Assembly (NCBI GenBank): GCA_021826065.1
Contig: JAKADY010000001.1
Location: forward strand, 62,001-126,000
Length of the DNA: 64,000 nucleotides
Reading direction: 5' to 3'
Source: Pseudomonadota bacterium
Lineage (GTDB): Bacteria > Pseudomonadota > Gammaproteobacteria > Burkholderiales > Thiobacillaceae
Of this stretch, positions 1-64,000 are shown one piece after another. Below the pieces are notes generated by a model that saw only the letters and a list, made by a program, of their open reading frames with translations, did no database searches and was not told the DNA's origin. Numbering within the stretch: the stretch's first letter is position 1; each line of letters opens with the position of its first letter. A program made the translations under genes and the position numbers.

Positions 1-176
1 TTGAGGTGGGCGCTGGCCAGCTTGACCGAGATCTCGGCCTCCGCCGCCAGCCGCTCCACCGTCATCTCGCCCTGACACAGCAGCTCGATCAGCTCCAGCC
101 GCTTGGGGCTGCACACCGCCTTGCCGATGCGGGCGACCTGGGCGTAGAGAAGGTCTTTGGTCTGGCGTTTGTTCAT
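1..176 (-). CDS. ArsR-family transcriptional regulator, 3' part outside window
   Basis: An open frame runs from an ATG at 176 to the window edge (58 codons), so the C-terminus is missing. It opens MNKRQTKDLLYAQVARIGKA, continues with SPKRLELIELL and then a helix-turn-helix (about residues 36-58, TVERLAAEAEISVKLASAHL). That is the winged-helix DNA-binding domain of ArsR/SmtB regulators. This N-terminal sequence resembles the proteobacterial subgroup that carries a C-terminal rhodanese domain, but that domain would lie outside the window, so this is inference. No Shine-Dalgarno sequence precedes the ATG, and a promoter lies directly against it. Confidence 0.8.
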   Translation of the reverse strand, partial: MNKRQTKDLLYAQVARIGKAVCSPKRLELIELLCQGEMTVERLAAEAEISVKLASAHL

Positions 177-182
177 TTGCGA

Positions 183-211
183 ATGATCTAACGACTATTG
201 GAATGTGTCAA
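183..211 (-). promoter_or_regulatory. sigma70-type promoter of the ArsR gene
   Basis: On the minus strand there is a perfect -35 TTGACA (206-211), a 17-nt spacer and a -10 GATCAT (183-188, 4 of 6 consensus). The predicted start of transcription, about 7 nt downstream, falls at the ATG at 176, so the mRNA would have essentially no 5' leader. Confidence 0.55.
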
Positions 212-470
212 TGGCCTTGTCCTCACAGGGGCCTTTCTCGCCGAGATTCCTCTATGAAGCGGACAGACCGCTACCCTACTCAAGCGGTCGCGGCAGGTCC
301 GGGCTGTGCTGGGCCAGTGCGCGAGGGCGCAGTTGTATGGGATGACTCAGGATGTGGACCGCAGCGGATGCTCTCCCCGCCATCGTGACCCAGTGCGTAT
401 CGGTCTCGCTGTCCAATGCCGTCAGGTCTTGGGCGGCAGCTGAAAATGAGGCTGCGACGGGGTTTTTCGC
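212..470. other. intergenic region, no gene supported
   Basis: About 260 bp lie between the ArsR promoter and the end of the ParA-like gene. Short open frames exist here but show no recognisable protein signature, no convincing ribosome-binding site and no family resemblance. I see no terminator hairpin with a T-run. Confidence 0.5.
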
Positions 471-1235
471 CTACTGAAAGAAACCCTTGTCCAGCAGCTC
501 CAGGGTGAGCAAGCGATAGGCCTGTGCCCCCGGACTGTCACCGGCGTAGGCGAAGATGTCCATACCGTGCGCCGGGCTCTCGGCCAGCGCCGGGTCGTCG
601 GGGATGCGCGTTTCGCACAAGGCCTCGCCGTATTTCTGCCTGAGCGTGGCCAGGGCCTCGCGGCACTGCGGCTTGGCCTCGTCGTAACGGGTCAGCACCA
701 CGCGCCGCTCGATCCGCCGCTGCAGCGGCTGTTCCAGCACCTTGAGGGCGATGTCCAGACGGTTGAGACCCTGGATGGTGAGGAAGTCCGCGGTCACCGG
801 GATCAGCACCCGCTCGGCAGCGAACAGGGCGTTGAGCGAGAGCACGCCCAGGGCCGGGGCGCAGTCGATCAGGACCGGGCCGGCGTAGGCGAGCTGTCCC
901 TCGGCCAGGCCCTGCCGGAGCTTGCCGGCGACGCCCGGGGTGCTGCCGAGCAGGGCGTCGATCTTGGACAGGTCCGGGTGGCCAGGGATGATGCGCACCC
1001 CGTTGCGCAGCGGCCGCACCATGTGTGCGAGCGGCCTTCCGGTGCGGAAGAAACCGGACATGCAGGCCTCCGAGGGCACCCCGCGCACCCCCAGGGCCAG
1101 GCTCACGTGCGCCTGCGGGTCGAGGTCGAGGATCAGCGGCTGGCGCCCGAGCACGGCCAGGCCGGCCGCGACGTTGAGGGTGGTGGTGGTCTTGCCCACC
1201 CCCCCCTTCTGGTTGAAGACCGCAATGACCGCCAT
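471..1235 (-). CDS. orphan ParA/MinD-like ATPase
   Basis: A 254-residue P-loop ATPase of the ParA (Soj) type. It has a deviant Walker A near the N-terminus (QKGGVGKTTTTLN, residues 9-21), the switch I region LDLDPQAHVSLALG and a Walker B VLIDCAPALG near residue 125. ParA proteins bind DNA non-specifically as ATP dimers and position cargo. It follows glmS on the same strand by 5 bp and has no adjacent parB, unlike the second parA at 13902. It could segregate something other than the chromosome, or be a cell-organisation ATPase; the sequence does not decide this. Confidence 0.85.
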   Translation of the reverse strand: MAVIAVFNQKGGVGKTTTTLNVAAGLAVLGRQPLILDLDPQAHVSLALGVRGVPSEACMSGFFRTGRPLAHMVRPLRNGVRIIPGHPDLSKIDALLGSTPGVAGKLRQGLAEGQLAYAGPVLIDCAPALGVLSLNALFAAERVLIPVTADFLTIQGLNRLDIALKVLEQPLQRRIERRVVLTRYDEAKPQCREALATLRQKYGEALCETRIPDDPALAESPAHGMDIFAYAGDSPGAQAYRLLTLELLDKGFFQ

Positions 1236-1240
1236 GGGAC

Positions 1241-3067
<1,827 letters not shown>

Positions 3068-3083
3068 GGCTAGCTCCGTTAGT

Positions 3084-3120
3084 GGTGAGGGGTTAGGTGT
3101 TAGGGGTTGGGGGTTAGGCG
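3084..3120 (-). repeat. telomere-like G-rich/C-rich repeat in the glmU-glmS gap
   Basis: The plus strand carries GTTAGG/GGGGTT units (GGGGTTAGGTGTTAGGGG and variants), so the transcript leading into glmS is C-rich and almost free of G. A shorter version, CTCACCCCTAACCCC, occurs in the same orientation relative to the gene just before the decarboxylase start at 49943. The function is unknown. Confidence 0.6.
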
Positions 3121-3190
3121 TGCCTGAAGTAGGTGTATGTGAGCACTCACTATCGAATCGTCGATCACCGCCATTGAACAGGGTTTCGAC

Positions 3191-4573
3191 TCAGCCCTCA
3201 CCCTTGACCGTTTTCTTCGGCCGCTGCCAGCCGGGGATGGTGAACTGGCGCACCCTCGAGAGGGTGAGTTCCCCGGGCGGGGCGTCGCGGGTGAGGGTGG
3301 TGCCAGCACCCAGGGTGGCCCCGCGGCCGACGGTGACCGGCGCCACCAGTTGGGAATCGGAGCCGATGAAGGCCTCGTCCTCGATCACCGTGCGGTGCTT
3401 GTTGGCGCCATCGTAGTTGCAGGTGATGGTGCCGGCGCCGATGTTGACCTTGCGCCCGACATAGGCATCGCCCACGTAGGACAGATGATTGATCTTGGAA
3501 TTGAAACCGACCTGGCTGTTCTTGATCTCGACGAAGTTGCCGATGTGGGTCTCGGCATCGAGATCGGTGCCGGGGCGCAGCCGCGCATAGGGGCCGATGC
3601 GCGCGGCGCGGCCGATGCGGGTCCCCTCGATATGACAGAAGGGCAGGATCTCCACGCCCTCCGCCACCTCTACGTCCTTGAGCATGGAGTAAGCGCCTAC
3701 TTTCGCGCCGTCCCCCAGTTTTACACGTCCTTCGAAGATGCAGCCGACATCGATCACGACGTCGCGGCCGCATTCGAGCGTGCCGCGCACGTCCAGACGG
3801 GCGGGGTCGAGGAGGGTCACCCCCTGGGCCAGCAGGCTCTCGGCGATGTTACGTTGATACACACGCTCGAGCTCTGCCAGTTGCTGACGGCTGTTCACCC
3901 CCAGCACCTCCCACTCCGCCGCGGGATGGCAGGGCAGTATGCGCTCACCCTCGGCCGCTGCCATGCCGATCACGTCGGTCAGGTAGTATTCGCTCTGGGC
4001 ATTGCCATTGGTCAGCCGCGTGAGCCAACCCATCAGCTTGCCGGCGGGCAAACAAAGGATCCCCGTGTTGACCTCGTTGATCGCCAGTTCCTCGGGGCTG
4101 GCGTCCTTGTGCTCGACGATGCGCTCGACCTGTCCACGCGCATTGCGCACGATGCGGCCATAACCCGAGGGGTCGGCCAGTCGCACGGTCAGCAGGGCAA
4201 TCGCCCCCTCTCGGGCGATCAGTACCATCTCCTGCAACGTCTCCGGGCGGGTGAGCGGCACATCGCCGTAGAGGATGAGCACCACCGCCGCGGGGTCCAG
4301 ATGCGGGGCGGCCTGCTGCACCGCGTGTCCGGTGCCTAGCTGCGGCTCCTGCCGCACCCAGAGGATGTCCGCGCGCCCGATGGCTGTCGGCAGGGCCTCG
4401 CCGCCATGCCCGTAGACCACGCAGATGCGCTCCGGCCGCAGGCTGTCGGCGGCGGCCAACACGTGCGCGAGCAACGGCCGACCGGCCAGGGGGTGCAGCA
4501 CCTTGGGCAGCGCGGACTTCATGCGCGTGCCCTTGCCGGCGGCCAGCACGACGACATTCAGCGGGGCGTTCAT
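3191..4573 (-). CDS. glmU: bifunctional N-acetylglucosamine-1-phosphate uridyltransferase / glucosamine-1-phosphate acetyltransferase
   Basis: 460 residues from the ATG at 4573 ([20 protein letters not shown]), which aligns with the family N-terminus; the frame stays open upstream to 4696 but that extension looks non-coding. Residues 1-230 form the pyrophosphorylase domain with the nucleotide-binding loop [11 protein letters not shown]. The C-terminal half is a left-handed beta helix of hexapeptide repeats with the acetyltransferase segment ([20 protein letters not shown]). It makes UDP-GlcNAc from GlcN-1-P, acetyl-CoA and UTP. It is followed by glmS on the same strand, and a gene at 4686 diverges from it. 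Confidence 0.97.
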
Positions 4574-4685
4574 GGGAGCGGGTGGCGACGGGTGTGCTTT
4601 CGACCTAGTATAACGGCAGCTTCCAATGTTTATGTAGCTAGGCATCATCGCCCTATACCCACATTCAGATTGTGTGCAGCCGCCC

Positions 4686-5141
4686 ATGCGATTCATGCTC
4701 CCCTGGTTATGGGCCCTGCCCTACACCCTGCTCGGCCTGCTCATGGCAGGGCTGGCGGGTGGCCACGTACAACGTCGCGGCCGGATTGTCGAGGCCCATG
4801 GCGGCGGCCTGGATCGCCTCCTGCGCCCCTGGGCGCAAGCCGTCACCCTGGGGCACGTCATCCTCGCCCGCGATGCCGCCAGCCTCGACCGCTGGCGCGA
4901 ACACGAACGCGCCCACGTCTGCCAATACGAGTGGCTGGGACCCTTCTTTATACCTGTCTATGGCCTCCTGGCGGCCTGGGTCTGGCTGCGTGGGGGTGAC
5001 CCGTATCGCGATCATCCGCTGGAGATCCAGGCCGGTCTGGGCAAAAAAGCTCGGCAGCAGCCGTGGCGCACACCGACCGCCGCGAGGGCTAACGGGGCTG
5101 CGCGCCGGATTCCGCGGACTGCCGGTTTGAAACGGCGATGA
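4686..5141 (+). CDS. small membrane protein with HExxH motif (putative zincin-like protein)
   Basis: 151 residues from the ATG at 4686 ([13 protein letters not shown]); a GTG at 4674 is an alternative start. One membrane segment spans residues 5-25 and a second about 84-101. Between them lies [10 protein letters not shown] (residues 73-82), a true HExxH motif, followed by DHPLEIQA with Glu113. The order HExxH...QYE...(N/D)PLE.xA is reminiscent of gluzincin-type proteins, with His73, His77 and possibly Glu113 as zinc ligands and Glu74 catalytic. That reading is inference. Its 3' end overlaps the end of the convergent amidohydrolase gene by 53 bp. Confidence 0.65.
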
Positions 5142-5963
5142 AGGCCGCGGTGAGGACTTCCTCACCATTGCGCCAGGCGATGCGCTCGGCGACCTCCTGC
5201 GGCAGATCCGCCAACCAGCCGCGCGCCCAGCGGGCATGCGCGCCGACCTGGTCCCAGCGCGATGGGGTATAGGTGTCAGTGCCCACCATGAAACGGTCCG
5301 GGTGCTTGATCAGCACGCTGTGCCAGTCCGGCCGCAGTTTGCCCTCTGCTGCGATGTCGCCGCGCATCGACAGGTCAGCCCACAGGTTGCGGTGCCGTTC
5401 CAGCAGGGCCGCCACCCGCGCCGGCCCCTCGAAGCCGGCATGGGCCCAGAGGATGCGCGCCGACGGATCATGCAGGTAGAAGCGCTCGAGCGTGTCCGCA
5501 TCGGCATGCACATGTAGCATCAGCCCGTGTTGCCGGGCGAGCGCCAGGACGCGGCGCACCACGGGGGCGTCGGCCTGGGCACCGTGGACATGGAATTCAC
5601 CGATCGCCACATAACGGTACTGACGCAGGCGCGACTCGAGATAGCCGGGGACGCTCTCGTCTCGGGTCCAGGTGGTGAGTTCACTGCGCTGGCGGTAGGG
5701 GCGCAGGGCCGGGATGATCAGCTCGGGCGCGGCCTGGTAGAGCTGCTGTGTGCCGTCGTCGTTGGAACTGGACACCAGCGCCCGCATCACCCCCCCGCCC
5801 GCAGGCGCTCGATGGCCGCAGGGACCGGGTAGTCTGCCCAGGCATCGTGGCTGTAGTGGATGTGGGCGTCGAATATGGGGTGCTCTCCGCCTAAGGCAGA
5901 AAGCCCCAATAGCGCGATAACCAAAGCAGCAAGCCAGGCAGCGGCTTTGGGCGGGTCGAACAC
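5089..5963 (-). pseudogene. secreted amidohydrolase-family protein, single-base frameshift
   Basis: Two frames together make a 291-residue metal-dependent hydrolase (Amidohydro_2-like TIM barrel). The first starts at GTG 5963, with a signal-like helix (AAAWLAALVIALLGLSALGG) and the metal motif IFDAHIHYSHDAW. It runs into TGA at a run of seven G on the minus strand (plus 5790-5796). The second frame resumes VMRALVSSSNDDG and carries HVHADAD, ILWAHAGFEG and MVGTDTYTP, the remaining barrel motifs. One extra G restores RAGGVMRALV without loss. It is either a genuine pseudogene, a phase-variable tract or a sequencing error. It lies 53 bp after atpC on the same strand. Substrate unknown. Confidence 0.75.
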
Positions 5964-6016
5964 GGAATGGGGCTCTTGGCGTAAAGGCTTGCGAGAACGA
6001 CCCTTCGCCAGCGCGC

Positions 6017-6442
6017 TCAGCGCCCCTTCTTGCGCAGCTTCTGGATGGCGGCGAGCTGGGCGATGGCCTCAGCGAGTTCCGCCTGGGCCTTGGCATAGTC
6101 CATGGCGGAGGAACGGTCGCGCATGGCCTCCTCGGCCGCGCGCTTGGCCTCCAGCGCCCGCGCCTCGTCGAGGTCGGCGCCGCGGATGGCGGTGTCTGAC
6201 AGGATGGTGACCACCCCGGGCTGCACCTCCAAAATGCCGCCGGAGACGAAGATCAGGTCCTCTTCCTCGCGGTCCGGCGCCTTGATGCGCACCGATCCCG
6301 GCTTGATGCGGGTGATCATGGGCGCGTGACGCGGATAGATGCCGACCTCGCCCATCTCCGCCGGCACCACGACGAACTCCGCCAGCCCCGAGTAGATCGA
6401 CGCCTCGGCGCTCACGATGTCCACATGTATGGTCATTGCCAT
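6017..6442 (-). CDS. atpC: F1 ATP synthase subunit epsilon
   Basis: 141 residues, normal length. The N-terminal beta-sandwich ([16 protein letters not shown] ... [19 protein letters not shown]) is diagnostic of epsilon, followed by the C-terminal helical hairpin ([18 protein letters not shown]). The subunit sits on the central stalk and inhibits ATP hydrolysis. It is the last gene of the operon atpIBEFHAGDC, 72 bp after atpD. Confidence 0.96.
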
Positions 6443-6514
6443 GGTTGACTCCGGTCAGGCATGGGGCGCCGGAGGGGGTGGCCGACACGCCGCCCCACCC
6501 CTTGGCCCACAGCC

Positions 6515-7897
<1,383 letters not shown>

Positions 7898-7940
7898 TTA
7901 GTCCCTAACAAGTTTGAATCCTTTGTGCGCACGTCCGCGG

Positions 7941-8807
7941 TCAGACGGCCGAGGCGCCGGCCACGATCTCGGACAGCTCCTGGGTGATCGCCGCCTGCCG
8001 GGTCTTGTTGTAGACCAGCTTCAGCTCCTCGATCACGTTCTTGGCGTTGTCCGAGGCGGCCTTCATCGCCACCATGCGCGCCGATTGCTCACAGGCCATG
8101 TTCTCCGCCACCGCCTGGTAGATGATCGCCTCGATGTAACGGATCATCAGCGCGTCGACCACCGCGCGGGCCTCGGGCTCGTAGATGTAGTCCCAATGCT
8201 CTTCGCGCTTCTCCATCGCCGCCTCGGGGGTGAGGGGCAGCACCTGCACGAAGGCGGGCTCCTGCCGCATGGTGTTGATGAAGCGGCTGTAGATCATGTA
8301 CAGGGCGTCGATGCGGCCGGCCTTGTAGGCATCGGTCATCACCTGCACCGGGCCGATCAGCTTCTCGAGGTGCGGCGTGTCGCCGAGGCCGGTCAGGTGC
8401 GAGACGATGTTCGCACCCACCCGCTGCATGAAGCCGAAGCCCTTGTTGCCGATCACGGTGACGTCGCAGTCGATGCCCTCGCCCTGCCAGGCCTTCATCT
8501 TATTGATGGCCAGCCGCAGCGCATTGGTGTTGAGTCCGCCGCACAAGCCCTTGTCAGTGGTGATGAGGATGAGCCCCACGCGCTTGATCGTCTCGCGCGC
8601 GATGGTGCAGGGGTGCTTGTACTCCGAGTGGGCCTGGCTGAAGTGCGCCACCACGCGGCCGATCTTCTCGGCATAGGGACGCGCTGCCTTCATCCGGTCC
8701 TGGGCGCGGCGCATCTTGGAGGCGGCCACCATCTCCATGGCCTTGGTGATCTTGCGCGTGTTCTCCACGCTCTTGATCTTGGTGCGGATCTCTTTGCCGG
8801 CTGCCAT
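7941..8807 (-). CDS. atpG: F1 ATP synthase subunit gamma
   Basis: 288 residues. The N-terminal coiled-coil helix ([20 protein letters not shown], then [13 protein letters not shown]) and the C-terminal helix ([19 protein letters not shown], then [10 protein letters not shown]) form the rotating central shaft; these two regions are the most conserved in the family. It sits 12 bp downstream of atpA. Confidence 0.97.
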
Positions 8808-8819
8808 GGCGCGTGCTCG

Positions 8820-10361
<1,542 letters not shown>

Positions 10362-10382
10362 AGGCACTCCAAATACGCTTGA

Positions 10383-10919
10383 TTAAGCGGTGAGGGTGGC
10401 GGCCAGCTCAGCCAGGCGGCCGCGCACCGATGCATCCAGGACCTCGTCGCCGGCGTGGATGATGACCCCGCCGATCAGGGAGGGGTCGACCTCCTGCGTG
10501 GCCTGGACCTTGCGGCCGAAGCGGGCCTCCAGACGGCTGACGAGCTCGGCGAGCTGCTGTGGGGTCAGTTCGTAGGCGGTGACGATGCGCGCCTCCAGCA
10601 CACCCTCCTCGGCCGCGCGCATCTCCTCGAACAGACGGGCGATCTCGGGCAGGGCGGCAAGACGCTTGTTCTCGACGAGCAGGCGCAGCAGGTTGGCCCC
10701 TTCGGCGTTCAGCCGGTCGCCGCAGACGGCCAGCAGGACCTGCAGGAGCTGCTCCTGGTTGACCTCCGGGTGCTCGGCCAGGGCGGCGATCTGCGCGTCC
10801 TGACTCACGGCCGCGAGCAGGGCGAGCATGTCGGACCAGGCGGTCCAGCCGCTGCCTGTCTTGGCGAGGCGGGCGACGGCCTCGGCGTAGGGACGGGCCA
10901 AGGTGGTCAGCTCGGCCAT
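10383..10919 (-). CDS. atpH: ATP synthase subunit delta (OSCP-like)
   Basis: 178 residues, typical for the family. It begins MAELTTLARPYAEAV, the conserved N-terminal helix that binds the top of alpha, and ends with the conserved VDPSLIGGVIIHAGDEVLDA segment. Delta connects F1 to the peripheral b-subunit stalk. Only 2 bp separate it from atpF. Confidence 0.96.
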   Translation of the reverse strand: MAELTTLARPYAEAVARLAKTGSGWTAWSDMLALLAAVSQDAQIAALAEHPEVNQEQLLQVLLAVCGDRLNAEGANLLRLLVENKRLAALPEIARLFEEMRAAEEGVLEARIVTAYELTPQQLAELVSRLEARFGRKVQATQEVDPSLIGGVIIHAGDEVLDASVRGRLAELAATLTA

Positions 10920-10921
10920 GA

Positions 10922-11392
10922 TCAGATCTCTTTGGCAATGGCTTCGAGCAGCTCGGCGTGCGCCTTGGCATCGACCTCGCGGCGCAGGACCTTCTCGGCG
11001 CCGGCCACCACCAGGGCGGCGACCTGGGCACGCAGCTGCTCGCGGGCGCGATGTGCCTCCTGCTCGATCTCGGCCTGGGCGGCGGCGAGCAGCCGATCCC
11101 CCTCGGCCTTGGCCGCGGCCTTGGCCTCGTCGATGATCTGCGCGGCGCGCTTCTCGGCCTGACCGATGATCTCGGCGGCCTTGACCTTGGCCTCGTGCAG
11201 GGTCTCGGCGGCGCGCTTGGCCGCCAGCTCCTGCTCGTGCCGGCCGCGTTCGGCCGCCGCCAGCCCGTCGGCGATCTGCTTACGACGCGTCTCCAGGGCG
11301 TTGACGATGGGCGGCCAGATGTAGCGCATGCAGAACCACACGAAGACCGCGAAGGTGATCGACTGCCCGATCAACGTGGCATTGATGTTCAT
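10922..11392 (-). CDS. atpF: F0 ATP synthase subunit b (peripheral stalk)
   Basis: 156 residues: one N-terminal membrane helix ([20 protein letters not shown]) followed by a long charged helix rich in Ala, Glu, Lys and Arg ([20 protein letters not shown] onward) that dimerises as the stator. Length equals E. coli b. Confidence 0.96.
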
Positions 11393-11423
11393 CGTTCAAG
11401 CCTCCGGTGCGAGCGGGGCGAAC

Positions 11424-12929
<1,506 letters not shown>

Positions 12930-12938
12930 TAGACGATA

Positions 12939-12968
12939 ATGATATAGGAATTAGGGCCTTTAATGCAA
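12939..12968 (-). promoter_or_regulatory. candidate promoter of the atp operon
   Basis: On the minus strand, TTGCAT (12963-12968), an 18-nt spacer and TATCAT (12939-12944, 5 of 6). The surrounding 60 bp are the only AT-rich stretch between parB and atpI. Transcription would start about 3 nt before the atpI ATG. Confidence 0.5.
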
Positions 12969-13059
12969 TTATCAAAGGCGTTGATGTCCGGCGCGGCCGT
13001 CTGTGTTGTTGCCGCCAACCCTCATGCCTGGCCTCATCGCACCCCGTCCGCCTGCCGGT

Positions 13060-13899
13060 TTAGTCGCGCAACCGGTTGAGGATGCTGTCGAGCTGATCGA
13101 GATCAGAAAATTCTATGGTTACCCGACCCGCGCCCTTGCGGTTGGCGCTGATGCTGACCCGTGTACCGAGCGACTCGGACAGTTCCTCCTCCAGGCGCAG
13201 GACGTCCTGATCCTTGTGCGGGCTGCGCGGCGGCGGGGGGTTGAGCAGGCGGCTGACCAGACGCTCCACTTCGCGCACGGACAGCCCACGGCGGGCCACT
13301 TCCTGCGCCGTCTCCGTCTGCCGCGCCGCCGACAGCGGCAGTAGGGCCCGGGCGTGCCCCATCTCCAGCTTGCCTTCCAGCAGCATGGCCTGCACCGGCT
13401 TGGCCAGGTTGAGCAGGCGCAGCGTGTTGGTCACCGCCACCCGCGAGCGTCCGACCGATTCCGCCACCGCCTGGTGCGTCATGCCGAATTCCTGGATCAG
13501 CCGCTGCAGACCCTGCGCCTCCTCGAGCGGGTTCAGGTCCTCGCGCTGGATGTTTTCGATCAGCGCCATCTTGAGCGCAGCGTCGTCGGTGACCTCGCGC
13601 ACCAGCACCGGCACCTCGGTGAGCCCCGCCAGCTGGCTCGCCCGCCAACGCCGCTCGCCGGCGATGATCTCGTAATGCCCGCCGCTGACGGGGCGGGCGA
13701 GGATGGGCTGCATCAGGCCCTGGGCGCGGATGGACTCGGCCAGCTCGCGCAGGGCCTCCTCGTCCATGCGGGTGCGTGGCTGGTATTTGCCTGGCACGAG
13801 GCTCTCGACCGGCAGCGTGAGCAAGCGCTCACCTTCCTTGGTTTCTGCGCTGGACAACAGGGCGTCCAGCCCGCGACCGAGTCCTTTGGGTTTCGCCAT
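13060..13899 (-). CDS. parB: chromosome-partitioning protein ParB
   Basis: 279 residues, the short chromosomal type. It starts MAKPKGLGRGLDALLSS, has the CTP-binding box 2 motif GERRWRAS (about residues 76-83), the box ENIQREDLNPLEEAQG, a helix-turn-helix (MTHQAVAESVGRSRVAVTNT) and a C-terminal dimerisation tail. ParB binds parS and spreads as a CTP clamp. Two parS-like sites (17250 and 26193) lie in this window. It follows parA by 2 bp. Confidence 0.97.
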   Translation of the reverse strand: MAKPKGLGRGLDALLSSAETKEGERLLTLPVESLVPGKYQPRTRMDEEALRELAESIRAQGLMQPILARPVSGGHYEIIAGERRWRASQLAGLTEVPVLVREVTDDAALKMALIENIQREDLNPLEEAQGLQRLIQEFGMTHQAVAESVGRSRVAVTNTLRLLNLAKPVQAMLLEGKLEMGHARALLPLSAARQTETAQEVARRGLSVREVERLVSRLLNPPPPRSPHKDQDVLRLEEELSESLGTRVSISANRKGAGRVTIEFSDLDQLDSILNRLRD

Positions 13900-13901
13900 G
13901 G

Positions 13902-14681
13902 TTATGCGGTCTCCTTTGCGCGGCTGCGCGCGATGAATTCCTCGGCCAGGCGCAGATAGGCCTGGGCGCCCTTGGAGCCGCGGTCGTAGGCCAGGGCGGC
14001 GAGCCCGTGGCTGGGGGCCTCGGCCAGGCGGACGTTGCGCGGGATCACCGTGTCGAACACCTTGGCGCCGAAATGGCGCTTCAACTGCTCCGAGACCTGC
14101 TGCGCCAAAGTGTTGCGCGGGTCATACATCACGCGCAGCAGCCCCTCGATCTCGATGGTCGGGTTGAGGCCGGCTTTGACCTTTTTGACCGTGTTGACCA
14201 GGTCGGACAGCCCCTCCAGGGCGAAATACTCACATTGCATGGGGATCAGCACCGCCTGCGCCGCCACCAGGGCGTTGACGGTGAGCAGGTTCAACGCCGG
14301 TGGGCAGTCGATCAGGATGACGTCGTAGCGGCCGGCGAGCGCGAGCAGGCAGTCCTTGAGCCGGCTCTCGCGCTGTTTCAGGCCCACCATCTCCACCTCG
14401 GCGCCGGCCAGGTCGCGGTTGGCCGGCAGCACGTCGAAGCCGCCGCGCGGCGAGGGCTGGATCACCTCCTGCCCCTTGGCCTGGCCCAGCAGGACTTGAT
14501 AGACGGTCCGTTCGAGGCCGCGCTTGTCAATGCCGCTGCCCATGGTCGCGTTGCCCTGCGGGTCGAGATCGACCAGCAACACGCGCTGCCCATACTGGGC
14601 CAGGCTTGCCGCCAGGTTCACCGCCGTGGTGGTCTTGCCCACGCCGCCTTTCTGGTTGGTGATCGCCAGGATCCGGGTCAT
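13902..14681 (-). CDS. parA: chromosome-partitioning ATPase ParA (Soj)
   Basis: 259 residues. Deviant Walker A NQKGGVGKTTTAVNLAA at residues 8-24, switch I VDLDPQGNATMGSG, Walker B VILIDCPPAL near 125. It works with ParB-parS to segregate the origin region. It overlaps rsmG by 4 bp (ATGA type) and is followed by parB, the usual proteobacterial mnmG-rsmG-parA-parB order. Confidence 0.97.
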   Translation of the reverse strand: MTRILAITNQKGGVGKTTTAVNLAASLAQYGQRVLLVDLDPQGNATMGSGIDKRGLERTVYQVLLGQAKGQEVIQPSPRGGFDVLPANRDLAGAEVEMVGLKQRESRLKDCLLALAGRYDVILIDCPPALNLLTVNALVAAQAVLIPMQCEYFALEGLSDLVNTVKKVKAGLNPTIEIEGLLRVMYDPRNTLAQQVSEQLKRHFGAKVFDTVIPRNVRLAEAPSHGLAALAYDRGSKGAQAYLRLAEEFIARSRAKETA

Positions 14682-15298
14682 GCGCGCTCCAGGATGACCA
14701 GATGCCGCTCGGCGTCGAGGCCCGGCACCGCCAGGCGCACCACCTCGATGACCCGCGCGCCCTCAAGCCGCCCGATCTCCGCCTGCGGATAGAGGCCTTT
14801 CATCGCCAGCCAGCGGCCCCCCTCGGCCAGCAGGTGCGCGGTCAGGCGCACGAAGTCGGCGAGTTCGCTGAAGGCGCGCGAGATGATGCGCGGGAAGGGC
14901 GAGCGCGGCCGGTAGTCCTCGGCACGCGCATGCACCGCCTCGACGTTGTCCAGTTTGAGCTCGATCGCCGCCTGCTGCAGAAAGGCGGCCTTTTTCTGGC
15001 TGGCCTCGAGCAGCGTCACCTCGAGCTCCGGACGCGCCAGTGCCAGCGGGATGCCGGGTAGCCCCGCGCCGCTGCCGACATCGAGCAGCCGCCCGGCATC
15101 GATGTGCGGCAGCACGGCCAGGCTGTCGAGCAGATGGTGGCTCAGCATGCGCTGGGGATCGGCGATGGCGGTGAGGTTGTAGACACGGTTCCACTTCGCC
15201 ATGAGGTCCAGATAGGCCAGCAACGCCTCGACGCGCGGCGCGTCGAGGGAAAGGCCCAGCCGTGCCAGCCCGGCCTCGAGCTCAGCCCGCAGACTCAT
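14678..15298 (-). CDS. rsmG: 16S rRNA (guanine527-N7)-methyltransferase
   Basis: 206 residues. SAM-binding motif I is [16 protein letters not shown] (about residues 71-86), preceded by the conserved [13 protein letters not shown] and followed by the [11 protein letters not shown] segment. RsmG (GidB) methylates G527 of 16S rRNA. It overlaps mnmG upstream by 4 bp and parA downstream by 4 bp, so the three are probably translationally coupled. Confidence 0.96.
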
Positions 15299-17187
15299 GC
15301 CGTCTTTTTCCGGGGCAGTTCGTTTTTCTTCAGGTGCACGAGCAGTACCGAGATCGCCGCCGGCGTAATCCCCTGCACCCGCGCCGCCTGCCCCAGGGTG
15401 GTCGGGCGCACCTGGCTCAGGCGTTGGCGCGCCTCGATCGACAAGCCGCTGAGCTGCATGTAGTCGAGGTCCTCCGGTAGCCGCGTATCCTCGTGCTGGC
15501 GCATGCGGGCGATCTCCTCCTGCTGGCGGGCCACATAGCCGGCATACTTGGCGGCGATCTCCACCTGTTCGCTCACCTCGGTCTCGGTAACGCCCGGCCC
15601 GGCCCCCGGCAGGGTCATGAGGGCGGCATAGCTCACCCCCGGCCGGCGCAGCAGGTCGAACATGCTATGTTCCCGCTCGATCGGTTGCCCCAGCACCCGC
15701 GTGGCCTCGGCGGCGGCGAGCACGTTGGGGTTCACCCAGGTGGATTTCAGCCGCTCGGTCTCGCGGGCGATGGCCTCGCGCTTGGCCTCAAAGCGCGCCC
15801 AACGCGCGTCGTCCACGACGCCCAGGCGGCGGCCGATCTCGGTCAGACGCAGGTCGGCGTTGTCCTCGCGCAGGCTCAGGCGATACTCGGCGCGGCTGGT
15901 GAACATGCGATAGGGCTCGGACACGCCGCGCGTGATCAGATCATCGACCAGGACGCCCAGGTAGGCCTCGTCGCGGCGCGGCCACCAACCCTCGCGCCCC
16001 TGCACCTGCAGGGCGGCGTTGATGCCGGCGAGCAGGCCCTGCGCCGCCGCCTCCTCGTAGCCGGTCGTGCCGTTGATCTGGCCGGCGAAGAACAGTCCCT
16101 TGATGGCCTTGGTCTCCAGCGTCGGTTTCAGGCCGCGCGGGTCGTAGTAGTCGTACTCGATGGCGTAGCCGGGTCGCAGGATGTGGGCATGCTCGAGACC
16201 GCGGATCGAGCGCACCAGGGCGAGCTGCACGTCGAAGGGCAGGCTGGTGGAGATGCCGTTGGGGTAGTACTCGTTGGTGTTGAGCCCCTCAGGCTCCAGG
16301 AAGATCTGGTGCGCCGTCTTGTCGGCGAAGCGCTTGACCTTGTCCTCGATGGAGGGGCAATAACGCGGCCCCACCCCCTCGATCACCCCGGTGTACAGGG
16401 GCGAGCGGTCAAGCCCCCCGAGGATGATCTCGTGGGTGCGCTCGTTGGTGTGGGTGATCCAGCAGGGCAGCTGGCGCGGGTGCATGGACCGATCGCCCAT
16501 AAAGGAGAACGCCGGCGGCGGATCGTCGCCCGGCTGTTCGGTCATCACCGAGAAGTCGATGCTGCGCCCGTCGATGCGCGGCGGCGTGCCGGTCTTGAGC
16601 CGGCCCACCGGCAGCGCCAGTTCCTTGAGCCGCGCGGCCAGGCTCACCGAGGGCGGGTCGCCCATGCGCCCGGCGGCAAAGTTCTCCAGTCCCACGTGGA
16701 TGCGGCCGGCGAGGAAGGTGCCGGTGGTGAGCACGACGGCGCGGGCATGAAAGACGATGCCGAGCTGGGTGCGCACACCGCTCACGCGCTCGCCCTCCAG
16801 CACCAGGTCGTCGACCGCCTGCTGAAACAGGGTCAGGTTCGGCTGGTTCTCCAGCCGCCGGCGGATCGCCTGCCTGTAGAGGCTGCGGTCGGCCTGCGCC
16901 CGCGTGGCGCGTACGGCGGGCCCCTTGGAGGCATTGAGGATGCGGAACTGGATACCCGCCTCGTCGGTGGCGATGGCCATGGCCCCACCCAGGGCATCGA
17001 CCTCCTTGACCAGGTGCCCCTTGCCGATGCCGCCAATCGAGGGATTGCAGGACATCGCCCCCAGGGTCTCGATGTTGTGTGTGAGCAGCAGGGTCTTGAC
17101 CCCCATGCGCGCGCTGGCCAGGGCCGCCTCCGTCCCGGCATGGCCGCCGCCGACCACGATGACACCGAATTTCTCAGGAAAAATCAT
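15295..17187 (-). CDS. mnmG: tRNA uridine-5-carboxymethylaminomethyl modification enzyme MnmG
   Basis: 630 residues from the ATG at 17187 ([18 protein letters not shown]), one residue longer than E. coli MnmG; the longer frame to 17220 is not needed. FAD-binding [17 protein letters not shown] is at about residues 12-28, and the conserved [20 protein letters not shown] follows. With MnmE (19705) it installs the cmnm5 group on U34 of certain tRNAs. A parS site lies 63 bp upstream. Confidence 0.97.
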
Positions 17188-17249
17188 GGGCTTATCTGCC
17201 AGGCCCGAAAAAGGCAGCAATCATACGCGAAGCCGTCGCGGGCTCCAAC

Positions 17250-17265
17250 TGTTTCACGTGAAACC
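17250..17265. promoter_or_regulatory. parS-like ParB-binding site 1
   Basis: TGTTTCACGTGAAACC matches the bacterial parS consensus TGTTTCACGTGAAACA at 15 of 16 positions, with a perfect 14-bp palindromic core. It lies between mnmG and the divergent gene at 17343, about 3.4 kb from parB and 7.5 kb from the candidate oriC. Confidence 0.92.
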
Positions 17266-17342
17266 CCGTCGCATGCCTGTCGGTTAAAGCCGGCGTGTCA
17301 GAGTCCGATATTACGCCTAAACGACGATCTGAGGATGCGAGG

Positions 17343-17829
17343 ATGGACAAGGCGCTGTGTTTCTCACGGACGGAGAAAGGGCGCGCCGAGCTGATCGGCA
17401 GCCAGCATGCCCTCAAGCCCAAGCAACGGCAGGTGCTGTTCATGGTGGCCGACAACGTGTCGCTGGCGACCCTGTCAACACAACTCCCCAATTGCACGGA
17501 GTTGGAGGCCATCGTCCAGTACCTGTGGGACGAGGGCTACATCGGTCTGGTCAGTGCCGGTGGCACAACGGCCGCAAAGACCAACGTCGCCGATGCCCTG
17601 GCCCTGATCAGCACGTCGAGACTGGAGGCAGCGCGCCAACACGCGCTGACCTATCTGACACCGATCGTCGGCGAGCAGTCACCCGTCCTGCAGCGCATCC
17701 GCGCGGCACAAGACACCCCCTGCCTTCAGCGAGGCGGTCGCCGAGGCCAAGAAACTGGTGGCGGCGGTGGCCTCCGCCAGCCGTGCGGCCGCCTTCGAGA
17801 GCGAGGTCCTGGGGCTGCTCGGCGTCTAG
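17343..17829 (+). pseudogene. HTH-like conserved protein, single-base frameshift near the C-terminus
   Basis: From the ATG at 17343 (GAGGA 7 nt upstream) the frame encodes a helical domain with SRTEKGRAELIG, LKPKQRQVLFMVAD and a following helix, like a winged-helix domain. After a C5 run (17716-17720) this frame becomes Gly/Arg-rich nonsense. The neighbouring frame reads PAFSEAVAEAKKLVAAVASA and ends ...VLGLLGV at the TAG at 17827-17829. Removing one C joins them into a 161-residue protein. Function unknown. It is one of two plus-strand genes left of the origin. Confidence 0.65.
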
Positions 17830-17847
17830 TGGCCGGTCTACCCCGCC

Positions 17848-19668
17848 TCAGGCGTGCGCATAGAGCTTGTGATAGAGACCCGCCTGCGCCATGAGGCTGT
17901 CGTGGTCGCCTTCTTCGACGATGCGGCCGTTTTCGAACACCAGGATGCGGTCGGCCTGGCGCACGGCGGAAAGCCGGTGGGCGATGATGAGCGTGGTGCG
18001 GCCGCGCAGGAATTCTGCCAGGGCCTGGTGCACCGCCCGCTCGGTCTCGGTGTCCAGGGCCGAGGTGGCCTCGTCGAGGATGACCACCTTGGGCTCGGTC
18101 AGCACCATGCGGGCGATGGCCAGGCGTTGGCGCTGGCCGCCCGAAAGCCGCACGCCGCCCTTGCCGATCAGGGTTTCGAGCCCCGCGGGCATCTCCGCCA
18201 CCGTCTCGCGCAGCTGAGCGATCTCCAGCGCCTGCCATAGCCGGGCGTCGTCGAACTCGCGGCCCATGGTCAGGTTCTCCCGCACGCTGGCATTGAACAA
18301 CACGGGATGCTGCAGGACCACACCGACGTTCTCGCGCACCGTCGACCAGCCGATCGCCTCCACCGGCGTGTCGCCGTAGTAGATGCGCCCGCTCAGCAAG
18401 GGGTAGAGCCCGAGCAGGGCCTGCACCAGGGTCGATTTGCCACCGCCCGAGGCGCCCACCAGAGCGACCTTCTCGCCGGGCGCGATCTCGAGATCGACCC
18501 CGTCCAGCACCCGCTCGCCGTCGCCGTAGGCGAAGCTCACCCGCTCCAGGCGCAGCCCAACCGTGGTCCGGCCGGCGAAGGGGTTGGTCCCCGCCGCGAC
18601 CTCCTCGACGGGTTTGAGGGCGAGCAGGGCATTGATCCGGCCCAGGGCGGCGTTGGCCGCATACCAGGCGTACTGGATGTTGATGATCTCCTGCACCGGG
18701 CTCATCATGAACCAGAGATAGCCGAACACCGCCATCATCTCGCCGATGCTCAGGTCGGAAAACACCACCATCAGCATGGCCAGACCGCGGAAAATGTCGA
18801 ACCCGGCCAGGAAGACGAAGAAGGAGATGCGGTTCATGGCGTCCGACTTCCAGGCGAAGGCCGCGGCTTGGGTGCGGATGTCGGCGGCGCGCTCGGTCAC
18901 CCGTCGCAGGTAGTGCCGCTCGCGGTTCATGGCGCGGATCTGCGCCAGGGCATCCAGGGTCTCGGCGAGCGCCTCCTGGAAGGCCTCGATGGCGGAATTC
19001 TCCCGCTTCTTGAGCTCCTTGACCCGCTTGCCCAGCTTGGTTGAGAACAGGATCACGATCGGGTTGAGCACCAAGATGAACAGCGCGAGCTGCCAGTGCA
19101 TCCAGACGAGCACCACGGCCACACCGATGAGCGAGAGCACCGCTACGAGAAAACCCGAGATGGAGGCGCCCAGGAAGCTGTCGATGGCGTTGAGATCGAT
19201 GACGAAATGCGAGGTCACCCGCCCCGAGCCCAGGGTCTCGTATTCCGACAGGGCGATGCGCGAGAGGCGCTGCAGCATGCGCGCGCGGATCCGGTAGACG
19301 ATCTCCTTTGCGACCTGCGCGAAGGTGCGCGACTGCCAGACATTGAGCAGGATGGAGACGAGGCGCAGGCCCAATGTCAGCGCCAGGGCCAGGCCGATGA
19401 AGAGCACCGGCCCATGCCAGTCCGGCGGGAACCAGGGCGCGGTGAGCCCGATGAAGAGCCCGGGGTGGCCGAGCAGCACCTCGTCGACCAGCAGCGGCAG
19501 AATCAGCGGCACCGGCACCGCCGCCAGCACGGCCAGCACCGCCAGGACGTGGCCCTGCAGCAGGGCCTGACGGTGCGCCCGCAGCTCGACCAGTATGGAG
19601 GGCCAACTCAAGGGGGCCTGCGGCCCGCTGCTGGGCAGTGTCTCGCGTCGTTCCAGCGCCAATTCCAT
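17848..19668 (-). CDS. ABC exporter, fused permease and ATP-binding subunit (MsbA-like)
   Basis: 606 residues. The N-terminal half has six predicted membrane helices (about 35-320). The C-terminal ATPase has Walker [10 protein letters not shown] (near 400), signature LSGGQRQR (near 500), Walker [13 protein letters not shown] and H-loop IIAHRLS. A homodimeric exporter is expected; the substrate (lipid, peptide or drug) cannot be read from the sequence. It lies between mnmE and mnmG, 36 bp after mnmE on the same strand. Confidence 0.92.
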
Positions 19669-19704
19669 GTCAAAACCCTGTTTCCCTGGCCTGCTGATCG
19701 GGGG

Positions 19705-21045
19705 CTATTTGCCGATGCAGAACTCGCTGAAAATCACCCCCAGCAGGTCGTCCGATGTGAACTCGCCGGTGATGGCGGCGAGCGCCTCCTGGGCCAGACG
19801 CAGCTCCTCCGCCATGAGTTCCAGCTGCCCCAGCTGGGCGCGCGCGTTGTCCATGTGGTGCGCCGCCTGTCGCAGGGCGGCGAGGTGGCGGCTGCGTGCC
19901 ATGTAGCTGCCCTCGGCGGCCGCGTGCCACCCAGCCAGCTCCAGCAGGCGCCGCTGCAGGAGGTCGATGCCGCTGCCCTCACGCGCCGAGAGCCAGACCT
20001 CGCGTCCGTCCGCCGAGAGGTGCGCCGTCTCGCCGGTCAGATCGATCTTGTTGTGCACGGTGATGAGCGGGATGTCGGGTAGGGCCTGGATGATCTCGGC
20101 CTCGCGGGCGGACACGCCATGGGTCGCATCCACCAGCAGCAGGGCGACGTCGGCGCGCGCCACGGCGGCCCAGGTGCGGGCAATACCCTGTGCCTCCACC
20201 GGATCCGTGGTCTCGCGCAACCCCGCCGTGTCGACGACATGGATGGGCACGCCCTCGATCTGGATCGCCTCGCGCACTGTGTCCCGGGTGGTGCCGGCGA
20301 TGTCGGTGACGATGGCGGCCTCGTAGCCGGCGAGCCGGTTGAGCAGCGAGGACTTGCCGACATTGGGTTGGCCGATCAAGACCACGCTGAGGCCCTCGCG
20401 CAGCAGCGCACCCTGACGGGCGCGGGCCAGGACCGACTGCAGTCGGTCCTGGATCGCCACAAGCTGTCCCTCGGCGTCGGCCTGGTCGAAAGCGTCGATC
20501 TCCTCCTCGGGGAAATCCAGTGTGGCCTCGACCAGCATGCGCAGATGCACCAGGGCGTCGACCAGGGCGTGCACCTCACGCGAGAACTCGCCGGTGAGCG
20601 AGCGCATGGCGCTGCGCGCCGCGGCGGCACTCTGCGCGTCGATCAGGTCGGCGATCGCCTCGGCCTGGGCGAGGTCGATCTTGCCGCTGAGAAAGGCCCG
20701 GCGGCTGAACTCTCCCGGCTCGGCCAGGCGTGCGCCCAGCTCCAGGCAGCGCTCGAGGATCAGGCGCAGGACCTGGGGGCCGCCGTGCCCCTGCAGCTCC
20801 AGGACCGACTCGCCCGTGAAGGAGTGGGGGGCGGGGAAGTACAGGGCGATGCCCTCGTCCAGGGTCTCGCCGGCGGCGTCCAGGAAGCGGGCGTAGGTCG
20901 CCAGGCGCGGTTTCAAGGGCCGGCCGATGATGCCGCGGATGACACCCTCCACGTCCGGCCCGGACAGGCGCACCACGCCAATGCCACCGCGCCCGGGCGC
21001 GGTGGCGATGGCGGCGATCAGGTCATTTGGCAGCCTTGGCGCCAT
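19705..21045 (-). CDS. mnmE: tRNA modification GTPase MnmE (TrmE)
   Basis: 446 residues. The N-terminal folate-binding domain starts [20 protein letters not shown]. An inserted G domain has G1 [12 protein letters not shown] (near 222), G3 DTAGLRET and G4 HNKID. The protein ends CIGK, the conserved C-terminal tetrapeptide that bears the catalytic Cys. It partners MnmG (15295). Its start overlaps the 3' end of yidC by 23 bp. Confidence 0.97.
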
Positions 21046-22681
21046 GCCCGGCGCGCTCGATCACGTGATTAATGCGCCACTGCTGCAGGATGGACAGGAT
21101 GTTGTTGACCAACCAGTAGAGCACCAGCCCGGCGGGGAAGAAGAAGAAGAAGACTGAGAAGACGATGGGCATGATCATCATCACCTTGGCCTGCACCGGG
21201 TCGGGCGGGGTGGGGCTCAGCTTCATCTGGATGAACATCGTGGCGGCCATCACGAGTGGCAGGATGTAGTAGGGGTCGCGCGCCGACAGGTCGGTGATCC
21301 ACAGGGCGAAGGGCGCCTGCCTCAGCTCGACCGCACCGAGCAGGACCCAGTACAGGGCGATGAAGACAGGGATCTGCACCAGGATGGGCAGGCAGCCGCC
21401 CAGCGGATTGATTCTCTCCTCCTGATAGATCTTCATCATCGCCTCGTGCAGCTTCTGGCGGTCGTCGCCATAGCGCTCCTTGAGGGCCTGAAGCCGCGGG
21501 GCGAGCTTGCGCATCTGCGCCATGGACTTATAGCTCGCCGCCGAGAGCGGATAGAAGACGAGCTTGATCAGCACGGTGAGCAGGATGATGGCCACCCCCC
21601 AGTTGCCCACCAGGCCATTGAGCCAGTTGAGCAGCAGGAAGAGGGGATAGGCCAGGATGTGCAGCCAGCCGTAATCGACCACATACTCCAGGCCCGGCGC
21701 CAGGGCCTTGAGCTTCTCCAGCTCCTGCGGACCGGCATACAGACGCATGGCCACGGTCTTTTCCTCGCCAGGGGCGACCTGCACCGCCGGGGTGATCAGG
21801 CTGGCGCGATACTCGCCGTTGCCCAGGCTCTCGGTGCGAAACTCCCGCTTGAAGTCCGCGTTAGGATCCGGCGGCAGCCAGGCGGCGACGAAGTGGTGCT
21901 GCACCATGGCGATCCAGCCGTCCCGGGCCTCGCGCACATGCTGCTGCTTGCCCTTGGCGATGTCCTCGAAACTGACCTTCTGAAACTTGCCCGCCTCGGT
22001 GTAGACGGCCGGCCCCGTGAAGGTGTAGATGAAGGCCGATTCCCCCTCCGGGGCCTGTCCATGACGCAGGAACTGGTAGTAGGGGTAGCCCTCGACGGGC
22101 TGGTCTCCCCCGTTGCGCACGGCGTGCAACACCTCGATGACATAGCTGCCACGGCGGAAGACATAGGTCTTGGTCACCTCCACCCCGTCCGCGACCGCCT
22201 TGAGCCGGACCTCCACCCGGTCCTGACCCGGCTTGAGCACATAGTCACCCGGCTCCAACTGCCAGACGGTCTTGTGGTTGGGCAGTTTGTCGCCGATGAA
22301 ACCGGACTGCGCCAGGTAGTTGCGCCCGGTCTTTTCCTCGAAGAGCTGGAAGGGGCGGCTCTCGTCGACGTTGTCGCGATAGGCGGTGAGGATCAGGCTG
22401 CGCAGATCGCCGCCGTTGGCGTCGATGACGGCCTCGAGCACATCGGTACGCACACGCGCGCGCGCGCCCTGGGCGAGGGTCGCCGCCTGAGGCACTGCGC
22501 CGCGCAGGCCGGCGCCCGGCGTCGGCAGGTCCCCGGAAGCGGCCGTACCCGTTTGTGCGGCCGGGGCGCTTTGGGCTGCGACGGGGTCCGTCTTCGGCCG
22601 GTTGTAATCCTGCCAGGCCTCCCAGAGCAGCAGCAGTGAGAAGGAGAAGACGATGAAGGCGATGAGGCGTTGCGTGTCCAT
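21023..22681 (-). CDS. yidC: membrane protein insertase YidC
   Basis: 552 residues. N-terminal membrane anchor ([16 protein letters not shown]), large periplasmic beta domain (about 80-340), then the conserved five-helix insertase core ([20 protein letters not shown], then [20 protein letters not shown]). A basic tail ends the protein. It inserts membrane proteins, including F0 subunit c, with or without Sec. It follows rnpA by 12 bp, with no yidD gene between them. Confidence 0.97.
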
Positions 22682-22693
22682 GGGTGGGATGCT

Positions 22694-23065
22694 CTAGGGT
22701 GTGGGTGGGGCGCCGCGCCGGACGAGGCCCGGACAGTCCCGCAGCAGGCGGGCGAACTCCTCACGGAATAGCGCATCGGCACAGGCTGCCTTGACGCGGG
22801 CGACCAGGTCCAGACCGCCGAGCGCGTGTTGTTGCAACCTGAAGGCCTCGCGCATCAGCCGCTTGTAGCGATTGCGCCGGGTGGCCAGCGGGACCACCTT
22901 GCGCGACACGATGAGGCCCAAGCGGGCATGACCCAGGGCGTTGGGGCCGACGTGCACGTCCACGCACTGGCCACGCAAGACCGCCCTGAAACGAAAAACG
23001 GATGAGAACTCATCCGTTTTGCGCAGTATCTTTTCTCTGCCCAGGCCGTAGGGCCTGGCCGGCAT
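22694..23065 (-). CDS. rnpA: ribonuclease P protein component
   Basis: 123 residues from the ATG at 23065. The RNP motif is present as LATRRNRYKRLMREAFR (near residues 63-79), preceded by RLGLIVSRKVVP. It binds the RNase P RNA for tRNA 5' maturation. The start shares one base with the rpmH stop (TGATG), so translation is probably coupled. Confidence 0.95.
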   Translation of the reverse strand: MPARPYGLGREKILRKTDEFSSVFRFRAVLRGQCVDVHVGPNALGHARLGLIVSRKVVPLATRRNRYKRLMREAFRLQQHALGGLDLVARVKAACADALFREEFARLLRDCPGLVRRGAPPTP

Positions 23066-23199
23066 CAGACCGCCAGGCGTTTGCGGCCCTTGGCACGGCG
23101 GGCGTTGATGACGGCGCGGCCGCCCTTGGTCTTCATGCGGGCACGAAAGCCGTGGGTGCGCTTGCGGCGAACCACGGAGGGTTGATAGGTGCGTTTCAT
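23065..23199 (-). CDS. rpmH: 50S ribosomal protein L34
   Basis: 44 residues on the minus strand, too short for many ORF scans. It starts [19 protein letters not shown] and ends [12 protein letters not shown], the full L34 sequence. It leads the rpmH-rnpA-yidC-mnmE run and diverges from dnaA, the standard origin arrangement. Confidence 0.98.
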
Positions 23200-23227
23200 G
23201 CTGGGGCCTCACTCGGTAAAGCCTGTG

Positions 23228-23257
23228 ATTAGAACGTCTAAGTCTCTCATTTGTCAA
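23228..23257 (-). promoter_or_regulatory. rpmH promoter
   Basis: On the minus strand, a perfect TTGACA (23252-23257), an 18-nt spacer and TCTAAT (23228-23233, 5 of 6). Transcription would start near 23221, giving a leader of about 20 nt before the rpmH ATG at 23199. Confidence 0.75.
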
Positions 23258-23292
23258 GAATTTCCTTTTCTGCCGGGGTGGTGGCGACGTGC

Positions 23293-23298
23293 TACAAT
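23293..23298 (+). promoter_or_regulatory. candidate -10 element for dnaA
   Basis: TACAAT (5 of 6 consensus) lies 51 bp before the dnaA ATG. The -35 hexamer is poor (CTGCCG at an 18-nt spacing), so the element would rely on an activator or is only approximate. Confidence 0.35.
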
Positions 23299-23349
23299 CC
23301 AGTCCAAACATCCCCTCAGCCTCCCCGAGCAGGTCTTCAACACGCCATC

Positions 23350-24723
23350 ATGAGTGGTTTCTGGAGCCATTGTATTGCCCATTTTGAGCAGACGCTCAAC
23401 AACCAGCAGCTCAACACCTGGCTCAAACCCCTCACCGTGACGGAGGGCAACGACGAGGTCCTGATCAGCGCACCCAACCGTTTCGTGCAGCAGTGGATCA
23501 AGGACAAGTTCCTGGACCAGATCGAGCAACTAGCCGAGCAATACTATCAGCGCAAGGTCACTGTCACCCTGACCCTCGCCAAGCCTGTCAAGGCGGCAGC
23601 CGCTCAGGCCAGCGCGGCGGCAGCGCCGGTCAACGGCCTGGGGACCGCGACAGCGGCGACCCCCGCCGCGAAGGGCCGCACCCCCGTGCCGGCCGTCGCG
23701 GAGCAGACACGTCTGAACCCGCAGTTCACCTTCGACACCTTCGTGCGCGGCAAGGCGAACGACCTGGCACGGGCCGCCGCTTTGCAAGTCGCCGAGAACC
23801 CCGGCGCCAGTTACAACCCGCTCTTCGTTTATGGCGGCGTGGGGCTGGGCAAGACCCACCTGATCCAAGCGATCGGCAACGAGGTCCTGCGCCGCAATGC
23901 CACCGCCAACGTGCGTTACATCCATGCCGAGCGCTATTTCTCGGACATGATCCGGGCGATCCGCACGAAGGCCTTCGAGGACTTCCGCCGCCGCTACGAC
24001 AGCCTCGACGTGCTGCTCATTGACGACATCCAGTTCTTCGCCAAAAAGGACCGCACGCAGGAGGAGTTCTTCTACACCTTCAACAACCTGATCGAGAACC
24101 ACAAGCAGGTCATCATCACCAGCGACACCTTCCCCAAGGACCTGGAGGGCATCGAGGAACGCTTGAAGTCGCGCTTCAGCTGGGGGCTCACGGTGATGCT
24201 GGAGCCGCCCGAGCTGGAGATGCGCGTGGCCATCCTGCTCAACAAAGCGCGACAGGAAGGCGAGCTGCTGGACGATGCCAGCGCCTTCTTCATCGCCAAG
24301 CAGATCCGCTCCAACGTGCGCGAGCTCGAAGGCGCCCTGAAGCGCGTCATCGCCTATGCACGCTTCCACAAGCAACCGATCAGCGTGGAGATCGCCAAGG
24401 AGGCGCTCAAGGACCTGCTGGCCGTGCAGAACCGGCAGATCTCGATCGAAAACATCCAAAAGACGGTGGCCGACTTCTACAAGATCAAGGTGGCGGACAT
24501 GTACTCCAAGAAACGCACCCGCAACCTGGCACGGCCGCGTCAGATCGCCATGTACCTGGCCAAGGAGCTGACCGACCTGTCCCTGCCGGAGATCGGCCAG
24601 GCCTTCGGTGGTCGCGACCACACCACCGTGTTGCACGCCTGCCGCAAGATCGAGGCCTTGCGCAATACCGACCAGGCCATCCTCCGCGACCACAACCTGC
24701 TCGTCCAGGTGTTGACCGGATAA
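23350..24723 (+). CDS. dnaA: chromosomal replication initiator protein DnaA
   Basis: 457 residues from the ATG at 23350 ([20 protein letters not shown]), the family-like start; the frame opens at 23251 but the extra 33 codons look non-coding. Domain I covers residues 1-85, an Ala/Pro-rich linker about 85-120. The AAA+ domain has Walker [11 protein letters not shown] (near 162) and Walker B LLIDDIQF (near 222). The domain IV DNA-binding signature [15 protein letters not shown] is near residue 420. It binds DnaA boxes and opens oriC. Confidence 0.98.
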
Positions 24724-24921
24724 TGCATGGGACAGCGTGTGCACACCCTGGGGATGAATCCCGCTGCCGCTGCGCCAACGTGGACTTGTCCACAACCCGC
24801 ACCCCGGAGCAGCCTGTTTATCCACAGCTTTGTGGACTAGACAAGTCCATGATATCCAAGGGACTATTGGGTTTTTCCAGAGTCGTCACACCGCCTAATC
24901 ATTACCACCAGGAAGATTTCA
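24724..24921. other. oriC: candidate replication origin (oriC) between dnaA and dnaN
   Basis: The 198-bp gap contains a perfect DnaA box TTATCCACA (24818-24826), a one-mismatch box TTGTCCACA (24786-24794), a two-mismatch box on the opposite strand (24831-24839) and a weaker one ending TGCACA (24737-24745). A T-rich patch (GGGTTTTTCC) and moderately AT-rich DNA follow towards dnaN. The rpmH-dnaA gap (23200-23349) is AT-rich but has no clear box. Gene polarity also switches around here. Confidence 0.65.
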
Positions 24922-26028
24922 ATGCTCGTTCTTGAAACCCGCAAAGACACCCTGCTCAAACCCCTGCAGGCGGCTGTCAGCGTCGTCGAGCGCAAGCAGA
25001 CCCTGCCCATCCTCTCGAACATCCTGATCGAGCAGGCGGACGACTGTACCGCCCTGGTGGCCACCGACCTGGAGATCCAGATCACCACCTGGCTGCAGGA
25101 CGTCCCCGCGCCCGGCACCGCATTCACCGTCTCGGCGCGCAAGCTGCTCGACATCTGCCGGTCGCTGCCTGACGGACAGGCCATACGCCTTGAGCTGGAA
25201 GGCGAGCAGCTCAAACTGAAGTCGGGCAAGAGCCGCTTCAGCCTGCAAACCCTGCCTGCCCGGGACTTTCCGCGCCTGCAGATCGCCGAGGGCGAGGGGG
25301 TGCGTTTCACCCTGCCGCAGTCGCAGATCAAACACCTGCTCACGCGCGTGCAGTACGCCATGGCGGTCCAGGACATACGCTACTACCTGAATGGCATGCT
25401 GGTCTCCCTGCAGGGTGAGCGCCTGGTTGTGGCCGCCACCGACGGTCACCGCCTGGCCCTCGATGCCGTCGATCTGAAGGAGCCGCTGTCACATGGCCTG
25501 GACGTCATCCTGCCGCGCAAGACGGTGCAGGAACTGGTCCGATTGCTTGGCGACAGCGACGCAGGCGTGGAGATCGTGCTTTCGAAAAACCAGGTCGTCT
25601 TCCGCCAAACCGATTTCGAGCTGCGCAGCAAGGTCGTGGACGGCAAGTTCCCCGATTACCAGCGCGTCATCCCCACCGGCTACGAAAAAACCTTCGTGAT
25701 CGAACGGGTCAGGCTTAACCAGGCCCTGGCCCGCACCGCCATCCTCACCAACGAGAAATACCGCGGCGTGCGCCTGGCGCTCACCCACGGCAGTCTGCGC
25801 CTGGCCTGCAGCAACAACGAACAGGAAGAGGCGCAGGAGGAACTGGAGATCGACTACCAGCACGAACCCATGGACATCAGCTTCAACGTCCAATATTTAC
25901 AGGACGTGCTCAACAACCTGGACTGCGAGCAGGTGCAATGCAGTTTTGGCGATGCCAGCAGCTCCATGCTGCTCACCATACCGGGTGAAGAACACTTCCG
26001 TTATGTGGTCATGCCTATGCGGATCTGA
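24922..26028 (+). CDS. dnaN: DNA polymerase III beta sliding clamp
   Basis: 368 residues, standard length. It begins MLVLETRKDTLLKPLQAAVS and contains VERKQTLPILSNILIE, and ends HFRYVVMPMRI, the conserved C-terminus near the peptide-binding cleft. Three repeated clamp domains are expected. AGGAAG precedes the ATG. It is followed by gyrB, with no recF between. Confidence 0.98.
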   Translation: MLVLETRKDTLLKPLQAAVSVVERKQTLPILSNILIEQADDCTALVATDLEIQITTWLQDVPAPGTAFTVSARKLLDICRSLPDGQAIRLELEGEQLKLKSGKSRFSLQTLPARDFPRLQIAEGEGVRFTLPQSQIKHLLTRVQYAMAVQDIRYYLNGMLVSLQGERLVVAATDGHRLALDAVDLKEPLSHGLDVILPRKTVQELVRLLGDSDAGVEIVLSKNQVVFRQTDFELRSKVVDGKFPDYQRVIPTGYEKTFVIERVRLNQALARTAILTNEKYRGVRLALTHGSLRLACSNNEQEEAQEELEIDYQHEPMDISFNVQYLQDVLNNLDCEQVQCSFGDASSSMLLTIPGEEHFRYVVMPMRI

Positions 26029-26032
26029 GATC

Positions 26033-26176
26033 TGAGGACAGAGGACGGATGACAGAGGACTGTCGTTTGCCGCGCGCCTTGCGCGCGGAAGGTACATTTC
26101 TGCTTACAGAAGACAGAAGACTGTGTGGCGCGCACAGCGCGCATGACAGTCTTCTGTCCTCCGTCCTCTTTCCTCG
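26033..26176. repeat. nested palindromic element between dnaN and gyrB
   Basis: Two 32-bp outer arms (26033-26064 and 26145-26176) are inverted copies with 28 of 32 positions matching, built on GAGGACGGA and ACTGTC units. Inside are two GC hairpins: CCGCGCGC-CTT-GCGCGCGG (26070-26088) and GCGCGC-ACA-GCGCGC (26028+100, i.e. 26128-26142). No T-run follows, so it is not a classic terminator. It looks like a small dispersed repeat or a structured intercistronic RNA. Confidence 0.7.
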
Positions 26177-26185
26177 GTCCCCTGA

Positions 26186-28678
<2,493 letters not shown>

Positions 28679-28729
28679 CGAGGCCTCTCCAGCCCTCGCC
28701 CACAGGCCGCAGGGCCTATACTGAGGTTC

Positions 28730-28759
28730 AAAAAAAGGCCACCCTTGGGTGGCCTTTTT
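28730..28759. terminator. bidirectional rho-independent terminator
   Basis: Stem GGCCACCC-TT-GGGTGGCC (28737-28754), with seven A before it and TTTTT after it, so it works on either strand. It separates gyrB (plus) from the convergent beta-propeller gene (minus), whose stop is 20 bp away. Confidence 0.92.
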
Positions 28760-28778
28760 CAACGGGAAGCCGACCTTT

Positions 28779-30062
28779 TCAGCGCGGCAGTTCCTCGAAG
28801 ACGTTGGTCCAGACGTTGAGGATCTGGCCACCGCCGGCAGTGCCGGCGCCGGTCTCGATGGTCTTGACCACCGCCAGCTTGGTCATGTCTACCTTGTATA
28901 CGTTGCCGTCGCCGGCGTTGGAGACATAGCCCCATTTGCTGTCGCGGGTAAAGGCGATGTGGCCCATGCGGCCCTTGCCGATGATGAGGTCCTGCACGGT
29001 GGCCATCTTCTTGGTGTCGACCACGGTGATGACGTTGTTGCCATAGTTGGTCACCACCGCCAGCTTACCATCCGGGCTGTTGTAAGAGTGGCCGATGCCG
29101 TTGCTGGCGGTGGAGACACGGTGCACAAGCTTTTTGCTCTTGGCGTCGATAAAGGCGAGCTCGCGGCCGCGGCTGTCGTTGCCAGGGCCGCGGTTCAGGA
29201 TCATGAACAGCTTGCCGTCCTGGGTGAAATTGCCGTGGTGCGCCTCGACCACCTCCTCGCCGACGATGGGCATGTCGATGCGGGCGATCACGGGCATGTC
29301 GGGCTTGGTCAGGTCGTAGACGATGACGCCGGGCATCACCGTGCCTTCGGGGATCTGGCCCAGGATCAGGCGGGTACCGTTGGGGCCCAGGAAGCCGGGC
29401 TTGATGCTGCCCTCATGCACCAGCCACAGCTCCTTGCCATCCGGACTGGGCACCGGGTAGTGCGGGGCGCTGGGGATGTCCAGCGTGCGGACGTTCCAGT
29501 TGCTGGTGTCGACCACCACCAGGCGGTTGTCGACGCGGTCCATGCTGAAGAAGAGTCTGGAGTCCGGGCTATAAGCATTGTGCATGGAGGTCACGCCCTT
29601 GGGGCTGCCCTTGACGTCGATGTCCAGGGTCTTGGCGATGGTGTCCGTCGCCGTGTCGATAAAGGCGATGTGCAGCTTCCCATCGCTCAGGGCCCAATGA
29701 TCGACACCCACCCATTTGCCGTTGGGGCTGACCAGGCCGTGCTTGGGCCGGTTGCCGGTCTCAATGCGCTTGGCCACGGACATGCCAGCCAGGTCGATCA
29801 CGACGACCTCCTTTTGGCCTTCGCCGGCGCAGCTCACATAGACCTTCTTGGCGTCGGGGGTGGTGGAGCCTAGGGTGCCGCCCTTGCAGGTCTCCAGCGT
29901 GGCGGCGACCGCATCGGTCTTGCTGTCGATGATGAAGGCCTTGCCTGCGCCATGCAGTTGCACGACCACATCGGGCCACACCGGCTTGGAGGCGAGCGCG
30001 CTGCCGGCCCAGGCCATGGGGATCAGCGCGGCGAGAGGGAGTAAACGTAGGCGTTGCTGCAT
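28779..30062 (-). CDS. periplasmic YVTN-type beta-propeller protein
   Basis: 427 residues from the ATG at 30062 (AAGGAG 8 nt upstream). The signal peptide is about residues 1-23 (LPLAALIPMAWAGSALA). The mature part is a chain of about 45-residue blades with repeated VVVIDL, VSPNGKWV, YSPDSRLF, SPDGKLAVVTNYGNN and TRDSKWGYVSN patterns, typical of seven-bladed YVTN or cytochrome d1-like propellers. No haem-binding CxxCH is present. It probably binds a partner protein or metabolite in the periplasm; the role is unknown. Confidence 0.85.
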   Translation of the reverse strand: MQQRLRLLPLAALIPMAWAGSALASKPVWPDVVVQLHGAGKAFIIDSKTDAVAATLETCKGGTLGSTTPDAKKVYVSCAGEGQKEVVVIDLAGMSVAKRIETGNRPKHGLVSPNGKWVGVDHWALSDGKLHIAFIDTATDTIAKTLDIDVKGSPKGVTSMHNAYSPDSRLFFSMDRVDNRLVVVDTSNWNVRTLDIPSAPHYPVPSPDGKELWLVHEGSIKPGFLGPNGTRLILGQIPEGTVMPGVIVYDLTKPDMPVIARIDMPIVGEEVVEAHHGNFTQDGKLFMILNRGPGNDSRGRELAFIDAKSKKLVHRVSTASNGIGHSYNSPDGKLAVVTNYGNNVITVVDTKKMATVQDLIIGKGRMGHIAFTRDSKWGYVSNAGDGNVYKVDMTKLAVVKTIETGAGTAGGGQILNVWTNVFEELPR

Positions 30063-30130
30063 GGTGTTGTCTCCTTCAGGTTGATGTTGGTGACGTCGGT
30101 TTCCAGCGGATAGGCCGCGGAGCGTCAAGA

Positions 30131-30159
30131 ATAATAGACGATTTGGTAGGTACAGTCCA
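30131..30159 (-). promoter_or_regulatory. candidate promoter of the beta-propeller gene
   Basis: On the minus strand, TGGACT (30154-30159, 4 of 6), a 17-nt spacer and TATTAT (30131-30136, 5 of 6). The leader to the ATG at 30062 would be about 60 nt. Confidence 0.5.
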
Positions 30160-30176
30160 TATGTGGGCAGTCGCCG

Positions 30177-30377
30177 CTACCATCCCGACTCGTGTTGGTA
30201 GGCGCGTTGGCCGCCCAGACCTTGAGCGAGCAGCAGAAGTCCGGCCCGAGCGAGTTCCACAGGCCATATGAGACCGTCGACCAGGGCGTGCAGGGGACGG
30301 GCACCCTGCTGGCGACGCAGCAGGGCGAGTGCCAGTCCCAGGCCGGCATAGAGGGTGATCAGGGACCAGGTTTGCAT
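30177..30377 (-). CDS. small hydrophobic protein
   Basis: 66 residues starting MQTWSLITLYAGLGLALALL, a single strong membrane helix. Then come RRQQGARPLHALVDGLIWP and a second hydrophobic stretch (ELARAGLLLLAQGL). The layout, including a central LIWP, resembles small inner-membrane proteins seen beside other genes in proteobacteria, but I recognise no family. No strong Shine-Dalgarno sequence is present. It may be real or spurious. Confidence 0.4.
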   Translation of the reverse strand: MQTWSLITLYAGLGLALALLRRQQGARPLHALVDGLIWPVELARAGLLLLAQGLGGQRAYQHESGW

Positions 30378-30476
30378 GGCTGTCTTGAGCTGACATCGAC
30401 AGCCTAATCGCGGATGGGCTCACCAGATGAGCCTATGCAGCAGACTGTCATAGAATGCCCGTGAAGGGCCCTTAGC

Positions 30477-31457
30477 ATGGATCGGACCGAACGCTTCCAC
30501 ATCATCGACATGCTACTCTCCAACCACGGCGTGGTCTCCTTCAAGACCCTGCAGGCGCGGTTGGAGGTCTCACGCGCCACACTCAAGCGCGACCTGGAAT
30601 ACCTGCGCAACCGACTCAACGCCCCCATCGTCTGGGACCGCGAGGCCGGTGGCTACCGCTTCGAGCGCAATGGACAGGTCGGCGGTCAGTACGAGCTACC
30701 GGGCTTGTGGTTCTCCGCCGAGGAGATCCATGCCCTGCTCACCATGCAGCATCTGCTCGCCAACCTCGACGCGGGCGGTCTGCTGGGGCCGCATATCCAA
30801 CCGCTGATGGCGCGCCTGACGGGGCTACTCGGCAGCAGCCGGCACCCGGCCGAGGAGGTCAGGCGACGCATCAAGCTGATTCCCATCGCCGCCCGCCGTC
30901 TGCCGCTCGACCATTTCGCCAGCCTGGGCTCCGCCTTGCTACGGCGCAAACGCCTGTACATCACCTATTACGCCAAGGGCAGCGATGCGATCACCGAGCG
31001 GGAGGTCTCGCCGCAGCGGCTCGTGCACTATCGCGAGAACTGGTATCTGGACGCCTGGTGCCACCTGCGCCAGGGGTTGCGCAGTTTCGCCGTGGATGGG
31101 GTGCGCGGGGCGGAGATCCTCGACAGTCCGGCGCGCGAGGTGTCTGAGCGGCGCTTGGACGCCGTCCTTGGGGCGGGCTACGGGATCTTCTCCGGCCGCA
31201 GGGTAAACTGGGCGCGTCTTCGCTTCAGCCCCGAGCGCGCACGGTGGGTGGCCCTCGAGCAATGGCACCCGCGGCAGCGCGGCCGCCTGCTCAAGGACGG
31301 TCGCTATGTCCTGGAGCTGCCCTACAGCGACGACCGTGAACTCACCATGGACATCCTGCGCCACGTCCCCGAGGTGGAGGTGCTCGCACCCCCGGCCCTG
31401 CGGCAAAATATCGCCGCCAAGTTGCGCGCCGGTCTGGCCCGGTTCGAGCCCGTTTGA
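30477..31457 (+). CDS. WYL-domain transcriptional regulator (YafY/DeoR-like)
   Basis: 326 residues. The N-terminal HTH (residues 1-60) is [20 protein letters not shown] followed by [18 protein letters not shown] domain (about 140-215) contains [20 protein letters not shown] and the [12 protein letters not shown] motif that names it. A C-terminal WCX-like region follows. WYL proteins sense ligands, often nucleic acids or nucleotides, and control DNA-damage, phage-defence or metabolic genes. No defence genes are adjacent, so the target is unknown. Confidence 0.9.
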
Positions 31458-31504
31458 GCCGACGCGCCGGCCCACCGCTGATCCCGCCAAAGAGGAGAAC
31501 ACAC

Positions 31505-32098
31505 ATGAGTCGAACGATTGTCAGTCTGCTGTCGTTTGCCCTGATGGTGCTGGCCATGGCACCCACCGTCTGGGCGGCGGGCAACCCCGTCGTGCGCATG
31601 ACCACCAGTCTTGGGGTGGTCGAGATGGAGCTCCTGCCGGACAAGGCGCCGGCGACGGTCAAGAATTTCCTCGACTACGTAGCCGCGGGCCACTACGACG
31701 GCACGCTCTTCCACCGGGTGATCCCCGGATTCATGATCCAGGGCGGTGGCTTCGAGCCGGGCATGCGCCAGAAGCCGACCCGCGAGCCGGTGCGCAACGA
31801 GGCGGACAACGGCCTGAAGAACGTGCGCGGCAGCGTGGCCATGGCCCGCACCCTGGAGCCGCATTCCGCCACCGCCCAGTTCTTCATCAACGTGGCCGAC
31901 AACGACTTCCTCGATCATCGCGACAAGACCCAGCGCGGCTGGGGCTATGCCGTGTTCGGGCGGGTGACCAAGGGCATGGAGGTGGTCGACCGCATCGTCT
32001 CGGTGCCGACGACGACGGTGGGCCCGCATCAGGACGTCCCGCGCACGGACGTGGTCATACAGAAGATGCAGGTGGTCGGTCAGCCCAGGGCACAATAG
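31505..32098 (+). CDS. ppiA: periplasmic peptidyl-prolyl cis-trans isomerase (cyclophilin)
   Basis: 197 residues from the ATG at 31505 (AGGAG 8 nt upstream); the longer frame from 31454 lacks support. Signal peptide about 1-23 ([19 protein letters not shown]). The cyclophilin core has the catalytic [14 protein letters not shown] (near 75), SATAQFFIN and a shortened WGYAVFGRV loop. It speeds folding at proline bonds in the periplasm. It ends 3 bp before the OGFr-domain gene. Confidence 0.93.
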
Positions 32099-32101
32099 CC
32101 G

Positions 32102-32635
32102 ATGGTCGACTCCCCGTTGATCGCCTTCTATCGCGGCTCGGGCCGCGACGCGGCCGGCCGCAGTCTGGCGCAGATCCTCGCCTGGGACGACGGGCGCCTG
32201 GAGCGGGTGCACGACTACATCCAATGGCTCTTCCCGCTGGATGCACCCAGTGCCTTCAATCCTCTCGCACCCGTGCTGACACCGGCGGACATCGCTGCCT
32301 TCCGGAGAGACCCTCAACTGCGTGAAAGACTGCACGAATCCCTGCGCCGGATGCTCCAATTCTACGGTCTGACCTGCGACGACGCGCGGGCGATCCGCAT
32401 CGAGCCCTCGGCGCGATTCGGGGTGCGTGCGACGAATTGGCTCACGCCCGGCAACCACAACCACCTGCGCCTGACCCGCATCCTGAGGAGCCTGCATCTG
32501 CTCGGCCTGGATGACCATGCCCAGGCCTTGTTGGACTGCTTGGAGGCGATTGCCACGGAGAACCCCGGTGCCATCAAAGCCACCACGCTTGCCTACTGGC
32601 GCCGGGCGGCCGGTGGATCAGGCCCAGGTCTGTAG
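32102..32635 (+). CDS. opioid growth factor receptor (OGFr)-domain protein
   Basis: 177 residues. The pattern HDYIQWLFPLDAPSAFNPLA, a following PVLTPADIAAF, and SLRRMLQFYGL near residue 85 are the conserved core of the OGFr N-terminal domain, which is also found in bacteria. Its bacterial function is not established. It sits 3 bp after the cyclophilin gene, so it is probably cotranscribed. Its end overlaps the convergent gene at 32618 by 18 bp. Confidence 0.82.
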   Translation: MVDSPLIAFYRGSGRDAAGRSLAQILAWDDGRLERVHDYIQWLFPLDAPSAFNPLAPVLTPADIAAFRRDPQLRERLHESLRRMLQFYGLTCDDARAIRIEPSARFGVRATNWLTPGNHNHLRLTRILRSLHLLGLDDHAQALLDCLEAIATENPGAIKATTLAYWRRAAGGSGPGL

Positions 32636-32995
32636 AACCCTTTCCAACTCAGGTAGCTGGACGGGGGTGGTCAGCGCCGCGTCGATGCGAAAGCGCTGTC
32701 GCACCTTGTCCAGCGCGCTCTGGTGCGCGGGGTCGTAATAGATCAGGATGCGGGTGTCCTTGAGTGGCTGGGCGGCGGCCAACAAAGACTCGAGATTGCT
32801 CACCCGGTCGCGGAACTCGGGCTGGAAGAAGAAGTCGGCGGCGATCACGTCAGGCCTGGCCTTGCGCAGATGGGCGATGGCCTTGCGCACGGTGAATTCC
32901 TGGGTGACGGCGTAGCCCAGCCGCTCGTAAAGGGGTTTGAGCTGGGTATGCGCCAGGAATTCGATCACCGCCAGCAGGGTCTTGCCTTGGGACAT
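32618..32995 (-). CDS. hypothetical receiver-like protein
   Basis: 125 residues with an alternating beta/alpha pattern (TLLAVIEFLA, DVIAADFFF, DTRILIYYD, ALTTPVQLPELERVL) similar to a CheY-like receiver. The middle Asp of VIAADFFF sits where the phosphorylated Asp would be, but the acidic N-terminal pocket of true receivers is not evident. It is probably cotranscribed with the membrane protein gene at 33002 (6 bp apart). Confidence 0.6.
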   Translation of the reverse strand: MSQGKTLLAVIEFLAHTQLKPLYERLGYAVTQEFTVRKAIAHLRKARPDVIAADFFFQPEFRDRVSNLESLLAAAQPLKDTRILIYYDPAHQSALDKVRQRFRIDAALTTPVQLPELERVLQTWA

Positions 32996-33001
32996 GCGGC
33001 C

Positions 33002-33535
33002 TCACATGAGCAGGAGCAGAGCACCCAGCGCGATGGCGCCGATGCCGGCGGCAACGATGCGGTTGTCCGTCTGTTGCACCTGGGCACGCACGTCGAGCTG
33101 GACGTTGCTCAGCCGTATCTGGGCGGGTGACTCCGGGATCAGCGCCAGGCGATAGTCGCCGGCCTGCGGCCGCTGCAGGAGTAGCAGGCGCTCCTGGAAG
33201 CGTGGGTTGCTGTCGGCGATCGACTTGACGCCGAGTTCGATGCGGATGGGCGTGCTGGCCGCCTCGCCGTGGTGCAGCACGGCGCGGTAACGGTCACGCG
33301 GCGGCTGGTCATCGGGCATGTTGGGGGCGAAGCTGCCGGCGGCGCGCAGGATCAGGCCGACCGGGGCCATGGAAGGCTCCAAACGGAAGCTCGGCGAGGT
33401 CCATACGCCATCGGCGCCGGCGCGCAGCTCCACGGTCTGCGCCACCCGGCCGGTGAAATGCACCACATAGATCCAATACCCCGGGCCCAGGACCAGGCCG
33501 GCGAGGATCAGCAGCAGGGAGAGGGTTTTTAGCAT
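33002..33535 (-). CDS. hypothetical membrane-anchored protein
   Basis: 177 residues. N-terminal membrane helix (LSLLLILAGLVLGPGYWIYV), a soluble middle of beta-strand character (about 30-150), and a C-terminal helix (IVAAGIGAIALGALLLLM). The central domain likely faces the periplasm. I recognise no family. Confidence 0.65.
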   Translation of the reverse strand: MLKTLSLLLILAGLVLGPGYWIYVVHFTGRVAQTVELRAGADGVWTSPSFRLEPSMAPVGLILRAAGSFAPNMPDDQPPRDRYRAVLHHGEAASTPIRIELGVKSIADSNPRFQERLLLLQRPQAGDYRLALIPESPAQIRLSNVQLDVRAQVQQTDNRIVAAGIGAIALGALLLLM

Positions 33536-33608
33536 GTGGTCAGGCCGTCGGCAGCAAGGCGGAAGGCAGGCATTCTAACCCGCCAACCCGGCGGCCCGGC
33601 GGGCCGCC

Positions 33609-34244
33609 TTAGAGCCGTTTGTGCCGCTTGAGGTGTTGCAAGACCAGGGTGGCCACCTGCACGCGGTTGTGGAAGCCCAGCTTCTGCATGATGTTGGCCA
33701 GATGGTTGCGCACGGTGTTGTCGGAGAGGTTGAGCTTGGCGCCGATCACCTTGTTGCTGTAGCCCTGGGCCACCAGCTCGGCGATCTCCATCTCCCGCTG
33801 CGAGAGTTTGGACAACGGGTCGCCGCCGGTGTCGCCGCGGGCGATCTTTTGCAGCACGTGCGGCGGGAAGGCGCCGGCGTCCTGCATGACGATCCCGATG
33901 GCGTGCAGGATCTGGTCGGTGTCCGAGGATTTGAGCAGATAGCCGTCCACCCCGGTGTCGATGGCGGCGCGGATCTCCTCGTCGGCATCCTCGACGGTCA
34001 GGATGATCACCTTCATGCCCCGCGCCTTGAGCTCGGGCACGAGGTCGAGGCCGTCGCCGTCGGGCAGCGAGCGATCGACGATGGCCACGTCGGCCTGGCC
34101 ACCGCCCTCCAGCCAGGCGCGCAGACTGGCGATGTCGGCGCAGTCGGCGGCGACTGCGATCCCCTCCTCACCCTCCAGGGCCCGTTTCAATCCCAACCGC
34201 AGCAGCGGGTGGTCGTCCAGGATGATCACGCGTATCGGGTTCAT
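33609..34244 (-). CDS. LuxR/NarL-family response regulator (orphan)
   Basis: 211 residues from the ATG at 34244 (MNPIRVIILDDHPLLRLGLK). The receiver has the acidic pair DD near residue 10, phospho-acceptor Asp in AIVDRSLPDGDG (near 56), Thr in ILTVED and Lys in YLLKSSD. The C-terminal LuxR HTH is LSQREMEIAELVAQGYSNKV plus LNLSDNTVRNHLANIMQKLG. No histidine kinase gene adjoins it. Confidence 0.93.
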   Translation of the reverse strand: MNPIRVIILDDHPLLRLGLKRALEGEEGIAVAADCADIASLRAWLEGGGQADVAIVDRSLPDGDGLDLVPELKARGMKVIILTVEDADEEIRAAIDTGVDGYLLKSSDTDQILHAIGIVMQDAGAFPPHVLQKIARGDTGGDPLSKLSQREMEIAELVAQGYSNKVIGAKLNLSDNTVRNHLANIMQKLGFHNRVQVATLVLQHLKRHKRL

Positions 34245-34353
34245 GGGTTGTTGTTGTCTCCATGGCTGGTGGATTCGTACCAATCATAGCCGCATTGTGA
34301 AGGTACGGCTACAAGAGGGGGCGTGCGGGCGAGATCGAGCGCCGGCTTGGGCC

Positions 34354-34911
34354 TCAATCCAGGGCCTGATAGCGGACCTGCAGGATCTCGAGCTCGCGGT
34401 ATCCGCCGGGGACCTGACAGCGCACGCAATCGCCCTCGCGGGCCTTGAGCAGTGCGCGCGCCAGCGGCGACACCCAAGAGATGCGGCCGCGCGCGGGGTC
34501 GGCCTCGTCCATGCCGACGATGCTGTAGGTCGCCTCCTCGCCCTTTTCGTCCAGCACGGTGACGGTGGCGCCGAAAAAGACCTGATCGGTGGGCTCGCGG
34601 TTCGCCGGATCCACCACCACGGCGGACTCGATGCGCTTGGTGAGATAGCGGATGCGCCGGTCGATCTCGCGCAGCCGTTTTTTCCCGTAGATGTAGTCGC
34701 CGTTCTCCGAGCGGTCACCGTTGCTCGCTGCCCAGGCCACCACATTGACCAGCTCGGGTCGCTCAACCTTGACCAGATGCGCCAGCTCGGCCGCCAGGCG
34801 GGCATAGCCGGCGGGGGTCATGTAGTTGGGCATGCCCGCCGGCAAGGGGGCGATGCCGCTGTCTTCCTCCTCGGTCTCGGGCAGATCGTCGCGGACGAAG
34901 GCCTTGCTCAT
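34354..34911 (-). CDS. greB: transcription elongation factor GreB
   Basis: 185 residues. It starts MSKAFVRDD with an acidic N-terminal tail, then the coiled coil with [20 protein letters not shown] and [16 protein letters not shown], which is the GreB signature. The FKBP-like C-terminal domain has [11 protein letters not shown] and [14 protein letters not shown]. It rescues backtracked RNA polymerase by stimulating transcript cleavage. Its start overlaps the mlaA stop by 4 bp. Confidence 0.94.
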
Positions 34912-35606
34912 TCCTCTGCATCACGGGGCGGCCGGCCGTCATAGACCAGGGCGCGGCGCCGCTCGAGGTAGAAATCGCGGGTGAATTCATAACCGTCCAG
35001 GGCGGCCATGTCCACCGCCGCCTTGGCCTCGATCAGGTCGGTGCGGTTGCTGATCACGCGCAAGGCATAGGTCCGGTTGCGGGGACCGACGTCATCCATG
35101 TAGCGCACCGGGTCCAGGTACTGGAGGTCCACGAAGAGGCCCGTCGAGTCGCGGAAGCTGCTCGGGCCCAGCAGCGGCAGCACCAGGTAAGGGCCGCTGC
35201 CAAAGCCCCAGCGGCCCAGTGTCTGGCCGAAGTCCTCGTTGTTCTTCCTGAGCCCCATCTCCGAGGCCACGTCCAGCAGACCCAGCAGCCCAAAGGTGCT
35301 GTTGACGGCGATGCGCATGAAATCCGAGGTACCCGCCCGGATCTTGGCCTGCAGCAGGTTGTTGGTCATCACCCGCACGTCCTCCAGATTGGAGAAGAAG
35401 TTTCGCACCCCGGTCTGCACGAAGCTCGGCGTGATGGCCCGGTAGCCCTTGGCGATGGGCAGGACGATCGCGTTATCCACGGCCTCGTTGAAGCTGAAGA
35501 TGGCACGGTTGAGCGGCTCCAGCGGGTCATAGGTCTCGGCCTGGGCGAGACAGAGTCCCGGTGCGGCAAGGCTGCCCAACACCAGCACAAGGCGGACGGT
35601 GTGCAT
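34908..35606 (-). CDS. mlaA: MlaA (VacJ) outer-membrane lipid-asymmetry protein
   Basis: 232 residues from the ATG at 35606 ([20 protein letters not shown]). After the signal sequence it reads [20 protein letters not shown], the MlaA hallmark, then [11 protein letters not shown] and [16 protein letters not shown]. MlaA removes misplaced phospholipids from the outer leaflet with MlaBCDEF. The lipobox is not canonical (PGLC at the expected Cys); AQA before ETYD could be a signal peptidase I site. Cotranscribed with greB. Confidence 0.92.
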
Positions 35607-35729
35607 TCGATATCCCTCTGTTCTCATGATCAGGCCGATGGTGTATCGGCCCAGGGCGCAGTTTACTTGAGCCTGTCGGCACCGGGGAACAAGGGTGGAT
35701 GCCGACTGTGGCCATGGACCGTTTTTGTC

Positions 35730-35759
35730 TTGAGAAGATCCCGGCCGTGCGAGTACAAT
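35730..35759 (+). promoter_or_regulatory. rpsO promoter
   Basis: TTGAGA (35730-35735), an 18-nt spacer and TACAAT (35754-35759, 5 of 6). Transcription would start about 27 nt before the rpsO ATG. Confidence 0.68.
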
Positions 35760-35792
35760 TCAAGATTTTCAAGATCCTGTTTGGAGTTAGGC

Positions 35793-36062
35793 ATGTCCAT
35801 CGACACCGCGCAAAAGGCGCAGATCGTGAAGGAATTTCAACGCGCCGCCGGCGACACCGGCTCGCCCGAGGTGCAGATCGCGCTGCTGACCGCGCGCATC
35901 AACGACCTGACCGGTCACTTCAAGACGCACGCCAAGGATCATCACTCCCGCCGGGGGCTGCTCAAGCTGGTCTCGCGTCGGCGCCGTCTGCTCGACTATC
36001 TGAAATCGCGCAACAGCGACGCCTACCGCAAGCTGATCGACCGGCTCGGCTTGCGCAAGTAA
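35793..36062 (+). CDS. rpsO: 30S ribosomal protein S15
   Basis: 89 residues, exactly the family length, from the ATG at 35793 (GGAG 6 nt upstream). It contains the conserved [17 protein letters not shown] and [20 protein letters not shown]. The longer frame upstream is not coding. It is followed by pnp, the common rpsO-pnp pair. Confidence 0.97.
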
Positions 36063-36073
36063 TCCGTCCGACA

Positions 36074-36090
36074 GGGCCGCACGGCGGCCC
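36074..36090 (+). promoter_or_regulatory. rpsO-pnp intercistronic hairpin
   Basis: Perfect 7-bp stem GGGCCGC-ACG-GCGGCCC, 12 bp after the rpsO stop. There is no T-run, so it looks like a processing or stability hairpin. In E. coli this gap holds the RNase III site for pnp autoregulation; the same role here is inference. Confidence 0.55.
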
Positions 36091-36117
36091 CGGCGTCAAC
36101 ATCTGAACGAGGTCAGT

Positions 36118-38238
36118 GTGAATCCTGTCAAGAAGACATTTCAATACGGTCGCCACACGGTGACCCTGGAGACCGGGGAGATCGCCCGGCAAGCCACCGG
36201 GGCGGTCATGGTGAACATGGACGACACCGTCGTGCTGGTGACCGTGGTGGCGCAGCGCGAGGTCAAACCCGGGCAGGACTTCTTCCCGCTGACCGTCGAC
36301 TATCAGGAAAAGGCCTATGCCGCCGGCCGCATCCCCGGTGGTTTCTTCAAGCGCGAGGGCAAGCCCTCTGAGAAGGAGACCCTGACCTCGCGGCTGATCG
36401 ACCGGCCCATCCGGCCGCTCTTTCCGGATGGCTTCTTCAACGAGGTCCAGGTCATCGCCACGGTGATGTCCTCCAACCCCGAGGTCGACTCCGACATCCC
36501 CGCCATGCTCGGGGCCTCGGCGGCGCTGACGCTCTCCGGTGTGCCCTTCAACGGCCCCATCGGGGCGGCGCGCGTGGGTTACATCGACGGCCAGTACGTG
36601 CTCAATCCCACCCTGTCCGAGCTCAAGTCCTCCCGGCTCGACCTGGTGGTGGCGGGCACCGAGTCTGCCGTGTTGATGGTAGAGTCCGAGGCCGACGAGC
36701 TGCCCGAGGACGTCATGCTGGGGGCGGTGGTCTTCGGCCACGAGCAGATGCGCGTGGCCATCGACGCCATCAACGAGCTGGCCGACGAGGCCGGTAACGA
36801 GCCCTGGGACTGGACGCCGCCGGCGCCCGAGACCGAGCTGATCGAGCGCATGCGCGCGCTCGCCTGGGACGACCTCTCGCGCGCCTATTCGATCAAGCAG
36901 AAGCAGGCGCGGGTGGCCGCCGTGGACGAGATCCGCAACCGCGTCCTCAATGAGCTGATCACGCCGGACATGCCCACCGAGCGCGCCAACGTCGTCAAGG
37001 ACCTGTTCCACAACCTGGAGGCCCATGTGGTGCGCGGCCGCATCCTCGAGGGGCTGCCGCGCATCGACGGGCGCGACACCCGCACCGTGCGCCCCATCAG
37101 CATCCGCACCGGGGTGCTGCCGCGCACGCACGGCTCCGCATTGTTCACCCGCGGCGAGACCCAGGCCCTGGTGATCGCCACCCTGGGCACCGGCCGGGAC
37201 GAGCAGATCATCGACGCGCTCACCGGCGAATACACCGAACGCTTCATGCTGCACTACAACATGCCGCCCTTCGCCACCGGCGAGACCGGCCGCGTGGGCG
37301 CGCCCAAGCGCCGTGAGATCGGACACGGGCGGCTGGCCAAGCGTGCGCTCATGGCCTGTCTGCCGAGCAAGGAGGAGTTCGGCTACACCATCCGCGTGGT
37401 CTCCGAGATCACCGAGTCGAACGGCTCCAGCTCCATGGCCTCGGTCTGCGGCGGCAGCCTGGCGCTGATGGACGCCGGTGTGCCGATGAAGGACCACGTC
37501 GCCGGCGTGGCCATGGGTCTGATCAAGGAGGGCAACCGCTTCGCCGTGCTCACCGACATCCTCGGCGACGAAGACCACCTGGGCGACATGGACTTCAAGG
37601 TCGCCGGCACCACGCGCGGGGTCAACGCCCTGCAGATGGACATCAAGATCCAGGGCATCACCAAGGAGATCATGCAGGTGGCGCTCGCCCAGGCGCGCGA
37701 GGCGCGGCTGCACATCCTGAAGCTCATGCAGGAGGCCATCGCCGGCCCGCGCCAGGAGATGAGCGAGTTTGCCCCGCGCATCATCACCATGAAGATCAAC
37801 CCGGAGAAGATCCGCGACGTGATCGGCAAGGGTGGGGCGGTGATCCGCGCGATCACCGAGGAGACCAACACCCAGATCGACATCGAGGACGACGGCACGG
37901 TGAAGATCGCCTGCGTCAGCCAGGAGGCGGGCGAGGCGGCGAAGAAGCGCATCGAGGACATCACCGCCGAGGTGGAGGTGGGCCGGGTCTACGAGGGCAC
38001 CGTGCTCAAGATCCTGGACTTTGGCGCCATTGTCAACGTCCTGCCCGGTAAGGACGGACTGCTGCACATCTCGCAGATCGCCCACGAGCGGGTCAATGCC
38101 GTCTCCGACCACCTCAAGGAAGGGCAGACCGTGCGCGTCAAGGTCCTGGAGGCCGATGAGAAGGGCCGGCTGCGCCTGTCCATGAAGGCGCTCATCGAGC
38201 CGCCGGCCAAGGCGCCCGAGGAGTCCGCCGCGGGCTGA
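36118..38238 (+). CDS. pnp: polyribonucleotide nucleotidyltransferase (PNPase)
   Basis: 706 residues from GTG 36118 (AGG 5 nt upstream). Two RNase PH domains: the first with [11 protein letters not shown] and [15 protein letters not shown], the second with [18 protein letters not shown] and [20 protein letters not shown]. The KH domain has [18 protein letters not shown] (near 568) and the S1 domain [17 protein letters not shown]. It degrades RNA 3' to 5' by phosphorolysis. Convergent with the gene at 38257. Confidence 0.98.
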
Positions 38239-38256
38239 GGCGGTCGCCGGCCGGGT

Positions 38257-38739
38257 TCAGTGCGCGGTGCTCCCCGTGCCGCGCACCAGATCGAGGAAGC
38301 CCTGCCACCAGCGGCGGCGGTTCTGCGGCACGTGGTGGCTGGGCTCAAGGTCCGAGGGCGGCATGCGGCTCATCACCCAACCTGGCAGGATGCGCACCTT
38401 GCTCGACCCGCATGAAGTGCCCAGGTGGTTGGGGTCGTAGATCTTGACCAGGCGCGGGTTGACCGGGTCGTCGGTGTAGACGATGCCGCAATAGTCCTCG
38501 TGGTGTTCCCGCCGCAGCAAGGCGTCGATCTCGCGGATGAAGGCCGTCACCTGCGTTGCCTCGGCGGGTTTTTCTGGCCGCGGCTCGCCCAGGGCATAGA
38601 GGTACCAACCGCCGGCCGGGTCTAGGCGTGCCCAGAACTGGTCGAGCTGCTCCCAGGTGAGCAGGCTCACCAGGGTGCCGTTGAACAACGCATCGAACTC
38701 CGGGTTGACGTCGGGCACGGCGTGCGCAGGCTGGCTCAT
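38257..38739 (-). CDS. conserved protein of unknown function
   Basis: 160 residues from the ATG at 38739 (MSQPAHAVPDVNPEFDALFN). It contains LLTWEQLDQFWARL, the stretch YCGIVYTDDPVNPRLVKIYD, then PNHLGTSCGSSK and PGWVMSRMPPSD. The tight DPNxLGxxCG...PGWV pattern looks conserved, but I recognise no described function. No signal peptide or membrane helix. Confidence 0.7.
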   Translation of the reverse strand: MSQPAHAVPDVNPEFDALFNGTLVSLLTWEQLDQFWARLDPAGGWYLYALGEPRPEKPAEATQVTAFIREIDALLRREHHEDYCGIVYTDDPVNPRLVKIYDPNHLGTSCGSSKVRILPGWVMSRMPPSDLEPSHHVPQNRRRWWQGFLDLVRGTGSTAH

Positions 38740-38824
38740 GGCGATGGGCACTTGAATTGGGGCAGGGGGCGCCCATTGTTTCCGAAGCCCCCGCGTTTGA
38801 CAACATTTGCATGCGAGAAAAGCG

Positions 38825-39586
38825 ATGTTGAAAGCCCTGTTGTTCGATGTCGACGGCACGCTGGCCGACACCGAGCGCGACGGACACCGGCCCGCCTTCA
38901 ATGCGGCCTTCCGCGAGTTCGGCCTGGACTGGGAGTGGGACGTCCCGCTCTATGGCGAGCTGCTGGCGGTGACCGGCGGCAAGGAGCGCATGCGCCACTA
39001 CGTCGAGCGCCACCGCCCCGACTGGCCGCGGCCGGCCGACTTCGACGACCTGGTGGCGGAACTGCACCGGGCCAAGACGCGTCACTACACCCGCATGCTG
39101 GCCGAGGGGGGGATCCCCCTGCGCCCTGGCGTCAAGCGCCTGCTGGAAGAGGCGCGCGCGGCCGGACTGATCCTGGGTGTGGCGACCACCACCACGCCGG
39201 ACAATGTCACCGCCCTGCTCCGACACAGCCTTGCCGAGGACGGCGAGCAGTGGTTCGCGGTGATCGCCGCCGGTGACATCGTCCCCGCCAAGAAACCGGC
39301 GCCGGACATCTATCTCTGGGCCCTCGAGCGGCTCGGTCTCGCACCAGACGAGTGCCTCGCCTTCGAGGACTCGGAAAATGGCCTGCGCGCGGCGCAGGCG
39401 GCGGGCATCAGGACCGTGGTCACGGTCAACGACTACACCCGTACGCACGACTTCACCGGGGCGCTCGCCGTGCTGACCGACCTGGGCGAACCGCACGCGC
39501 CCTATACCCGTCTGGACGCGGGTGGCAGCGGCGAGACCGGCTGGGTGGATGTGAAGCGCCTGCGCGCGTGGTATGCCGGCGCCTGA
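38825..39586 (+). CDS. cbbY: HAD-family phosphatase CbbY
   Basis: 253 residues. HAD motif I LFDVDGTLADTERDGHRPAF (about residues 7-26), motif II ATTTT, motif III KKPAPDIY and motif IV AFEDSENGL. The DGHRxAFN and GGKERM signatures match CbbY of autotrophs, which removes the RuBisCO inhibitor xylulose-1,5-bisphosphate. The host therefore probably fixes CO2 by the Calvin cycle, although no RuBisCO gene is in the window. Confidence 0.88.
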   Translation: MLKALLFDVDGTLADTERDGHRPAFNAAFREFGLDWEWDVPLYGELLAVTGGKERMRHYVERHRPDWPRPADFDDLVAELHRAKTRHYTRMLAEGGIPLRPGVKRLLEEARAAGLILGVATTTTPDNVTALLRHSLAEDGEQWFAVIAAGDIVPAKKPAPDIYLWALERLGLAPDECLAFEDSENGLRAAQAAGIRTVVTVNDYTRTHDFTGALAVLTDLGEPHAPYTRLDAGGSGETGWVDVKRLRAWYAGA

Positions 39587-39595
39587 GGCCGGCAC

Positions 39596-40450
39596 TTACG
39601 GCCGTCGCCGCTGGGCCGCCTCAAGGGTGTTGGCGAGCAGGGTGGCCACCGTCATGGGGCCGACACCGCCCGGCACGGGGGTGATCCAGGCGGCACGCTC
39701 GCTCGCTGCGGCGAACGCCACGTCGCCGACCAACCGGCCGTCTGCGAGCCGGTTGATGCCCACGTCGATGACGATGGCCCCGGGCTTGATCCAATCGCCC
39801 TTGACCAGCTCGGGCCGCCCCACGGCCGCCACCAAGAGGTCGGCCTCACGCACGTGCCCAGGCAGATCGCGGGTGGCGCTGTGGCAGACGGTCACCGTAC
39901 AGCCGGCCAGCAGCAGTTCCAGGGCCATCGGCCGACCGACATGGTTCGAGGCCCCCACCACCACCGCATGCAGTCCGCGCAGTGGCTCTCCGGTGGCGGC
40001 CAGCAGACGCATCACCCCGTAAGGCGTGCAGGGCCGCAGCAGCGGCATGCGCACCGCGAGCCGGCCGATGTTGTAGGGATGGAAGCCGTCGACGTCCTTC
40101 TCCGGCAGGATGCGCTCGATCACCGTCTCGCCGTCGATCTGTGGCGGCAGCGGCGCCTGCACCAGGATGCCGTCCACCTCGGGGTCGGCGTTGAGGCGGT
40201 CGATGAGGGCGAGGAGCTCATCTTGGCTGGTGGTCGCCGGCAGGTCGTAGGCGAGGGAGCGCACCCCCGCACTCGCGCAGGCACGGCGCTTGTTGCGCAC
40301 ATAGATGGCGGAGGCCGGGTCATCGCCCACCAGGATCACGGCCAGCCCCGGTGCCGGCCGGCCGCTTGCCTGCCTTTGCGCGACCTGCCGGGCGATGTCC
40401 TGCAGCAGTTGATCGGCCAGGGCCTTGCCGTCGAGGATGCGGGCGCTCAT
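39596..40450 (-). CDS. folD: methylenetetrahydrofolate dehydrogenase/cyclohydrolase
   Basis: 284 residues, normal length. Catalytic Tyr/Lys region [16 protein letters not shown] (near 50), the [11 protein letters not shown] loop, and the NADP-binding [20 protein letters not shown] (near 160; the usual residue after GAS is R or N). It interconverts one-carbon folates. Convergent with cbbY. Confidence 0.97.
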
Positions 40451-40498
40451 GGTGTGTGGTGTCAGGGCGTCAAAAGCTCCATTCTAACCGAGCGCGCA

Positions 40499-40527
40499 TT
40501 GATTTCACCGCCCCGACAAGGCATAAT
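40499..40527 (+). promoter_or_regulatory. promoter of the tRNA cluster
   Basis: TTGATT (40499-40504), a 17-nt spacer and CATAAT (40522-40527, 5 of 6). Transcription would start about 40534, 4 nt before tRNA-Pro. Confidence 0.68.
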
Positions 40528-40537
40528 GCACAACCTT

Positions 40538-40616
<79 letters not shown>

Positions 40617-40655
40617 CCCAAAGCGCACTACCAGGCTTCACTGCTCGCGGGAGAA

Positions 40656-40732
40656 CTGCCCGTAGCTCAATCGGATAGAGCACCAGCCTTCTAAGCTGGG
40701 GGTTACAGGTTCGATCCCTGTCGGGCAGGCCA
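40656..40732 (+). tRNA. tRNA-Arg (UCU)
   Basis: 77 nt with CCA encoded. Acceptor CTGCCCG pairs with CGGGCAG. The anticodon stem CCAGC/GCTGG encloses loop CTTCTAA with anticodon TCT (40690-40692). Discriminator G. Reads AGA/AGG. Confidence 0.96.
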
Positions 40733-40742
40733 GACGAACAGT

Positions 40743-40819
40743 GGCGGCGGTAGCTCAGTTGGTAGAGCACTGGATTGTGGCTCCAGGTGTCGTGGGTTCG
40801 ATCCCCATCCGTCGCCCCA
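40743..40819 (+). tRNA. tRNA-His (GUG)
   Basis: Anticodon GTG (40777-40779) in loop TTGTGGC. The acceptor GCGGCGG pairs with CCGTCGC through one G-T wobble. An extra 5' G (40743) faces discriminator C73 (40816), the histidine identity pair, and CCA is encoded. The gene order Pro-Arg-His resembles part of the enterobacterial Arg-His-Leu-Pro operon, in a different order. Confidence 0.96.
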
Positions 40820-40865
40820 AACAACCCTGCCGCACACCGCACCGATGTGAACGGGCGCGAGCGAC

Positions 40866-41057
40866 TCAGGCGTAGGTATCGACGCGATTGCCCAGATGCG
40901 GCGGGTTCGCCCCGACCTGCCTGGCCGTCTCCAACAGGGCCAGCAGCCCTTGCGCCTCGGTCTCCATACGCCGCCTCAACAAGGCCATCTGCAGATGGCT
41001 GGCATGTACGCCGTGCTGGAGCGCCACGGCCGAGGTGCTGACGGTCACTGCATCCAT
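40866..41057 (-). CDS. YjfB-like putative motility protein
   Basis: 63 residues from the ATG at 41057 (GAGGGG 6 nt upstream). It has VALQHGVHASHLQMALLRRR, then ETEAQGLLALLE, and the tail NPPHLGNRVDTYA. The LGNxVD ending and the short helical body match the YjfB putative-motility family. No flagellar gene is adjacent. It follows the transglycosylase gene by 26 bp. Confidence 0.68.
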   Translation of the reverse strand: MDAVTVSTSAVALQHGVHASHLQMALLRRRMETEAQGLLALLETARQVGANPPHLGNRVDTYA

Positions 41058-41083
41058 CCGGATCCCCTCGTTCGCCGTGCGGC

Positions 41084-41734
41084 TCAGGTGCCCTTGCGCA
41101 CCGAGCGGGCCTTGCTGCCCTTGAGCCCCACCGGCGAGAGGCCATAGGTCCAGCGGTTGCGCCAGGCGTTGTAGACCAGGGTTGGATACTCGGCCTTGCC
41201 CAGGCTGCCGTTGTAGCGGCCGAGCGCGCGGAAGAGATCGCCGCGCTCGATGTCGAGGTAGTGGCGCAGGATGGTACAGCCGTAGCGCAGGTTGGTGCGC
41301 AGGTGGAAGAGATTGTGCTCGCGGGTGCCGATGACGTCGACCCAGAAGGGCATGACTTGCATGAAGCCCATGGCCGAGGCGCTGGAGACGGCATACTTGC
41401 GAAAGCCGCTCTCCACCTCGATCAGCCCCAGGACCAGCTCCGGGTCGAGGCCGGCGCGCGTGGCCTCGTAGTGGACCGTGTTGAGGAAGTCCTCGCGAAA
41501 CTCGGGGTCGGGGATGTAATGCTCGAGACGCCGTGACATCTCGGCCAGCCAGGCCTTGACGTAGGGGTCGTCGGCGAAGGCGGCCTGGTCGCGGCCGAGG
41601 TCCGCCACCGCCTTGGACAGCTGGGCGCGCACGCTGGCCGACAGCGGCTCGTACTTCTGCGCGCCGGCGATGGCCGTGCCGGCGACCAGGGCGAGCAGCC
41701 AGATCAGCCGTTTGCTCAGTCTTTCCAGCGACAT
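41084..41734 (-). CDS. lytic transglycosylase (SLT domain)
   Basis: 216 residues with an N-terminal hydrophobic signal ([16 protein letters not shown]). The SLT domain has the catalytic Glu in [20 protein letters not shown], then [13 protein letters not shown], and [11 protein letters not shown]. It cleaves peptidoglycan with 1,6-anhydro-MurNAc formation. Its start overlaps the proS end by 19 bp, a common betaproteobacterial pairing. Confidence 0.93.
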
Positions 41735-43437
41735 GACTTGACGCGTTCCTCGACGAATCGCACCGCCTCATCCTTAGCAATGCGCGTGCCGGCGGTGTCG
41801 GTGCGGGCCTGGTATTCCAGCTGCCCGTCTTTCAACCCCCGTTCGCTCACCACCACGCGGTGCGGGATACCGATGAGCTCCATATCGGCGAACATGACAC
41901 CGGGCCGCTCGTCCCGGTCGTCCAACACCACGTCGATGCCGGCGGCCAGCATCGCATTGTATAGATTATCGGCAACTTCGCGGACGACTTGACTGCGCGC
42001 GTAGCCGAGCGGCACGATCGCCAGCTCGAACGGCGCCATCGCCTGGGGAAAGACGATGCCACGCTCGTCGAAGCCCTGTTCGATGGCGGCGGCGACGATG
42101 CGCGAGACACCGATGCCGTAGCAACCCATGATGGCGACCCGGCTCTTGCCCTGCTCGTCGAGGAAGGTCGCGTTCATGGCGGCGGAATACTTCGTGCCCA
42201 GCTTGAAGATGTGGCCCACCTCGATACCGCGGCAGATGGAAAGCCGCCCCTTGCCGTCCGGCGAGGGATCGCCGGCCACGGCGTTGCGCAGGTCGGCCAC
42301 TCGGGGTTCGGGCAGGTCGCGGTGGAAGTTGACCCCCCGCAAGTGGTAGCCGTCCTCGTTGGCGCCACAGACGAAATCGGCCATGGCGGCGACCGAGTGG
42401 TCCGCCCAGACGGGTAGCTTGAGCCCCACCGGTCCCAGCGAGCCGACACCGCAGCCGACGGCCGCGCGGATCTCGGCGTCCGATGCGAACTCCAGCGGGG
42501 CCTTCACCCCGGGCAGCTTGGCCGCCTTGACCTCGTTGAGCTCATGGTCGCCGCGCACGAGCAGGGCCACTAGGCCGTCCTCGCCGCGGACGATGAGGGT
42601 CTTGACGACCCGGTCAGGGCTGAGATGTAAGTAAGCGCATACTTCCTCGATCGTGTGCTGGCCTGGGGTGGGGACCTTTTGCAAGGGTTCGGACGGCGCC
42701 GGCCGCGGGTTGGTCGGCGGCAGGGCCTCGGCCAGCTCGACGTTGGCGGCGTAATCCGAGTCCGGGCAATAGGCGATGGCGTCCTCACCGCTGTCGGCCA
42801 GGACGTGGAATTCGTGCGAGTGGCTTCCGCCGATCGCCCCGGTGTCGGCGGCCACGGCCCGGAACTTCAGCCCCAACCGCGTGAAGATGCGGCTGTAGGT
42901 CGCGTACATCACCTGGTAGGTCGCATCCAGGCTCGCCTCGTCGGCGTGGAAGGAGTAGGCGTCCTTCATCAGGAATTCGCGCGCGCGCATGACGCCGAAG
43001 CGCGGGCGGATCTCGTCGCGGAATTTGGTCTGGATCTGATAGAAGTTGACCGGCAGTTGCCGGTAGGAGCGGATCTCCCGGCGGGCGATGTCGGTGATCA
43101 CCTCCTCGTGCGTCGGGCCGAACAGGAAGTCGCGGTCGTGGCGGTCCTTGATCTTGAGCAGCTGCGGCCCGAACACCTCCCAGCGGCCGGTCTCCTGCCA
43201 CAGCTCGGCGGGGATGACCGCCGGCATCAGGAGCTCCACGGCACCGGCGCGGTCCATCTCCTCACGCACGATCGCCTCCACCTTGCGCAGCACGCGCAGG
43301 CCCAGCGGCATCCAGGTGTAGAGCCCCGAGCCGAGGCGTTTGATCAGACCGGCCCGCAACATCAGCTTGTGGCTGATGAGCTCGGCCTCGGCCGGCGCCT
43401 CTTTGCTGGTGGAAAGGAAGAAGCGGGATATGCGCAT
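41716..43437 (-). CDS. proS: prolyl-tRNA synthetase
   Basis: 573 residues, bacterial type with the editing insertion. Motif 1 [20 protein letters not shown], motif 2 [21 protein letters not shown], the INS editing domain about 225-410, motif 3 [17 protein letters not shown], and the C-terminal anticodon-binding domain. It charges tRNA-Pro, whose gene is at 40538. It diverges from the aminopropyltransferase-like gene. Confidence 0.97.
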
Positions 43438-43473
43438 AATATGACCTGTCCGACAAAGCCCTCATCTTATCAA

Positions 43474-44262
43474 ATGCGTTTCCTCTCCCGTCTCGGCCGC
43501 GGTCCGGGCCAAGCCTCGGTGGAGATCAGCGAAAAGGATGGCGTGCGCCTGCTGCACCTGGGCGGGCCCGCCGTGCAGAGCGCCATGCGGCTGAAGGCAC
43601 CCTTCGACCTGGAGCTCGAATACACGCGAGCGATGCTGGCCTTTCTGCTCTTCCGCCCGGAGGCGCGCGAGGTCGCTCTCATCGGGTTGGGCGGCGGTTC
43701 GATCGCCAAGTTCATCCACCGGCGGCTGCCACAGATCCGCCTCACCGCCCTGGAGATCAACCCGGAGGTGGTGGCCGCCGCCCGCGCCTACTTCCTGCTG
43801 CCGGACAACGACGCCCGTCTCGACGTGCGGGTGGCCGACGGTGCGGAATACGTGCGCCAGTGCGAGGCCCAGCTCGACGTTTTGCTGGTGGATGCCTACG
43901 ACGCCGTGCGCATCGTCGAGGACCTGGCCACGCCCGAGTTCTACCAGGCCTGCCTGCGCGCGCTGCGCCCCGGCGGGGTGGCGGTGTTCAACCTGTGGGG
44001 GTCGGACCACCGCTACGAGGTCTACCGCGCGCGGCTGGAGATGGTGTTCGGGGGCCATCTGCTCCAGTTGCCGGCCGAAAAGAAGGGCAACATCGTCGTC
44101 TTCGCCTTCAAGCCACCGCTGCCGGAGTTGGATCGGCCGCTGCTGCGCGGTCGTGCCGAGCGGCTGGAGCGCGACCTGGGGCTGGAATTCACCCGCTTCG
44201 TCGAGCGTCTTTACAGCAGCAACCGGCCGCCGGCGGGCTGGCCTGCCTCCACACCCGGCTGA
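43474..44262 (+). CDS. spermidine synthase-like (aminopropyltransferase family) protein
   Basis: 262 residues from the ATG at 43474 (MRFLSRLGRG); an upstream ATG at 43441 is only 3 bp from the divergent proS start. SAM-type binding motif VALIGLGGGSIAKFIHRRLP, acidic TALEINPEVV, and VLLVDAYDAV where true spermidine synthases usually have a D-S/T-D-type motif. It is related to SpeE, but substrate specificity is uncertain. A basic amino-acid decarboxylase that could feed polyamine synthesis lies at 49943. Confidence 0.8.
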   Translation: MRFLSRLGRGPGQASVEISEKDGVRLLHLGGPAVQSAMRLKAPFDLELEYTRAMLAFLLFRPEAREVALIGLGGGSIAKFIHRRLPQIRLTALEINPEVVAAARAYFLLPDNDARLDVRVADGAEYVRQCEAQLDVLLVDAYDAVRIVEDLATPEFYQACLRALRPGGVAVFNLWGSDHRYEVYRARLEMVFGGHLLQLPAEKKGNIVVFAFKPPLPELDRPLLRGRAERLERDLGLEFTRFVERLYSSNRPPAGWPASTPG

Positions 44263-44352
44263 GCCGCGCCAGGACGGGCTCTGGCGGTGTCTTTGCAAGG
44301 CCGGCCAAGGGTGGGAGAATGCGTATAGATTGTGAAACCATAGAGGACGGCC

Positions 44353-44889
44353 ATGATCGACAAAGACGGTTACCGGCCGAACGTAGGGATCGTGTTGTGC
44401 AACGCCCACAACGAGGTGTTCTGGGGCAAACGGGTGCGGCAAAACGCCTGGCAGTTCCCGCAGGGTGGCATCAAACCCGGCGAGAGCCCGGAGCAGGCGA
44501 TGTACCGGGAACTGCACGAGGAGGTGGGTTTGCTGCCACAGCACGTCCGCATCCTTGGCCGCACCCGCAACTGGCTGCGTTATGACGTCCCGCGCGAGTG
44601 GATGCGGCGGGACTGGCACGGCCACTATCGCGGCCAGAAACAGATCTGGTACCTGCTGCGCCTGACCGGGCGCGACTGCGACGTGTGCCTGCGCGCCACC
44701 GATCACCCCGAGTTCGATGCCTGGCGCTGGAGTGCCTACTGGGAACCGGTGGAGGCCGTGGTGGCCTTCAAGCGGGATGTCTATCGCCTGGCCCTGGAGG
44801 AACTGGAAAAATACCTCCAGCCGATACACCTGCCGCGCACACGCCACCCCTATCTCCACGCCATGCGCGCGCACATGGAGCGGCCCTGA
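44353..44889 (+). CDS. rppH: RNA pyrophosphohydrolase RppH
   Basis: 178 residues. It starts [20 protein letters not shown]. The Nudix box is [20 protein letters not shown] followed by VGL. It also has [10 protein letters not shown] and [20 protein letters not shown]. It removes pyrophosphate from mRNA 5' ends and triggers RNase E decay. The proS neighbourhood is typical of Betaproteobacteria. Confidence 0.95.
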
Positions 44890-44914
44890 GCGCCGACACG
44901 CTAGGACAGCAGCG

Positions 44915-45511
44915 ATGGACGCAAACCCCTACAAGGTACTGCCGGTCATGCCCTTGCAGAAGGGGGCGAGCTTCGTCACCCCGAGACAGGACATTCCCGA
45001 GCGCGTCACCCTGGACACGCCAGCCCTGGAGGTGATGACCGATTTTTCCAAGGTTACCGCCTACACCATCGGGCCGCTGGAGACCATCGAGTCGGCACGC
45101 GCCCGCATGATCCACCACGGCGTGCGCATGCTCCTGGTGGTGGATGAGCAGAACCAGATCCTGGGCCTCATCACCGCCACCGACCTGACCAGCGAGAAGC
45201 CCATGCAGGTGATCCAGACCCAGGGCATCCGGCACTCGGACGTGTTGGTCAAGGACATCATGACCCCGCGCGAGCGGTTGGAGGTGCTGTGCATCGACGA
45301 CCTGAAGACCGCGGTGGTGGGCGACGTGGTGGCCACCCTGCAGGCGCAGGGCCGCCAGCACGCCCTGGTGGCTGACCGACGGCCCGATCGCAGCCAGACC
45401 CTGCGCGGCCTGTTCTCCGCCTCGCAGATCGGCAAGCAGCTGGGCATGCCCATCCACACCGTCTCCGTGGCCCGCACCTTCGCCGAGATCGGCGCGGCCC
45501 TGAACCGTTAG
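44915..45511 (+). CDS. CBS-domain protein
   Basis: 198 residues from the ATG at 44915. Two CBS motifs: TIGPLETIESARARMIHHGV with MLLVVDEQNQILGLITATDL (about 50-95), and a second after DIMTPRERLEV (about 115-180) ending GLFSASQIGKQLG. Such pairs bind adenosine nucleotides and regulate partners. It is 1 nt before the next gene, so probably an operon. Confidence 0.85.
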   Translation: MDANPYKVLPVMPLQKGASFVTPRQDIPERVTLDTPALEVMTDFSKVTAYTIGPLETIESARARMIHHGVRMLLVVDEQNQILGLITATDLTSEKPMQVIQTQGIRHSDVLVKDIMTPRERLEVLCIDDLKTAVVGDVVATLQAQGRQHALVADRRPDRSQTLRGLFSASQIGKQLGMPIHTVSVARTFAEIGAALNR

Positions 45512-45512
45512 T

Positions 45513-45878
45513 GTGAAACTGGCAGCGCGCAAGGCCGATGGCCTCGCCGCCCCGGCCCAGTGGGAGGCGGGTCAGCCGCTCTGGCAGCGGGTGCCGAAGA
45601 GGGACGCCTCAGGCAGGCCCTACGTCGATTTCATGATGCTGGCGCCGGGGCTCAACAGACGCTCTGCGGTCGAGCAGCACCAGGTCATGGTGCTGGTGCG
45701 CGGGGTGCTGGAGCGCTTCGGCGACGACATCGTGTTCGCTGACTTCAACCTCGACATCAATGTCCTGTGGGTCTCGCTGCGCTGCCAGCCCGGGCTCATG
45801 ACCCAGGTGGTCTGCCTGTTGCGGGCCAAGGTGCCCATGCTGCGACTGGTGTCGCACAGTCCTGAGCTCATGGCATGA
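45513..45878 (+). CDS. hypothetical protein in the CBS operon
   Basis: 121 residues from GTG 45513. The conserved-looking core is DFMMLAPGLNRRSAVEQHQV and RFGDDIVFADFNLDINVLWV, ending RLVSHSPELMA. It is soluble, with mixed alpha/beta character. I recognise no family. The next gene could start inside its last codons (ATGA at 45875). Confidence 0.65.
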   Translation: MKLAARKADGLAAPAQWEAGQPLWQRVPKRDASGRPYVDFMMLAPGLNRRSAVEQHQVMVLVRGVLERFGDDIVFADFNLDINVLWVSLRCQPGLMTQVVCLLRAKVPMLRLVSHSPELMA

Positions 45879-45946
45879 AACCGAGCGCTCACCATACGCA
45901 CCATGACTTCCCCATGCCGCAGGGCCGGGAAGGCAAGCGCGAAGGC

Positions 45947-46555
45947 ATGAAGAGGACTGCCGCCGCCCTGCTCGCCGCACTGTTCGCTGTCTCGGCCTTG
46001 GCGGGGCCGGACCACCAGGCGATGCAGCCGGCTGCCCAGCCCAGCCCCGGCAGCGTCCAGAACCCAGCGCCCCCAGGCCTCTACCCATACTACCTCGTGC
46101 CCTTCTTCCCCTTCCTGTGGCCGGTGCCACCGGCAGCGCTGGCGCAGCCACAGTCCTATCCGTTCGTGATCTGGCTGCCCTTCCAGCCGCCTGCGCCCCA
46201 CGCACCAGTTACCGCCCCGCCGGCCGCCCCCCCACAACCCGCGGTAGCCTCACCGGAGCCACCGGCCCCGCCCGCGCCACCCGTGACCGCGCAGGAGCCG
46301 TCCACCGCCCACACACCCACGCCGGTCGCCCCACCAGAGGCCGCACCGCCACCTGTGGTGGCGGACGAGCCACCGCCACCCGTGGCCGAGGCCTCCCAGG
46401 CCTCTGCACCGCCCGCCGAGCCGGCCCGAGCGGGCGCGCCGGCGCGCAAGCCCCCTGCGGCAAAACCTGCGGCGAACCCACGGCCTACACCCGCCACCAT
46501 GCCGGCCAAGCGCAAGCTGTGCTGGCGGGACGGGCGGTTGGATGTTTGTAAGTAA
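45947..46555 (+). CDS. secreted or envelope proline-rich protein
   Basis: 202 residues from the ATG at 45947, chosen because a signal peptide follows (MKRTAAALLAALFAVSALAG); an earlier ATG at 45875 overlaps the previous stop. The hydrophobic patch YYLVPFFPFLWPVPPAAL is followed by a long Pro/Ala-rich region (about 80-185), then a short basic tail with KRKLCWRDGRLDVCK bearing two Cys. The Pro-rich span may cross the periplasm. Function unknown. Confidence 0.6.
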   Translation: MKRTAAALLAALFAVSALAGPDHQAMQPAAQPSPGSVQNPAPPGLYPYYLVPFFPFLWPVPPAALAQPQSYPFVIWLPFQPPAPHAPVTAPPAAPPQPAVASPEPPAPPAPPVTAQEPSTAHTPTPVAPPEAAPPPVVADEPPPPVAEASQASAPPAEPARAGAPARKPPAAKPAANPRPTPATMPAKRKLCWRDGRLDVCK

Positions 46556-46565
46556 GCGCTTACTT
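46550..46565. repeat. perfect 16-bp palindrome AAGTAAGCGCTTACTT
   Basis: It overlaps the stop codon of the proline-rich gene (TAA at 46553-46555). Near-copies AAGTAAGCGCATACTT (42628-42643, inside proS) and AGTAAGCGCCTACTT (about 3687-3701, inside glmU) occur, plus a more diverged one in glmS near 2670. No T-run follows, so it is not an intrinsic terminator. It may be a highly iterated palindrome of this genome. Confidence 0.6.
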
Positions 46566-46661
46566 GTGGCTTAGTCCCGATTTCTTTTGGGTGCCCGACA
46601 GGACGTCACAGGGGCCAGGCGGACCCATTGCCTGGGTTTGAGCGAGGCCGCCGCGCAAGGC

Positions 46662-46691
46662 TTGGCAGACACGGCAAAAGCCGAGTAAAAT
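46662..46691 (+). promoter_or_regulatory. candidate promoter of apbC
   Basis: TTGGCA (46662-46667, 5 of 6), an 18-nt spacer and TAAAAT (46686-46691, 5 of 6). The leader to apbC would be about 145 nt. The rest of the 286-bp gap (46556-46841) shows no gene. Confidence 0.6.
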
Positions 46692-46841
46692 AGTCAACAA
46701 TGATGTCGGGCGCTTGCCGTGGGTTCCGACATCGGCCTGGACGGCTTGAAATGCTGCGGCTGCGTCTCCATCTGCGACCGCACAAGCCCAAGCAGGCGCC
46801 GGGATTCAAACAGTTCAATCAACCAACGCTGAGGTCTGACC

Positions 46842-47930
46842 ATGTCGGTTTCCGAATTGCAAGTACAGACGGCCCTCAAAGAGCTCGTCGATCCCAACAC
46901 CCAGAAGGATTTCATCTCCACCAAGTCCGCGCGCAACATCAAGGTCGAGGGCGGCAAGGTCAGTCTCGACGTGGTCCTGCCCTATCCGGCCAAGATGGTG
47001 ATGGACGGCATCAAACAGGCCGTGGAGGACAAGATCAAGCGCATCCCGGGGGTGGAGTCGGTCGAGACCAACGTCACCTGGAAGATCGTCGCCCACAGCG
47101 TGCAGCGCGGGGTGAAGCTGATCCCCGGGGTCAAGAACATCATCGCCGTGGCCTCGGGCAAGGGCGGAGTGGGCAAGTCCACCACGGCCGTCAACCTGGC
47201 CCTGGCACTAGCCGCCGAGGGGGCGCGCGTGGGCATGCTGGACGCCGACATCTATGGCCCTTCGCAGCCGACCATGCTGGGCATCCATGGCCGCCCCGAG
47301 TCCGAGGATGGCCAGTCGCTGGAGCCCATGATCGGTCACGGTCTGCAGGCGATGTCCATCGGCTTCCTGATCGACGTGGAGACCCCCATGGTCTGGCGCG
47401 GCCCCATGGTGACCCAGGCCCTGGAGCAGCTGCTCAACAACACCCGCTGGAAGGACCTCGACTATCTGGTGGTGGACCTGCCGCCGGGCACGGGCGACAT
47501 CCAGCTCACCCTCGCCCAGCGCGTGCCAGTGACCGGCGCGGTGATCGTCACCACCCCGCAGGACATCGCGCTGATCGACGCGCGCAAGGGGCTCAAGATG
47601 TTCGAGAAGGTGGGCGTGCCCATCCTCGGCGTCGTCGAGAACATGTCCATCCACATCTGCTCGAAGTGCGGCCATGAGGAGCGCATCTTCGGCGAGGGCG
47701 GCGGCGAGCGCATGTGCAAGGACTACGGTGTCGAGTTCCTGGGCGGGCTGCCGCTGGACATCCGCATCCGCGAGGAGACCGACTCCGGCAAGCCGACCGT
47801 GGTGGCCGAACCCGACAGCCGCATCGCGCAGATCTACCGGCAGATCGCCCGGCGGGTGGCGGTCAAGGTGGGCGAACTGGCGGTGGACCACTCCTCCAAG
47901 TTCCCCAACATCGTCATCCAGAACACTTGA
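46842..47930 (+). CDS. apbC: iron-sulfur cluster carrier protein ApbC (Mrp/NBP35 family)
   Basis: 362 residues. An N-terminal MIP18/DUF59-like domain (about 1-85) starts MSVSELQVQTALKELVDPNT. Then a deviant Walker A IIAVASGKGGVGKSTTAVNL (near 100), MLDADIYGPSQPTMLG, YLVVDLPPGTGDIQLT, and the cluster-binding ICSKCGH (near 271). It carries [4Fe-4S] clusters to target enzymes. Upstream of dcd in many Betaproteobacteria. Confidence 0.95.
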   Translation: MSVSELQVQTALKELVDPNTQKDFISTKSARNIKVEGGKVSLDVVLPYPAKMVMDGIKQAVEDKIKRIPGVESVETNVTWKIVAHSVQRGVKLIPGVKNIIAVASGKGGVGKSTTAVNLALALAAEGARVGMLDADIYGPSQPTMLGIHGRPESEDGQSLEPMIGHGLQAMSIGFLIDVETPMVWRGPMVTQALEQLLNNTRWKDLDYLVVDLPPGTGDIQLTLAQRVPVTGAVIVTTPQDIALIDARKGLKMFEKVGVPILGVVENMSIHICSKCGHEERIFGEGGGERMCKDYGVEFLGGLPLDIRIREETDSGKPTVVAEPDSRIAQIYRQIARRVAVKVGELAVDHSSKFPNIVIQNT

Positions 47931-47991
47931 GCCCGGCTGCCGCGGGTGGCGCGCCCGACGCAGCCCGCCGGCTGCGACGGTGAGCGGGCGC

Positions 47992-48031
47992 TTGACAAGC
48001 AGGGGTGACTAACCCATCATACACCGTATGA
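47992..48031 (+). promoter_or_regulatory. promoter and palindromic operator of the RHH-PIN toxin-antitoxin module
   Basis: TTGACA (47992-47997), a 17-nt spacer and CATCAT (48015-48020, 4 of 6). The perfect inverted repeat TCATAC-ACC-GTATGA (48017-48031) covers the -10 and the ATG. Transcription would start near 48027, so the message would be leaderless. The palindrome is a good site for autorepression by the ribbon-helix-helix antitoxin. Confidence 0.65.
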
Positions 48032-48324
48032 CAAGGGTTGCCGAAGCCACTCCCGTTTACGCCGCGTCGTCCGTGCGGCGGGTCAACGCGCGGCTGGACC
48101 CCGCCACCCAGGCCGAGCTGGAGTGCCTGATGCAGGAGACCGGCATGACGGTGACCGAGGTCATCCGCACCGCCATCCACCGCCTCTACCAGCAGCGACA
48201 GGCACCCTCCCCCAGCGTGGCGGACAGCTTCGCCGACCTGATCGGCGCCATCGAGGGCCCGGAGGACTGGTCGAGTGACGTCAAGAAGGCCCTGACCGCG
48301 GGGCTCTCCGGCAAACACGCGTGA
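48028..48324 (+). CDS. ribbon-helix-helix antitoxin
   Basis: 98 residues. RVNARLDPATQAELECLMQE followed by MTVTEVIRTAIHRLY (about residues 18-53) is a CopG/MetJ-like RHH DNA-binding fold. The C-terminal half (DSFADLIGAIEG) should bind the toxin. It overlaps the PIN toxin gene by 4 bp, the usual antitoxin-first arrangement. No Shine-Dalgarno sequence before its ATG. Confidence 0.85.
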   Translation: MTRVAEATPVYAASSVRRVNARLDPATQAELECLMQETGMTVTEVIRTAIHRLYQQRQAPSPSVADSFADLIGAIEGPEDWSSDVKKALTAGLSGKHA

Positions 48325-48737
48325 TCATCGCCGACACCGGGTTCTGGGTGGCGCTGTTCAACCGCAACGATCGGCACCACGCGCGGGCCCGCGCGGTCGC
48401 CCTGGAGCTGCGTGAGCGGCTGGTGACCACCTGGCCGGTGCTCACCGAGGTCACCCACCTACTCGCCCAGCGCGGGCATGTGACCCTGGCGCGGCGCTTC
48501 CTCGAGCGTTGCTTCGCCGGCGCGGTGGAGATCTTCGAGCTGGATGCCGAGGCACGGCAACGGGTCTTGCCGCTCATGCAGCGCTACAGGGACCTGCCCA
48601 TGGATCTCGCCGACGCCTCCCTCGTAATCCTCGCCGAACGGCTCGGTCACGGTCGCATCCTCTCCACCGACCAGCGCGACTTCGAGACCTATCGGTGGAA
48701 GCACCACCAACCTTTCGAGAACCTGCTGCTCGCCTGA
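48321..48737 (+). CDS. PIN-domain ribonuclease toxin (VapC-like)
   Basis: 138 residues from GTG 48321, overlapping the antitoxin stop by 4 bp. It starts [17 protein letters not shown] (Asp5 in the first acidic site). [13 protein letters not shown] carries the conserved Glu (near 43), [15 protein letters not shown] the third acidic residue, and [13 protein letters not shown] the fourth. PIN toxins cleave RNA in a metal-dependent way. Confidence 0.88.
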
Positions 48738-48741
48738 TGTC

Positions 48742-49308
48742 ATGAGTATCAAATCCGACCGCTGGATCCGCCGCATGGCCCTGGAGCATGGCATGATCAG
48801 CCCGTTCGAACCGGGCCAGGTCAAGGCGGTCGACGGCCGCAGGATCGTCTCCTACGGCACCTCCAGCTACGGCTACGACGTGCGCTGCGCCGATGAATTC
48901 AAGTTGTTCACCGACATCAACACCACCATCGTCGACCCCAAGGCCTTCGATCCGCAGTCCTTCGTCGAGGTCAAGGGCGACTACTGCATCATCCCGCCCA
49001 ATTCCTTCGCGCTGGCCCGCACCATCGAGTACTTCCGCATCCCGCGCGATATCCTGGTCATCTGCCTGGGCAAGAGCACCTACGCCCGCTGCGGCATCAT
49101 CGTCAACGTCACACCGCTCGAGCCGGAGTGGGAGGGCCATGTGACCCTGGAGTTCTCCAATACCACACCGCTGCCGGCCAAGATCTATGCCAACGAGGGC
49201 GTGGCGCAGATGTTGTTCCTGCAGGCCGACGAGGTGTGCGAGACCTCCTACCGCGACCGCGGCGGCAAGTATCAGGGGCAGACGGGCGTGACGCTGCCGA
49301 AGATTTAG
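48742..49308 (+). CDS. dcd: dCTP deaminase
   Basis: 188 residues. It starts [20 protein letters not shown] and contains [37 protein letters not shown], the nucleotide site [20 protein letters not shown], and [20 protein letters not shown]. It makes dUTP for dTMP synthesis. Toxin-antitoxin modules lie directly on both sides. Confidence 0.95.
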
Positions 49309-49339
49309 CGAGGCTGCCAGATCCTCCACGGAGCACGAC

Positions 49340-49546
49340 ATGGAACTTTCAGCGGTTATCACCCCTGCACCTGAAGGCGGTTACGTCGCCTATAACCCCG
49401 AGACGGGCACGACGACTCAAGGCGAGACCGTCGAAGAGGCATTAGCTAACCTGCGCGAGGCAACCGAGCTTTATCTGGAGGAGTTTCCCCTGTCTGTCAC
49501 CGGGCGTCCTCTACTGACGACATTCCAGGTCCCTGAGCATGCCTAA
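49340..49546 (+). CDS. hicB: HicB-family antitoxin
   Basis: 68 residues with GGAG 8 nt upstream. The fold MELSAVITPAPEGGYVAYNP, GTTTQGETVEEALANLREAT, ELYLEEF is the partial RNase H-like HicB domain. No C-terminal DNA-binding domain is present, so it is the short form. It overlaps hicA by 8 bp and precedes it. Confidence 0.85.
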   Translation: MELSAVITPAPEGGYVAYNPETGTTTQGETVEEALANLREATELYLEEFPLSVTGRPLLTTFQVPEHA

Positions 49547-49760
49547 ACTCCCGGTCGTCTCCGGCGCCGAAGTGGTCCGCGCGCTGGAGCGGCTTGGGTT
49601 TGGGGTTGCTCGTCAACGCGGCAGCCATATCGTCATGCGCCGTGGTTCCATGGGTTGCGTCGTGCCGAACCACCGCGAATTGAAAGTTGGCACACTCGCA
49701 GGCCTGCTCAAGCAGGCTGGCGTGTCGCTGGAGGAATTCCTTGATGCGCTTGACGCCTGA
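49539..49760 (+). CDS. hicA: HicA-family mRNA interferase toxin
   Basis: 73 residues. It starts MPKLPVVSGAEVVRALERLG and has ARQRGSHIVMRR with the catalytic His of the dsRBD-like HicA fold, then VVPNHRELKVGTLAGLLKQA. It degrades mRNA when HicB is lost. Order here is antitoxin first, the reverse of the classical hicAB. Confidence 0.86.
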   Translation: MPKLPVVSGAEVVRALERLGFGVARQRGSHIVMRRGSMGCVVPNHRELKVGTLAGLLKQAGVSLEEFLDALDA

Positions 49761-49906
49761 GATTGTGCATCAGGAGGGACGCGATGCCGGAAGTCGGCTT
49801 GGCACCCCCAATACTTGTGGCGTCAGGCGCGAGGCGCGCGGAGTACAATCTCGCCAGCCTCAAAAGACGACGTCTAAACGCCTCAGAGAAAACCGCAGGG
49901 TTCACG

Positions 49907-49935
49907 ATGACCCCCCCTCACCCCTAACCCCTTTC
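49907..49935 (+). repeat. C-rich repeat and six-codon mini-ORF before the decarboxylase
   Basis: CTCACCCCTAACCCC matches the CCTAACCCCTCACC units upstream of glmS. An ATG at 49907 opens a tiny frame reading Met-Thr-Pro-Pro-His-Pro-stop, ending at 49927, 15 bp before the decarboxylase ATG. It could be a leader peptide or just a by-product of the repeat. Confidence 0.4.
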
Positions 49936-49942
49936 CGCTGAC

Positions 49943-52177
49943 ATGCGCTTCCGTTTCCCCGTCGTCATCATCGATGAAGACTTCCGCTCGGAGAACCAGA
50001 GCGGCCTGTCCATCCGCGCGCTTGCCCAGGCCATCGAGAAGGAGGGCATCGAGGTGCTGGGGGTCACCAGCTATGGCGATCTCTCCTCCTTCGCCCAGCA
50101 GCAGTCGCGCGCCTGCGCCTTCATCCTGTCGGTGGACGACGAGGAGCTGGCCAACGAGGAGGAGGAGACCATCGCCGAGCTCAGGGCCTTCGTCGAGGAG
50201 ATCCGCTTCCGCAACGCCGAGATCCCCATCTTCCTGCACGGCGAGACGCGCACCGCGCGCCACATCCCGAACGACATCCTGCGGCAGTTGAACGGCTTCA
50301 TCCACATGCTGGAGGACACGCCGGAGTTCCTCGCCCGCTACATCGCGCGCGAGGCGCGGGCCTATCTCGACTCCATCGTGCCGCCTTTCTTCCGCGCGCT
50401 CACCCACTACGCCGCCGACGGCTCCTATTCCTGGCACTGCCCCGGCCACTCGGGCGGGGTGGCCTTCCTGAAGAGCCCCATCGGCCAGATGTTCCACCAG
50501 TTCTTCGGCGAGAACCTGCTCAGGGCCGACGTCTGCAACGCGGTGGACGAGCTGGGGCAGCTCCTGGACCACACCGGCCCGGTGGGGGCCTCGGAGCGCA
50601 ACGCCGCGCGCATCTTCAACGCCGATCACCTGTTCTTCGTCACCAACGGCACCAGCTCGTCGAACAAGATGGTCTGGCACTACACGGTGGCCCCCGGCGA
50701 CATCGTGCTGGTGGACCGCAACTGCCACAAGTCGGTGTTGCACTCCATCATCATGACCGGGGCGATCCCCATCTTCCTCACGCCGACCCGCAACAACTAC
50801 GGCATCATCGGCCCCATCCCGTTGGACGAGTTCCGGCCGGAGAACATCCAGAAGAAGATCGCCGCCCACCCCTTCGCGCGCGACATCAAGGCCAAGCCGC
50901 GCGTGCTCACCATCACCCAGAGCACCTACGACGGCATCCTCTACAACGTGGACACCATCAAGGAGCTGCTGGGCGATTTCATCGACACCCTGCACTTCGA
51001 CGAGGCCTGGCTGCCGCATGCGGCCTTCCACGACTTCTACCGCGGCATGCACGCCATCGGCAAGGGCCGGCCGCGCTCGCGCGACGCCCTGGTCTTCGCC
51101 ACCCAGTCCACGCACAAGCTGCTGGCGGGGCTCTCCCAGGCCTCGCAGATCCTGGTGCAGGACTCGGAAACCCGCAAACTCGACTACCACCGCTTCAACG
51201 AGGCGTATCTGATGCACACCTCCACCTCGCCACAGTACGCCATCATCGCCTCCTGCGACGTGGCGGCGGCGATGATGGAGCCGCCGGGCGGCACCGCCCT
51301 GGTGGAGGAATCCATCCTGGAGGCGCTCGACTTCCGCCGCGCCATGCGCAAGGTGGACGCCGAGTTCGGGCAGGACTGGTGGTTCAAGGTGTGGGGGCCG
51401 GATCACCTGGCCGAGGAGGGGATCGGCAGCCGCGAGGACTGGCTGCTCGGGGCCAACGAGCGCTGGCACGGCTTCGGGCCGCTCGCCCCCGGCTTCAACA
51501 TGCTCGACCCGATCAAGGCCACCGTCATCACCCCGGGCCTGGACGTGGATGGCGACTTCGCCGACTGGGGCATCCCGGCGGCCATCGTCACCAAATACCT
51601 GGCCGAGCACGGGGTCATCGTCGAGAAGACCGGGCTTTACTCCTTCTTCATCATGTTCACCATCGGCATTACCAAGGGCCGCTGGAACACCCTGGTGACC
51701 GCGCTGCAGCAGTTCAAGGCCGACTACGACGAGAACCAGCCGCTATGGCGGGTGCTACCGGAGTTCGTCGAGAAGCAGCCGCGCTACGAGAAGGTGGGGC
51801 TCAAGGACCTGTGCGACCAGATCCACGCGATCTACAAGGCCAACGACGTGGCGCGGCTCACCACCGAGATGTACCTCTCGGAGATGGCCCCGGCCATGAA
51901 GCCGGCCGACGCCTTCGCCAAGATGGCCCACCGCGAGATCGAGCGGGTGGAGATCGACCAGCTCGAGGGGCGCATCACCAGCGTGCTGCTCACCCCCTAT
52001 CCACCCGGCATCCCGCTGCTGATCCCGGGCGAGCGCTTCAACAGCACGATCGTGCGCTACCTCCAATTCACGCGCGAGTTCAACGAGCGCTTCCCCGGCT
52101 TCGAGACCGACGTACACGGGCTCGTCAAGGAACGCGACAACGGGCGCTGGCGCTATTACGTCGATTGCGTCGCCTAG
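49943..52177 (+). CDS. Orn/Lys/Arg decarboxylase (PLP-dependent, fold type I)
   Basis: 744 residues. The N-terminal receiver-like wing domain (about 1-130) starts MRFRFPVVIIDEDFRSE. The PLP core has SWHCPGHSGGVAFLKSP (near 160), HFDEAWLPHAAF and the Schiff-base Lys in ATQSTHKLLAGLSQAS (near 393). The C-terminal domain has LTPYPPGIPLLIPGERF. It decarboxylates arginine, lysine or ornithine; which one is not certain. Roles: polyamine supply or acid resistance. A TACAAT element (49844-49849) may be its -10. Confidence 0.93.
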   Translation: MRFRFPVVIIDEDFRSENQSGLSIRALAQAIEKEGIEVLGVTSYGDLSSFAQQQSRACAFILSVDDEELANEEEETIAELRAFVEEIRFRNAEIPIFLHGETRTARHIPNDILRQLNGFIHMLEDTPEFLARYIAREARAYLDSIVPPFFRALTHYAADGSYSWHCPGHSGGVAFLKSPIGQMFHQFFGENLLRADVCNAVDELGQLLDHTGPVGASERNAARIFNADHLFFVTNGTSSSNKMVWHYTVAPGDIVLVDRNCHKSVLHSIIMTGAIPIFLTPTRNNYGIIGPIPLDEFRPENIQKKIAAHPFARDIKAKPRVLTITQSTYDGILYNVDTIKELLGDFIDTLHFDEAWLPHAAFHDFYRGMHAIGKGRPRSRDALVFATQSTHKLLAGLSQASQILVQDSETRKLDYHRFNEAYLMHTSTSPQYAIIASCDVAAAMMEPPGGTALVEESILEALDFRRAMRKVDAEFGQDWWFKVWGPDHLAEEGIGSREDWLLGANERWHGFGPLAPGFNMLDPIKATVITPGLDVDGDFADWGIPAAIVTKYLAEHGVIVEKTGLYSFFIMFTIGITKGRWNTLVTALQQFKADYDENQPLWRVLPEFVEKQPRYEKVGLKDLCDQIHAIYKANDVARLTTEMYLSEMAPAMKPADAFAKMAHREIERVEIDQLEGRITSVLLTPYPPGIPLLIPGERFNSTIVRYLQFTREFNERFPGFETDVHGLVKERDNGRWRYYVDCVA

Positions 52178-52228
52178 GCGCGACGCGGCCGGCAGCCCTA
52201 GCGGATGGCTGACACGACGCTCACGCGG

Positions 52229-52636
52229 CTAGCCGCCGGCCGGCTGGAAGCTGAACTTGCCCTCTTTTTCCGCGAAGGTGCCCAGCCTGCGGCCCAGGTC
52301 GGGCGGGGTCTCGTCGAATTCCTGCACCCGGCAGCTCTCCAGGCCGAGGGCGAAGTGGCGGTCCTCGATCTCGAGGATCAGGATGGGCTCGGGGTATTCG
52401 GGCGGCGCGGCATACAGGGCATAGTCGGCGGATAGCGGCACGTCCTTGATCTCGAGTCCGCCCTGGCACTGCGGCAGGTGGCTCACCGTCACCGCGAGCC
52501 GGCCGGTGTCCTGCCAGAACCAGTCCTGGCGGCGTGCCAGCACGACGCTCAACTCCTCCTCGGCCTCGCTGCGGTAGGAGGCGGTGTCGTTGACACAGCC
52601 GGCCAGCAGCAGGGGCAGGGCGATCAGCCCGAGCAC
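52229..52636 (-). CDS. small lipoprotein
   Basis: 135 residues from GTG 52636 with AGGCGG 4 nt upstream; the frame runs on upstream through a repeat and into ybiT. The signal peptide is VLGLIALPLLLAGC, with lipobox LLAGC (Cys about 14). The mature part has SEAEEELSVVLARRQDWFWQ, DTGRLAV, and LILEIEDRHFALGLESCR. Anchored to a membrane by lipid; function unknown. Confidence 0.7.
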   Translation of the reverse strand: MLGLIALPLLLAGCVNDTASYRSEAEEELSVVLARRQDWFWQDTGRLAVTVSHLPQCQGGLEIKDVPLSADYALYAAPPEYPEPILILEIEDRHFALGLESCRVQEFDETPPDLGRRLGTFAEKEGKFSFQPAGG

Positions 52637-52659
52637 GGCCCGCCTGCCCTCTCCCCCAG

Positions 52660-52682
52660 CCCCTCCCCCCCGGGGGGAGGGG
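52660..52682. repeat. perfect C-rich/G-rich inverted repeat
   Basis: Arms CCCCTCCCCCC (52660-52670) and GGGGGGAGGGG (52672-52682) around a single C, 3 bp after the ybiT stop on the minus strand. No T-run. It resembles a dispersed intergenic hairpin and also sits directly upstream of the lipoprotein start. Confidence 0.65.
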
Positions 52683-52685
52683 GGG

Positions 52686-54305
52686 TCACTCGATGCCCTG
52701 GCTGGCAAGGTATTCATCATAGGTGCCCTCGTAGACCACATGGCTGCCGTCCAGTTTGAGTTCGATGATCTTGTTGGCGAGCGATGATACGAACTCGCGG
52801 TCGTGCGAGACAAATATCAGCGTGCCGTCGTATTTCTCCAGCGCGGTGTTGAGCGACTCGATGGACTCCATGTCCATGTGGTTGGTGGGCTCGTCCATGA
52901 TCAGGACATTGGGCCGCAGGAGCATGAGCTTGCCGAACAGCATGCGCCCCTGCTCGCCGCCGGAGATCACGCGCGCCGGTTTTTTCACCTCGTCGCCGGA
53001 GAAGAGCAGCCGCCCCAGGGTGCCGCGGATCAGGGTCTCAACGTCCTGGCCTTCGTAACCGCCGGCGCGCACCCAGCGCGCGATCCACTCGACCAGGGAG
53101 GCGTCGGTGTCGAACTCGGCCGAGTGGTCCTGGGCGAAATAGCCCAGCTTGGCCTTCTCCGCCCACTGAATGCGACCGGCCTGGGGGGTTAGCTCGCCCG
53201 TGAGCAGCCGCGTGAGCGTGGTCTTGCCCACACCGTTCTCGCCGATCACCGCCACCTTGTCGCCGGCGGCGATGTGCACCGAGAGGTTGCGGATGACAGG
53301 CTCGGCGGCGGTGTAGCCGAAGCTCAGGCCCTCGACCTCGCAGGCGAGGCGGTGCAGCTTGTCCTTGGGGTCGTATTCGAAGCGGATGAAGGGATACTGG
53401 CGCGAGGAGGGCTTGACGTCCTCGATCCGCAGCTTTTCGATCTGTTTGCGCCGGCTGGTGGCCTGGCGGGCCTTGGCCTTGTGCGCGGCGAAGCGGCGGA
53501 CGAACTCCTCCAACTCGGCGATGCGCTCCTTGCTCCTCGCCTGTTGCGCCGCCAGGCGCGCGCGCGCGGCGGTGCTGGCCTCCATGTAGTCGTCGTAGTT
53601 GCCGGGGTAGACGGTGATGGTGCCATAGTCCAGGTCGGCCATGTGGGTGCACACGGCGTTCAGGAAGTGCCGGTCGTGCGAGATGATCACCATGGTCGAG
53701 TCGCGGCTGTTGAGGATGCCCTCCAGCCAGCGGATGGTGTTGATGTCCAGGTTGTTGGTCGGCTCGTCGAGCAGCAGGATGTCGGGGTCGGCGAACAGGG
53801 CCTGCGCGAGCAGCACCCTGAGCTTCCAGCCCGGCGCCACCTCGCGCATGGGGCCGTCGTGTTTCTCCCGGGGGATGTCCAGGCCGAGCAGCAGCTCGCC
53901 GGCGCGGGCCTCGGCGTCATAGCCGCCCAGCTCGCCGAAGCGGGCCTCCAGCTCGGCGGCGCGCATGTAGTCGTCCTCGGTCGCCTCGGGGTTGGCGTAG
54001 ATGGCGTCCTTCTCCTTGAGACAGCGCCACAGCTCCTCGTGGCCCATCATCACCACGTCGAGCACGCGCATGTCCTCGTAGGCGAACTGGTCCTGGCGCA
54101 GATAGGCCATGCGCTCGCCGGGGTCGAGGCTCACACTGCCGGCGGTGGGTTCCAGCAGTCCCGCCAGGATCTTCATGAAGGTGGATTTGCCGCAGCCGTT
54201 GGCGCCGATCAGGCCGTAGCGGTTGCCCTCGCCGAACTTGACGTTGACGTTCTCGAACAGGGGCTTGGCCCCGAACTGCATGGTGATGCCGGTGGCGATG
54301 AGCAT
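52686..54305 (-). CDS. ybiT: ABC-F family ATPase YbiT
   Basis: 539 residues. It starts [20 protein letters not shown], an N-terminus characteristic of YbiT. Two ABC ATPase domains: Walker [10 protein letters not shown] (near 36) and GENGVGKTT (near 346), and signatures in [15 protein letters not shown] (degenerate) and [11 protein letters not shown]. The ABC-F linker is rich in Arg/Lys ([18 protein letters not shown]). It has no membrane segment. ABC-F proteins act on the ribosome; YbiT's exact role is less certain. Confidence 0.94.
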
Positions 54306-54382
54306 GGTGCGCAGGTGCTTCGATGTAAACTCGGCATTTTAACCGCCCTGGACGGGACCGACCCGTCCGCCCATCGTACGTC

Positions 54383-55312
54383 ATGAAAGCCTTGCTGGAG
54401 AAGATTGGTTTGGAGGTCCACCAGGATCTCGTGCCCTATGTGGAGCAGGGGCTCAAGATCCTGCTCGTTCTGGTCATCGCCTGGATCCTGTTGCGTCTGA
54501 TCCGCAAGATGATCGGCGCCTTCAAGCGCTTCGCCTTGAAGCGCGCCGACGACGCGGAGTCGGTGCGGCGGGTGGAGACGCTGGCACGGGTGATCCGCTA
54601 CGTCGCCACGGTCCTGCTGGTGATCGCCGTGGTGATGGAGATCCTCTACCTGCTGGGGATCTCCATCGCGCCGCTGCTCGGTGCCGCGGGCGTGGTCGGT
54701 ATCGCCGTGGGCTTTGGCGCACAGAGCCTGGTCAAGGACTTCTTCACCGGCTTCTTTCTGCTGCTGGAGAACCAGATCCGCGTGGGCGACTTTGTCGCCA
54801 TCGCCGGCGAGCGCGGTCAGGTCGAGGAGATCACACTGCGCCATGTGCGCCTGCGCGCCATGGACGGCAATGTGCATTTCATCCCCACCGGCATGATCGA
54901 CAAGGTCACCAACATGAGCCTGGAGTTCTCGCGCGCTGTGGTGGACATCGGCGTGGCCTACCGCGAGGACCTGGACGAGGTCTTCCAGGCCATCCGCGAC
55001 ACCGCAGCCGAGCTGCGCCAGGACCCGAACTTCGGCCCGAGGATCCTGGAGGACCTGGAACTGCTGGGGGTGGAGAACTGGGCCGATTCCTCCGTGGTGA
55101 TCCGCTCCCGCTTTAAAGTGGTGCCGCTCGAGCAGTGGAACGTGCGGCGCGAGTTCCTGCGGCGGCTGAAGAAGACCTTCGATGCGCGCGGCATCGAGAT
55201 CCCCTACCCGCACCTCACCCTCTACCCCGGCCGCGCCAAGGACGGCAGCGCGCCGCCCTTGCGCCTGGTGGTGGAGGAGGGCGCTCAGAACAGCCGCTTG
55301 AGCCGCTCGTAG
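54383..55312 (+). CDS. MscS-family mechanosensitive ion channel
   Basis: 309 residues. Three membrane helices: about 25-40 (ILLVLVIAWILLRLI), 70-92 (YVATVLLVIAVVMEILYLLG), and the pore-lining TM3 APLLGAAGVVGIAVGFGAQS (about 97-116), followed by the beta domain (DFFTGFFLLLENQIRVGDFV) and a C-terminal alpha/beta domain. It opens under membrane tension to release solutes. Diverges from ybiT. Confidence 0.92.
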   Translation: MKALLEKIGLEVHQDLVPYVEQGLKILLVLVIAWILLRLIRKMIGAFKRFALKRADDAESVRRVETLARVIRYVATVLLVIAVVMEILYLLGISIAPLLGAAGVVGIAVGFGAQSLVKDFFTGFFLLLENQIRVGDFVAIAGERGQVEEITLRHVRLRAMDGNVHFIPTGMIDKVTNMSLEFSRAVVDIGVAYREDLDEVFQAIRDTAAELRQDPNFGPRILEDLELLGVENWADSSVVIRSRFKVVPLEQWNVRREFLRRLKKTFDARGIEIPYPHLTLYPGRAKDGSAPPLRLVVEEGAQNSRLSRS

Positions 55313-55545
55313 CCGCGGCCTATCTCCTCGGCCAGCAGGCGGGCGGCGGCGCGCACGTCCTCCGCCGCCTCACCGGCGACCTCGGCCGCCTGTTTGGCCT
55401 TGGCGCGCAGCTCGTCGAGCTTGCCTTCCAGCTCGCGCCATTCGTCCTGCGCCTCCAGCTTGGCGAGATGCGCCCTGACGATCAATTCGTCGCGTTGGGT
55501 GGCCAGGGCGTCGATGAGTTTCTGCAGTTCCTCGCGGGCTTGCAT
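55285..55545 (-). CDS. small coiled-coil protein
   Basis: 86 residues from the ATG at 55545 with GAGGAGG 5 nt upstream. It is almost entirely helical and charged (KLEAQDEWRELEGKLDELRA, KAKQAAEVAGEAAEDV), with heptad spacing. Its 3' end overlaps the convergent MscS gene by 28 bp. Function unknown. Confidence 0.75.
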   Translation of the reverse strand: MQAREELQKLIDALATQRDELIVRAHLAKLEAQDEWRELEGKLDELRAKAKQAAEVAGEAAEDVRAAARLLAEEIGRGYERLKRLF

Positions 55546-55683
55546 GTGTGCCTCCTCAGTCTTGCACGAACAGCTACATTGAATATAGAAGACAACTGCG
55601 CCTGTAGCTGCAGGCGTTGGCGCGGATGCGCGTATGATGGCCTCCGCGCGCAGACTGAGACTACCCCAAGACGGAGACAGGCG

Positions 55684-56924
55684 ATGAAAAAGACCCGGAT
55701 CCTGGCCATGGTCATGGCCGGCGGCGAAGGCAGCCGGCTGCACCCCCTGACGGCGGAGCGATCGAAACCCTCGGTTCCCTTCGGCGCGCGTTACCGGATC
55801 GTCGACTTCGTGCTGTCCAACCTGATGAACTCCGGCATACACGCCATCTATCTGCTGGTGCAGTACAAATCGCAGTCGTTGATCGAGCACGTGCGCAAGG
55901 CCTGGGTGCTGCCGCCCATCCTGCCGGAACATTTCATCACCGTGGTGCCACCGCAGATGCGGCGCGGCCAGGTCTGGTTCCAGGGCACGGCCGACGCGGT
56001 GCACCAGAACCTCAACCTGATCCGACAGCACAGGCCCGACCTGGTGGTGGTGTTCGGGGCCGACCACATCTACCGCATGGACGTGCGGCAGATGGTGCAA
56101 TTCCACCTCGACAATGGCGCGGAGGCGACCGTAGCGGCATTGCCGGTGCCGCTCAAGCAGGCCTCGGCCTTCGGCATCATCGACGCCGACGCGCACGGCC
56201 GGGTACGTGCCTTCCTGGAAAAGCCCGCCAGCCCCCCGCCCATACCCTCGGACCCGACCCGTGCCTATGCCTCCATGGGCAACTACCTGTTCAACGCCGA
56301 TGTGCTGGAGCAGGCCCTAATCGAATGCCACGCGCGCGGCGAGAACGATTTCGGCAAGCACGTGCTGCCGCGGCTGACCGAGGGGGGGCGGCTGTATGCC
56401 TATGACTTCGGGCAAAACCGTGTGCCGGGCGTGCGTGACTACGAGGAGCACGCCTATTGGCGCGACGTCGGCACGCTGGACGCCTATTACGAGGCGCACA
56501 TGGACGTGCTGGGGCTCACCCCCCGCTTCGACGTCTTCAACGCCCAGTGGCCGATCTTCTCGAGCAATTATCAGGGGCCGGTGGCGCGCTTCCAGAACGC
56601 GCAGATCGACAACGGTATGATCAGCGCCGGTTGTCTCATCAACGGCGCGCGGGTGAAGGACTCGGTGCTGCGGCGCGAGGTGGTGCTGGAGCCCGGGGTG
56701 GAGCTGGAAGGTTGTGTGATCATGGATAACGTCACCATCCGCGCCGGGGCCAAGCTGCGGCGCGTGATCGTCGACCGCTACAACATCATCGAGCCCAACA
56801 CCCGCATAGGCTTCGATTCGGCCGAGGACGCGGCGCGCTACAAGGTGACCGAGAACGGGGTGGTGGTCCTGCCCGAGGCGCAGCCCTACGAGACGGCGCG
56901 CACCTCCTTCGCCGAGGAGAGTTG

Positions 56925-56925
<1 letters not shown>
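55684..56925 (+). CDS. glgC: glucose-1-phosphate adenylyltransferase
   Basis: 413 residues. It starts [20 protein letters not shown], with [20 protein letters not shown] (nucleotide and G1P site), [11 protein letters not shown], and a left-handed beta-helix C-terminus ([14 protein letters not shown]). It makes ADP-glucose for glycogen. Its stop shares a base with the glgX start (TGATG). Confidence 0.95.
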
Positions 56926-59060
<2,135 letters not shown>

Positions 59061-59121
59061 AAGCCCTCAAGCAACCTACGGTCGCTGTCTCCTGTAACCT
59101 GGCCCCGGTAACCTGAACCCC

Positions 59122-61335
59122 ATGTCCTTCGACGAACGCATCCACCGCCTGGCCGAACGGGCCGGCATTCAGCCCCTGTACCAGGACATCTGGGGCCACA
59201 GCCACGCGGCCAGCCGTGAGGCCAAACAGGTGCTGCTCGCCGCCATGGGCATCGCCTGCGCCGACGAGGCGGCCGCCGAGGCGAGCCTGCGGCAGTGGGA
59301 GGCGGCCGAGTGGCGGGCGCTGCTGCCACCGGTGCAGGTGCACCCCCAGGGGCCGGAACCCGTGCGCATCACCCTGCACCTGCCAGCTGGCTGGCGCGAT
59401 CGCAGCGGCCATTGGCAACTGACGCGGGAAAGCGGCGCGACCACGGCGGGGACGTTTCACGCTGGCGAGCTGCCGGAGCTGGCGCGCACCACCCTCGACG
59501 ACGGCGACACTCTCGCCCTGGGCCTGACCCTGCCGCCCTGCGACGAGGCCGGCCATCACCGCCTGCGCCTCAGCCTCGACGGCCTGCCGGAGGCGCAGAT
59601 GCCGCTCATCGTCTGTCCCCCCGCCTGCCACCGGCCGCCCGCGCTCGAGGGCGGTGGCCGCGTCTGGGGGGTGAGCGTGCAGCTCTACGGGGTGCGCTCG
59701 CGGCGCAACTGGGGTATGGGCGACTTCACCGATCTGGCCAACCTGGCCACGCTGCTCGGGCAGCAGGGCGCGGCCCTCATCGGCGTGAACCCCCTGCACG
59801 CCCTCTACCCGCACAACCCCGCGCACTGCAGCCCTTACAGCCCAAGCAGCCGGCAATTCCTCAACGTGCTCTACATCGACGTCGAGGCCGTGCCCGACTT
59901 CGCAGAGTGCGCCGAGGTGCAGGCGGCCGTGGCGGCGCCCGCCTTCCAGGCGCGGCTTGCCGACCTGCGCGCCGCCCCCTTGGTCGACTACGCCGGGGTG
60001 GCGGCGGCGAAATTCCCCCTGCTCGAGCGTCTCTATGCCCACTTCCGCGACCACCACCTGGCCCGGGATACGGCGCGGGCAGCGGAATTCCACCGCTTCG
60101 TCGCCCAGGGCGGCGAGGACCTCCATCGCTTCGCCCTGTACGAGGCCCTGCAGGCCCACTTCCACGCCCGGGACACGGCGCTCTGGGGCTGGCCGGTCTG
60201 GCCCGAGGACTGGCGCGACCCCGAAAGCCCCGAGGTGGTCGCCTGGGCTGAGGCCAACGCCGAGCTGGTGGAATACCACCTCTACCTGCAATGGCTCGCC
60301 GCCGAGCAGCTCGAGCGGGCAGCGCAGGCGGTGCGCGCCAGTGGGATGGCGGTCGGCCTGTACCTGGACCTCGCCGTCGGGGTCGACCGCGGCGGTGCCG
60401 ACACCTGGATCCACCGCGATCTCTACGCCTTCGAGGCGAGCGTGGGCGCGCCGCCGGACGACTTCAACCTGCATGGCCAGGACTGGGGCCTACCGCCGCT
60501 CATCCCGCACCGGTTGCGCGCGGCCGCCTACGCCCCACTCATCAGCACGCTGCGCGCCAACATGGCCGCCGCCGGGGCGCTGCGCATCGACCATGTGATG
60601 GCGCTGATGCGGCTATACTGGGTGCCGCCCGGCCTGCGCGCCGATCAGGGCGTCTATGTCGCCTATCCGCTGCAGGACCTCGTCGGCATCCTCGCCCTGG
60701 AGAGCCGGCGCGCCCACTGCCTCGTCGTCGGCGAGGACCTCGGCACCGTGCCGGACGCCATGCGTGCCGCCATGCACGAGCGCGACATCCTTGCCTACCG
60801 GCTGTTCTATTTCGAGAAACATTGGGAGGGCGACCACCGCTTCAAGGCCCCGCACGAGATCGGCCATGGCGCCTTGGTGGCCGCCAGCACCCACGACCTG
60901 CCCACGCTGTGCGGATTCTGGCGCGGCAGCGACCTGGAGTGGCGCGCCCGCCTGAATCTCTTTCCCTCCGAGGCCATGCGCGAGGCACAGATCGTCACCC
61001 GCGCCCAGGACCGCGCCCGGCTGCTCTGGGCCTTGCACTGCGAGGGCCTGTTGCCCGAGGGCGTCTCGCTTGACCCAGCGCAGGTGCCGGAGATGACGCA
61101 CGCGCTGAGGCTGGCCATCCACCGCTATCTCGCCCGCAGTGCCGCCCCCATACTCCTGGTACAGGCCGAGGACCTGCTGGGCGAGGTGGAACAGGCCAAC
61201 CTGCCAGGCACGGTGGCTGAACACCCCAACTGGCGTCGCAAGCTCTCCCTGCCACTGGAGGACTGGGCAACAGACGCACGCATCGTCGAGACCGCCCGCG
61301 CCCTCTCCGCCGAGCGCGGCCATCCCATTGATTGA
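59122..61335 (+). CDS. malQ: 4-alpha-glucanotransferase (amylomaltase)
   Basis: 737 residues. An N-terminal beta-rich extension (about 1-165) precedes the GH77 core: VSVQLYGVRSRRNWGMGDFT, GVNPLHALYPHNPAHCSPYS, LRIDHVMALMRLYWVP (catalytic Asp) and VVGEDLGTVP (catalytic Glu). It moves glucan chains during glycogen turnover. It follows glgX by 61 bp. Confidence 0.95.
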   Translation: MSFDERIHRLAERAGIQPLYQDIWGHSHAASREAKQVLLAAMGIACADEAAAEASLRQWEAAEWRALLPPVQVHPQGPEPVRITLHLPAGWRDRSGHWQLTRESGATTAGTFHAGELPELARTTLDDGDTLALGLTLPPCDEAGHHRLRLSLDGLPEAQMPLIVCPPACHRPPALEGGGRVWGVSVQLYGVRSRRNWGMGDFTDLANLATLLGQQGAALIGVNPLHALYPHNPAHCSPYSPSSRQFLNVLYIDVEAVPDFAECAEVQAAVAAPAFQARLADLRAAPLVDYAGVAAAKFPLLERLYAHFRDHHLARDTARAAEFHRFVAQGGEDLHRFALYEALQAHFHARDTALWGWPVWPEDWRDPESPEVVAWAEANAELVEYHLYLQWLAAEQLERAAQAVRASGMAVGLYLDLAVGVDRGGADTWIHRDLYAFEASVGAPPDDFNLHGQDWGLPPLIPHRLRAAAYAPLISTLRANMAAAGALRIDHVMALMRLYWVPPGLRADQGVYVAYPLQDLVGILALESRRAHCLVVGEDLGTVPDAMRAAMHERDILAYRLFYFEKHWEGDHRFKAPHEIGHGALVAASTHDLPTLCGFWRGSDLEWRARLNLFPSEAMREAQIVTRAQDRARLLWALHCEGLLPEGVSLDPAQVPEMTHALRLAIHRYLARSAAPILLVQAEDLLGEVEQANLPGTVAEHPNWRRKLSLPLEDWATDARIVETARALSAERGHPID

Positions 61336-61361
61336 AAAGGCGATTTCGAGCGCCTGCGGGA

Positions 61362-61389
61362 TTGAATTCCGGCGTTCTTGCTCTATATA
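61362..61389 (+). promoter_or_regulatory. hsp20 promoter with palindromic -10 region
   Basis: TTGAAT (61362-61367), a 16-nt spacer and TATATA (61384-61389). The -10 sits in the perfect 12-bp palindrome CTCTATATAGAG (61381-61392), a possible operator. No clear sigma32 consensus. Confidence 0.55.
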
Positions 61390-61422
61390 GAGAGTGAAGC
61401 AGTAACAACAAAGGAGGTGACC

Positions 61423-61938
61423 ATGAGCGAAGAAGTCCGTAAAGAGGAAGTGGCCGTGCGTCCGGCCGAGGGTGGTCAAGTGCAGAAGGCGGCGCCCGCG
61501 CGCTGGCTGAGCCCGTTCGAGGAGATGGAAAGGCTTATGGATGAGTTCTTCCCGCGCGGCTGGTTGCGGCGTTGGGAATGGCCCGCCTTCCCCGAGTTGT
61601 CCCGTCGCTTCGAGTTCAGGATGCCCAAGGTCGACATCATCGACCGGGCCGAGGAGGTGGTGGTCAAGGCCGAGCTGCCGGGCATCGACAAGAAGGACCT
61701 GGACGTCACCGTGACGGGCGACACCATCACCATCAAGGGCCAGACCCGGCATGAGGAGAAAGAGGAGAAGGGCGACTACTTCCGCAGCGAGATCTCGCGC
61801 GGTAGCTTCTCCCGTACCCTGGTGCTCCCCGCTGCGGTCGATGCCGCCCGCGCCAAGGCCACGTTCAAGGACGGCCTGCTGGAGGTGACGCTGCCCAAGA
61901 AGGAAGAGGCCAAACGCCAGAGTGTGACCATAGAATGA
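61423..61938 (+). CDS. small heat shock protein (Hsp20/alpha-crystallin family)
   Basis: 171 residues from the ATG at 61423, preceded by the near-ideal Shine-Dalgarno AAAGGAGGTGA (2 nt gap to ATG). The alpha-crystallin domain (about 65-165) has MPKVDIIDRAEEVVVKAELP, GIDKKDLDVTVTGDTITIKG and FSRTLVLPAAVDAARAKATF, and GLLEVTLPK. It holds unfolding proteins. Between malQ and a bidirectional terminator. Confidence 0.94.
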   Translation: MSEEVRKEEVAVRPAEGGQVQKAAPARWLSPFEEMERLMDEFFPRGWLRRWEWPAFPELSRRFEFRMPKVDIIDRAEEVVVKAELPGIDKKDLDVTVTGDTITIKGQTRHEEKEEKGDYFRSEISRGSFSRTLVLPAAVDAARAKATFKDGLLEVTLPKKEEAKRQSVTIE

Positions 61939-61958
61939 CGGCACACTGAGATGGCGAG

Positions 61959-61983
61959 ACCGGGCCAGAGGCCCGGTTTTTTT
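61959..61983. terminator. rho-independent terminator between hsp20 and the GGDEF-EAL gene
   Basis: Stem ACCGGGCC-AGA-GGCCCGGT (61959-61977) followed by TTTTTTT (61977-61983). It ends hsp20. The restored stop of the convergent GGDEF-EAL gene (61983-61985) touches the T-run, which supports the restored frame. Confidence 0.9.
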
Positions 61984-64000
61984 CATGCAGCCGCCGACTC
62001 GCCCACATAGCCATCCCCGAGCCCCGGGTGATCGGCGCGCGGGGTGTCCAGGGGTAGCCCTGCACCAGATCGACACCGAAGGCGCGCAGCAATTGCAGGC
62101 TGCGCGCATCCTCGACAAACTCCGCCACCGTGACCCGGCCCATGCCGCGTGCCACGTCGGTGATCGCCTTGACGAAGATCTGGTTGTCGCGGTCGTCCGG
62201 CAGGCTGCGGATGAACATGCCGTCGATCTTGACCGTGTCCACCGGCAGGTGTTTGAGGTAGGCGAAGGAGGAGAAGCCGCTGCCGAAGTCGTCCAGGCAG
62301 ATGTGGCAGCCGGTCAGGCGCAAGGCCTCGATGAAGCGCTGGGCGTCGGCCAGGTCGGTCACCGCACTGGTCTCGGTGAGCTCCACCATCAAGCGGTGCG
62401 CGGCCACCCCGTGGCGGCGCAGCAGGTCGGCGATGTACTGCGGCAGGCTGGGGTCGTCGAAGGAGCGCCCGGAGATGTTGACCGCCAGCGGCGGCATGTC
62501 GGGCCGCTCGCCCAGCAGGCGGATGGCCTCGGCCAGGACCCAGCGGTCGATCTCCAGGATGCGGCCGCTCTTCTCCGCCACCGGGATGAAGCGGCCGGGC
62601 ATGATCATGCTGTCGGGCCGCTCCTCGTCGACCATGCGCACCAGCGCCTCCAGATGCGAGAGGGCGCCGTCGCGGGCGCGATAGACACCCTGGAAGTGCA
62701 GGCGCAGTAGCCCCTTGGCCAGGGCATGGTCGATGCGGTCGTTCCAGGTCAGATGGTGCACCATGGCCGGCAGGGCGTCTTGTTCCGGACTGTAGATACG
62801 CCAGGTGTTCTTGCCGGCCTGTTTGGCCTGGTACATCGCGGCGTCGGCGTGCGTGATCAGGGCGTCGGCGTCGGTGCCGTGCATGGGGTAGAGGGCGATG
62901 CCGAGGCTGCTGGTGAGCCGCAGGTTTTGCCCCTCGAAGCGGAAGGGGATGGCGCCCACTGCGCGCACGATGCGCTCGGCCAGCTGGATGACCTCCTGCT
63001 CGCGGGCGTTGGGCACCAGCAGGGCGAACTCGTCCCCACCCAGGCGGGCAAGCGTCTCGTTGCGCCGCACTAGGGCGTTGACCTCGCTGGCCACGCGGAT
63101 CAGCAGGGCATCGCCGGCGCGGTGGCCGAAGGTGTCGTTGATCACCTTGAACTCGTCGAGGTCGAAAAACAACAAGGCCCCCATCGTCGCATTGCGCTCG
63201 CATTCGGCCAGCATGCGGCCGAGCTCCTGTTGGAAGCGGTGCCGGTTGTACAGCCCCGTGAGCGAGTCGCGCTCGGCCAGATAGGCGAGCTGCTGGGCGG
63301 TCTGGCGCTCGTGGGTGACGTCTTCGTAGATCCACAGCTGGCCGATGTAGCGCCCCTCCGCGTCGCGCACCGGGTAATTTAGCTGGGTCACCACACGGCC
63401 GTCGGCCATGGGGATCTCCAGGCTGTGAGTCGCCCCGCCCTGGAAGGGCGGGGCCTCCTCGCCACAAGCTTGAACGGGGCCTGCGGCCCCCGGTTGACGC
63501 TTCGTCTCACTGACGCTCGACCCGTGGTCGGAGACCTCGCGCGTCTCCAACACCGCCAGCATGTGGCGCGAGAAGTGGTCCGGCCGCGCCAGGGTGCTGG
63601 TCGACTGGGCCAGCACCGCGTTGACCGGCAGGCCCACCAGGTGGCTGGTCTCCGGCACCATCCAGATGCGGCGGAAGGCCGGGTTGTGATAGACGACCCG
63701 GCCGTCGGCGCCGACGAACAGGATGCCCAGGTTCATGGCGGCGAGCAGGGCGTGCAGCCGTGCCCGCTCCTCGCCGGCCTCCTGGGCGTAGCGGCGCTGC
63801 TCCGCCTCCGAGCGCGATAGACTGGACAAGGCCTGGCGCAGGTCCTCCTCGGTGGCGGTGAGTTCCTGCAGCCTGGCCTCGATGGCGTCGATCATGTGGT
63901 TGAAGGCCTGGGCGAGCTGGCCCACCTCGTCCCGGGAGCGCACCGGCACGGTGGTGTCCAGCCGCCCGGCGGTCACCGCCTGGCTGGCGCGAGTGAGCTC
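61983..64000 (-). CDS. HAMP-PAS-GGDEF-EAL cyclic-di-GMP protein, N-terminus outside window, frameshift at C-terminus
   Basis: On the minus strand from the window edge: a HAMP-like end (VPVRSRDEVGQLAQAFNHMI), a coiled coil, a PAS domain (IWMVPETSHLVGLP), GGDEF with intact RLGGDEFALL, and EAL with EALVRMVDEERP, VNISGRSF, VELTETSAV, CLDDFGSGFSS, TVKIDGMF and TVAEFVED, so catalytic residues of both domains look present. After LVQGYP a G4 run (62051-62054 plus) shifts the frame; one added C gives PLDTPRADHPGLGDG and a stop at 61983. The unrestored frame runs to 61865 inside hsp20. Confidence 0.85.
63425..63526. repeat. 99-bp hairpin-bearing in-frame segment within the PAS coding region
   Basis: On the coding strand it starts after GACCAC and ends with GACTCAC, so one CAC flanks each side, 99 bp (33 codons) apart. 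It has stem GCCCCGCCCT-GGA-AGGGCGGGGC (63432-63454) and a second GGGGCC-TGC-GGCCCC (63476-63490). The encoded Gly/Pro/Ala-rich peptide (GSSVSETKRQPGAAGPVQAC plus 13 more) interrupts SDH|SLEIPMADGR. It resembles the hairpin ends of IS200/IS605-type elements; that origin is inference. Confidence 0.55.

Follow-up and report, generated by a model that had tools for sequence, protein, structure and literature searches.

Introduction

IS608 inserts 3' of the tetranucleotide TTAC without duplication. A guide lies at the 5' foot of each of its end hairpins: AAAG pairs with the cleavage site TTAC and GAAT with TCAA. Base 1 of the left guide is matched to position -3 and base 2 to position -4 (PMC5934647). 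The element described here has in common with IS608 and the IS200/IS605 family a 4-nt target 5' of the insertion, guides at the 5' foot of hairpins and the lack of a duplication; furthermore, the left end of both contains an additional small hairpin, and both have a guide that pairs, here by prediction, with -3/-4 of the cleavage sites (PMC5934647). It differs from IS608 in that tnpA and tnpB are absent, the target is YGAC instead of TTAC and the right end is TCAC instead of TCAA.

Ends-only relatives of such elements, termed PATEs (palindrome-associated transposable elements), occur in Haloquadratum walsbyi (PMC3119063) and Halanaerobium (PMC7290912). PATEs are transposase-free, like the present element, and have IS605-related subterminal palindromes, as the 126-bp copies probably do here. 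Again as here, terminal inverted repeats and a target duplication are lacking, and a targeting sequence of 4-5 nt is present on the 5' side. A left end, a tnpB tail and a right end make up the Halanaerobium PATE (PMC7290912), which is the layout proposed here. These accounts, in the parts considered, do not describe PATEs as in-frame gene residents, whereas the present element has a length of 3n, an open frame and a place in eight genes.

In-frame insertions are known from the Rickettsia palindromic elements (RPEs), which are, as here, about 100-150 bp long, form hairpins, encode a conserved peptide and in many cases lie in frame in unrelated genes (PMC10969869). Such 'protein-coding palindromes' were found mainly in Rickettsia, and a MITE review treats the process as merely conceivable elsewhere (PMC10969869). 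RPEs belong to another taxon and their mobilizing enzyme is not named (PMC10969869), whereas the present element has a defined target, defined boundaries and ends of the IS605 type. The likeness to RPEs is one of lifestyle and form. IStrons, composed of a group I intron and an IS, likewise make genic insertion harmless, but they leave the RNA by splicing (PMC4227781), whereas the present element is presumably simply translated. REPs and their RAYTs share with it the Y1 transposase family and hairpins; however, REPs measure 20-40 bp, are mostly extragenic and occur in high copy number (PMC3733652, PMC8266576), and their sequence is unrelated to the element.

Results

An insertion in a c-di-GMP gene

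The window analyzed comprises 64,000 nucleotides (positions 62,001 to 126,000 of contig JAKADY010000001.1, forward strand) from a bacterium of the Thiobacillaceae. An earlier note on its sequence had described a hairpin element lying in frame in the PAS domain of a c-di-GMP protein. The insert was found exactly at the coordinates given, 63425-63526, in a GGDEF-EAL gene on the minus strand, and lies in the PAS domain. These coordinates span 102 bp or 34 codons; the note's figure of 99 bp or 33 codons is one codon short because one of the two CAC codons had been kept. The features are:

61865-64000, minus strand: host gene, HAMP-PAS-GGDEF-EAL c-di-GMP protein, a 908-aa open frame that continues beyond the window end
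63527-63530, minus strand: CGAC, the target tetranucleotide (YGAC) located 5' of the element, whose GAC is an Asp codon in frame; corresponds to CL of IS608; YGAC at 11/11 loci
63425-63526, minus strand: inserted element, 102-bp subtype without left hairpin, 34 codons; gap against 19 orthologues and exact empty site
63496-63506, minus strand: small hairpin GACG-AAG-CGTC; RNA fold and covariation
63476-63490, minus strand: middle hairpin GGGGCC-GCA-GGCCCC; RNA fold and covariation, 97% of cells paired
63454-63457, minus strand: putative right guide tetranucleotide (GR) position, GAGG here with consensus GAAG, where the right hairpin begins on its 5' side; by analogy to IS608 (PMC5934647)
63432-63454, minus strand: right-end hairpin GCCCCGCCCT-TCC-AGGGCGGGGC; RNA fold, compensatory changes in four pairs
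63425-63428, minus strand: TCAC, the tetranucleotide at the right terminus, corresponding to CR (TCAA) of IS608; TCAC in 10/12 copies

The insert reads CACGGGTCGAGCG...GGGGCGACTCAC from 63526 to 63425 and is located between the codons GAC (63529-63527) and AGC. Its 34 codons encode HGSSVSETKRQPGAAGPVQACGEEAPPFQGGATH, the first being CAC at 63526 and the end ...CTCAC at 63425. Excision of the 102 bp restores the junction of S-D with SLEIPMADGRVV. All 19 orthologues, each from another genome, are gap-free at this position, i.e. they lack the segment. The orthologue of G002, a member of the same genus, provides an exact empty site, TCCGAC/AGCCTGGAG (GAC/AGC; slashes mark the insertion point), where the DNA reads GAGGTTTCCGAC/AGCCTGGAGATCCCC. 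Hence, the insert extends from CAC to CTCAC, and no base was lost or duplicated. The orthologue of G003, the nearest relative, is insert-free as well; it has CAC in place of GAC at the target codon, so the target was destroyed by a single substitution. RNA folding of the insert yielded -55.7 kcal/mol with z = -3.1 against dinucleotide shuffles. The two hairpins that the note had seen are therefore real, and their pairs covary over 12 copies.

A low-copy family bound to one lineage

Searches for other copies and for orthologous empty sites, both proposed in the note, were positive; neither of the two findings named there as refuting the idea was obtained. In total, 12 copies were counted, which occupy 11 loci and come from four related genomes, namely the genome under study (G000), G002, G003 and G012. 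Five copies are present in the genome under study (2.74 Mb, 74 contigs): four in addition to that of the window, residing in sufD, close to the beginning of trpB, directly behind the signal peptide in an M16 peptidase gene and in one intergenic region upstream of a Sel1-repeat ORF. Seven further copies were identified in G002 (three copies) and G003, both of the same genus, and in G012, which belongs to a different genus of the same family; the M16 insertion of G003 is the same as that of the genome under study. Genic sites account for 8 of the 11 loci (window gene, trpB, sufD, M16 peptidase, DsrE-like, uma2, RND adaptor and cheA).

Covariance-model and peptide-HMM searches of 91 relatives gave no additional copies, weak matches such as one in G004 (E 0.01) not being counted, and a class-wide DNA search of 369 genomes revealed no copy outside the genome under study. 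The element is thus low-copy and lineage-bound. Scanning of genome contigs with GGGKTGAGCGAGACGARGC produced 25 matches with one genuine member, CALHRD010000067.1 (uncultured Burkholderiales bacterium, same genus), which is one named record of the family; the remaining matches share little beyond 19 bases and were rejected. No Rfam family scored over threshold for the element, no Pfam match was obtained with the 33-aa insert peptide, phage sequences contained no match to the element, and neither element end was found in viral contigs.

Target, frame and orientation

Exact empty sites at six loci revealed neither duplication nor loss. Besides that of the window gene, they read:

trpB: TATGAC/CTGCCC
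sufD: CATGAC/CTGATC
M16 peptidase: CTGGAC/ATCCAG
DsrE-like gene: GTGGAC/AACAAC
uma2 (G002 insertion): CGCGAC/CAGACG, with paralogues as reference

The uma2 reference is provided by the tandem paralogues at G000 C26:16369-17547; uma2 genes are numerous in these genomes. YGAC precedes the element and A or C follows it at 11/11 loci. At all eight genic loci GAC is a codon, and the element is inserted in sense orientation and in the same frame with a length of 126 or 102 bp. All coding copies have a length of 3n and lack stops in the frame in which they are translated; by contrast, lengths of 125 and 124 bp, with stops in that frame, were found for two of the three intergenic copies. As the note had assumed, the reading frame was kept and the insert appears to be tolerated.

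In the coding DNA of the window, GAC is in codon phase at 230 of 351 (66%) sense YGAC/M sites, which makes landing in frame the most frequent result. Sites in codon phase on the antisense strand reach nearly this number (185), and most copies are open in the reverse frame too; therefore, the sense orientation at 8/8 loci is a bias which stop codons do not explain (P about 0.005, a rough estimate). At all 11 loci, including the three intergenic ones, the orientation of the element is that of the host or neighboring genes. The insertion points are mainly termini, linkers or loops. In TrpB the insertion is at residue 5, at the edge of the region alignable to solved TrpB structures; others are at the mature N-terminus of the M16 peptidase, the C-terminus of the RND adaptor and a CheA linker.

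Anatomy of the element

Full copies measure 126 bp (42 codons), whereas the copies in the window gene and in cheA of G002 represent a 102-bp subtype. The left part of a full copy is CAC-GGGTCGAGCG-CAAG-hairpin 1 (CCCCGCC..GGCGGGG)-TGAGCGAGACGAAGCGT..CC and the right part is hairpin 2 (GGGGCCGCAGGCCCC)-...GTGGCGAG-GAAG-hairpin 3 (CCCCGCCCTTCCAGGGCGGGG)-TGAC-TCAC. In the 12 copies, 93% of the cells of this structure are paired, and eight pairs changed on both sides as compared to 1.3 expected, a value reached in 0/500 shuffles. The 126-bp copies thus have a covarying hairpin near both ends; the left one is absent from the window and cheA copies. The right terminus deviates from TCAC in the trpB copy (TCAA) and in the RND-adaptor copy (GCAC), which is decayed and has lost much of its pairing. 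A classical MITE was considered and rejected, as terminal inverted repeats and a target duplication are both absent.

The two 102-bp copies (window 63425-63526; G002 C8:6052-6153) lack the same 24 bp, consisting of CAAG and hairpin 1. They also have one substitution beside the gap in common, although they occupy different loci in two species. The short form is either a mobile subtype or the product of the same deletion occurring twice.

Similarity to IS605 ends

According to the IS608 rule, the guide at the foot of hairpin 1, CAAG in the consensus, would pair with TGAC, and that at the hairpin 3 foot, GAAG, would pair with TCAC. About half of the targets are CGAC, for which the predicted pairing with CAAG is weaker. 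As a control for this comparison, which was devised after the element sequence had been seen, the window hairpins of at least 7 bp were inspected; neither guide tetramer occurred at the foot of any of these 148.

As an independent indication, a similarity search of plasmid records returned as sole matches 30/32 bases over hairpin 1 in the best two records. The matching stretch is located at the left terminus of an IS605 element, adjacent to tnpA, with TGAC preceding. Another three mycobacterial elements of this group likewise have TGAC and C, then CAAG or TAAG, ahead of the hairpin. The hosts are M. avium, M. intracellulare, M. fortuitum and M. paragordonae, where IS605 is plasmid-borne; wherever both genes are annotated, tnpA and tnpB have divergent orientations. 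Their left end is TGAC, C, about 10 nt, GCG(C/T)AAGCC(C/T)CG-hairpin-GGGTGAG; identity to these elements is strong over the 32-nt left hairpin only. The mycobacterial plasmid group has the target TGAC, the left guide CAAG/TAAG and the right guide GAAT with TCAA, a guide/target pair different from that of IS608.

The right parts of the mycobacterial elements comprise a tnpB tail with GACGAAGC or GATGAAAC, a small hairpin, the hairpin GGAATCCCC and TCAA. That of the present element comprises GACGAAGC..., a small hairpin, a GGAA(G/T)CCCC hairpin and TCA(C/A) and matches IS605 tnpB-tail/right ends in layout alone; the right ends of several tnpB genes in relatives have the same layout, too.

No TnpA with the element's ends was found in the carriers or relatives, and no TnpB in the genus or the carriers. 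The TnpB tails and Y1 genes of relatives gave chance-level matches only when checked for these ends. The Y1 genes found in the carriers are all of the RAYT type. The IS200/IS605 transposase that the note had proposed to look for was thus not found in this genome, and we infer the mobilizing enzyme: the mover is therefore lost, or located on unassembled or mobile DNA, or too divergent.

Fate of the insert peptide

The M16 insertion, the only one shared by two species, was compared between them. The insert accumulated 9 non-synonymous and 3 synonymous changes (dN/dS 1.03, small counts), as compared to 49 and 62 in the next 300 codons of the gene (dN/dS 0.24). Hence, the insert looks tolerated rather than useful, with the host gene maintaining the frame while the peptide drifts neutrally. 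Across copies, the mean column identity of the peptide is 78%. The host proteins are probably functional, judging from their otherwise intact, conserved sequences.

Discussion

We consider it likely that the element is a non-autonomous, PATE-type (ends-only) IS200/IS605 derivative which makes RPE-like coding insertions. By analogy, it would be moved as single-stranded DNA by a Y1 (HUH) transposase of the TnpA type acting in trans. The enzyme would recognize the subterminal hairpins for excision and insert the element 3' of a YGAC selected through base pairing with CAAG, the left guide. In genes, a sense insertion would add a hydrophilic peptide of 34-42 residues without destroying the gene, since the target amounts to GAC, a codon for Asp, 126 or 102 bp are whole codons and the sense frame is stop-free. 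The peptide would then drift neutrally, with the frame held by the host gene. The element may have originated by fusion of a left end to the tnpB-tail/right end of such an IS. Several observations count against this reading: a matching TnpA or a TnpB was not found, the known relatives with such a left end are actinobacterial, strong identity to them is confined to the left hairpin, the CGAC targets pair less well with the guide, and the mobility of the window and cheA copies, devoid of left hairpin and guide, is not accounted for. The note had likewise suggested a miniature mobile element with IS200/IS605-like ends, a proposal which is now supported by other copies, exact empty sites, guide/cleavage-site pairing and a fixed 4-nt target without duplication.

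The note's alternative, a REP-type unit, taken here as a REP/REPIN spread by the genome's own RAYT (TnpA-REP) transposases, would account for the hairpins and for three Y1_Tnp genes, two of them of RAYT size, in this genome. We nevertheless regard it as improbable, because these genes are ringed by quite different REPs of their own (GTAGGTCGGCAA..., GTAGGAGCGG...), and none of the genes adjoins the element. Furthermore, three hairpins, a fixed YGAC target, clean genic insertions and a copy number of five do not fit a REP, and G002, with three copies, has no Y1_Tnp match at all. The RAYT-like Y1 genes (G000 C74:47636, C14:27539 and C34:100771) each lie beside their own REP/BIME array, with the repeats GTAGGTCGGCAAACCCTTGCCGAC, GTAGGAGCGGCGAAAGCCGCGAC and GTAGGAGCGGGCTTGCCCGCG. 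Equally improbable is another non-duplicating family, e.g. an IS110-type element with a structured-RNA recombinase and the core dinucleotide AC at both ends. The direct AC at both boundaries (GAC/CAC...TCAC/) and a structured repeat with no longer duplication would agree with it. However, IS110 bridge-RNA targets need more than 4-5 conserved bases, just 4-5 are conserved here, and the IS605 left-end similarity and the guides at the hairpin feet fit IS200/IS605 better.

Selection for a useful peptide module or regulatory RNA, spread by whatever route, might be read from the peptide identity across copies and the sense orientation with the host or neighboring gene at 11/11 loci. This is slightly less probable still, as the shared M16 insertion evolves with a dN/dS of about 1 next to a flank at 0.24, the RND-adaptor copy has decayed with loss of much pairing, and the hosts are unrelated and have no common feature. 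It is very improbable that translational bypass or RNA removal acts, in which the CAC...CAC repeat would allow the insert to be passed over during translation or in RNA processing. Although CAC is present at each end and the mRNA hairpins are strong, a skipped insert would not explain that all coding copies are 3n and stop-free while two of three non-coding copies are not; moreover, both the trpB copy, which has no second CAC, and the RND-adaptor copy, which has no strong hairpins, are in frame.

Within the preferred reading of an IS200/IS605 derivative, it is conceivable, if rather doubtful, that the element has adapted to genic life, its YGAC target, 3n length and stop-free sense frame making a harmless in-frame insertion the default. 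A weaker idea is that the sense-strand tnpB-tail/right-end structure in the host mRNA could serve as omega-RNA scaffold for a TnpB acting in trans; host sequence could then occupy the guide position.

In our judgment, this is an IS605-type, PATE-like element which behaves like RPEs but belongs to a different lineage; its target, its boundaries and the logic of its reading frame have been resolved. The family links in-frame palindrome insertions to the well-understood single-strand mechanism of IS200/IS605, and its codon-matching target can let mobile DNA add peptides to conserved enzymes such as TrpB and SufD, apparently without lethal effect.
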